Part shown: one piece after another, positions 1-41,187 of the stretch | Layout of the letters: each line of letters opens with the position of its first letter | How positions within the stretch are numbered: the first letter of the stretch is position 1 | NCBI GenBank assembly: GCA_013695435.1 | Contig: JACDAM010000134.1 | Location: 1-41,187, forward strand | Length of the DNA: 41,187 nt | Direction of reading: 5' to 3' | Origin: Burkholderiales bacterium | GTDB lineage: Bacteria > Pseudomonadota > Gammaproteobacteria > Burkholderiales > JACMKV01 | The notes under the pieces: generated by a model | The model's database searches: none | What the model was told of the DNA's origin: nothing | Seen by the model: the letters and a program-made list of their open reading frames with translations, nothing else | Made by a program: the position numbers and the translations under genes

Positions 1-2
1 GT

Positions 3-506
3 CCCGGAACCGGCGCCAACCTGATTCATTATCGAGGCCGCGAAACAGACTGGATCGGAATCGAACCGAATCCATACATGCACGCTTATCTCAAAAAAGA
101 GGCAGAAAAACTCGGCATAGCGGTCGATCTGCGCGGCGGAGTTGGCGAGCGGCTGGAGATCGAAGACAACAGTATCGATGCTGTGGTCGCGACTTTAGTG
201 CTCTGTTCGGTAAATAATCTTGCCGACGTATTGCGGGAGATTTTGCGGGTGCTGAAACCCGGCGGGCAGTTCTTCTTCATGGAGCATGTCGCGGCCCCGC
301 GCGGCACATGGCTGCGGCGAATCCAGCAATGGATACGGCCGATCTGGAAGCCGCTGCTCGACGGCTGCCGGCCCGATCAGGAGACATGGATTGCACTGGA
401 GCAGGCGGGATTTGCAACGGTCACTTACGATCGTTTTACCGGGCCGATTCCGATCGCAAGCCCGCACATCATCGGTGTCGCAGTGAAGAAGTCGTGCAGA
501 CCATAG
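3..506 (+). CDS. Class I SAM-dependent methyltransferase (5'-truncated by window edge)
   Basis: The reading frame is open from the window edge and starts inside motif I of a Rossmann-fold methyltransferase (PGTGANL), which binds S-adenosylmethionine. An acidic strand-2 end (GIEPNPYM) and the post-core segment VLRVLKPGGQFFFMEH follow, as in UbiE/Methyltransf_11 and METTL7-like enzymes. Perhaps 30-60 residues are missing upstream. The first in-frame ATG in the window, at 78, lies after motif I, so it cannot be the true start. The substrate cannot be read from the sequence; METTL7-like relatives are often annotated only as phosphatidylethanolamine or small-molecule methyltransferases. The gene ends at a TAG and no terminator is obvious after it. 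Confidence 0.8.
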   Translation, partial: PGTGANLIHYRGRETDWIGIEPNPYMHAYLKKEAEKLGIAVDLRGGVGERLEIEDNSIDAVVATLVLCSVNNLADVLREILRVLKPGGQFFFMEHVAAPRGTWLRRIQQWIRPIWKPLLDGCRPDQETWIALEQAGFATVTYDRFTGPIPIASPHIIGVAVKKSCRP

Positions 507-1103
507 ATTGGCGGGGGCGAAGGCGGAATTTGGGCACGGCATGGCATAACCGGATCATGATTAAGGAGCCAGGCTCGATATAACCCTCTGGCGGATGTTA
601 CGTGTCGCGTGCCCTGCCGCCATGGTCGATGACCCCGCACATTACCGCTGAACCAGCTACCGGGCTAACGCCCTGAACCAGCATCAGCCTTTGGGAAACA
701 ACCGTTCTATGCCAAGCTCGAGAAACTAACCGGCGAACGGCGCGAAGCGAAACCAAGAGGCAGGCCGAGGCTGCCACGAGACGCCCATCCCGATGCGACC
801 CACCGTCAAGGAAAGTTGGAGGTATGAGATGCGATGGTGGAATAATTCGACCCGGGGCTCTTTGAATCGCCTGTATTTCTCCATCCTGCCGGGTTGTGCG
901 GCGAGTGCGCTCAATTCGCCATCCAAAGACCTTACCCCGGAGCGCCGTAACGGTACCGTCAGGGCGGGTTTGCACATTGCGAAATAGCGGCCGAAAATCA
1001 GCGCCCATACCGGCTCGGTTCCCGAAGCCGGTCACGCAGCGTGTTGCTGCCGCATCCGGACGTATGTAATCTTGTCGTAACAACCATCCCGCGTGCGCGT
1101 GAA
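507..1103. other. About 600 bp without a recognisable gene
   Basis: Short open frames exist on both strands, but none has a convincing ribosome binding site, a family signature or consistent codon use. Between about 700 and 830 the plus strand reads as a short basic peptide (FYAKLEKLTGERRE...) without a start, which could be the remnant of a decayed gene. No tRNA, terminator or clear promoter was seen. The stretch ends at the AGGAGG ribosome binding site of the permease remnant. Confidence 0.4.
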
Positions 1104-1113
1104 AGGAGGCTGT

Positions 1114-1762
1114 ATGTCCAGCGTTCCCATTGGCGAAAAAAGTCAGTCCGGCGCGCCGGCAGAACCGGCCCCTGAAACGTGTGATGGGGCCATGGTTGTT
1201 GCTGCTGTTCATCGTCGGCGACATTCTCGGCACTGGCATCTACGCGCTCACGGGCCAGGTTGCCAAGCAGGTCGGTGGAGTTGTATGGCTGCCGTTTCTG
1301 GTGGCTTTCATCGTGGCCGTCATCACCGCCTTCAGCTATCTGGAACAGGTGACGAAGTATCCCAGGGCCGCAGGCGCCGCTCTTTACACGCACAAGGCAT
1401 TCGGCATTCACTTCGTGACGTTCATCGTCGCTTTCGCCGTGATGTGTTCGGGCATTACCTCCGCATCGACAGCCTCGCGAGCGTTCGCCGCCAACCTGTC
1501 GAATGCCTTCGGGCTTGACCTCGCGGGCGGAATCGGCATCACGCTGGTCGGGCTGGCATTCATGGCGCTGGTTGCGGCGATCAACTTTCGCGGCGTCGGC
1601 GAGAGCGTGAAGTTCAATGTCGTGCTGACTTGCGTCGAACTGACCGGTCTTCTGATTATCATCTTCATCGGTCTGTGGGCGATCGGGCACGGTGAAGGCG
1701 ACGTATCGCGCGTCATGGAGTTCAAAACATCGGCCGATGGCAGTAACCTGTCCCGCAAATAA
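1114..1762 (+). pseudogene. APC-family amino acid permease, frameshifted and 3'-truncated
   Basis: The membrane protein sequence carries the APC-superfamily start (PLKRVMGPWLLLLFIVGDILGTGIYALTG) and five or six hydrophobic segments. It covers only about 210 of the roughly 430-500 residues usual for these amino acid/cation symporters. Two lesions are visible. First, the strong AGGAGG (1104-1109) sits 4 nt before an ATG at 1114 that is in a different frame from the body; removing one A from the six-A run at 1136-1141 joins MSSVPIGEK to the permease frame. As it stands the body opens only from a TTG at 1130 with no ribosome binding site. Second, the stop codon lies inside the left arm of a palindromic element (1750-1873), and the rest of the gene is absent downstream. 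A working transporter is unlikely. Confidence 0.8.
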
Positions 1763-1873
1763 GTTGCCTAAATCGCCGTTCGCCCTAGGCCTGTCGAAGG
1801 GCCCCCTGCCATCGTTCATGGTTCGACGAGCTCACCACGAACGGTGCGAAAATAAACAAGTTATTTGCGGGAC
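1750..1873. mobile_element. MITE-like palindromic element (124 bp) ending the permease
   Basis: The arms GTCCCGCAAATAAGTTG (1750-1766) and CAAGTTATTTGCGGGAC (1857-1873) are inverted repeats of 17 bp with one mismatch. The interior is a second, imperfect palindrome: CGTTCGCCCTAGGCCTGTCGAA on one side and TTCGACGAGCTCACCACGAACG on the other. Interior sequences of this kind (CGTTCG...TGTCGAA...) are familiar as dispersed repeats in many proteobacterial genomes. There is no open reading frame of its own, so movement would need a transposase supplied elsewhere. No target-site duplication is evident, which fits the loss of the permease 3' part beyond it. Confidence 0.65.
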
Positions 1874-1932
1874 GCAATATTAGACCAAGCGCTTCGTGTA
1901 TTACGTCGACCAGAATATCTTTCCGTAATCGC

Positions 1933-4900
1933 ATGGCACTCAGCGACGAGGCAGCGAAATCCGAACGCATTGAGCGCGTGCTTAGGCTTGTGCACGAGCG
2001 CTTGCCTGCCGAACACGTAAGTCTGACCGAAATCTTTGTGCGCGATTACTTCAGCCAGGTCGATGCCGAAGACCTGGGCGAGCGCGAGGTCTTCGATCTT
2101 TACGGCGCGGCGCTTTCCCACCTCAACTTTGCACGCCGCTTCCAATCGGGTGCGCCCAAGTTGCGCGTTTACAACCCGCGACTCGAAGAACACGGCTGGC
2201 AATCGGCTCACACCATCGTCGAAATGGTCAACGACGACATGCCGTTTCTGGTCGATTCGATCACCATGGAAGTGAACCGCCAGGGCCTCACCCTGCATCT
2301 CATCATTCATCCGGTAATGGAGGTAAAACGCGACGTCGGGGGGGCGCTTGTCGAGCTCAAGCCGAAGGCCGGCGGCCGCCACGAATCGTTGATCCACGTC
2401 GAAGTCGACCGGCGCAGCGATCCCGTTCTACTCGGCGAGTTGCAAGCGGGAATTCAGCGCATCCTCGATGACGTGCGTGCGACAGTCGCCGACTGGCAAG
2501 CGATGCGTGCGCGCCTCGACGATATCATCGCCACCCTCGCGTCCTCTCCGCCTCCCCTCGATCAAGCAGATATCGCCGAGGACACCGCCTTCCTGCGGTG
2601 GATCGCGGACAGCCACTTCACTTTCATCGGCTACCGCGAGTACGACCTGATGGTGCGCGAAGGCGACGATGCGCTGCGCATCGTCGCCGGGTCGGGGCTC
2701 GGCATTCTGCGTGAGACGGGAGAACGCAGTGAGTCGGCGAGCTTCGCGGCGCTGCCCGCGAACGCTCGCGCGCAGGCGCGGGCGCTGGAGCTTCTGATCG
2801 TGACCAAGGCGAATTCCCGCTCCCCCGTGCATCGCCCCGGTTATCTCGATTACATCGGCGTCAAGCGCTTCGATGAATCCGGCAACGTGGTGGGCGAACA
2901 ACGCTTTCTCGGGCTCTACACATCAACCGCATACAATGCCCGCCCTGCCGACATTCCGTGGTTGAGGCGCAAAGTCGCCATCGTCATCGAGCGCGCCGGT
3001 TTTCGGCCCGGCAGCCATGCCGCGAAGACGCTCCTGACCATCCTCGAGCAGTACCCGCGCGATGAGTTGTTCCAGATTTCGGCCGAAGAATTGCTCAACA
3101 CGGTCACCGGCATCCTGCGCCTGGGCAACCGCCAGCGCACCAGGCTTTTCGTCCGGCGCGATCCCTACGACCGCTTTTTGTCGTGCCTGATCTACGTTCC
3201 GCGCGAGAACTACAACACTGAACTGCGCCAGCGCATGCAGGAGTCGCTGATGCGCGCATTCAACGGCGTCAGCTCCGAATTCACCGTACAGCTTTCCGAA
3301 TCCGCACTGGCGCGCATCCTCATGGTGATCCGCACCCGTCCCGGCGGCGTGCCCGATTATGACGTGCGCGCCCTCGAAGCCAGGCTGGCGCGAGCGGCGC
3401 GGCGCTGGCGCGACGACCTCCATCAGGCGCTCGCCGAGCACGGTGGTGAAGAACAGGCCAACCGTTTCGCGCAGCGCTATCGCTACGCTTTTCCCGCCGG
3501 CTATGTAGAGGACTATTCGGCGCGCAACGCGGTGCTGGATATTGCGTTGATGGAATCGCTCGACGGCGACGATCTGGCGATGAATCTCTACGCGCCGCTG
3601 GAAGCTCCGGCCGGCTCGCTGCGTTTCAAGATTTTCCATGCCGGCGCGCCGGTCACGCTTTCCAGGAGCATGCCGATGCTCGAGCACCTCGGTGTCACCG
3701 TGCTCGAAGAACGGCCCTACCAGATCGAGCCCGAAGGCGCGGCGCCGATTTGGATCCACGATTTCGGCATGACTTACTCCGGCGAATTCGAAATCCATGC
3801 GGTGCGCGATCTGTTCCACGACGCTTTCGCACGCGTGTGGTCCGGCGAGATCGAGAACGATGACTTCAATAAGCTGGTGCTGCGCGCACGGCTTGCCGCC
3901 GCCGACATTACCGTGCTGCGCGCCTATTGCAAGTATCTGCGCCAGGCGCGGTTTACTTTCAGGCAGGCGTACATGGAACAGGCGCTTGCAGCACACCCCG
4001 CGATCGCGCGAGCACTCATCGAACTGTTCCATCTGCGCTTCGATCCCACGCGCGACGGCAATGGCGAAATCGAGTTGGTAAAAGCGATCAACGCGTCGCT
4101 CGAAAAAGTCGAGAACCTGGACGAAGACCGTATCCTGCGCCAGTTCCTGGCGGTCATTCTCGCCACCATCCGCACCAATTATTTTCAACGCGGCGGCGAC
4201 GGCAAGCCCAAAGCGTACCTTTCGTTCAAACTCGATTCAGCCAGGGTGCCCGGCCTTCCCGAGCCGAAGCCCATGTTCGAAATCTTCGTGTATTCACCGC
4301 GCGTCGAGGCCGTGCACTTGCGCGGCGGCAAGGTCGCGCGCGGCGGTCTGCGCTGGTCGGAGCGCATGGAGGATTTTCGCACCGAAGTGCTGGGACTGGT
4401 CAAGGCGCAACGGGTGAAGAATGCGGTGATCGTGCCGGTCGGATCGAAAGGCGGCTTCGTCGTGAAGAATCCGCCGCCCGCCACCGACCGCGAGGCCTTC
4501 CTCAAGGAAGGTATCGCCTGCTACCAGACATTTTTGCGCGGCATGCTCGACATCACGGATAACCTGCTCGCCGGCTCAGTCGTTCCACCGCGTTCGGTGA
4601 AGCGCCTCGATGGCGACGATCCTTATCTTGTCGTGGCGGCCGACAAGGGGACCGCGACATTTTCCGATATCGCCAACGCCATCGCCGCAGACTACGGTTA
4701 CTGGCTAGGCGATGCCTTTGCGTCGGGCGGCTCGGCCGGCTACGACCACAAGAAAATGGGTATCACCGCGCGCGGCGCGTGGGAGTCGGTCAAGCGCCAC
4801 TTCCGCGAATTGGGCGTGAACACGCAGGAACAGGACTTCACGGTAGTAGGCATCGGCGACATGTCGGGTGACGTGTTCGGCAACGGCATGCTGCTATCTG

Positions 4901-6729
4901 AACATATCAAGCTCGTCGCCGCATTCGATCATCGCCAAATTTTCCTCGATCCCGATCCAGACCCGCGGGCGAGCTTTGCCGAACGCAACCGCATGTTCGC
5001 GCTGCCGCGTTCGTCGTGGGCGGACTACGACGCGAAGCTGATATCCTCAGGCGGCGGCGTTTATACGCGCAGCGCGAAATCGATCGCACTTTCGCCCGAG
5101 GTCAAGCAAGCGCTCGCCATTGCGGCCGATGCGCTTGATCCGAACGACCTGATCAACGCGCTTTTGAAAGCGCCCGTCGACCTTCTCTACAACGGCGGCA
5201 TCGGCACCTACGTGAAGGCGAGCACGCAGACCCACGCCGAGGTCGGCGACCGCGCCAACGACGCGATTCGCGTCGACGGCAACGAACTGCGCTGCCGCGT
5301 GGCCGCCGAAGGTGGCAACCTCGGGTTCACCCAGCTCGGCCGCATCGAATACGCTTTGCGCGGCGGCAAGATCAATACCGACGCGATCGATAATTCAGGC
5401 GGCGTCGATTGTTCCGATCACGAAGTCAACATCAAAATCCTGCTGAATGACGTGGTGACAGAGGGTGAGTTGACCATCAGGCAGCGTGACCACCTGCTGG
5501 CTGAGATGACCGAGGAAGTAGGACAACTCGTGCTGCGCGATAACTATTTCCAGGCCCAATCGTTGAGCGTGAGCGGTGCGCACGGCGCGGCGCTGCTCGA
5601 TGCCCAGCAACGCTTCATCCGCGCGCTCGAACGCAAGGGCAAGCTCAATCGCGAGCTCGAGTTTCTGCCATCGGACGAAGTCATCGCCGAGCGCAAGGCG
5701 GCGAAGATGGGCCTGACCTCACCCGAGCGCGCGGTTTTGCTCGCCTATGCAAAACTGACTTTGTCCGACGAGCTGATCGCATCCTCGTTGCCGGAAGACC
5801 CGTATTTCGCCGGCGCGCTCGAACGTTATTTTCCTGCCCCCTTGCGCAGCCGCTATCGCGATCACATCGCGCGCCATCCGCTGCGCCGCGAGATCATCTG
5901 CACCCACGTCACCAACAGCATGATCAACCGCGTCGGCGGCACTTTCGTGCACTGGGTGCGGGAGGAAACCGGCGCGCGGCCCGACGAGGTGGTGCGCGCG
6001 TACCTGTTGACTCGCGAGGTGTTCGATCTGGTAAGCCTGTGGAAGTCAGTGGAAGCGCTCGACAACCAGGTTGCCGACGCGACGCAGACAGCGATGCTGA
6101 CGAATGGCGAGCGTCTGGCGAGCCGCGGCACCCGCTGGTTCCTGCGCAATACGCAGTATCAGAATGATATCGAGCGCGGCCTCAGTCACTTCGCCCCGGG
6201 GGTCGCGGCGATCGCCGGCTCGCTGGACACGCTGCTGGCGCAGGACGATGCGCAGCTTACACAGCAAGCCCAGGCACGCCTCACCAGTGCGCGAGTTCCG
6301 CCCGAGTTGGCAAAGCGGGTCGCGGGTCTGGACGCGTTGATCGCGGCGCTCGATATCGTCGAAGTCGCGAGCGGTAGCGATATGAGTATCGAGTCGGTCG
6401 CTCGCATCTACTTTGCGTTGTCGGGCCGCCTGCAGTTTGGCTGGCTGCGTGGCCACATCGCGCTCCTGCCCGCTGACAGTCATTGGCAGACCCTGGCCAA
6501 AGCCGCGCTTCGCGACGATCTCGCTAACGTTCAGCGCAAGCTCACGTGCGCCGTCGTCGAGCAGCATGCGACGATCGAAGGCGCCGATGCTCTGATCAAG
6601 GCTTGGGAAAATCGAAGCGGCGGCGCGCTCGAACGTTCGCGTCAAGTAATCACCGACCTTCAGTCCGGCGGCGCGCCGGATCTCGCCATGCTCTCTGTCG
6701 CGCTGCGCGAGCTGCGCGCTTTGACATAG
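1933..6729 (+). CDS. gdhB: NAD-specific glutamate dehydrogenase, large (180-kDa) type
   Basis: This cytosolic enzyme oxidatively deaminates L-glutamate to 2-oxoglutarate and ammonium with NAD+, normally in a catabolic role. The length of 1598 residues matches the large GDH family. A long N-terminal regulatory region with ACT-like segments (about 1-600) leads to a catalytic core containing GSKGGFVVK (lysine near residue 839), the NAD-binding GIGDMSGDVFGNGM (about 973-986) and YNGGIGTYVK, and then a helical C-terminal domain. The frame is intact over 4.8 kb. The ATG at 1933 has only a weak ribosome binding site; no better in-frame start is near. It stands alone, 60 bp after a palindromic element that may have replaced its native upstream region. 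Confidence 0.95.
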   Translation: MALSDEAAKSERIERVLRLVHERLPAEHVSLTEIFVRDYFSQVDAEDLGEREVFDLYGAALSHLNFARRFQSGAPKLRVYNPRLEEHGWQSAHTIVEMVNDDMPFLVDSITMEVNRQGLTLHLIIHPVMEVKRDVGGALVELKPKAGGRHESLIHVEVDRRSDPVLLGELQAGIQRILDDVRATVADWQAMRARLDDIIATLASSPPPLDQADIAEDTAFLRWIADSHFTFIGYREYDLMVREGDDALRIVAGSGLGILRETGERSESASFAALPANARAQARALELLIVTKANSRSPVHRPGYLDYIGVKRFDESGNVVGEQRFLGLYTSTAYNARPADIPWLRRKVAIVIERAGFRPGSHAAKTLLTILEQYPRDELFQISAEELLNTVTGILRLGNRQRTRLFVRRDPYDRFLSCLIYVPRENYNTELRQRMQESLMRAFNGVSSEFTVQLSESALARILMVIRTRPGGVPDYDVRALEARLARAARRWRDDLHQALAEHGGEEQANRFAQRYRYAFPAGYVEDYSARNAVLDIALMESLDGDDLAMNLYAPLEAPAGSLRFKIFHAGAPVTLSRSMPMLEHLGVTVLEERPYQIEPEGAAPIWIHDFGMTYSGEFEIHAVRDLFHDAFARVWSGEIENDDFNKLVLRARLAAADITVLRAYCKYLRQARFTFRQAYMEQALAAHPAIARALIELFHLRFDPTRDGNGEIELVKAINASLEKVENLDEDRILRQFLAVILATIRTNYFQRGGDGKPKAYLSFKLDSARVPGLPEPKPMFEIFVYSPRVEAVHLRGGKVARGGLRWSERMEDFRTEVLGLVKAQRVKNAVIVPVGSKGGFVVKNPPPATDREAFLKEGIACYQTFLRGMLDITDNLLAGSVVPPRSVKRLDGDDPYLVVAADKGTATFSDIANAIAADYGYWLGDAFASGGSAGYDHKKMGITARGAWESVKRHFRELGVNTQEQDFTVVGIGDMSGDVFGNGMLLSEHIKLVAAFDHRQIFLDPDPDPRASFAERNRMFALPRSSWADYDAKLISSGGGVYTRSAKSIALSPEVKQALAIAADALDPNDLINALLKAPVDLLYNGGIGTYVKASTQTHAEVGDRANDAIRVDGNELRCRVAAEGGNLGFTQLGRIEYALRGGKINTDAIDNSGGVDCSDHEVNIKILLNDVVTEGELTIRQRDHLLAEMTEEVGQLVLRDNYFQAQSLSVSGAHGAALLDAQQRFIRALERKGKLNRELEFLPSDEVIAERKAAKMGLTSPERAVLLAYAKLTLSDELIASSLPEDPYFAGALERYFPAPLRSRYRDHIARHPLRREIICTHVTNSMINRVGGTFVHWVREETGARPDEVVRAYLLTREVFDLVSLWKSVEALDNQVADATQTAMLTNGERLASRGTRWFLRNTQYQNDIERGLSHFAPGVAAIAGSLDTLLAQDDAQLTQQAQARLTSARVPPELAKRVAGLDALIAALDIVEVASGSDMSIESVARIYFALSGRLQFGWLRGHIALLPADSHWQTLAKAALRDDLANVQRKLTCAVVEQHATIEGADALIKAWENRSGGALERSRQVITDLQSGGAPDLAMLSVALRELRALT

Positions 6730-6797
6730 ACTGCGGCTCTTGATCGGATCCTTTACTTTATCATTGACCGCATCGACTACATTAGTCATCAGACGTT

Positions 6798-6826
6798 TTG
6801 ACGCTATAGCGGTTAGCCGCTATGAT
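6798..6826 (+). promoter_or_regulatory. Sigma-70 promoter with internal palindromic operator for the TA pair
   Basis: A near-consensus -35 TTGACG (6798-6803) and -10 TATGAT (6821-6826) are separated by exactly 17 bp. The spacer carries a perfect inverted repeat, ATAGCGG-TTAG-CCGCTAT (6806-6823), whose right arm enters the -10 box. Antitoxins of the ribbon-helix-helix type normally bind such palindromes and repress their own operon. This is therefore the likely autoregulatory operator of the next two genes. The start of transcription should fall near 6833, giving a leader of about 19 nt. Confidence 0.7.
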
Positions 6827-6851
6827 GCCAACTTCTTGAGGTAAAACCATC

Positions 6852-7088
6852 ATGAGCGAAGAGACTTCAAAACGCGCCACCGTATACTTTGAGCCGGCGC
6901 TGCACCAGGCCATTCGCTTGAAGGCAGCGCATACACACAGAACCGTATCGGACATAGTCAACGATGCGGTGCGGTTAGCGCTGCGTGAGGACCAGGAGGA
7001 TCTTGCGGCATTCGAGGATCGTGTTGCTGAACCCGTGATCTCCTATGAAGCGCTGCTCAAGGACTTGAAGGCGCATGGCAAGCTATGA
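6852..7088 (+). CDS. Ribbon-helix-helix antitoxin (RelB/CopG-like)
   Basis: A 78-residue protein with an N-terminal ribbon-helix-helix: a short strand (RATVYFEPALHQAIRLKA) followed by a helix-turn-helix-like stretch (THRTVSDIVNDAVRLAL). This is the DNA-binding fold of RelB/CopG-type antitoxins. The acidic, probably flexible C-terminus (about 50-78) would wrap the toxin. GAGG stands 10 nt before the ATG. The stop overlaps the toxin start by 14 bp, so the two are translationally coupled. Expected roles are to neutralise the RelE-type toxin and to repress the promoter through the palindrome at 6806-6823. The exact subfamily is not certain. Confidence 0.85.
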   Translation: MSEETSKRATVYFEPALHQAIRLKAAHTHRTVSDIVNDAVRLALREDQEDLAAFEDRVAEPVISYEALLKDLKAHGKL

Positions 7089-7338
7089 GCTCGTATTCAA
7101 GAAGTCCGTAGCCAAAGACCTTCGAGCCTTCCCCAGGCAAGACGTCAAGCGGATCATGCAGCGCATTCGGTCGCTTGCAGACGATCCGCGACCCCCAGGT
7201 TGCGAAAAGCTGTCGAGCCAGGAGCGATATCGGGTCAGGCAGGGAATCTATCGAATCATTCATGAAATCAAAGAAGACAGGCTCATTGTGTTAGTCGTCA
7301 AGATTGGCCATCGACGTGACGCCTATCGAAGCAGCTAA
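7075..7338 (+). CDS. RelE/ParE-superfamily toxin
   Basis: An 87-residue basic protein with the RelE/ParE fold signature: an N-terminal strand YELVFKKSVAKDLRAF, the helix pair (QDVKRIMQRIRSLADDPRP), then the beta-sheet core YRVRQGIYRIIHEI and LIVLVVKIGHRRDAYR. The central R-x-G-x-Y-R-I and the terminal K-x-G-H-R-x-x-x-Y-R are typical of RelE-type mRNA interferases, which cleave ribosome-bound mRNA; ParE-like gyrase poisons share the fold. The start codon overlaps the antitoxin gene by 14 bp. Length is normal and the frame intact, so the pair looks functional. Confidence 0.85.
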   Translation: MASYELVFKKSVAKDLRAFPRQDVKRIMQRIRSLADDPRPPGCEKLSSQERYRVRQGIYRIIHEIKEDRLIVLVVKIGHRRDAYRSS

Positions 7339-7386
7339 CATGAGTCGTAGCCGCGATTCGCGCTTCATGGCCGCGGCTTAGCAAGC

Positions 7387-7453
7387 GTAGCCGGATGTGA
7401 CGGAGTGGAATCGGGATATATATCCGGATTATGCTTCGCTGCATCCGGGCTGC
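7387..7453. repeat. REP-like palindromic repeat
   Basis: The left half GTAGCCGGATGTGACGGAGT and the reverse complement of the right half, GCAGCCCGGATGCAGCGAAG, are similar, and both continue into AATC(C/G)GGA around a TATATA centre. This is the widespread GTAGCCCGGAT...AATCCGGG type of dispersed palindrome found between genes in many proteobacteria. It lies just downstream of the toxin gene on the plus strand and could act as an mRNA-stabilising or terminating hairpin. Confidence 0.6.
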
Positions 7454-7527
7454 TTACTGATCGGCGCCGGGCGTCTTTTTGGACCGGGCGCATTTAGCCG
7501 CCAGTGTCTTAGCGAACGAGCGCTGTA

Positions 7528-7533
7528 TATAAT
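7528..7533 (+). promoter_or_regulatory. Possible -10 box for the Cache-domain gene
   Basis: A perfect TATAAT at 7528-7533 lies 55 bp before the expected start of the Cache-domain reading frame. No good -35 hexamer is found at 16-18 bp spacing (TGTCTT at 7505-7510 is the best). A perfect GC palindrome, GCCGCCGCGGCGGC, follows at about 7540-7553 in the presumed leader. Confidence 0.35.
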
Positions 7534-7587
7534 CTATTCGCCGCCGCGGCGGCTTCCATAATTCCAATCAGACACAAAGGAGAACCC

Positions 7588-8036
7588 ACGAAAATCGGAA
7601 AGATTGTCAGCACGGTCGTACTGGCCAGCGCGCTCGCATCGGGGTTCGTGTTTGCTCAGCGCAGTCCGGTACTGCCGCCGAGGCCAAGGCCATGCTGGAG
7701 AAGGCAGTAGCCGAGGTGAAAAAGGACAAGGGCGCGGCGCTGGCCAAATTCAACAAGGGCGAAGGCGGCTTCAAGGATCGCGATCTGTATCCGTTTTGCG
7801 GCGGGGCGGACGGCAACTTCACCGCGCATCCGGCGCTTCAGGGCAAGAGCTTGAAGGAGCTGAAGGACAAAGCGGGCAAGGCGCTCGGCGAAGAGTTTTA
7901 CAAGATCGCCAAGGAAGGTCAAATCAGCGAAGTCAACTACATGTGGCCACGGCCCGGCACCGAGCAGCCGGTGCAGAAGGTTACCTACGTTACCAAGATC
8001 GGCGACCAGGTTTGTGCGGTCGGCTACTACAAGTAG
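7588..8036 (+). pseudogene. Secreted single-Cache-domain protein with lost start and shifted signal peptide
   Basis: The body from 7659 onward encodes a periplasmic small-molecule sensing domain of the single-Cache type: EAKAMLEKAVAEVKKDKG, FKDRDLYPFCGG, HPALQGKSL, then MWPRPGTEQPVQKVTYV and the closing VGYYK. A strong AAAGGAGA (7576-7583) is followed 4 nt later by ACG rather than ATG. The frame from that ACG reads as a signal peptide (KIGKIVSTVVLASALASGF...). Around 7656-7659 this frame must shift (two extra bases, or one missing) to enter the Cache domain. As written, the first ATG in the domain frame is at 7692 with no ribosome binding site and no export signal. Either the gene is dead or two sequence errors fall within 70 bp. 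Confidence 0.65.
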
Positions 8037-8088
8037 CAGTCGCGCGGCCTGACTTTTCGAGCAGCCGCCTACGACGAGTGGGCGCTGC

Positions 8089-8859
8089 TCACGACGATCC
8101 ATAGTACCGCCAAAAATAATACGCGCTCAAAACCAGACCGACGGCAATCACGATTCGGCGCAGCCAAACTTCAGAGAGACGTCGCGCCAGGCGAGCGCCG
8201 GCTAAACCACCAGCGACCGCGCCGACGAAAGCGATCAGTGTGTGCGGCCATGAGACGACGCCGAGTACGGCAAATACGATCACCGCGACGCTGTTGATTA
8301 CCGCTCCCAGCAGATTCTTCAGCGCATTATTTAGCTGCATGTCGTGCACGCCGAGCATCGACAAGCTCGCCATCAGCATGACGCCAAGCCCTGCGCCGAA
8401 AAATCCGCCGTAGATCGCAACGACCCATTCGAGGCAGCGCGAAGCGAAGCTCGTATGCGGCGTATCGGTGACCGGCCGCTCGACGAACGCCGATATCCGC
8501 CGCCCGAACGCGAACAGCAGCGTCGCGAATAAAAGCAGAAGCGGGATCAGGCGGGCAAAGACTTGATTGGCGATCACGCCGGCGAGAACGGCGCCCACTG
8601 CCCCGCCAAGAAACGCGATACACAGCGATCCGCGAATATTGCCCATGCGGCCTCTTAGCTCGGCTCGATAACCGATAGCGGCGAATGCATGCCCGGGCCA
8701 GACCGCGACGGAATTCGAGGCGTTGGCGAAAACCGGCGGCAAGCCTGCAGCGAGGAAGGCGGGAAAGGTGAAGAAGGTGCCGCCGCCGGCCACCGCATTG
8801 CAGCCGCCAGCGATGAAGCCGGTGATCAACAGCAGTAGAGCGATTGAGAGGTCAGGCAC
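8089..8859 (-). CDS. TSUP-family (TauE/SafE) membrane permease
   Basis: A polytopic inner-membrane protein of about 256 residues. It begins LSIALLLLITGFIAGGCNAVAGGGTFFTFPAFL, the conserved first half-repeat of the sulfite exporter TauE/SafE family, and has a second half-repeat with WVVAIYGGFFGAGLGVMLM. Family members move sulfite, sulfoacetate or other small organosulfur and organic anions; the substrate here is unknown. I prefer the GTG at 8859: the frame also opens from a TTG at 8934, but that adds 25 polar residues not usual before the first membrane segment. It is divergent from the DMT permease gene, with about 135 bp between. Confidence 0.85.
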   Translation of the reverse strand: MPDLSIALLLLITGFIAGGCNAVAGGGTFFTFPAFLAAGLPPVFANASNSVAVWPGHAFAAIGYRAELRGRMGNIRGSLCIAFLGGAVGAVLAGVIANQVFARLIPLLLLFATLLFAFGRRISAFVERPVTDTPHTSFASRCLEWVVAIYGGFFGAGLGVMLMASLSMLGVHDMQLNNALKNLLGAVINSVAVIVFAVLGVVSWPHTLIAFVGAVAGGLAGARLARRLSEVWLRRIVIAVGLVLSAYYFWRYYGSS

Positions 8860-8995
8860 GGCGGATCGGTGCAGGGTTTCTGTCGAATCCGCATCATATA
8901 AGCGAAACAACAGGGCCGGATCAGCGGAGCGCAACTCGTCCGCCGTAATTCGCGCTACGCTTGCAAGCGTTCTTCACTTCCCCTTATCCTCGCCA

Positions 8996-9439
8996 ATGCA
9001 AATCTCTTACTCTCTGCTCGCGATCACCATAGGCGCCGGCGTCGCCGTGCAGGCCGGGCTCAACGCGCAGCTCCGCAATTACGTCGGGCATCCGATGTTC
9101 GCAGCGCTGGTGAATTTCCTCGTTGGAACGCTGTGCCTGATCGGATTGCTGCTTATCTTGCGTGTGCCGTGGCCGGCCATGTACGCGATGAAGCAGGCGC
9201 CAATGTGGCTGTGGCTGGGTGGGATGCTGGGCGCGCTTTACGTCGCCTCGGCAGTGCTGATTGCGCCGAAACTCGGCGCGGGCGTGATGTTCGCGCTGCT
9301 GATCGCGGGCCAGGTCGCCATGTCGCTGATCCTCGATCATTACGGCTGGGTAGGCTTTCCGCGACATCCGCTCGGCTTGTGGCGTATGATCGGTGGCGCG
9401 CTGCTTATTATTGGCGTGGTGCTCGTCGTGCAGAATTGA
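8996..9439 (+). CDS. DMT-superfamily inner-membrane protein (YdcZ/DUF606)
   Basis: A 147-residue, very hydrophobic protein with about five membrane segments. It shows the DUF606/YdcZ pattern: an early GAGVAVQAGLNAQLRNYVGHP, then FLVGTLCLIGLL, and a late DHYGWVGFPRHPLG before the last helix. These small multidrug-like permeases of the drug/metabolite superfamily have no settled substrate. The ATG at 8996 is chosen because it directly precedes the first membrane helix; the open frame extends upstream to 8723 but is there antisense to the TSUP gene. It converges on bipA, 35 bp away. Confidence 0.8.
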   Translation: MQISYSLLAITIGAGVAVQAGLNAQLRNYVGHPMFAALVNFLVGTLCLIGLLLILRVPWPAMYAMKQAPMWLWLGGMLGALYVASAVLIAPKLGAGVMFALLIAGQVAMSLILDHYGWVGFPRHPLGLWRMIGGALLIIGVVLVVQN

Positions 9440-9474
9440 CGCGGCGTTGTGCGCGGGAGAGCGAATGAACCCGA

Positions 9475-11304
9475 TCAAGCCGCGCGCGATGCTCGTTTCC
9501 GCTCGTGTTCCACCAGATAGCGTTTACGAATCCGTATTGTCTGCGGCGTAATTTCCACCAGTTCGTCATCGGTAATAAATTCGATCGCCGATTCCAGGGT
9601 CAGTTGAATCGGCGGCGTCAGGGTGACGGCTTCGTCGGTGCCGGATGCACGGACGTTGGTGAGCTGTTTGCCCTTGATCGGGTTGACGACGAGATCGTTG
9701 TCGCGAGTGTGAATGCCGATCACCATGCCTTCATACAACTTGTCGCCGGGGCTGACGAACATGCGGCCGCGCTCCTGCAATTTCCAGAGCGCATAAGCGA
9801 CGGCGTCGCCCTGCTCGGCTGAGATCAGCACGCCGTTGTGGCGCGCGGCCATATCGGCTTTCATCGGCGCGTAGCCGTCGAACACGTGGCTCTTGAGGCC
9901 GGTGCCGCGCGTCATGGTCAGGAAGTCGGATTGGAATCCGATCAATCCGCGTGCCGGAATGCGGTAATCGAGACGCACACGGCCGCGTGCATCCGATTGC
10001 ATATCCTGCAGATCGCCGCGGCGTGCGCCGAGCGCTTCCATGACCGCGCCCTGATTGGCCTCTTCGACATCGACCGTGAGCATTTCATACGGCTCGCATT
10101 TGACGCCGTCGATATCGCGCACGATCACGCGCGGCTTCGAGACCGCGAGTTCATAGCCTTCACGACGCATGTTTTCGAGCAATATGGTCAGATGCAACTC
10201 ACCGCGCCCTGAGACTAAAAAGATGTCGGTGTCTTCGGTTGTTTCGAGCCGCATCGCGACGTTGACCAACAATTCCTTTTCGAGCCGTTCACGCAGCTGG
10301 CGGCTGGTGACGAACTTGCCTTCACGGGCCGCGAACGGTGACGTATTGACCTGAAAATTCATGGTCAAAGTCGGCTCGTCGACGGCGAGTATTGGCAGGG
10401 CTTCGGGGCGCGCCGGGTCGGCGAGGGTGATGCCGATACCGAGTTCATCGATGCCGTTGATTAATACGATTTCTCCCGCCCGCGCTTCTTCGAGCGGCAC
10501 GCGGTTCAGGCCCTGAAAACCGAAAATCTGGTTGACGCGCGCTTTTTTCGGCGTGTTTTTCCCATCGACCAGCATCACATCCTGCGCAGCCTTCAGCGTG
10601 CCGCGCGCGATGCGGCCGATGCCGATGCGTCCGACGAAGCTCGAATAATCGAGCGCGCTGATTTGCAACTGCAAGGGCTCATCGGGATTGCCGCGCGGCG
10701 ACGGGACATGTTTCAGGATGGCATCGAACAGCGGGCGCATGTCGTTGCTTTCGGTTTTCAGATCCGGAGTCGCATAGCCGAGCAGGGCCGACGCATAGAT
10801 CACCGGAAAATCGAGCTGCTCTTCCGAGGCGTCGAGCTTGTGAAACAGCTCGAACGTGTGGTCGACAACCCATGTCGGACGTGCGCCCGGACGGTCGATC
10901 TTGTTGACGACGACGATAGGCTTCAAGCCTTGCGCCAGCGCCTTGCGCGTGACGAAGCGCGTCTGCGGCATCGGGCCATCGACCGCATCGACCAGCAGCA
11001 GCACGCCATCGACCATCGACAGCACGCGCTCGACTTCGCCGCCGAAATCGGCGTGGCCGGGCGTATCGACGATATTGATATGCGTGCCCTGGTAATCGAC
11101 CGCGGTATTCTTGGCGAGGATGGTGATGCCGCGCTCGCGTTCGAGATCGTTCGAATCCATCACGCGCTCGGCGATATGCTGATGCGCGGCAAACGCGCCG
11201 GCCTGGTGCAGCAGCTTATCGACCAGCGTGGTTTTGCCGTGATCGACGTGGGCGATGATGGCGATGTTGCGAAGAGGACGTCCCGTTACGGGCGAGTGCG
11301 GCAT
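9475..11304 (-). CDS. typA: Ribosome-associated translational GTPase BipA/TypA
   Basis: A 609-residue translational GTPase. G1 is AHVDHGKT (18-25), followed by [10 protein letters not shown] (switch I), [14 protein letters not shown] (G3) and [12 protein letters not shown] (G4). Elongation-factor domains II and III follow, then the BipA-specific C-terminal domain ([36 protein letters not shown], and the basic end [12 protein letters not shown]). BipA binds the 70S ribosome near the A site and assists 50S subunit assembly, notably at low temperature or under stress. Length and motifs are complete. It is transcribed away from the helicase gene, with about 370 bp between their start codons. Confidence 0.97.
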
Positions 11305-11676
11305 GGTATTCCAACGTGAGGGCTGCGAAGGGGCGGGATTCTAACACATAGGGGTTTCGTTCTTGCCGCAACTGCGTATAATCGCGGCTCCGGCCTCCTT
11401 GGCCGGTCGCTGTCTGACCCTTCTTCGAATAAAGCGCTGGCGCATACAAGCACACCTGCTTACCACCGCCGCTTATTTCTGTTCCGGCAAATCTACGGAA
11501 ACGCTGGGTGAGAGTAACAGCCCAGTGTGCTGCCCACACTTCGAAAGTTTCGCATAGGCCGTCATCGCACGGGCGATGATCCAGTTATTCGCCGGATCAA
11601 ATCCGCGCGAACGTAACCCCTTGGCGAAGCGATCTTGTGTCGGCGGCGCGATTTTTCGTGCCTTTTAGGGAACCTC
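11305..11676. other. Divergent intergenic region bipA/rhlE with possible long helicase leader
   Basis: No gene is seen in these 372 bp. A plus-strand TATAAT at 11377-11382 is followed by a perfect hairpin CCGGCC-TCCTT-GGCCGG (11390-11406) with no T-run, so it does not look like a terminator. If the TATAAT is used, the helicase mRNA would have a leader of almost 290 nt. The -35 at 17 bp spacing is poor, so the promoter is tentative. Confidence 0.35.
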
Positions 11677-13107
11677 ATGTCATTCGAAAATCTGAATTTA
11701 CATCCGCTGCTCGTCAAAGCAATTGCCGACAGCGGCTACACTGAATCAACCCCGATCCAGGCCGCCGCCATTCCGGAATTGCTGGCAGGAAGCGACGTCA
11801 TGGCCTCGGCGCAAACCGGCAGCGGCAAAACCGCCGCGTTCATTCTGCCCGCGTTGCAGCGCTTGATCGAACCTTCCGTGCTGAAGACGCGCGGCCCGCG
11901 CATTCTGGTTTTGACGCCGACGCGTGAACTCGCGCTGCAAGTCACGGCCGCCGCAGACAAATACGGTAAGCACATGCAGCGGCTGCGTACCGTCAGCATC
12001 CTCGGCGGCATGCCTTATCCGCTGCAGAATAAACTGCTGTCGCAGCCGATCGACATTCTGGTCGCTACGCCGGGCCGGCTGATCGATCATATCGATCGCG
12101 GCCGTATCGATTTTTCGCGCCTGGAAATGCTGGTGCTTGACGAAGCCGACCGCATGCTCGACATGGGCTTCATCGAGGATGTCGAACGCATCGCCCTGGC
12201 GACGCCGGCGACGCGCCAGACCGTGCTGTTTTCGGCCACGCTCGAAGGCAGCATCGCCAAACTCGCGCGGCGTTTGTTGAAAGAGCCGAAGCTGATTCAG
12301 ATCGCCGAACCCAAAGCGCGCCAGGAACATATCGAACAGCGCGTCCACCACGTCGACGATCTCGCGCACAAAAAGCGTTTGCTCAATCATCTGCTGCGCG
12401 ACACCGAATTGAATCAGGCGATCGTGTTCATCGCCACCAAGCGCGACGCCGATACGCTCGCGGACGAGCTGTACGCGCAAGGCCACAGCGCGTCGGCGTT
12501 GCATGGCGATATGGGGCAACGCGACCGCATTCGCACACTGACGCGGCTGCGCACCGGTCAACTGCGCGTGCTGGTTGCAACCGACGTTGCTGCGCGCGGC
12601 ATCGACGTACTCGGCATCACGCATGTAATCAACTACGATTTGCCGAAAATCGCCGAAGACTACGTGCATCGGATTGGCCGCACCGGTCGCGCCGGCGCTA
12701 CCGGCATCGCGATTTCGTTTGCCGGCGGCAAGGACACGATGCAGTTGCGAAAGATCGAGCGCTTCACGGGCAAAAGCATGACGGCGCACGTCGTCGCCGG
12801 CTTCGAACCATCGCGTACCAGACACGCGCCGAAGGTCAGCTACAAGAGCGCCAGCGCCAACAACAATCGTGATGGCAACGCCACTGCGAACGATGCGCAG
12901 CGTCGCGGCGCTCCGTCGGGCAACCGCGTCTTCAAGGACGATCCCAAACCGGCTGCACGACCCTACGCGCGCGATGGTGTGAAGACGCGTTCCTGGAGCG
13001 ATGGTCCGGAAAGAAGCTCGAGATCGGCGGCGCCCGGTGGTAGATCGAATCGCCCGCAAGCTGGGCGTTCTCCTGGTTCGAGGCGGCCGAGCCGTTTCAC
13101 TTCCTGA
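11677..13107 (+). CDS. rhlE: DEAD-box ATP-dependent RNA helicase, RhlE type
   Basis: A 476-residue RNA helicase. Motifs with M1 at 11677: Q motif (STPIQAAAIP), motif I AQTGSGKT (45-52), Ia PTRELALQV, Ib TPGRL, II DEAD (155-158), III SAT, IV IVFIATK, V ATDVAARGID and VI HRIGRTGRAG. The last 90 residues are a basic, low-complexity tail rich in Arg, Ser, Gly and Pro that typically adds RNA affinity. RhlE-type enzymes act in ribosome assembly and RNA turnover. AGGGA lies just before the ATG at 11677; the open frame continues upstream to 11635 but without a start signal. The neighbouring bipA gene also serves ribosome biogenesis. Confidence 0.92.
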   Translation: MSFENLNLHPLLVKAIADSGYTESTPIQAAAIPELLAGSDVMASAQTGSGKTAAFILPALQRLIEPSVLKTRGPRILVLTPTRELALQVTAAADKYGKHMQRLRTVSILGGMPYPLQNKLLSQPIDILVATPGRLIDHIDRGRIDFSRLEMLVLDEADRMLDMGFIEDVERIALATPATRQTVLFSATLEGSIAKLARRLLKEPKLIQIAEPKARQEHIEQRVHHVDDLAHKKRLLNHLLRDTELNQAIVFIATKRDADTLADELYAQGHSASALHGDMGQRDRIRTLTRLRTGQLRVLVATDVAARGIDVLGITHVINYDLPKIAEDYVHRIGRTGRAGATGIAISFAGGKDTMQLRKIERFTGKSMTAHVVAGFEPSRTRHAPKVSYKSASANNNRDGNATANDAQRRGAPSGNRVFKDDPKPAARPYARDGVKTRSWSDGPERSSRSAAPGGRSNRPQAGRSPGSRRPSRFTS

Positions 13108-13209
13108 TCGGATTCAGGCGACTCGTTGTCCGGCACGCTGCGCACGCCGGCCCTTCCCAGCAAGTGGGTAGGGAGCAAATCGTCGAGCGCTTGGATCGGG
13201 CCCACCGGG

Positions 13210-15945
13210 CTAAGCGATCCTGCGCAACGTCGCCAATGGCGGCGCGTTCAGCGCCACGCGGGTTCCCAGCATACCTAGAGCCAGCACCCCAATCGCCCCG
13301 CAGACAATGCCGATCGGCCAGACCACAGGGCTACCGATGTAAGGCAGGTGCAACACGCGATCGGCCACCACGAAGGCCAATACGCTCGCGCCCGCGGCTG
13401 CGAGCAAGCCGGCCAACGCACCAATCGCGATAAACTCCGCGGCCTGCGCCTTTGCCAGCTGCCGCCGGCTGGCGCCCAAGGCGCGCATGATCGCGGCTTC
13501 GAACACGCGCTCGTCCTGCGTAGATGCGAGCGCCGCGAACAGCACGACGAGACCGGATGCGAGCGTGAACAGAAACACGAACTCGACCGCGCTCACCACC
13601 TGATCCATGATTTTTTGTACTTGCATGACGACCGCGGCGACATCGATGACCAGCATGTTCGGAAAAGACTTGACGAGATCGTTCAGCACACCGGCGCGTT
13701 CCGCCGGCAAATGAAAGCTGGTGACATAGCTGGCCGGATAATCGTCAAGCACGCCGGGCGCCGCGAGCACGAAAAAATTGACGCGGAACGAATCCCAATC
13801 GACCTTGCGCAGGCTGGCCACTCTGGCCTCCATGGTCTGGCCGGCGATATCGTAAGTCAGCGTATCGCCGAGCTTGATGTTCAAGGTTTCGGCGATCCCC
13901 TGCTCGACCGATAGCCATGCTTCGCCCTCACCACTTTCGAGTTCGTCCCACCATCGGCCCGCGATCAGCCGATTGTCGTCGGCCAGTTCCTGCCCCCACG
14001 ACAGATTGAATTCGCGCTCGACCAAGCGCTTCGCTCTGTCGTCATCGATATAGGCTTCCGGCGAAATGGTGTTGCCGTTGATCGCGGTCAGACGGCCGCG
14101 CACCATCGGGTACATTTGCGGTGGTGAAATTCCTTTTGCCGCAAAGAATTCGCCGAGGCTCTGCAATTGATCCGGCTGGATGTTGATCACGAAGCGGTTC
14201 GGCGCATCAGGCGGCAAACTGCCTTTCCAGGCATTCAGCAGATCGCCGCGAATCAAGGTCAGCACCAGGAGCGCCATGATGCCGAGCGCAAGCGCGACGA
14301 TCTGGATCACGCTGCCAAGGGCGCGGCGGCGCATATTGGCGATGCCGTAGCGCCAGCTTATGCCGCCGCTATTCGCGCCTCGCAGCAATTTCAGCAGCAG
14401 CCAGACCAGCGCGGCGGATACGAGCAGCGCAGCGCTGAAGCCGGCAAGCATGTACAGGCCGAGCGTCAGATCGTAGGCTTTCCACAGGATCAGCGCGCTG
14501 ATCGAGGCGAAGCCCAAGACATAGCTGAGCACGCCGATGCCGCCCGGCGCGCCGAGTTCGCGGCGCATCACCCGCAAGGTCGGCACTTTGCCGAGCGTTA
14601 CCAGCGGCGGCAAGGCAAACCCGAGCAGCAGCAACAAGCCGGCGGCAAAACCGTGCAACGCCGGCAACAACGAAGCCTGCGGCAATTCGCCTGCCACAAA
14701 CGAGCCGAGAAAATGGGCGAGCGCGTATTGCGCGCCATAGCCGATCGCGCAGCCGACCGCGCTGGCCGCGAAGCCGAGAATGACAAATTGCTGGACGTAG
14801 AGCTGCAGGATGCGGCCCTGGCTCGCACCCAGACAACGCATGACCGCGCAGCCGTCGAGGTGGCGCTGCAAAAATCGGCGAGCGGCAAGCGCGACCGCAG
14901 CCGCGGCAAGTATCACGGCGACCAGCGAAGCCAGCCCGAGAAACGAGCCTGCGCGTTCCAGCGCCGAGCGTATTTCGGGGCGCGCATCGCGGATGCTTTC
15001 GATCCGTTGACCCGGCCCGATGCGCGCCGCCGCCCATTCGCGGTAATCGTCGACCGTCCGCGCGTCGCCTGCGATCAGCAACTGATAGCGTATGCGGCTG
15101 CCTGGCTGAATCAGACCGGTCGCCGGCAAATCTGCGTAATTCAGTACCAGGCGCGGCGCGAGATTCATAAATCCCACCGCCGCATCGGGCTCCTGCAGCA
15201 GCACGGCGGCGACATTCAGGCGAGCGTCGCCGATCTTGAGGGCATCGCCGATTTTGAGCTGCATGCGGTTGTAAAGTTTGTCGTCGACCCATACCGTTCC
15301 CGGCGCTGGAATGGCTTTGGCGTTGCGTGCCTCGCTAAATGGAGCATCGGCGATTTTAATTTGGCCGCGCAGCGGGTAACCGGGTGTGACAGCGCGTATC
15401 TGGCTTAACAGCGCCTCTTCGCTTTGCGCGCCCCCGGTCCCCGGCTTAATGCCCGCCGGGGCAGGCGACGGGGAAGGAGAAAAACGGTCTGGCTTTGCTC
15501 CCTCCCCACTTGCTGGGGAGGGTTGGGGTGGGGAGGGTTGGGAGCGCAGCGTACCGGAAAGAGCGGAGGATGGTTCCAATACCCCCTCCACTGGGGAGGG
15601 TCGGGATCCGGATGGAGGCGGCGCATCCGTCTGCGAAGCCGATCCATCGACTCGAGTCACCATGCTCGGGAAGCGCGCCGTGCGCGCGTTCGACAGGCCG
15701 GCATCGCGCGCGCGAATGGCATACTCCTCCGGCCAATACCGATCGGAAACAAGCAGCAGATCGCCGCCCAGCAATTGATTGGCTTGCCGGCTCAACGCGC
15801 GTTCGACGCGGTCGGCGAAAAAGCCTACGGTCGCCACACTCGAAACGGCGATCACCAGCGCCAGCGCGAGTAAATGCAACTCGCCGGCGCGCGCATCGCG
15901 CATCAACATGCGCCACGACAACTTGCCGGCCGCTAACGCGTTCAA
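13210..15945 (-). CDS. ybbP: ABC transporter permease YbbP (FtsX family), with repeat-derived insertion
   Basis: A 911-residue FtsX/MacB-type permease. A first membrane helix (about 25-43) precedes a periplasmic domain; a cluster of helices begins near 338-356, a second large periplasmic domain follows, and helices close the C-terminus. With YbbA it forms the putative YbbAP transporter, linked in other bacteria to export of hydrophobic molecules or membrane-derived lipids. Residues of roughly 101-175 are odd: a proline/serine/glycine-rich stretch (SGSRPSPVEG, PSPPQPSPASGEG) translated from a dispersed GC-rich repeat, inserted in frame in the first periplasmic domain. Without it the length (about 836) would match the family. 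Its start overlaps the end of ybbA by 4 bp. Confidence 0.9.
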   Translation of the reverse strand: MNALAAGKLSWRMLMRDARAGELHLLALALVIAVSSVATVGFFADRVERALSRQANQLLGGDLLLVSDRYWPEEYAIRARDAGLSNARTARFPSMVTRVDGSASQTDAPPPSGSRPSPVEGVLEPSSALSGTLRSQPSPPQPSPASGEGAKPDRFSPSPSPAPAGIKPGTGGAQSEEALLSQIRAVTPGYPLRGQIKIADAPFSEARNAKAIPAPGTVWVDDKLYNRMQLKIGDALKIGDARLNVAAVLLQEPDAAVGFMNLAPRLVLNYADLPATGLIQPGSRIRYQLLIAGDARTVDDYREWAAARIGPGQRIESIRDARPEIRSALERAGSFLGLASLVAVILAAAAVALAARRFLQRHLDGCAVMRCLGASQGRILQLYVQQFVILGFAASAVGCAIGYGAQYALAHFLGSFVAGELPQASLLPALHGFAAGLLLLLGFALPPLVTLGKVPTLRVMRRELGAPGGIGVLSYVLGFASISALILWKAYDLTLGLYMLAGFSAALLVSAALVWLLLKLLRGANSGGISWRYGIANMRRRALGSVIQIVALALGIMALLVLTLIRGDLLNAWKGSLPPDAPNRFVINIQPDQLQSLGEFFAAKGISPPQMYPMVRGRLTAINGNTISPEAYIDDDRAKRLVEREFNLSWGQELADDNRLIAGRWWDELESGEGEAWLSVEQGIAETLNIKLGDTLTYDIAGQTMEARVASLRKVDWDSFRVNFFVLAAPGVLDDYPASYVTSFHLPAERAGVLNDLVKSFPNMLVIDVAAVVMQVQKIMDQVVSAVEFVFLFTLASGLVVLFAALASTQDERVFEAAIMRALGASRRQLAKAQAAEFIAIGALAGLLAAAGASVLAFVVADRVLHLPYIGSPVVWPIGIVCGAIGVLALGMLGTRVALNAPPLATLRRIA
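15421..15645. repeat. Dispersed GC-rich repeat inserted in frame into ybbP
   Basis: The stretch holds a perfect hairpin CCCTCCCCA-CTTGC-TGGGGAGGG (15500-15522) and a shorter one CCCTCC-ACTGG-GGAGGG (15584-15600), joined by GGGTTGGGGTGGGG-type sequence. This is the familiar CCCTCCCC...GGGGAGGGTTGGGGTGGGG dispersed repeat of many proteobacterial genomes, usually found between genes. Here two copies, or a composite, sit inside a gene and keep the frame open; read in the gene's direction they give PSPPQPSPASGEG. The boundaries are estimated from where the protein stops resembling an FtsX-family domain. Confidence 0.7.
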
Positions 15946-16673
15946 GCGAGCGCCTGCTGTAAAACCGCGCCGCCGATCAGCCGCCCGGCGGCGAGACGCA
16001 GGCGGCGGGCGCAGCGCTGGGCAAGCGCTTCATCGTGAGTGACCAGCACCAGCGTGGTCTGATTCTCGCGATTCAGCTCGAACATCAGCTCGATGATTTC
16101 GGCGCCGGTCGCGGCATCGAGATTGCCTGTCGGTTCGTCGGCGAACACGATTTTTGGCCTGCCGGCGAACGCGCGCGCGATGGCGACACGCTGTTGCTCG
16201 CCGCCCGACAATTGTTTCGGATAATGGCCGAGCCGCTCGCCGAGTCCGACCCGCACGAGCAACGCGCGCGCCGCATCATCCGGCCTCGAATGCGCCGCGA
16301 GTTCGAGCGGCAGCATCACATTCTCCAGTGCTGTCAATGCCGGCAACAGTTGAAACGACTGGAACACGAAGCCCGCCATTCGACCGCGCAAGGCAGCGCG
16401 GCCATCCTCGTCGAGCGCGAACAAGTCACGGCCGCCGAGCACAACTTTTCCTTTGCTCGGTGTATCGAGCCCAGCCAGGAGCCCAAGCAGGGTTGACTTC
16501 CCTGAACCGGAAACCCCGAGAATGGCGACCGCCTCGCCCGCTGCGACATCGAAACTTATGTCGTCGAGTATGGTCAGGGCAGTAGCGTCGACACCGACTG
16601 TCTTCACCAGGCCGATGGCCTGCACGATGGCGCCGGTAACCGGAACAGTATTCAGGGGACTTATGGAATCCAT
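15942..16673 (-). CDS. ybbA: ABC transporter ATP-binding protein YbbA (LolD-like)
   Basis: A 243-residue ATPase. With M1 at 16673: Walker A GVSGSGKS (53-60), Q-loop VFQSFQLLP, signature LSGGEQQR (155-162), Walker B IVFADEPT (175-182), D-loop and the H-loop (LVTHD). It is close to the MacB/LolD class that drives FtsX-type permeases and is paired with ybbP downstream (4-bp overlap). The open frame extends to 16775, but that part is antisense to tesA; the ATG at 16673 puts a normal short lead before the first strand. Its start codon interlocks with the divergent tesA start. Confidence 0.9.
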
Positions 16674-17346
16674 GGAATCGATTTTCAAGCGTGTCCTTAT
16701 CGTGATTTTGCTGGCACTAGTGCCGCTGGGCTCAGCACGGCTCGGCGTTGCCGCGTCCTCTTCCGCGCCGACCATACTGGTGTTCGGCGACAGCCTTTCG
16801 GCCGGCTACGGCATCGGGCTCGAGCGAAGCTGGGTGAATCTGCTGCAGCAACGGCTACAGCGCGAAGGTTACGATTACAGAGTTGCGAATGCGAGCATAA
16901 GCGGTGAAACGACGCTCGGCGGCAAGAACCGCATCGCAGCCGCGTTGAGAACCCATAGCCCGCAAATCGTGATTGTCGAACTCGGCGCCAATGACGGCTT
17001 GCGCGGATCATCGATAAAATCGATGCGCAGCAACCTCGCTGCGATCATCGACCAGGCTAAAAAAACCGGCGCCCGCGTGCTGCTGGTCGGCATCAAGCTA
17101 CCCCCGAATTACGGCATGGATTACACTCGGAAGTTCCAGGATGTATACACGGCGCTCGCGCGCGAAAACAAGATAGCGCTTGCGCCATTCATGTTCGAAG
17201 GCTTCGCCGAACAAAGCGAGTTCTTCCTCGCCGATTCGGTACACCCGAACGAACGCGCGCAAGCGACGATACTGGACAATATATGGACGCCGCTCGCGCC
17301 GTTGCTGAAAGCGGCGCCCGGGCATGCCGGGCATGCGTATAATTGA
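16663..17346 (+). CDS. tesA: Periplasmic SGNH esterase/thioesterase TesA
   Basis: A 227-residue GDSL hydrolase (acyl-CoA thioesterase I / lysophospholipase L1 / arylesterase). A signal peptide (about 1-30, IFKRVLIVILLALVPLGS) directs it to the periplasm. Block I is VFGDSLSAGYG with the nucleophile Ser44, block III is GANDG (oxyanion Asn), and block V is DSVHPN with the catalytic Asp and His. GGGGA lies 5 nt before the ATG at 16663; a second ATG at 16672 is also possible. The divergent arrangement with ybbA-ybbP is the one known in many proteobacteria. The start overlaps the ybbA start on the other strand. Confidence 0.93.
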   Translation: MESMESIFKRVLIVILLALVPLGSARLGVAASSSAPTILVFGDSLSAGYGIGLERSWVNLLQQRLQREGYDYRVANASISGETTLGGKNRIAAALRTHSPQIVIVELGANDGLRGSSIKSMRSNLAAIIDQAKKTGARVLLVGIKLPPNYGMDYTRKFQDVYTALARENKIALAPFMFEGFAEQSEFFLADSVHPNERAQATILDNIWTPLAPLLKAAPGHAGHAYN

Positions 17347-17386
17347 AGCCGGACGACAGGAATTTGCAGACTTAGGGGAGAATGAA

Positions 17387-17578
17387 ATGAACGATGACAT
17401 GAAACATGAAGCGAACGATCAGCCGTTGCCTGACTACGAAGTTGAATTCATTCCAGCCGAGCGCAGATTGAACGACCGGCGCGGCGTTCAAGCTTCGAGC
17501 GGCTATACGGGACCGGAGCGGCGCGCCGGGCCGCGTCGGGATCGCCGTACCTCCGACGTGCAGTCAGGAAGCCTGTAA
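17387..17578 (+). CDS. Small arginine-rich hypothetical protein (63 aa)
   Basis: No family is recognised with certainty. The protein has an acidic N-terminal third (MNDDMKHEANDQPLPDYEVE) and then repeated Arg-pair motifs: AERRLNDRRG, GPERRAGPRRDRRTSD. Such (D/E)RR repeats recur in small proteobacterial proteins and in N-terminal tails of signalling proteins, but their role is unknown to me. The start is set by AGGGGAG six nt before the ATG at 17387; the open frame begins earlier at 17324, inside tesA, without a signal. It lies 40 bp after tesA and is probably cotranscribed. It has no signal peptide or membrane segment. Confidence 0.65.
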   Translation: MNDDMKHEANDQPLPDYEVEFIPAERRLNDRRGVQASSGYTGPERRAGPRRDRRTSDVQSGSL

Positions 17579-17676
17579 CTCCCGCATTCGATCAGCAGGC
17601 TATCAATCAGATCGGCCGAAACGCGAACTCATTACGGACCCATCTACCCTGCCCGGCTCGACAGCTCCCTGCCCAG

Positions 17677-19035
17677 CTAGTGTTCGCGGAAGTTGTAGCG
17701 GTTCATCAGATCATACAAGGTCGGCCGGCTTATCCCGAGAAACTCCGCGGCTTTGGCGATATTCCCATCGGTCCGGCTCAAGGCTTGCGTCAGCGCCTTG
17801 CGCTCGGCCGCTTCGCGCACCTGGCGCAGATTCATCGGTTCAGGCTCGCGAAGATCGATCGGCAAGCCGAGGTCGGAGACGCCGATTTGCGGGCTTTCGG
17901 CCATGATCACCGCGCGCTTGATGCAGTTTTCCATCTCGCGCACATTACCCGGCCAGTGATACCTTTCGATCGCGTTTAACGCCTCTTCCTTGAAGCCCAG
18001 AACAGTGCGGTTGTTGTTTGCGCTGAAACGATTGCGGTAGGTATGCGCGAGCAGCGTCGCGTCGCCCGAGCGATCGCGCAGCGGCGGTATCGTGATGACG
18101 ATTTCGCTCAGGCGATAAAACAGATCTTCACGAAAGCGGTTGATCTTGATCAGTTCGCGCAGGTTCTGGTGCGTCGCGCAAACGACTCGGACATCGACCG
18201 CGATTTCTTCGCGCCCGCCGAGGCGCTCGACGACGCGCTCCTGCAAAAAGCGCAGCAGCTTGGCTTGCAGCGCCATCGGCAAATCGCCGATTTCGTCGAG
18301 GAACAGCGTGCCGCCATCGGCGAATTCGATCTTGCCGCGCGTCTGCCGCGCAGCGCCGGTAAATGCGCCCTTCTCATAGCCGAACAGTTCGGATTCGAGC
18401 AGATTCTCCGGAATCGCCGCGCAGTTGATGGCGAGAAAGCGCTTGCTTGCGCGTGGACTCAACTGGTGCAGCGCGCGCGTCAGCAGTTCCTTGCCCGTGC
18501 CCGACTCGCCCAGGACCATGACGGTTGCATCGCTCGGCGCGACCTTTTCGATATCGCGGCAGGCTTTCAGCATGCCAGGATCGCGCGAGATGATGCCGGC
18601 AAGCGGCGAATCGGCGGTGCGCGATTGCAACTGGCGATTTTCCTGCTGCAGCGCATGCAGCCGGAAGGCGCGATTGACGACCAGAGTCAGCACCTCGGCT
18701 TCAATCGGTTTCTGGTAAAAATCGTAAGCGCCCATGCCGACCGCTTTTACCGCGTGCGCGCGCTCCTGGTTGCCGGTGACGATGATGATCTTGGTATCCG
18801 GCGCAAGCTCCAGCACCTGCTGCAGCGTCGCAAAACCTTCCGAAGCGCCGGCAGCATCGGGCGGCAGCCCGAGGTCGAGCGTCATGACGGCGGGCTGATG
18901 GCGGCGAATTTGCGAAAGCGCCGAATCGCGATCGTCGGCAATCAGCACATTGTAATTGTCGAGGCTCCAGCGCATCTGTTTTTGCAGCCCGGTGTCGTCC
19001 TCGACGATCAGCAACGCCGGTTTGCGGCCGCTCAT
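17677..19035 (-). CDS. prsR: PEP-CTERM-box response regulator PrsR (sigma-54 dependent)
   Basis: A 452-residue NtrC-type regulator. The receiver domain has acidic residues Glu12-Asp13-Asp14 and phosphoacceptor Asp54 (VMTLDLGLPPD). The AAA+ domain has Walker A GESGTGKE (176-183), the sigma-54 contact loop GAFTGA (223-228) and Walker B GGTLFLDEIGD. The C-terminal Fis-type helix-turn-helix (NIAKAAEFLGISRPTLYDLMNRY) binds DNA. The receiver and spacer sequence match the PrsR group, which works with kinase PrsK to activate sigma-54 promoters of PEP-CTERM/exosortase genes. Its ATG overlaps the prsK stop by 4 bp, so the kinase gene comes first in the operon. No exosortase or polysaccharide genes lie nearby in the window. 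Confidence 0.92.
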   Translation of the reverse strand: MSGRKPALLIVEDDTGLQKQMRWSLDNYNVLIADDRDSALSQIRRHQPAVMTLDLGLPPDAAGASEGFATLQQVLELAPDTKIIIVTGNQERAHAVKAVGMGAYDFYQKPIEAEVLTLVVNRAFRLHALQQENRQLQSRTADSPLAGIISRDPGMLKACRDIEKVAPSDATVMVLGESGTGKELLTRALHQLSPRASKRFLAINCAAIPENLLESELFGYEKGAFTGAARQTRGKIEFADGGTLFLDEIGDLPMALQAKLLRFLQERVVERLGGREEIAVDVRVVCATHQNLRELIKINRFREDLFYRLSEIVITIPPLRDRSGDATLLAHTYRNRFSANNNRTVLGFKEEALNAIERYHWPGNVREMENCIKRAVIMAESPQIGVSDLGLPIDLREPEPMNLRQVREAAERKALTQALSRTDGNIAKAAEFLGISRPTLYDLMNRYNFREH

Positions 19036-21146
19036 CGAATGCTCCTAAGTTTTGCCGCGGCGCGCGCGGGACCGGCAATGTCTTTCCGCGCGCCGTCCGC
19101 TTCGCCCGGCGGCGCTACGTACAGTGGCAGCAGCACGCGAAAAGTCGATCCCTTGCCGGAGACGCTGTCGACTTCAATGCGGCCGCCACACTCGCGCATG
19201 TATTCGTGCGCTTCGTAGGCGCCCAGGCCCATGCCCAGGCCGACCGCTTTGGCCGATTCGAACGGCTTGAACAAACGCGTACGCAAGAATTGCCCGCTCA
19301 TTCCGCAGCCGGTATCGCTGACTTCGACGATCGCAAAGCCGTCCCGTGCATAAGCGCATACATTGACTTCGCCCGTTTCCGGTGTCGCTTCGATGGCGTT
19401 CTGAACCAGGTGGCCGATGACGCGCTGCAGACGCTCGGACACGGCAACGATAAGAAGCCCCGCAGGCGCAGCGGTCAGGATCGGCACCGGCCGCAAACCG
19501 GCCTTGCCGGCAATGACGCCGGCCAACGCGGCATCGAGCGCCATCGGTTGCGGCCGCTCGGCGCTCTGGCCGCGCCGCAACTCCAAAAGTAATCTCTTCA
19601 TCTTGCCGACCGAGTTTTCTACCGTGGTGATCATATCGTCGCGGAACTCCGGCTTTTCGCCGTGCTTTCCGGCGTTGGTCAGAAGCAGCGACAACTGTCC
19701 GACGAGATTTTTCAGATCGTGCACGACGAAAGCCGACATACGGTTGAACGATTCGAACTGGCGCGCGACCAGCAGCGCCTTGGCCGCTTCAAGCTGCGCC
19801 AGATAACTGGCTGCTTGCTGCCCGGCCGTTTTCAGGAGATCGGCGACTTCCCAGTTTACGTCGATCTTGCCCATCGGTTCGGCCAGCACGACAAAACCGA
19901 GCAGGCGTTCGTGCAGAATCAGCGGCACAACGAGCTGGGCGCCCGGCAAATCGCGCAACCACTCGGGCAGCTTGCCGAGCCGCGCGTAGATTTCCGGCTG
20001 GGTCCGGTATTCCTTCAAATTGATTACCCATTGCGCGCTTTCCAGATAGCGGCAGAACGCGCCATCCAGCGCCTCGCTCGCCGCGCACGGCATATTCCAG
20101 TTGGCGGTGCATTCGCACTGGCCGTTCTCCTGCAGCAGCCAAAGCGCGCCAGCATGGCTGTCGACTAGCGCCGCGATCGCCTGAATCGAACGCTCGTGCA
20201 GCTTGACGCCCGGTTCACCAGCCGACAGCGTGCGCGTAAAGTGCAGCCATTCCTCGCGATAATCGTAGCGGTAATTGAAAAAATGCTTGCTCAGAAAAAC
20301 TTTCAGCCGGGCGCGCAGGGTTCCCGAAAACAGCGCGAGCAGCAGCAACAGCAGCGCGCCGAACATGAAGGTAACTTGCAGGACAGCACCCCAACTGCCG
20401 CCGAAATAGCGGATGTAGTAGCCGGCCGCAGCCATGACGAGCAGATAGACGCCGGCGCCGAACAGGGTTGCCGAGTGAAACAGGATGCGATGCGATACCG
20501 CGAAATCGAGCGACCAGCGCGGGCTGCGGGCGGCCGAGATCGCGATCAGCGGAACGATCATGGCGTTGATAGCGCCGCGCGCGTTCCACAAATCGGTGTC
20601 GAGCCGGTGGAACAGCATGGCATCCGCGTACAGATAGAAATCGAAAGCGAACATGCCGCCGACACCGAGGCACAGAGTGCGTATGCCGGCGCGTTGTCCA
20701 GGCTGCGTGTTGCGGTAAATCTGCTCGACCAGCACAATGCCGATCACGGCGAGCAGCACGCGCGCGCTGATCGAAAAATCACCGTCGAAAACGATCTGCG
20801 GCACGAAAGCGGAGACCAGCAAGAGCGCGCAGAACACAGCGATGATGGCGGCCAGCGCTTTCAGCCGCTTCGGGAAATGGCCGGAAACATGTGTAGCGAG
20901 ACCGAGCAGCAGAAACAAAAACGCGAACCATGAGGCGCTGCGCAACACTTCGAGCGCAGTGTGGACAGCGCCGGGAGCGAGCGCGCGATACGAAATCAGC
21001 GCCGCCCAGGTCGACGAAATCAGGCAAACCATGGTGAGTACAATGCCGTGGGCGCGACCGCGCCAGCTCGTCGCGAGCAATAGCGCGAGCAGCAAAAAAG
21101 CGACGCTGGTTATGGCGTGGCCGGCGGAGCCGATCGCGCTCATCAT
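19032..21146 (-). CDS. prsK: XrtA/PEP-CTERM system histidine kinase PrsK
   Basis: A membrane histidine kinase of about 704 residues. The N-terminal half has eight or more hydrophobic helices (from ITSVAFLLLALLLATSW). A GAF-like domain follows (AIAALVDSHAGALWLL ... LVVPLILHERLLGFVVLAEP), then the H-box FVVHDLKN (His near 476), N-box HLVQNAIEA, and G-boxes VSDTGCGMS and KAVGLGMGLG. This architecture is that of PrsK, partner of PrsR in exosortase-bearing bacteria. The open frame extends to 21935, but that 5' part is an unrelated basic shadow of the neighbouring region; the tandem ATGs at 21146/21143 just precede the first membrane helix. It overlaps prsR by 4 bp. Confidence 0.9.
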   Translation of the reverse strand: MMSAIGSAGHAITSVAFLLLALLLATSWRGRAHGIVLTMVCLISSTWAALISYRALAPGAVHTALEVLRSASWFAFLFLLLGLATHVSGHFPKRLKALAAIIAVFCALLLVSAFVPQIVFDGDFSISARVLLAVIGIVLVEQIYRNTQPGQRAGIRTLCLGVGGMFAFDFYLYADAMLFHRLDTDLWNARGAINAMIVPLIAISAARSPRWSLDFAVSHRILFHSATLFGAGVYLLVMAAAGYYIRYFGGSWGAVLQVTFMFGALLLLLLALFSGTLRARLKVFLSKHFFNYRYDYREEWLHFTRTLSAGEPGVKLHERSIQAIAALVDSHAGALWLLQENGQCECTANWNMPCAASEALDGAFCRYLESAQWVINLKEYRTQPEIYARLGKLPEWLRDLPGAQLVVPLILHERLLGFVVLAEPMGKIDVNWEVADLLKTAGQQAASYLAQLEAAKALLVARQFESFNRMSAFVVHDLKNLVGQLSLLLTNAGKHGEKPEFRDDMITTVENSVGKMKRLLLELRRGQSAERPQPMALDAALAGVIAGKAGLRPVPILTAAPAGLLIVAVSERLQRVIGHLVQNAIEATPETGEVNVCAYARDGFAIVEVSDTGCGMSGQFLRTRLFKPFESAKAVGLGMGLGAYEAHEYMRECGGRIEVDSVSGKGSTFRVLLPLYVAPPGEADGARKDIAGPARAAAKLRSIR

Positions 21147-21569
21147 CTCGCGCGGCGCGCGGCAACGAGCGCGGACAAACAGTCGGCGACGCGCATAAGC
21201 TTCCGTGCGAGCACGTCTTTCTCCCTGGCAGGATCGATCGGAACTCATCGACCCTAGCAACGGATATGCCACTCCATTGTTTGCCAGAAATTGACCCCGA
21301 TGTGCAATCGCAAAGCGAAACGCGTCACTTTGTGCGGGTTTGCGCTCCGACAGCTCCTGGACGGACCGGTTGATCGGGAAATAGCGATAGCGATTTCGGA
21401 GATCGCATCGCGAAGCCTTTGCGAACGGGATACCATTGCCGGGTCGCACGGGATGCAAGCGCGCCTCCAGATCCACTTTCAGTTGGCGCTCCGGCCGAAT
21501 CAAGATCAGAGCTTGCGCAGGAAATGAGTCCATGCCGCGCTTTCCGGCTTTGTTTTGATTTCCCGCATC
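21147..21569. other. Divergent intergenic region prsK / orphan kinase
   Basis: These 423 bp hold no gene I can support. They should contain the divergent promoters. The stretch around 21378-21415 is rich in short GCGAT and ATAGC repeats (AAATAGCGATAGCGATTTC, then GAGATCGCATCGCGAAG). I did not find a convincing sigma-54 GG-N10-GC site. Confidence 0.3.
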
Positions 21570-22814
21570 ATGGCGTTCAACCCGAATCCGCTGCAGCAAC
21601 AGTTGATCGACGCGCTTGAACGCATGGTCGAGGGCAAGCCGCCGCCAGCGGACGAGATCGATGCCTTGATCAAGGCATTGCGCTTCGATCAGGTTATTGT
21701 GGAAGTGCGAAGCCGCGAACTCTCGGAAACGCAGCGCACACTCGAGGAATGTAAAAGGCGCTGCGCCGAACTCTATGAGCAGGCGCCGGTCGCCCACGTC
21801 ACGCTTGACGAGGCCGGTCGAATTTGCGAGTTGAATGCCGCTGCCACGGCGCTGATTGGACTGCCGGCGCGCAAGCTTTGCGACAGTCTTTTCCCGGCGC
21901 GTCTGGTTTCCGGCGAGACCGACCGCTTTTATCAATACTTGCGCTTATGCCGCCAGCAGCGTGCGCCGCTCGCGGGCGAGTTTACGCTGCGCGTCGATAA
22001 CGCCGCGCGCCCGATACAACTCCTCGGCGCGCCGGCCATCAGCGCCAGTGGTGAATGGTTGTGCCGGGCCGTATTGATTGACATCACGCCGCTGCGCATT
22101 GCGGAACAGCAACTGCAGCAATGCGAAGCGCGACTGCGAATTTTACTGTCTCGCCCTCCTGAATATCCGAAGGAAGATGACGACGGCAATCTCGCAAGCG
22201 AGTTACACGATCAGCTCTGCCCGGCGCTTGCGGCGCTCGATTCGGATATCGCGTGGCTTTCCGAAAAGCTCGACAACTGCCCGCCAGAGGTGCTCGACAA
22301 GCTCCTGGAAATGGCGCGTGTCGTTACCGATTCAGCCGACGCGGTGCGTCATGCCGGCGAGCAATTACGCTCGCTTTACCCCGAATACGGTGGATTGGCC
22401 GCGTCCATCAACCGCTATGCGGCGCAATTCGAGAAGCAGCACGACATCATCTGTGCGCTCGATCTCGATCTCGCAGGCATCGAGCTCGAGATCGAGCCGG
22501 CGAACGCGCTGCTTCATATCGTCAAGGAGGCGATGGCCAATGTCGCACGTCACGCCGGCGCCTCGCAGGTGACAGTGCGCGGCCGGTGCGAGGACGATGC
22601 GTTCGTTCTGGCGGTCGAAGATGACGGGCGCGGCTTCGACGAGGAAAAATTGCGCGAGCGCGGATCGCACGTGCTGCGCAATATCCTGCAGCGTGCGCAA
22701 AGCATAGGCGGCAGCGTTCGCATTAAAAGCCGGCGCGGCGCAGGCAGCACGATAACGATCAGCATTCCGCTGAGCCGCCTCGCCGGCGTATCGCGGCACG
22801 ATCGCAAAAAATAA
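21570..22814 (+). CDS. Soluble PAS-domain sensor histidine kinase, HPK7 (NarX/LiaS-like)
   Basis: A 414-residue cytoplasmic kinase with no membrane segments. A helical N-terminus (about 1-60, with LQQQLIDALERMVEGK) is followed by a PAS domain (about 65-185, from LYEQAPVAHVTLDEAGRICE), a short coiled linker, the HisKA_3 dimerisation domain with LASELHDQLCPALAALD (His near 213) and a HATPase domain (IVKEAMANVARHAGA, VEDDGRGFD, SRRGAGSTITI). Kinases of this group normally pair with LuxR/NarL-type regulators, but none is encoded next to it. I start at ATG 21570; a TTG at 21555 is also in frame. It converges on the SPFH gene, 40 bp away. Confidence 0.85.
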   Translation: MAFNPNPLQQQLIDALERMVEGKPPPADEIDALIKALRFDQVIVEVRSRELSETQRTLEECKRRCAELYEQAPVAHVTLDEAGRICELNAAATALIGLPARKLCDSLFPARLVSGETDRFYQYLRLCRQQRAPLAGEFTLRVDNAARPIQLLGAPAISASGEWLCRAVLIDITPLRIAEQQLQQCEARLRILLSRPPEYPKEDDDGNLASELHDQLCPALAALDSDIAWLSEKLDNCPPEVLDKLLEMARVVTDSADAVRHAGEQLRSLYPEYGGLAASINRYAAQFEKQHDIICALDLDLAGIELEIEPANALLHIVKEAMANVARHAGASQVTVRGRCEDDAFVLAVEDDGRGFDEEKLRERGSHVLRNILQRAQSIGGSVRIKSRRGAGSTITISIPLSRLAGVSRHDRKK

Positions 22815-22854
22815 AGAGAACAACAGTTGAACGCCGCTTCGCGTCGACCGTTGC

Positions 22855-23727
22855 TCAGACCTTGGCGCGGCCAATCAGTCCACGCAGCGTTTCCTGAATG
22901 TCGGCGGGAAGCAGCACGACTTTGGCGTTATGCGATTCTCCCAGCCGCGTCATGGCGGCGATGTATTTTTCGCCGAGCAGATAGAGCATTGGCGTATCGC
23001 GATCGGCAATCGCTTCGGCGATTTTCCGTATTGCCTCGGATGATGCCTGCGCCAGCGTGACCTGTGCGACCGCATCGCGTTTGGCGCTTTCCAGCCGGCC
23101 TTCCGATTCCAGGATCATCGATTGCTTGGCGCCCTCCGCCTTCGTCACCACCGCCTTGCGTTCGCGCTCCGCGCCGGCCTGCAATTCCATCGCGCGCACC
23201 ATCGTTTCCGACGGTTTGATGTCCTGAATCTCGACCGATTTAACCGTCAATCCCCAATCGATCGCCTCGGATGCAATGCTCTCCTTGAGCCGCGCCTTGA
23301 TCTTGTCGCGCGACGACAGCGCTTCGTCGAGTTCCATTTCGCCGGTGATTGAACGCAGCGTGGTCGAAATCAGTTGCCGGATCGCCTCGGAAAAGTTGAC
23401 GACGCCATACACCGCCTTGACCGTGTCGGTGACCTTGATGAAGGCGATCGCATTGGTGATGACGACAGCATTATCCTTGGTGATCACTTCCTGCTGTTCG
23501 ACATCGAGAATGATGTCCTTGGTGACGACTTTGTAGGCGACTTTATCGACATACGGAACGATCACGTGCAGCCCCGGCGACAACACCGCATTGAACTTGC
23601 CGAGCCGTTCGACGACCCATTCCTCGCCCTGCGGGATGATGCGCACGCCCTTCGCGATCGTGACCGCGACAAAGATGAGCAGCGCGATGATGACGAACGT
23701 CAGACCACCGGTGATGCCTGATGACAT
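22855..23727 (-). CDS. SPFH/Band 7 (stomatin/QmcA-like) membrane protein
   Basis: A 290-residue protein with one N-terminal membrane helix (about 8-27, FVIIALLIFVAVTIAKGV) and a Band 7 domain: IIPQGEEWVVERLGKFNAVLSPGLH, then the typical DIILDVEQQEVITKDNAVV and RSITGEMELDEALSSRD. A coiled-coil, Ala/Glu-rich segment follows (ELQAGAERERKAVVTKAEGAKQ). Such proteins oligomerise in membrane microdomains and work with NfeD proteins and FtsH-type proteolysis. AGGAG precedes the ATG. It lies 60 bp downstream of the nfeD-like gene, in the conserved pair arrangement. Confidence 0.92.
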   Translation of the reverse strand: MSSGITGGLTFVIIALLIFVAVTIAKGVRIIPQGEEWVVERLGKFNAVLSPGLHVIVPYVDKVAYKVVTKDIILDVEQQEVITKDNAVVITNAIAFIKVTDTVKAVYGVVNFSEAIRQLISTTLRSITGEMELDEALSSRDKIKARLKESIASEAIDWGLTVKSVEIQDIKPSETMVRAMELQAGAERERKAVVTKAEGAKQSMILESEGRLESAKRDAVAQVTLAQASSEAIRKIAEAIADRDTPMLYLLGEKYIAAMTRLGESHNAKVVLLPADIQETLRGLIGRAKV

Positions 23728-23786
23728 TGCTTTCTCCTGATTCCTGACGGGATACTGAAAAGCCAGCGCGCCCGCCGGCTGGTGAT

Positions 23787-24233
23787 CTAAACGATGATGC
23801 GGCCGACTTTCAGAATATTGCCCTGCACGTCGATCACGCGCACGCGCTCGCCGACCGGGATTTCCTCATCGGCAATCGATTCCCAGACGTCGTCCCCGAG
23901 TATCGGTTTCTGGAATCGTATCTGGCCCTGCTCGTACGGTCGAATGCCGCGCGTCACCAATCCGATCTCGCCGATGAACTGGCCTTTGGAGAAACCGATC
24001 GTGGTTTTGTGCGCATCTTTTTTGAAAACCCTGAACCACAGCCATACGAAAGCGAGCGAGAAAATCGTCCACAGCAGGACCTGTCCACCAAGCGGGATGT
24101 CGATCATCGCCGCGACCAGCCCGACGATCAGCGCGCCGAGGCCGAACCAGACCATAAAAAACGCCGGGATCGCAAGCTCGAGGAGCAGCAGCCCGAGCCC
24201 GAGAATCAACCAGTGCCACCAGAGTATTTGCAT
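23787..24233 (-). CDS. NfeD-family membrane protein
   Basis: A 148-residue protein: three closely spaced membrane helices (HWLILGLGLLLLELAIPAFFMVWFGLGALIVGLVAAM, then VLLWTIFSLAFVWLWF) followed by a soluble OB-fold domain (IGEIGLVTRGIRPYEQGQIRF ... VPVGERVRVIDVQGNILKV). It is the short NfeD form without the ClpP-like protease domain. NfeD proteins partner SPFH/stomatin proteins in membrane quality control, and the SPFH gene follows directly. The ATG at 24233 directly precedes the first helix; the open frame starts at 24287 with a polar stretch and no signal. Confidence 0.9.
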   Translation of the reverse strand: MQILWWHWLILGLGLLLLELAIPAFFMVWFGLGALIVGLVAAMIDIPLGGQVLLWTIFSLAFVWLWFRVFKKDAHKTTIGFSKGQFIGEIGLVTRGIRPYEQGQIRFQKPILGDDVWESIADEEIPVGERVRVIDVQGNILKVGRIIV

Positions 24234-24303
24234 CGCTTTCGGATTAACTTCTGTTCGCCCCGGGCTTCGCGAAGGGTAATCGTACAACTCACTGAGTTTC
24301 GCG

Positions 24304-25278
24304 CTAAACCGTCAAAACCGTCGAGCCCGTCGTCTCGCGCGCCTCCAGATCGCGATGCGCTTGCGCGGCGTCCTTCAGAGCATACGTCTGGTTGACCGAA
24401 ATCCTGACTTTGCCGCTGGCGACAACATCGAACAATTCCTGCGCGGAAGCGACGAGGTCGGCGCGCGCCGCGGTATAAGTCATCAAGATCGGGCGCGTCA
24501 AAAACAAGGAGCCCTTGACACTCAAAATAGCCGGGTCGAAAGCCGCAACCGAGCCCGACGATTGCCCGAAGGAAACCAGCATGCCGAGCGGCTTCAGGCA
24601 ATCGAGCGACTTCATGAAAGTATCCTTGCCGACCGAATCGTAAACGACATCGACCTTCCTGCCGCCGGTCAGGTCACTCACGCGGGCGACGAAATCCTCC
24701 CGCGTATAGATGATGGTGTGCGTGCATCCGTGCGCTTTCGCAGCCGCGGCTTTTTCTTCGCTGCCGACCGTGCCGATAATCGTCGCACCCAGGCTTTTCG
24801 CCCATTGGCAAACGATAGTCCCGACACCGCCTGCTGCCGCGTGAATCAGAATCGTATCGCCGGTTTTGACGTGAAAAGTCCGGCGCAACAGATACTGCGC
24901 GGTCATCCCCTGCAGCATCATCGCCGCGGCTTGCTGATCGGAAATCGCGTCCGGGAGTTTGATCAAACGATCGGCCGCCATCAGCCGCGCTTCGGCATAG
25001 GCGCCAACCGGACCGGCCGCATAAGCGACGCGGTCGCCGGACTTGAGATCGGCAACACCAGCGCCGACCTCATCGACAACCGCCGCCGCCTCCAACCCTG
25101 GCGTCCCCGGCAACTCCATCGGATACAGACCGGTGCGATGGTAAACATCGATGTAGTTGAGCCCGATAGCCGTCTGCCGCAATCGCACCTGCGCTAGTCC
25201 GGGCTTGCCGACTTCGATCGGCTCCCAGCGCATCACTTCGGGGCCGCCGGTATTGTGTATGCGAATGGCATTAGTCAT
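24304..25278 (-). CDS. qorA: NADPH:quinone oxidoreductase (zeta-crystallin/QorA type)
   Basis: A 324-residue zinc-free medium-chain dehydrogenase. The GroES-like half contains LNYIDVYHRTGLYPMELPGTPGLEAA, the quinone reductase signature. The nucleotide-binding half has HAAAGGVGTIVCQWAKSLGA and later YDSVGKDTF. It reduces quinones by one electron with NADPH in the cytosol. The ATG at 25278 is the only reasonable start. It lies 18 bp downstream of the hicBA fusion on the same strand, so it could receive transcription from the TA block. Confidence 0.9.
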   Translation of the reverse strand: MTNAIRIHNTGGPEVMRWEPIEVGKPGLAQVRLRQTAIGLNYIDVYHRTGLYPMELPGTPGLEAAAVVDEVGAGVADLKSGDRVAYAAGPVGAYAEARLMAADRLIKLPDAISDQQAAAMMLQGMTAQYLLRRTFHVKTGDTILIHAAAGGVGTIVCQWAKSLGATIIGTVGSEEKAAAAKAHGCTHTIIYTREDFVARVSDLTGGRKVDVVYDSVGKDTFMKSLDCLKPLGMLVSFGQSSGSVAAFDPAILSVKGSLFLTRPILMTYTAARADLVASAQELFDVVASGKVRISVNQTYALKDAAQAHRDLEARETTGSTVLTV

Positions 25279-25296
25279 GGTGAGACGAAGTGTCGT

Positions 25297-25719
25297 TCAA
25301 GTGGGATTGCGTGTGAAAATTACTTGCCCGATTTCCGCTAAAGACAAAGCACAACACATCTTCGCCGCCAGACGAGTTGCGATCTCGACGTGATGAGGGG
25401 CCTCAACGACGCCGGTAGCAGGATTACACCAGAGAGAATGCGCAGCACCTTCGCGTTTCAGATAACAGCCGTGTTTCCGCAAGTGTCGCAGCAGATCGCC
25501 TCGCTTCATTCGACGGCGACAATTTCCCGCCCCTTCGGGCGGAAGGCCACGCAACGCGTCTTCTCGTCGATCTTCCAGGACGAGGGCTATTGCGTCGGCG
25601 AGGTTAGTTAGAACCTTTTCCTTGGTTTGGCCTTGACCGTTCGCCCCCGGAACCTCCGAGCAATAAGCGATGTACCAGTCGCCATCGCGCTCAATGATCG
25701 CGGTAGTTTCGTTTCGCAT
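25297..25719 (-). CDS. HicB antitoxin fused in frame to HicA toxin
   Basis: Residues 1-64 are a HicB antitoxin (TTAIIERDGDWYIAYCSEVPGANGQGQTKEKV...ALVLEDRREDALRGLPPEG). From Met71 comes a HicA/YcfA mRNA interferase (MKRGDLLRHLRKHGCYLKRE, catalytic-type His in AAHSLW, then NPATGVVEAPHHVEIATRLAAKMC). Normally these are two genes overlapping by ATGA. Here four Gs (CCCC at 25530-25533 on the plus strand) follow CCCGAA. With three Gs the antitoxin would end REIVAVE and stop at a TGA overlapping the toxin ATG (25509). The extra G removes that stop and fuses the two; it also replaces the last seven antitoxin residues. hicA can still start at 25509. The C-terminus runs about 12 residues past the usual HicA end. 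Confidence 0.8.
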   Translation of the reverse strand: MRNETTAIIERDGDWYIAYCSEVPGANGQGQTKEKVLTNLADAIALVLEDRREDALRGLPPEGAGNCRRRMKRGDLLRHLRKHGCYLKREGAAHSLWCNPATGVVEAPHHVEIATRLAAKMCCALSLAEIGQVIFTRNPT

Positions 25720-25735
25720 GACTAAATCCTGTGAG

Positions 25736-25846
25736 TCAGGAATGAATTTGCCTTGGCGTCAAGAAACGGCGCTTTTCAGGAGCGTAAATGACATTGTGAT
25801 GGCTAACACCAGGTATTTTGGCAGGCAAACCAAACCTCGACTTCAC
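25736..25846 (-). pseudogene. Truncated HicA toxin remnant
   Basis: Thirty-six codons from a GTG at 25846 read as the start of a HicA-type toxin: SRFGLPAKIPGVSHHNVI, then YAPEKRRFLTPRQIHS and a stop. Intact relatives have about 70-85 residues and a GSH/GKH motif after the second helix, missing here. GGAGGG stands about 9 nt before the GTG, and the hicB stop lies 5 bp upstream, so the arrangement of a hicBA operon is kept although the toxin is cut. The next hicB starts 17 bp downstream. Confidence 0.6.
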
Positions 25847-25850
25847 GAAC

Positions 25851-26021
25851 CTACCCTCCGCGAAGTTGATCGTCGACCACGGACAGATACTCGCGAATAG
25901 CATCTTTGATATTTTCCTCGGCTTCAGCTTCCGTGGCCCCTTGCGACCAGCAACCTTGTAGACCGGGAACGAAGACGGAAAAGCCTTCTTCGGATTGGTG
26001 AAGGGCGATGCGGTAGCGCAT
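25851..26021 (-). CDS. HicB-family antitoxin (partner toxin truncated)
   Basis: A 56-residue HicB-type protein: MRYRIALHQSEEGFSVFVPGLQGCWSQGATEAEAEENIKDA..., the partial RNase-H-like fold that covers the HicA active site. The C-terminal tail (REYLSVVDDQLRGG) is about ten residues shorter than in many relatives and lacks a DNA-binding domain. GGGGAGGA precedes the ATG at 26021 at good spacing; the open frame starts at 26048 without a signal. The cognate hicA downstream is truncated, so this antitoxin may be a leftover or may act on the neighbouring HicA. Confidence 0.8.
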   Translation of the reverse strand: MRYRIALHQSEEGFSVFVPGLQGCWSQGATEAEAEENIKDAIREYLSVVDDQLRGG

Positions 26022-26147
26022 AAATCCTCCCCTAAAGACAACGATCACAGTTGTTGCCCGACGACCATTACTAACAGCTTTTCTTGCTCCAAAGAACGCA
26101 GTAGTCGTTCCGCGAAGTAGCCTTAGATAATAATAATCGAGTCTGGC

Positions 26148-26945
26148 CTATTTACATGCGCATTTCTCGAGCGCTTCCGATAGCAGATCGATGGTAGGTA
26201 TGGTGTGTCCCACAGGCGATTTCGGCGCTGCAAAGATGTTTCCTTTGATAATCTTTTCTTCTTCGTCTTTGTTGACAATCGATGCAAGGCCTAGGCTTTG
26301 CAAAATCGTCACAAATATAAGACGAGCCTGATCCTTAGCACGGTCTGCATCTTCTTTACAAAAAAGCCTTTCGAAGTAAAAGGCTGCGTCTCGCAACTTA
26401 GCGAGCTCGGTTGTATAGAAATTGATCAGGTGAATAGTAGAATCGTCAAGAGGTGTCTGTGCCCATCGACCCTCTGGCACTGGCCGCCCGGCCGCCCAAC
26501 CGATTGCGGCGACTTTGTTACCGGCAAGGACCTCGACCTGACCTCGCTCCACACAAAGCTGCAAAGCGGCGCGACTCTCCAATATGCAGCTGGACGCCAG
26601 CAACGTGTAGATGCTGTTCTCTAACCACCAGACCTGCACTTGATTTCCATGCTCCTCATTCCACGCGACATATAGCCCTCCGCGGAGTGTTGTGGGAAGA
26701 CCGCCCGAAGGAAACCAAATCACTGGGGTCTTACCGATAAGCCCTTCGTTCACGTTTAATCCATGAGTGTGGTTTGGCTCTTCGCCAACTATTAGGTAGA
26801 GGCATTTGACAGCGTACTCCGCTGATTCCTGTGCTCTCCTGAATGCTAAATTCCAGTCGCGGTCGTGGAATGCTGCCTCGGAATCTCTCGTAAGTGCTTT
26901 TTGGGCCTGCATAAGGTAAAGCAAGCCCCTATGAATTTTATCCAT
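26148..26945 (-). CDS. HEPN-domain-containing protein of unknown role
   Basis: The N-terminal 65 residues resemble a HEPN domain: helix 1 (RGLLYLMQAQKALTRDS), helix 2/3 with WNLAFRRAQESAEYAVKCLYLIVG, then EEPNHTHGL, matching the conserved (E)xP..TH(D/G)L end of these domains. HEPN proteins are often RNases or nucleotide-transferase partners in toxin-antitoxin and defence loci. The remaining 200 residues (including TLRGGLYVAWNEEHGNQVQVWWLEN and RDAAFYFERLF) I do not recognise; a second helical HEPN-like segment near 185-225 is possible. The gene is visibly AT-richer than its neighbours, which suggests transfer. I prefer ATG 26945 to the GTG just before it. It lies upstream of the hic genes on the same strand. 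Confidence 0.65.
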   Translation of the reverse strand: MDKIHRGLLYLMQAQKALTRDSEAAFHDRDWNLAFRRAQESAEYAVKCLYLIVGEEPNHTHGLNVNEGLIGKTPVIWFPSGGLPTTLRGGLYVAWNEEHGNQVQVWWLENSIYTLLASSCILESRAALQLCVERGQVEVLAGNKVAAIGWAAGRPVPEGRWAQTPLDDSTIHLINFYTTELAKLRDAAFYFERLFCKEDADRAKDQARLIFVTILQSLGLASIVNKDEEEKIIKGNIFAAPKSPVGHTIPTIDLLSEALEKCACK

Positions 26946-26966
26946 CACAATGCTTTTTATTCGAGA

Positions 26967-27002
26967 GTAGCCTGGGTTAGCCGCGAAGCGGCATATCCGG
27001 GA
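26967..27002. repeat. Partial REP-like palindrome
   Basis: GTAGCCTGGGTTAGCCGC-GAA-GCGGCATATCCGGGA has a perfect GCCGC/GCGGC core and imperfect outer arms. It resembles the GTAGCCTGGGTT...AACCCGGG dispersed intergenic repeat type. It marks the upstream edge of the hic/HEPN block. Confidence 0.4.
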
Positions 27003-27040
27003 ATCTGTCGCTTAAAATCAACCGGGGCGACGTGCGCCGC

Positions 27041-27067
27041 AAATAAAGGCGATGCAAAAGCGCATCG
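27041..27067 (-). terminator. Possible terminator after the mtdA operon
   Basis: On the minus strand CGATGC-GCTTTT-GCATCG forms a 6-bp stem followed by CCTTTATTT. The stem is short and the T-run interrupted, so this is tentative. It lies 20 bp past the natural end (27087) of the conserved hypothetical gene downstream of mtdA. Confidence 0.4.
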
Positions 27068-27099
27068 GGCTCGCCCTTTGCCGGGACTACTTCAAATCT

Positions 27100-27504
27100 T
27101 CAATCGCAAGCCGGTGGTAGCGGTGCGCGAACGAAAATGGCACGCGACGGATGACATTCATCGCGTGCCGCATCGGTATCGCCCGGCGCATAGACCAGCA
27201 GAAATGTGGCGCCCTGCTTCGCCGCATCCAGATGGATTTGCACGGCCTCATCGCTCTTGCCGAGCCGCGCCAGAAAGCCTGTATTTTCGTCGAGATTGCG
27301 CTGCGCGCCTTCGGTCACTTGCTCGCACGTGCGCAGCAGACAATCCGCCTGATCGTAGCCGCCGGTCATCAAATCCCGCTGTACCCGCTCGGCATCACCC
27401 GTTTTCATGAATCCAACGACGAGATAGCCGACCGGATAAAAGATACCGAAGTCGGTCGTTTTAGGCTTACCGCGCGGATCGTTCGCTGGCTTTTCATCTT
27501 TCAT
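27100..27504 (-). CDS. Conserved hypothetical protein, C-terminus frameshifted
   Basis: About 134 residues as read. The core (FGIFYPVGYLVVGFMKTGDAERVQRDLMTGGYD, RNLDENTGFLARLGKSDEAV, LDAAKQGATFLLVYAPGD) looks like a compact alpha/beta protein; I know no function. The end as read, ECHPSRAIFVRAPLPPACD, looks unnatural. One base over, starting at about 27160, the sequence reads MNVIRRVPFSFAHRYHRLAI...DLK and stops at 27087, a much more protein-like end. A single extra base near 27160-27166 explains this. GGAGGG lies 7 nt before the ATG at 27504. The gene follows mtdA by about 50 bp and is probably in its operon. Confidence 0.7.
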   Translation of the reverse strand: MKDEKPANDPRGKPKTTDFGIFYPVGYLVVGFMKTGDAERVQRDLMTGGYDQADCLLRTCEQVTEGAQRNLDENTGFLARLGKSDEAVQIHLDAAKQGATFLLVYAPGDTDAARDECHPSRAIFVRAPLPPACD

Positions 27505-27553
27505 CACTCATCCCTCCTGGATATTACAAATCGCTTAAGCGGAAGCGAAAGGA

Positions 27554-28462
27554 TTACCCCTCCGCCGCCATTCGCTTCGCCACCGCGTAAATCTCCTCCG
27601 CATCCAGCACCTGATCGTTGCGCTCGAACAATTGCGCGATGCAGGCGCGATGCAGTTTCAGTTTCAGCGCGCCGAGGCCGATCGCGCCGTAGACGATTTT
27701 GCCGTTGCGCTCCTTGCCTTTATCCATCATGTCGACGCCTTCGAAGCCGAGCGGCGGCGTGGCGTTGGTGTCGGCCATCATTTCGATCGTCTTGTTTTCC
27801 TGCCAGTGTTTCGCTTCGAGCAATTGCACGCCGGCCGCGCCCGCGCCGAATACGACTTGCGCCGGTGCGATGTTGCCGGTACCGGCGCCGAATATCACTT
27901 GTGCGCCTTCGCACGCTTTCGAGCGCGCCTCGCTGTCAGTCGCTTCCACCGCCGTCAGCTTGACGCCGAATCGTTCTTCCATTTGCCGGCACGCCATTTC
28001 AGCGCGCGCTTTTTGGCGCGAGGTGATGACGACATCGGCGCCCTCTTCCGCCAGCAACGCCGCGGCGCGCTGACCGACCGGGCCAGTGCCGGCGAGCACG
28101 ACAGCGCGCTTTCCCTTGAGCGGCGCGGTCTTCGCGAGTAATGCGACGCCGGCGGCGGCAGTCGTGTTGCTGCCATTGCTATCGAACATGATCGAGACGC
28201 GAAAATCCGCGAAGAATTTTTTCTTGACCGCCTTCAACAGCTTTTGCCCATCGTCGAGATTGCCGCCGCCGATAAAAATCGCGGTGAATCTTTTTTCTTT
28301 GGGCGACCGCGTGAATATTGTGCCATCGATCAAGGCTCCGACGTTTTCCGGATTGACGCCGCCGTATGAAACGACGTGATCGGCGCCGCCGTCGTAGCCG
28401 ACCACAATATCGAATACGCTGGCCATGGCATCGGTATCAAACTGGAACAGCAATTTCTTCAT
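27554..28462 (-). CDS. mtdA: NADP-dependent methylene-H4F/H4MPT dehydrogenase MtdA
   Basis: A 302-residue cytosolic enzyme that oxidises methylene-tetrahydrofolate (and, in known MtdA, methylene-tetrahydromethanopterin) to the methenyl form with NADP+. The N-terminus KKLLFQFDTDAMASVFDIVVGYDGGADH and the segments FDSNGSNTTAAAGVALL, VVLAGTGPVGQRAAALLAEEGA and GLGALKLKLHRACIAQLFE match Methylobacterium-type MtdA rather than MtdB. Between about 187 and 214 it carries a near-repeat (AQVIFGAGTGNIAP / AQVVFGAGAAGVQL) that adds 14 residues relative to the MtdA I remember. GAGG precedes the ATG. It is divergent from fchA, which encodes the next enzyme of the same pathway. Confidence 0.9.
   Translation of the reverse strand: MKKLLFQFDTDAMASVFDIVVGYDGGADHVVSYGGVNPENVGALIDGTIFTRSPKEKRFTAIFIGGGNLDDGQKLLKAVKKKFFADFRVSIMFDSNGSNTTAAAGVALLAKTAPLKGKRAVVLAGTGPVGQRAAALLAEEGADVVITSRQKARAEMACRQMEERFGVKLTAVEATDSEARSKACEGAQVIFGAGTGNIAPAQVVFGAGAAGVQLLEAKHWQENKTIEMMADTNATPPLGFEGVDMMDKGKERNGKIVYGAIGLGALKLKLHRACIAQLFERNDQVLDAEEIYAVAKRMAAEG
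27821..27904 (-). repeat. Diverged 42-bp tandem duplication inside mtdA
   Basis: Two adjacent 42-bp units (27863-27904, then 27821-27862, in gene order) both begin GC(A/G)CAAGT followed by a T(A)TTCGGCGC run. They encode AQVIFGAGTGNIAP and AQVVFGAGAAGVQL. The frame is kept. Divergence at several third positions shows that it is not a fresh assembly artefact. Confidence 0.6.
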
Positions 28463-28534
28463 AACGGAGATTTCCTCGGGATGTTGAGAGATGACGGCTC
28501 GCCTCCAGCAGCTAAATAACTAAGCCAACTGCCC

Positions 28535-28540
28535 TATAAT
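28535..28540 (+). promoter_or_regulatory. Possible -10 box upstream of fchA
   Basis: A perfect TATAAT lies 34 bp before the fchA ATG in the 111-bp divergent mtdA/fchA gap. It is followed by a perfect CCCTGCAGGG palindrome at about 28547-28556, possibly in the leader. No good -35 is visible at 16-18 bp, so activation by a regulator is possible. Confidence 0.35.
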
Positions 28541-28573
28541 TAGCGACCCTGCAGGGCTTACAAAAAGGTTGAT

Positions 28574-29200
28574 ATGACGATTAAAGACAGCACTATACAG
28601 AAATTCCTCGACAATTTGGCCAGCGCGGCGCCCACCCCCGGCGGTGGCAGTGCGGCGGCGATCATGGGTGCAACCGGCGCTGCGCTGGTCGCGATGGTTT
28701 GCAATTTGACTATCGGCAAAAAGAACTATGCGGCGGTCGAAAGCGACATGCGGCGCATCCTCGGTGAAGCCGAAACGCTGCGGCAAAAACTCACGGGCAT
28801 GATCGAAGCCGATGTCGGTGCGTTCGATCAAGTCATGGCCGGCTACGGCATGCCGAAAGATAACGATGCGCAGAAAACCGCGCGCAGTGAGGCGATTCAG
28901 GCAGCGCTGAAAAATGCCGCGACGGTTTGTCTTGCCTGCGCGCAAACCTGTGCCGATGTTGTTGCCTTGACGCGCGAAACGGCCGAGAAAGGTAATCTGA
29001 ATGTGGTCAGCGACGCTGGCGTTGCCGTGCTCGCCGCGCATGCGGGCTTGAAAAGCGCCGCGCTGAACGTTTATATCAACGCCAATAGCGTCAAGGACAA
29101 GGCGTTCGCCGACTCCAAGCTCGCCGAACTCGAAGCGATACTGAAGAAAAGCGGCGCGGAATCAGATCAGGTTTACGAACTGGTCAAAGGCAAGCTGTAG
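28574..29200 (+). CDS. fchA: Methenyl-tetrahydrofolate cyclohydrolase FchA
   Basis: A 208-residue member of the formiminotransferase-cyclodeaminase/FchA family, which hydrolyses methenyl-H4F to formyl-H4F. The diagnostic N-terminus FLDNLASAAPTPGGGSAAAIMGATGAALVAMVCNLTIGKK is followed by EADVGAFDQVMAGYGMPK and ETAEKGNLNVVSDAGVAVLAAHAGLKSAALNVYINA, very close in pattern to FchA of methylotrophs. AAAGG precedes the ATG. With MtdA on the other strand it provides the two-step methylene-H4F to formyl-H4F conversion that methylotrophs use in place of FolD. Confidence 0.9.
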   Translation: MTIKDSTIQKFLDNLASAAPTPGGGSAAAIMGATGAALVAMVCNLTIGKKNYAAVESDMRRILGEAETLRQKLTGMIEADVGAFDQVMAGYGMPKDNDAQKTARSEAIQAALKNAATVCLACAQTCADVVALTRETAEKGNLNVVSDAGVAVLAAHAGLKSAALNVYINANSVKDKAFADSKLAELEAILKKSGAESDQVYELVKGKL

Positions 29201-29273
29201 CAGCAGCAACCAGGATTGACTGCGCGCGCCATCCTCCGCACCATCGATCGGCGCGCGCTCAGCGTTAAGTGTC

Positions 29274-29693
29274 TTGATCCACATCAACGATCGAATCGCG
29301 CTGAATGAATCCGAACTCACGTTCGACTTCGTGCGCGCGTCCGGCCCCGGCGGGCAGAACGTAAACAAGGTAGAAAGCGCGGTGCAACTGCGTTTCGATG
29401 CTGCGCATTCGCCCTCTCTGACGGATGCGGTTCGCGCGCGCCTCGGCAAACTCGCCGGCCGCAGGATGACTAGCGCCGGCATGCTCATCATCGATGCCCG
29501 TCAGTATCGCGATCAGCCGCGCAACCGTGAGGCAGCGGTTAGCAGACTGGTCGAACTGATACGCAAAGCCGCTGAAATACCGAAGCCGCGACGGGCAACG
29601 AGGCCGACGCTGGCATCGAAGAAACGCCGGCTCAAGGCCAAGCACGAGCGCGGGGAAGTCAAGCGACAACGTGGCTCGATCGTTGACGATTAA
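29274..29693 (+). CDS. arfB: Ribosome-rescue peptidyl-tRNA hydrolase ArfB (YaeJ)
   Basis: A 139-residue release-factor-like protein with the GGQ motif at 26-28 (RASGPGGQNVNKVESAVQLRF), which hydrolyses peptidyl-tRNA on stalled ribosomes. The basic C-terminal tail (RPTLASKKRRLKAKHERGEVKRQRG) enters the empty mRNA channel. It lacks the stop-codon recognition domains of RF1/RF2. The start is a TTG at 29274; no in-frame ATG gives a natural length, and the resulting N-terminus IHINDRIALNESEL matches the family. It lies 73 bp after fchA. Confidence 0.9.
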   Translation: MIHINDRIALNESELTFDFVRASGPGGQNVNKVESAVQLRFDAAHSPSLTDAVRARLGKLAGRRMTSAGMLIIDARQYRDQPRNREAAVSRLVELIRKAAEIPKPRRATRPTLASKKRRLKAKHERGEVKRQRGSIVDD

Positions 29694-29920
29694 ACGCTCC
29701 GCGCGGCGCGCGATCTTCGCCGGGGAACAGTTCGCGCTGACTCGGCTGCCGCCGTTTTCGTCTGTCTCGGTTTCATCCACGTCTACCGCTCGGGATTGTT
29801 TGGGACGGCTGCGTTACAGGAAGTAGCGATCCCGGAACGAGTTAATATCGCGACCGTCTCCGAGTGGAAAAGACAATGCCGCCAGACACCGCGTCGCGCA
29901 ATATCTGGCGGACCAGGCTC

Positions 29921-31099
29921 TTACTGCAAATCGAAGTTCTGGCTTACGTCGGCACTTGTGATGTCGGTGTTTGCCGTCCGCGTGCCGCGTCCCGTCGCTG
30001 AAGCCTCGATTGCATACTTGCCAGCTACCGCTGATTGGGCCGACAGCGTAATCGGCAGCACGCCGGAGCCGTATCCGCCCAGAACCGGCGCGGCCACCGG
30101 AAGCGTGAACGAATAGGCGCCGGTTGCGAGATCAGCGTTCTGCGAAGCTATCGTGACCGTCGGGCCGGACGGGAAGTCTTGCAATGCCCGCACAGCGCCT
30201 TCGGTATCGACCGGCAGCACGGTTCCGCTGACCGTGTGGGTTCCAGAAGCAGGCAACATGATCGGGCTCGTGCTGACGGTGGTATTTGCCTTCGCCACAA
30301 CGGGAACGTCGCTGATCACGGCACTCGCATGATCCTGCGCGGTAACGACAACTTCATAATTCCCCGCAGTCGAACTCCGAACGATTGGAGAGAGCGTAAA
30401 CGAACCAGTTTGCGGGTCCGGCACCGTGCCCTTTACAACCACGCCATCCAGCTGCGCAGTAACCATAGGCGAACTGGCGGCAAGCGCCGGATCGAGAACA
30501 CCGGTAATGCCTCCGCTTACGATCAGCGGAATCACACGCACCACCGGCTTTAGCGAATAGCTGCCATTGCCGCGCGCAACAATTGATTTGCAGGCATCGA
30601 AGTCGAGCACGATATCCACCAGAGTGTTTTCAGCCACGTCGAACTGGCTTTTGAGCTTGATGCCGCTTTGTACCGCGCTTGGCGTGACGAGTGGCGTTTC
30701 GGTGCCGCCCGCTGGAATGACAGAGTTGGCAACGGGCCGGGCTGAAGTATTGGGTTCCAGTACCAGGCGCAGTTGGGTGTAGTGCCCGGCGTCCAGCGGC
30801 GCCTGGCCCAAGTCCTCGAGCGCACCATTGCTGAGGTTGAGCAGATTAATTTTGCGCGCGGGATTCAGGATGATATCAGTCCAGCCGCTATCGTTCTCGT
30901 TAGCGTCGGAGCTTCGATGCGCTCGCACTTTAGCCACCGTTACGTTGACCGCGTTAAAACCGCATGCCGGAGCGTCAGTCAGCAAGACATGCAGTGTGCC
31001 CTGTGGACGGACTGTGGGTGAACCGCCGTCACCGCCGCCGCTGCAAGCGGAAAGCAGGGCAGTTATGAGTCCAAAAAGTTTGCTTGAAGGTTTTAACAT
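29921..31099 (-). CDS. DUF4382-domain lipoprotein
   Basis: A 392-residue exported lipoprotein with lipobox LLSAC (Cys19) followed by a Gly-rich linker. Residues of about 33-190 form a DUF4382 domain (GTLHVLLTDAPACGFNAVNVTVAKVRAH ... LNLSNGALEDLGQAPLDAGHYTQLRLVL). The rest is beta-rich with a carboxypeptidase-regulatory-like, immunoglobulin-like character (ITGVLDPALAAS, TVSGTVLPVDTEGAVRALQDF). The role of these surface or periplasmic proteins is unknown. AGAGG precedes the ATG. Confidence 0.85.
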   Translation of the reverse strand: MLKPSSKLFGLITALLSACSGGGDGGSPTVRPQGTLHVLLTDAPACGFNAVNVTVAKVRAHRSSDANENDSGWTDIILNPARKINLLNLSNGALEDLGQAPLDAGHYTQLRLVLEPNTSARPVANSVIPAGGTETPLVTPSAVQSGIKLKSQFDVAENTLVDIVLDFDACKSIVARGNGSYSLKPVVRVIPLIVSGGITGVLDPALAASSPMVTAQLDGVVVKGTVPDPQTGSFTLSPIVRSSTAGNYEVVVTAQDHASAVISDVPVVAKANTTVSTSPIMLPASGTHTVSGTVLPVDTEGAVRALQDFPSGPTVTIASQNADLATGAYSFTLPVAAPVLGGYGSGVLPITLSAQSAVAGKYAIEASATGRGTRTANTDITSADVSQNFDLQ

Positions 31100-31536
31100 G
31101 TCGCCGCCTCTTCTAAAATTCAGGAATTGGAATGCAATAAAAGGAAATGTTCGAACTGAAAGCTGTAATGCAACAGCTTAGTAGAACGCCACGTTCGCAC
31201 GTCACTTTAACGCGAGTGCGGTCGCCACCATACGCGAGTATTTGCGATTACGCAATAATAATAATTCCTGTCAGATAGATACGCGTCTATCCTCATGTTT
31301 AGTAGCAAGCTAGGGGAGATTAAGCTGTGGCTGGATGACGAATCAAACCACCCGGAAACCCCAAGGAGTTGGGATTAGCGAACGACGGGCGGGATGGGTT
31401 GCCGCCAGCGGATAGAAGTTTCACCCTCGCCGTCAATAGTGGCGAGTCGGCCGACGAACAGCTTGGTCAGCAGAGAGGGATGTTCTTTGTAGCAACGCAA
31501 ACTAAAGATTGATCCGGGCTGCCCCCCGATCCAAGA
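31100..31536. other. Intergenic region, 437 bp, no gene seen
   Basis: Moderately AT-rich from 31190 to 31330. It contains a small inverted repeat GATAGA-TACGCG-TCTATC (31274-31291) that could be an operator for the lipoprotein gene, although it is 175 bp upstream of its start. No coding frame with a start signal, tRNA or terminator was recognised. The GC-richer part (31340-31530) is downstream of the phosphoesterase gene. Confidence 0.3.
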
Positions 31537-32328
31537 TTAAAAAACCTGCGACGGATAAACGCCAATGCTTGCAGTGTGAGTGACCAAGCCGGTCCCCTCA
31601 TCCCAGAAATGCAATTGAAATCCCGGAGGCTCCAGCGTGAATGCGGCGGGCCCATCCGGCCGCAGATCCAGTTTGATCTGGTGCGCCGTGCCCGGACAAA
31701 TCGACGCTATGGTTCCCTTGTAGCGCACCTGAATCGAGCGGTGCACATGACCGCACAGCACACGTTCAATCTGCGGATGACGCGCGATGATGGCGCCGAA
31801 CACGTCCGGATTGGCGAGGCTCATCCGATCCATGTGGCGAATGCCGGTCGGAAAAGGCGGATGGTGCATGAACACGACGGTGGGCTTGTCCGGCATTTCC
31901 CGCAGGCGGGCGTCCAGCCAGCCTAGCCGCTCCTCGCACAGCTCGCCGCCGGGCGCGCCCGCAATCACGGTATCGAGCGCAATCAGGCGCAACGGAAAAT
32001 CGTCGATCGCGTATTGCAGGAATTCACCGGCGCGCGGCAGATAAGTGTGATCGCGAAACGCGGATCGCAAAGCGCCGCGTTCGTCATGATTGCCGGGAAT
32101 CACAAACAAAGGCAGCGTGATCGGCGCCAGCAATTCGCGCACGTACGCGTATTCCCCGGCGCGGCCGGTTTCGGCAAGATCACCGGTGGCGAGTACGATA
32201 TCGGGCAGCGGCTCGCAACGCAGCAACTGCGCAACCGCGCGTTCGAGGCATATCGCAGTATCGACGCTGCGCTCGACGAGCTTGCCCGGCGCGTTAATGT
32301 GAAAATCTGTGATTTGAGCGATCAGCAT
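31537..32328 (-). CDS. CpdA-like calcineurin-type metallophosphoesterase
   Basis: A 263-residue cytosolic phosphoesterase with the dinuclear metal motifs D-x-H (Asp8, His10 in ITDFH), GD (49-50, LATGDLAETG), GNHDE (79-83), then FMHHPPFPTG and GHVHRS. The pattern resembles the 3',5'-cAMP phosphodiesterase CpdA and GpdQ group; the real substrate may be cyclic nucleotides or phosphodiesters. GGAGAGA precedes the ATG at 32328; the open frame begins six codons earlier. There is no signal peptide. Confidence 0.88.
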   Translation of the reverse strand: MLIAQITDFHINAPGKLVERSVDTAICLERAVAQLLRCEPLPDIVLATGDLAETGRAGEYAYVRELLAPITLPLFVIPGNHDERGALRSAFRDHTYLPRAGEFLQYAIDDFPLRLIALDTVIAGAPGGELCEERLGWLDARLREMPDKPTVVFMHHPPFPTGIRHMDRMSLANPDVFGAIIARHPQIERVLCGHVHRSIQVRYKGTIASICPGTAHQIKLDLRPDGPAAFTLEPPGFQLHFWDEGTGLVTHTASIGVYPSQVF

Positions 32329-32368
32329 GGCGTCTCTCCGCCGCATCTCTTACGCGCACATTCTACTC

Positions 32369-32591
32369 AGGGCCTGTTCACACATAAACATGCCCCGCGC
32401 TTGCTCTCGCGGGATGCGATGCGAGGCGGACGGCGCGCCGCAGGGCCATTCCCTGCAAGCGCCGGCCAACGGGGCAGCGCGCCCGCCAGACCAAAGCCCT
32501 TACGGGTTGCCCCCAAACCGGGCGCTCGCTTCGTCGCGATCATCCCGGTTTGGGGGCAACGCGGGACATGATTTATGTGTAAACAGGCCCT
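32369..32591. mobile_element. MITE-like element, 223 bp, with 20-bp terminal inverted repeats
   Basis: The ends AGGGCCTGTTCACACATAAA (32369-32388) and TTTATGTGTAAACAGGCCCT (32572-32591) are inverted repeats with one mismatch. Similarity continues inward (CATGCCCCGCG against CGCGGGACATG) for about 31 bp with one gap. Inside is a second, perfect 16-bp inverted repeat, TTGCCCCCAAACCGGG (32507-32522) and CCCGGTTTGGGGGCAA (32544-32559), with a 21-nt loop. No transposase is encoded. The GGGCCTGTT terminus recalls IS5-like ends, but I cannot assign a family. No clear target duplication (CTC against AAT at the flanks). Confidence 0.75.
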
Positions 32592-32748
32592 AATGCGCGC
32601 GGATACTTTTATGCATCGCCCTCTCACTCGGAAGCAAGTTCGCGCGAGCCGGGCGGGGGTCACGTAAATATCGCTCGCGGGTTGCACGAGCCCGTCTGCC
32701 CCACCGGCGGCATGGGAAAACTGCTGCCAATTACCGAGGAGCGCGACC

Positions 32749-34371
32749 ATGCAAGGCTTGATGATGGAGTTACCGCTGTCGATTTCGTCGCTGATCCAGC
32801 ACGCCGCGCGTTACCACAGCGACACGGAAATCGTATCGCGCACGGTCGAAGGCGGCATCTCGCGCTACACTTGGTGCGACGCCGAGCGGCGCGCCCGGCA
32901 ACTCGCGCAGGCACTGCTCGAGCGCGGCGTGCAGTCCGGCGAGCGCATCGCGACGCTGGCGTGGAATGGATTCCGGCACCTCGAGTTGTACTACGCAGTC
33001 TCGGGCATCGGTTCTATCTGCCATACCGTAAACCCGAGATTGTTTGCCGACCAGATCAATTACATCCTGAATCACGCCGAAGACACCCACGTTTTTTTCG
33101 ACCTGACTTTTCTGCCGCTGCTCGAAAAACTCGCACCGTCGTGCCCCGGTGTTCGCGCCTGGATCGTTATGACAGACGACGCCCACATGCCGGTTTCCAG
33201 TCTGCCGCATCTGCTTTGTTATGAAGACTTGATCGCCAGGCAATCCGGGGATTTCACATGGCCGCAATTCGATGAAAAAACCGCTTCGGCGCTGTGCTAC
33301 ACGTCCGGCACGACGGGCAATCCGAAAGGCGTGCTGTACAGCCACCGCTCGACCGTGCTCCACGCCTATGCGCTGGCCTTGCAAGACACGTCCGATCTTT
33401 CCGCCCGCGCGGTCGTGCTGCCGGTGGTGCCGATGTTTCACGTCAGCGCCTGGGGGATTCCGTATGCCGCGGCGCTGGTCGGCGCCAAACTCGTGCTCCC
33501 GGGCGCTGCGTACGACGGCGCCAGTCTGTACGAACTCCTCGAAAGCGAGCGAGTGACGGCAACCGCGGGCGTGCCGACAGTGTGGCTGAACCTGTTGCAG
33601 TACATGCGGCAGAATGGCCTCCGGTTTCGCACGCTGCAAACCGTGCTGATCGGCGGCGCCGCCGCGCCGCGCGCGCTGATCGAGGCGTTTCAGGAGGAAT
33701 TCGGCGTCAGCGTACGGCACGCCTGGGGCATGACGGAAACCAGCCCGCTCGGCGTTGCCAATACCTTCAAGAGCAAACATCTTGCGCGATCGAAAGACGA
33801 GCGTGATGAATTGCAAGTCAAGCAGGGCCGCGCGATTTGCGGCGTCGAAATGAAAATCATCGACGGCGAAGGCAGACAACTGCCGAACGACGGCAACGCG
33901 TTCGGCGATCTCATGGTCCGAGGCCCGTGGATCGCCGAACGATACTTCGGCGATGCCGAATCGGCGCTGGTCGACGGCTGGTTTCCCACCGGCGATGTCG
34001 CCACCATCGATGCCGATGGGTATCTGAACATCACCGACCGCTCGAAAGACGTGATCAAATCGGGTGGCGAATGGATCAGCTCGATCGCGCTCGAAAACAC
34101 CGCGGTCGCGCATCCGGCGGTCGCCGAGGCCGCAGTGATCGGCATTCGTCATACCAAGTGGGACGAGCGGCCGCTGCTCATCGTCGTCAAAAAGCCCGAT
34201 GCCGAATTGACGCGCGAAGAAATACTGAAATTCTTCGAGGGCAAGGTGGCGAAGTGGATGATTCCGGACGACGCCGTGTTCGTCGACAGCCTGCCGCACA
34301 CAGCGACCGGCAAACTGCTGAAGACGAAGCTGCGCGAGGAATTCAGGGATTATGCACTGCCGGCCGCGTGA
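32749..34371 (+). CDS. Acyl-CoA synthetase (AMP-forming), medium/long-chain or DmdB-like
   Basis: A 540-residue adenylate-forming ligase that activates a carboxylic acid to its CoA thioester with ATP. The P-loop is [11 protein letters not shown] (184-194). Later motifs are [40 protein letters not shown] and the C-terminal catalytic lysine region [16 protein letters not shown]. The N-terminus [23 protein letters not shown] resembles the AlkK and 3-methylmercaptopropionyl-CoA ligase (DmdB) subgroup; the natural acid cannot be told from sequence. GAGGAG stands 8 nt before the ATG. The promoter region carries the 223-bp MITE-like element about 160 bp upstream. Confidence 0.88.
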
Positions 34372-34482
34372 TCGCACGCGGATGGGCACATCCGCCATTC
34401 CCTGCCGTTCGTGGCAATGCCTGTTATCGCATTTGCCGCCGATTTATCGTGCGCGGTTCGGGTGAAGGACCAGGCGCCGATC

Positions 34483-35463
34483 ATGAAAGAGATGCGAACG
34501 ATACGCTGGGGCGTTATCGGTTGCGGCGCGGTCACCGAAATCAAGAGCGGTCCTGGTTTCCAGAACGCGGAGCACTCCAGTCTGGTGGCCGTCATGCGCC
34601 GCAGCGGGGAACTTGCCCGAGATTATGCCAAACGGCATGGCGTGCCCCGCTGGTACGACAATGCCGCAGCCTTGATCCACGATCGCGAAGTCGATGCCGT
34701 TTACATCGCCACGCCCCCGGCCTTTCACAAGGAATATACCGTGCTCGGCGCAGAAGCTGGAAAGCCGGTCTATGTCGAGAAACCGATGGCGCTCAACTTC
34801 GCGGAATGCCAAACGATGATTGCGGCGTGCGCGGCAGCCGGTGCGCCCCTGTTCGTCGCCTACTACCGGCGGGCTTTATCCCGGTTTCGCAAAGTGAAGG
34901 AGCTGATCGACACACTAGCCATCGGTGAAGCGCGTTTCGTTACTGTGACCCTCTACCAACCCCTGGCCCCTGCGGATCTCGATCCACAGACGCTGCCGTG
35001 GCGAGTCATTCCGGAAATAGCCGGTGGCGGCCGGTTTGTGGACCTGGCTTCCCATATGCTGGACGTCCTGGATTATGTTCTCGGCCCGATCCGCTCTGTA
35101 CAGGGCTTTGCTTCCAATCAAGCCCATCTATACCCAGCCGAGGATATCGTTACCGGAACTTTCGTATTCGAGTCCGGCGTGCACGGCGTGGGAACCTGGT
35201 GCTTTACCGGCTTTGAGCGATGTGACCGCACCGAAATCGTGGGAACCGCAGGCAAGATTGCGTATACGACATTTGCCGCGCAGCCTGTCGTTTTGACCAC
35301 GCCGAAAGGCGTGACGAAGTTTTCGTACGACGATCCTCCGCACATTCAGCAACCGCTGATCCAGAATATCGTGGACGAACTCAACGGTATTGGAACCTGC
35401 CCAAGTACGGGCGAAAGCGCCGCCCGCACGTCCTGGGTGATGGACCAGATGCTGAAAGGTTAG
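34483..35463 (+). CDS. Gfo/Idh/MocA-family NAD(P)-dependent oxidoreductase
   Basis: A 326-residue dehydrogenase. The Rossmann motif is IRWGVIGCGAVTEIKSGP, followed by VDAVYIATPPAFHKEY and the family motif VEKPMALNFAECQTM (catalytic Lys). The C-terminal alpha/beta domain has GGGRFVDLASHMLDVLDYVLGP, including the second active-site region (Asp and His). Typical substrates are sugars, inositols or biliverdin-like compounds; the specific one is unknown. The open frame begins at a GTG (34411) 24 codons earlier, but ATG 34483 gives a normal lead before the Rossmann strand. It lies about 110 bp after the acyl-CoA synthetase. Confidence 0.88.
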   Translation: MKEMRTIRWGVIGCGAVTEIKSGPGFQNAEHSSLVAVMRRSGELARDYAKRHGVPRWYDNAAALIHDREVDAVYIATPPAFHKEYTVLGAEAGKPVYVEKPMALNFAECQTMIAACAAAGAPLFVAYYRRALSRFRKVKELIDTLAIGEARFVTVTLYQPLAPADLDPQTLPWRVIPEIAGGGRFVDLASHMLDVLDYVLGPIRSVQGFASNQAHLYPAEDIVTGTFVFESGVHGVGTWCFTGFERCDRTEIVGTAGKIAYTTFAAQPVVLTTPKGVTKFSYDDPPHIQQPLIQNIVDELNGIGTCPSTGESAARTSWVMDQMLKG

Positions 35464-35724
35464 GGCCTCCTTTTCGAGGCCGCATTCGGCGCTGCCGTCA
35501 GCCCGCTGCCCGTTCTTCGCTTTTACTTCAACTGCCTCGCCTTCCGGGCGATTCGCGCGCAGCAACTTAACTCCGTTTAAAGACCATTGCGCGAAAGCGG
35601 TATCTCGCCTAAATTTAACCGCAGTGCATATTGCATAATAAATCGGACCGGCATGCCGATTCGGCCTTCAACACGCTGACGGCTTTTTGTTGTCGCAATC
35701 ACGATTGGCGAAATGACGGCGACT

Positions 35725-36225
35725 ATGGCAAACACCGGAAAAAAGTTACGACCTCGAAGGAAGATTATCTGAATGCGATTTGGAGTCTGTCCGAGCGCCA
35801 TACGGAAACAGCGCTGGAAACCGGCACCACCGATCTATCCGCGATGCTGGGAGTCAGCCCTCCCGCGGTTTCCAAAATGCTCAAACAGATGGAGCAACAG
35901 GCGCTGATCGCCCGTACGCCTTACCAGGTCGTCAGCCTGACCAGAAAGGCCGCCAGGCGCGCTCACAATCGTGCGCCGCCACCGGCTTCTCGAATGTTTT
36001 CTGGTGCAGGTGCTGAAATATGATTTGCACGAGGCGCATAACGAATCGGAGCGGCTTGAACATCATATTTCCTGCGAATTCGAGGAGAAAATCGACGCGC
36101 TGCTCGGGCATACAAAGCGATGCCCGCACGGTAGCTCGATTCCGAATCGAAACGGCAATTCGCATCTGAAAGCGCGAGTTGAAGCGGATACGCCCGCGAC
36201 CGGCAGCGCGATTTATGCCGGATAG
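35725..36225 (+). pseudogene. MntR/DtxR-family metal-dependent repressor, multiply frameshifted
   Basis: Three frames together spell a DtxR/MntR regulator. Frame 1 from ATG 35725 gives MANTGKK. Frame 3 gives VTTSKEDYLNAIWSLSERH and LSAMLGVSPPAVSKMLKQMEQQALIARTPYQVVSLT (winged helix). After 35959 another frame gives IVRRHRLLECFLVQVLKYDLHEAHNESERLEHHIS and ALLGHTKRCPHGSSIP (metal-binding/dimerisation domain). One missing A in the run at 35739-35744 and two further missing bases near 35943 and 35957 would restore one reading frame. As written no full-length product is possible. Intact relatives sense Mn2+ or Fe2+ and repress uptake genes such as mntH. Confidence 0.75.
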
Positions 36226-36336
36226 AAGCGCATGGACAGTACCGGCGTGAAGCCTCATAATCGCGCCTTTCGCCGCGCCGGGAAGCTCGTGGTCAGGTAG
36301 TCATCTGCTTACCTGATACGCCGTTCCCCAGATCTC

Positions 36337-36891
36337 ATGAAGTTTCTGTTCGATTTTTTTCCGATCATCCTGTTTTTTATCGCTTTCAAGGTTGCGGGTA
36401 TCTACACCGCGACCGCCGTTGCGATCGCCGCGACCTTCGCGCAAATCGGTTGGATGTGGTTACGCCATCGCCGCGTCGACACCATGTTGTGGGTGGGTTT
36501 GGGCATCATCGTCGTGTTTGGCGGCGCCACGCTGTTGCTGCACGACGAGACTTTCATCAAATGGAAGCCGACCGTGTTGTACTGGGTATTCGCCGCCACC
36601 TTGCTGCTTTCGGCGGTTTTGTTCGGCAAAAATCTGATTCGGTTGATGATGGGAAAACAGCTCACCGCGCCCGACCATATCTGGACCAAGCTGAATCTGA
36701 GCTGGGTCGGATTTTTCGCCGTGATGGGCTTTGTGAATCTTTACGTTGCATTCAACTTTTCGACTGATTTCTGGGTCAACTTCAAGTTGTTTGGCGGCCT
36801 CGGCGCGATGTTCGTATTCGTCCTCCTGCAAGGATTGCTGATGTCGCGCTATATCATTGAAGAAAAAGGAACTGAAGGAAGTGAGCCATGA
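36337..36891 (+). CDS. yciB: Inner-membrane septation protein A homologue (YciB)
   Basis: A 184-residue membrane protein with about five helices. It starts [27 protein letters not shown] and carries the family block [22 protein letters not shown], then [37 protein letters not shown]. YciB/IspA proteins affect cell envelope integrity and division. It opens the operon yciB-yciI-bolA-parvulin; its TGA overlaps the ATG of a 15-codon frame that leads into yciI. Confidence 0.95.
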
Positions 36892-36935
36892 CGAAAAGTG
36901 AAGCAACGCGGCCGAGCATGGTGCGCCGGGCATGA
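36888..36935 (+). CDS. 15-codon bridging ORF between yciB and yciI
   Basis: ATG at 36888 overlaps the yciB stop (ATGA) and has GGAAG at good spacing. It reads [15 protein letters not shown] and ends in a TGA (36933-36935) that overlaps the yciI ATG at 36932. The yciI start itself has no good ribosome binding site, so this short frame could carry ribosomes to it by stop/start coupling. It could also be the residue of a larger gene. There is no homology claim. Confidence 0.4.
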
Positions 36936-37237
36936 TGCTATACGCGATCATCGGGGAGGATGTGGCAGCGAGCCTCGAAAAACGCAAGGGTGCGCGGCCG
37001 GCGCATCTGGCCCGTCTGCAAGATTTGCAGGATGTCGGTCGCCTGATTCTGGCCGGCCCCTTTCCGGCGATCGACAGCCCCGAACCCGGGCCGGCCGGTT
37101 TTAGCGGCAGCCTGATCGTGGCCGAGTTCGAATCGACTGAGGCGGCGCAGAGCTGGGCTGACGCGGACCCGTATACGCTGGCTGGCGTGTACGCAAGCGT
37201 CAAGGTCAAACCCTTGAAGAAGGTGTTTCCGGCATGA
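36932..37237 (+). CDS. yciI: YciI-family protein
   Basis: A 101-residue YciI-like protein: [43 protein letters not shown], then [43 protein letters not shown]. The conserved His in RPAHL and the Asp in the DPY motif line the putative active site of this ferredoxin-like family. The biochemical role is not established; some relatives are dehydrochlorinase-like. Its stop overlaps the bolA ATG (ATGA), showing translational coupling within the operon. Confidence 0.9.
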
Positions 37238-37548
37238 CCGATCCTGCATCGTCCGGTCGCGTTTCGATCCAGGACAGAATCCGCCAGAAACTCGCGTGCC
37301 TGGCGCCATCGCAGATCGAGATCGCGGACGACAGCGACAAACACGCGGGGCATGCCGGCGCCCGCGACGGCGGCGGCCATTATCGTCTGCTCATCGTTTC
37401 GCCGGAATTTTCCGGCAAGCGCGCGATGACGCGCCACCGCCTCGTGTACGACGCCCTCGGCGATCTGATGCACAAGGAAATTCACGCGCTTGCAATTCAG
37501 GCATACGCGCCCGAAGAGGCAAAGACCTCGCCAGCCCGCAGTATTTAG
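37234..37548 (+). CDS. bolA: BolA-family protein
   Basis: A 104-residue BolA-like protein: [84 protein letters not shown]. It has the conserved HAGH and the C-terminal HALAI helix/strand. BolA proteins bind monothiol glutaredoxins through a shared [2Fe-2S] cluster and may bind DNA. It has a 4-bp overlap with yciI and lies 57 bp before the parvulin gene. Confidence 0.93.
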
Positions 37549-37605
37549 CCCCCGCCTGGGCCCTGTTTTTCAGCCCTCCCATTGTTGCAACCTAAAGGAA
37601 ATATC

Positions 37606-38562
37606 ATGCGTTTATCTGCCCAAAAAATGAGGCTATTGGCCGGCGTTATCGCCGGTGGCGTCCTGCTGCTTTCAGCGTGCAGCAAAGACGCGGCGAAGCC
37701 CGCAATTCAGTCCGGCGACGTCGCGCCGGCAGTCAAAACCGAGGCGCCCGCGCCAGCGAAAGACGATAGCAAGGACGCGGCAGCCGCAACGCCGGAAGGC
37801 AAGGAGGTCAAGCCGGGCGATCCCGTTGCGGCTGCTGCTCCGAACGATCCGGTCGCGACCGTCAATGGCGTGGCGATTCCGCAATCGAAGCTCGAACTGA
37901 TGGTCAAGGCGCGCGCCGCCCAGGGCCAGCCGGATACGCCCGAGCTTCGCGAAAATCTGAAAGAAGAGCTCATCACGCGCGAGATCATTGCGCAGGCCGC
38001 GAAGGAAAAAGGGCTCGACAACAATCCCGAAGTCGCGACCCAGTTCGACCTTTTGCGCCAATCGATCCTGATCAACGCCTATCTCGAGGATTACGCCAAG
38101 ACGCATCCGGTCAACGACGAAACCATGCGCGAGGAATACGAGAAGGTGAAGACCGTGCAGGGCGACGTCAAGGAATACAAAGCGCGCCACATTCTGGTCG
38201 AGAACGAAAAGGACGCGAAGGACATCATCGCGCAATTGAAGAAAGGCGGCAGCTTCGAAAAGCTGGCGAGCGAAAAATCCAAAGACCCCGGCTCGAAAGC
38301 CAAAGGCGGCGACCTCGACTGGAGCACCACCGGAAATTACGTCGGCCCGTTCGGCGATGCGCTGAAGGAATTGAAAAAAGGCGAGTACACCCAGACGCCG
38401 GTGCAAACCCAGTTCGGCTATCATGTCATCAAGCTCGAGGACGAGCGCCCCTACAAGTTTCCCGGATTCGAGGAAGTCAAACCGCAGTTGCAGCAAGGCA
38501 TGCAGCAACATCAAAGAGAGAAAGCGATCAACGAGTTAAAAGCGAAAGCTAAAATAGAGTAG
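37606..38562 (+). CDS. Parvulin-type peptidyl-prolyl isomerase lipoprotein
   Basis: A 318-residue periplasmic chaperone-isomerase. The lipoprotein signal ends in LLSAC (Cys25) and is followed by an Ala/Pro/Lys-rich linker (about 26-85). An N-terminal SurA/PrsA-like helical part (VNGVAIPQSKLELMVKARAA, LREELI-type helices) precedes the PpiC parvulin domain: YKARHILVENEKDAKDIIAQLKKGGSFEKLASEKSKDP ... GGDLDWST ... FGYHVIKLEDE. It helps fold secreted or outer-membrane proteins. The start is ATG 37606 with AAAGGA 7 nt before; an upstream in-frame TTG at 37582 is not needed. A strong terminator follows. Confidence 0.92.
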   Translation: MRLSAQKMRLLAGVIAGGVLLLSACSKDAAKPAIQSGDVAPAVKTEAPAPAKDDSKDAAAATPEGKEVKPGDPVAAAAPNDPVATVNGVAIPQSKLELMVKARAAQGQPDTPELRENLKEELITREIIAQAAKEKGLDNNPEVATQFDLLRQSILINAYLEDYAKTHPVNDETMREEYEKVKTVQGDVKEYKARHILVENEKDAKDIIAQLKKGGSFEKLASEKSKDPGSKAKGGDLDWSTTGNYVGPFGDALKELKKGEYTQTPVQTQFGYHVIKLEDERPYKFPGFEEVKPQLQQGMQQHQREKAINELKAKAKIE

Positions 38563-38611
38563 CAAACGCCGCTGCGGTTTCTTCGCCGCCATCTTTCGTA
38601 GAGGAATTACT

Positions 38612-38643
38612 AAAAACGGGTGGCTTCAAGTCGCCCGTTTTTT
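38612..38643 (+). terminator. Rho-independent terminator of the yciB operon
   Basis: AAAACGGGTG (38613-38622) pairs with CGCCCGTTTT (38632-38641) around a 9-nt loop with one G-U pair, and is followed by more Ts. It lies 50 bp after the parvulin stop codon. Confidence 0.85.
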
Positions 38644-38847
38644 CATTTGCGTCTCGATCCCAACCATCTCGCCGCTACGGCCCCTCGTTACAGATTAAGC
38701 GTAGGTCAGGGCGCGCAAGCTCCCTGACAAAGATTGCCCACCGATGCTGTCAAGGCAGCCTGCGGCACCCTGACCTCCGGATTTTCTTGGCACTGCCAGC
38801 GACTGACTTTCGGAACGATTTGCGTGGCCGTCGGCCCGGTTACTTCG

Positions 38848-41187
38848 CTAACCCAGCCACTTGCGCGCATTTCTGAACAGGCGCAGCCAGGCGCCCTCTT
38901 CGCCCCACGCCTTCGGGTGCCACGAGTTCTGCACGCTGCGAAATGCGCGTTCCGGATGCGGCATCAGAACCGTGAAGCGGCCATCCGGCGTCGTCATCCC
39001 GGTGATGCCGAACGGAGAACCATTCGGATTCGCCGGATAATTTTCCGTCACCGCGCCGTGATTATCGATATAGCGCAGCGTAACCAGCGCTTGCACGGCT
39101 TGCAGTTGCCCGGGATCGGCAAACTCGGCATAGCCTTCGCCGTGCGATACCACGATCGGCAGCCGGCTTCCGGCCATCCCGTCAAAAAACAGCGAGGGGC
39201 TGGGCTGCACCTCTACCATCACGAAGCGCGCTTCGAATTGTTCGGAGCGATTGCGCACGAATCGCGGCCACAGCGCCGCGCCCGGGATGACGTCGCGCAG
39301 ACTGCTCATCATCTGGCAGCCGTTGCAGATGCCGAGCGCAAAAGTATCCGCGCGCTGGAAAAATGCTTCGAATTCGTCGCGTGCGCGGGCGTTGAACAGG
39401 CACGATTTGGCCCAGCCTTCGCCCGCGCCAAGCACATCGCCGTAGGAAAATCCGCCGCACGCGGCGAAGCCGTGGAAATCGCGCAAGCTCATGCGGCCGG
39501 CGCTCAAATCGCTCATGTGCACATCGACAGCGGCGAAGCCGGCGCGATCGAATGCCGCCGCCATCTCGGTGTGGCCGTTGACGCCCTGCTCGCGCAGAAC
39601 CGCGATGCGCGGCCGCGCGCTGTGGCCGGCTTCGCTGATGTAGGACGCGGCGATGTCCTCGGCCGGCTCGAAACTCAGATCGGCGTGCAAACCGGGATCG
39701 CCGGCATCGAGAATGCGGTCGTATTCCTGCTGCGCGCAGGCGGGATTGTCGCGCAGCATCTGCATACGGAACGTCGTCTCCGACCAGGCGCGCTGCAGCG
39801 CGATGCGCGATTCGGACAATATCGCCTTGCCATTGCGCACGATGCGCAACTGATCTTCGTGCTCATTGTTCTTGTCCGGCGCGCCGATCACATGCGTCAT
39901 CGGGCCGAGGCCGGCATCGCTGAATGTCTGCATGACTTCGCGCAAATCCGATTTCCGTATTTGCAAGACCGCGCCGAGCTCCTCGGCAAATAAAGCGCCG
40001 ATCACGCGCGCATCGTGGACGCCTTTGAACGCGTCGTAACGAATTTCGGCGCCGTCGACATCGCCAAAACTTTCCTGATAACAGACGCTATCGAGGTTGA
40101 TGGTCACACCGCTGTGCGTGGCGAAAGCCATCTCGCACAAGGTCACAAAAAGACCGCCGTCGGAACGATCGTGGTAAGCGAGGATTTTGTCCGCGCCGTT
40201 CAAGTGCTGAATCACTTCGAGAAACGCTTTCAGCCTGGCCGGATCGTCGATATCCGGTGCGACATTGCCGAGGCTTCGATACGACTGCGCAAGCGCCGAA
40301 CCGCCGAGGCGATTGCGGCCTGCGCCAAGATCCGCCAGCAGCAGAACACTGGATTCGATATCGATCCGCCATTGCGGCGTCAGCACTTTTCGCACATCGC
40401 TGATCGGCGCAAACGCCGAGATAACGAGCGACAACGGCGCGATCACCGCTTTCGCGCGATCGCCGTCGCGCCACGTCGTCTTCATCGACAGCGAATCCTT
40501 GCCGACCGGAATGCTGATGCCGAGTTGCGGACACAGTTCGATGCCGATGGCATGAACCGCATCATAAAGCGCGGCGTCTTCGCCGGGATGTCCAGCCGCC
40601 GCCATCCAGTTCGCGGATAGCTTGATATCGCCTATGCGGTCGGTTGGCGCAGCGGCGAGATTGGTCAGCGCCTCGCCGACTGCCATGCGCGCGGAAGCCG
40701 CGGCATCGATCAGCGCGAGCGGCGCGCGCTCGCCGATCGCAAACGCCTCGCCGCGATAACCCTGAAAATCCGCCAGGGTCGCCGCTGCATCGGCGACCGG
40801 ATTCTGCCACGGTCCGACCATTTGATCGCGCGCTGTCAGCCCGCCGACGGTACGGTCGCCAATCGAAATCAGGAACGTCTTGTCGGCGACCGAGGGAATG
40901 CGCAGCACGCGGTACGCCGCTTCGCGCAAATCGATGTCGCTGAGGTCGAACTTTGCGGGCTCGCGTTGCACACGCGCGACGCGCCGCATCATTTTCGGTG
41001 GCTTGCCGAATAACATGCCGAGCTCGACATCGACCGGCAGATTAGCGAAATGGTCGTCGGCAACCGTCAGATGCGGTTCGGCAGTCGCGACGCCGACGAC
41101 CGCGAACGGACAACGTTCGCGCTCGCACAACTCGCGGAACCTCGCCAGATTTTCGGGCGCCAGGGCGAGAACGTAGCGCTCCTGCGA
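38848..41187 (-). CDS. purL: Phosphoribosylformylglycinamidine synthase PurL (C-terminal 780 residues)
   Basis: The gene continues beyond the right edge; the part seen begins [17 protein letters not shown]. The large single-chain PurL (about 1300 residues) converts FGAR to FGAM with ATP and glutamine in purine synthesis. Visible are the second half of the synthase ([49 protein letters not shown]) and the glutaminase domain: [20 protein letters not shown], the nucleophile elbow [12 protein letters not shown] (Cys), and the His/Glu pair near MPHPERAFR. The frame is intact. It converges on the yciB operon. An imperfect hairpin GTCAGGG/CCCTGAC lies at 38705-38728 downstream, without a T-run. Confidence 0.96.

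Follow-up and report, generated by a model that had tools for sequence, protein, structure and literature searches.

The stretch of DNA analysed here, 41,187 nucleotides of a Burkholderiales bacterium (the window), carries between the starts of a phosphoesterase gene and a ligase gene a 223-bp segment with nested inverted repeats, which a sequence-only reading had described as MITE-like. The question raised by this locus is whether the segment is a mobile element or, instead, a structured RNA or a regulator. Its parts and its surroundings are the following.

31537..32346, minus strand: calcineurin-like phosphoesterase, with its likely start at 32328 (by eye, from a same-genus orthologue)
32368..32369, no strand: CA as the left flank dinucleotide; among the flank pairs of the family, CA..TA ranks second in frequency (8/81)
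32369..32591, minus strand: whole element, short form; minus refers to the orientation of the family in which the arm with GCGTTG leads
32370..32388, plus strand: left terminal inverted repeat, whose outer 14 bp (GGGCCTGTTCACAC) are also IS ends
32401..32494, minus strand: hairpin arm 2 of the family plan, limits approximate
32497..32506, minus strand: central small hairpin, reading CCCGTAAGGG on the minus strand
32507..32563, minus strand: hairpin arm 1, shortened, with ~46 nt of its core missing relative to the long copies that this genome also contains
32572..32590, minus strand: right terminal inverted repeat, outer 14 bp GGGCCTGTTTACAC, with GCGTTG further inward (arm A)
32591..32592, no strand: right flank dinucleotide TA
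32597..32687, no strand: conserved block with 89% identity to the same-genus genome G001, where it lies beside the phosphoesterase without the element
32749..34371, plus strand: AMP-binding ligase, best NCBIfam match 3-(methylthio)propionyl-CoA ligase

The terminal repeats of the first description were confirmed at 32369-32388 and 32572-32591 (20 bp, 95% complementary), and their imperfect extension to about 31 bp is reached, by eye, with one 1-nt gap. The internal repeat (32503-32522 and 32544-32563, 20 bp, 95% complementary) has the 21-nt loop that had been claimed, but its longest perfect run measures 17 bp by eye instead of 16. Inverted repeats of 20 bp with at most one mismatch were found in none of 1000 dinucleotide shuffles of the 1001 bases at 32000-33000. 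Comparison with the family described below places the true ends at G32370 and C32590, in such a way that the outer A and T belong to a TA-like flank and the element measures 221 bp from outer G to outer C. As in a MITE, the element is short, is bounded by terminal inverted repeats and has no transposase gene, the open reading frames across it being mechanical only. Its predicted fold is very strong (z -10.3).

A search through the window's own genome (G000), of the kind that had been suggested as a check, showed that further copies exist besides that of the window. One other near-full copy (in contig C272) was detected with 94% identity, and five more (in C92, twice in C87, in C226 and in C58) were 91-94% identical over about the first 170 bp; fragments were also found, some of them at contig ends. 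Multiple dispersed copies, as expected of a MITE, are thus present in this genome. Counted from outer G to outer C, the copy in C92 and the two in C87 are 267-270 bp long and that in C226 is around 268 bp by eye, and the C58 copy is truncated at 179. The long copies carry in one arm an extra hairpin of ~46 nt, which is absent from C272 and from the window copy (C134), where the gap falls near 32533-32540. Short CGCG repeats border this hairpin (by eye), so that the short form could derive from one deletion that later spread or from two independent deletions. Among the six copies of the window type with readable ends in this genome, two (C87b and C58) have TA on both sides. For other elements, such as those at C226:28272-28465 (194 bp) and in C253 (174 bp), DNA searches show likeness of the ends only, and nevertheless their interiors match the family profile, which indicates that at least two element types coexist in this genome. 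Short elements of this kind are those at L070:773-966, at L071:876-1049 and at contig ends in L066 and L069; several of them lie at contig ends, as expected of repeats that break an assembly.

The presence of empty sites was also studied, and two loci, those of the window copy and of C272, were found without the element in one genome of the same genus (G001), as a MITE would leave them. In G001 the counterparts of window positions 31538-32365 and 32597-32687 are five bases apart, and when the flanks of the window are joined, their alignment passes through the site with small gaps where they meet; a clean single TA was not seen at this junction. The site of C272 is less tidy, with ~46 bases in G001 versus ~27 bases of C272 flank.

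Named genomes were scanned for the two ends at 215-245 bases from each other, allowing element lengths of 243-273. This paired-end scan gave at least 119 stretches, and the matches listed include 80 loci holding 81 distinct elements. The length of these 81 is 264-267 bp in 72 of them, and 265 or 266 in 57, so that, given the range scanned, the length peak is real within that range. By comparison of the sequences, the window element is a shortened member of this ~265-bp family. TA..TA flanks 59 of the 81 listed elements, CA..TA 8, TA..TG 7 and other pairs 7, and in 79 of the 81 there is TA or CA before the element and T after it. As judged by titles, around 72 of the 80 listed loci are beta- or gammaproteobacterial, with hosts that include Thiodiazotropha, Alcanivorax, Hydrogenophaga, Polaromonas, Variovorax, Achromobacter, Dyella and Lysobacter; the rest correspond to one zetaproteobacterial bin, one Kiloniellaceae bin, two Acidobacteria bins (three loci) and three unspecified Proteobacteria, and contamination is possible for loci that come from bins. 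In a phylum sample, GGGCCTGTTNACACT was found in 15 of 150 genomes (G000 among them) and its reversed control in 1 of 150. When 20 host genomes, chosen for holding an element, were counted for ends, the values lay between 1+1 and 81+82 and the control gave no hit. The exact subfamily pattern had no match in named genomes. Regarding plasmids, the window element and L144 gave no plasmid match and L205 gave one partial match, from Methylophaga; the end pair is present in three viral stretches. End pairs of other sizes exist as well (292 and 297; 160-251 and 278; 41; and 50 bp), the 41-bp one (L109:1474-1514) being a minimal hairpin with little beyond the two ends head to head, similar to a 50-bp pair in G139. 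Two of the larger end pairs in the fetched loci were IS copies; we took the others as ends of two different copies.

A candidate autonomous partner was found outside the window's genome. The outer ends of the element, GGGCCTGTTNACAC, match the ends of an 824-bp IS in genome G049, which has TA at either flank and contains two overlapping frames with DUF4096 and DDE_Tnp_1 above the cut-off, that is, a DDE transposase of the IS5 type. The best NCBIfam match of these frames is NF033580, each frame alone staying below the cut-off (105.4 and 102.2 versus 110 bits), and this type of IS would correspond to the IS427 group. Its likeness to the element is limited to the outer 14-18 bp, and the IS has no match to the interior profile. 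With at most one mismatch, TAGGGCCTGTTNACAC was detected in 16 of 60 genomes (G000 included), compared with 4 of 60 for the reversed control pattern. With the first IS frame as query against 120 genomes (G000 included), 5 were found at E <= 1e-20. Related transposases are surrounded by both ends in G063 (with mismatches), G123, G125 and G130, and by one end in G030 and G119, where the loci run to contig ends; the relative in G067 shows only a weak, one-sided end likeness. Among the 20 host genomes sampled, three have a transposase relative at E <= 1e-15, in all three cases between such ends and in one of them only 42% identical, and 17 have none at this threshold. Among the hosts with none is G120, the host of L137, with 81 forward and 82 reverse end matches and listed pairs that are often of 292 bp. 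The proposed matching of the ends to an autonomous IS succeeded in other genomes but not in the window's own assembly, which is fragmented in 302 contigs; in it, PF13340 gave no hits, and three PF01609 hits lack such ends around them, two of them being near contig ends. Of 72,556 plasmid records, 16 contain DNA relatives of the IS, and 11 of these 16 were assigned by reading to Burkholderiales genera.

The copies in the genome, the IS with the same ends elsewhere and the empty sites support the MITE reading, in such a way that the element is very probably a non-autonomous DNA transposon of a family living mostly in beta- and gammaproteobacteria. In its full length (~265 bp), an element would consist of two ends GGGCCTGTTNACAC at a TA-like target and, between them, two arms and a small hairpin at the centre. 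The ends would be bound by a DDE transposase of the IS5 type, encoded elsewhere, which would move the element to a TA, and the copies would spread without coding anything; we infer that the window copy, which has lost the core of one arm, was moved by such an enzyme. The flanks speak both ways. TA..TA prevails in the family (59/81), in favour of this mechanism; against it, the flanks of the window copy are CA and TA, TA is present on both sides in just 2/6 of the own-genome copies, and the junction in G001 shows no clean single TA. Other points against it are the failure to find a matching transposase in the window's assembly, the few host genomes sampled (3 of 20) with a relative of the IS transposase, and the likeness to the IS in the outer 14-18 bp only.

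The interior was then compared among foreign elements, ten of which adopt a common plan in their predicted folds: terminal stem, arm 1, small hairpin (CCCGNAGGG) and arm 2. This plan is common to the 65 of 81 elements for which alignment was possible. For this comparison the elements were oriented with the arm containing GCGTTG or CTGTTG first; 72 of the 81 were oriented by this GTTG rule, six of them by hand, and 9 were not orientable. Of the 72 oriented elements, 66 contain CAACCCGNAGGG within two mismatches, and 65 of these have it at position 124-128. Alignment A2 was built with 65 of the 81 foreign elements and 6 from G000, a selection by the central motif that favours the central hairpin, and the 16 others stayed outside the arm test. 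Seven of these (L139, L177, L183, L195, L209, L212 and L213) were left out for having no central motif at 124-128; four of the seven have it on the other strand, perhaps because they were wrongly oriented. The structure of A2 was derived from the same sequences and is therefore biased toward pairing; with this bias, 93.0% of its cells are paired (66.2% in shuffles, up to 45.6% when slid), two-sided changes are present in 1375 cells (415 in shuffles, up to 395 when slid), and the covariation score is 0.654 (0.172 and up to 0.132, respectively). The number of pairs with any two-sided change (59 of 77) is barely above that of shuffles (54.8, with 1/500 as high). The arm-2 core, when reversed, gave a mean local score of 11.5 against the arm-1 core, compared with 8.5 forward and 7.75 shuffled; this likeness lies more than 3 above the shuffle mean in 9 of 22 dereplicated elements and not in the other 13.

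A profile made from the 65 foreign elements, with no G000 sequence in it, recognised the window element at E 1.3e-9 (model positions 97-265). With 17 bp masked at each end, the same profile still gave E 1.8e-6 for the window element and 4.6e-10 for the masked long copy of C92, with no match in 5 shuffled windows or in the IS locus L091. The interior is thus conserved, and the narrow length range is kept despite a median pairwise identity of 52% in the family. The arm cores, AAGGCG against GCAACGCC, are mismatched and conserved as such.

According to our preferred reading, the interior would be a feature at the DNA level, the hairpins being kept matched largely through template switching, and the conserved core would aid transposition or host tolerance. 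As a tentative proposal, about which we have more doubt than confidence, this would be a long-lived non-coding transposon lineage across proteobacterial classes whose interior is itself selected, for instance as a DNA hairpin for the transposase or a host factor; what is selected would be, jointly, two inverted AAGGCG...GCAACGCC cores, the fixed CCCGNAGGG hairpin between them and a length that hardly varies. An alternative that opposes only this role of the interior accepts the MITE and attributes the pairing of the arms solely to homogenisation by template switching, with a functionless interior whose likeness reflects the common descent of a selfish element. Template switching can homogenise inverted repeats (PMC8794818, PMC8604942), and PMC8794818 deals with the creation and maintenance of hairpins by this route. 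This alternative agrees with the copies of C134 and C272, two loci where one arm is shortened, and with the modest difference between G-U and A-C in foreign elements and the lack of orientation preference detailed below. However, homogenisation should also erase the mismatched cores AAGGCG / GCAACGCC, and it leaves unexplained the conserved CAACCCGNAGGG and the narrow length at such a low median identity. We consider this account possible, although doubtful.

The strong covariation in both arms, added to the predicted fold, also made us consider an RNA gene, that is, a structured RNA or cis-regulator repeated by chance, with selection acting on the folded transcript. An RNA under selection is expected to favour G-U much more strongly than what was found. 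In the 65 foreign elements, G-U exceeds A-C by 205 to 127 of 4991 cells (101 to 47 in arm 1), on a structure chosen by rules that favour G-U, but the excess falls to 77 versus 52 in the 22 dereplicated elements, with 24 versus 26 in arm 2. By column pairs, G-U is ahead in 21, A-C in 14, and both are equal in 42. The six G000 copies show 28 G-U versus 6 A-C, as near-identical relatives with few independent events. The orientation with respect to genes is even, with 17 elements with and 15 against them among 32 oriented codirectional cases. In this count, 11 of the 81 elements were dropped for short flanks, 5 of the remaining 70 have no neighbour on one side, and ORFs were taken by a simple longest-first rule, 23 of the 70 elements having over 100 bp in common with one of these ORFs. 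At the gathering level Rfam gave no match in the window, and on 15 of the 80 family loci it gave only four tRNAs, all of them outside the elements; for one element the limit was relaxed to E <= 1, and the sole match was to a microRNA, far below threshold. The modest G-U excess over A-C and the even orientation support that the palindromes are mainly a DNA feature and not an RNA gene, and this is how we read the pairing of the arms. With the element also absent at the same site in G001, the RNA explanation is improbable.

A pair of REP/BIME-type palindromes moved by a RAYT tyrosine transposase, suggested by the layout of two inverted hairpin modules, is very improbable, as the ends (GGGCC) show no GTAG or CGTC foot and the TA-like target and the 14-bp ends are common with a DDE-type IS.

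Among known systems, the IS5-family IS with a DUF4096/DDE transposase (NF033580) have the outer 14-18 bp and the TA flanks in common with the family but, unlike it, they encode a transposase, and the IS locus fails the interior profile. The Correia/NEMIS elements of Neisseria target TA, and their ends are not known to resemble those of the family. They are likewise MITEs near genes, of similar size (204 bp), according to PMC10969869 and PMC3733652. ERIC sequences are small palindromic mobile repeats of many species, as are the members of the family, and PMC10969869 ascribes them to Enterobacteriaceae and Vibrionaceae. According to PMC11578231, MITEPye1 of Paracoccus yeei is also non-autonomous and has long stem-loops, but its ends match IS1182-family elements, unlike those of the family. 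In literature searches whose result lists were partly covered, many subscription papers being outside reach, no description of this family was recognised. MITEs of Polaromonas sp. JS666 were reportedly described by Mattes in 2008 and possibly belong to the family, which is carried by Polaromonas bins (L141 and L196); a plasmid of JS666 carries an IS 78% identical to that of G049. MITEs are generally regarded as what remains of a single IS at the level of the species, and here one plan appears in many genera at a narrow length, with 17 of 20 sampled hosts showing no relative of the likely transposase. The family thus offers a way to ask directly if selection acts on the interior of a non-coding transposon, and to what extent template switching of DNA can imitate RNA-like covariation.

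Regarding the insertion context, the element lies, as the sequence-only reading stated, between the phosphoesterase start (40 bp off) and the ligase start (157 bp off), with a plausible ribosome site (by eye) between the element and the likely phosphoesterase start. From there it may alter the expression of both genes, as that reading suggested. The ligase scores 934.7 bits against the 3-(methylthio)propionyl-CoA ligase model (cut-off 822), an enzyme connected with DMSP breakdown. Searched for an outward promoter, positions 32200-32800 contain 0 promoter-like sites (0.3 in shuffles), and 1 terminator-like site was found in the same interval (0.5 in shuffles). Judged against the sequence of G001, the insertion separates the phosphoesterase from its conserved upstream block. 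In G001 (L122, about 1434-2458), unlike in the window, another gene, methyltransferase-like by eye, lies between this block and the ligase.
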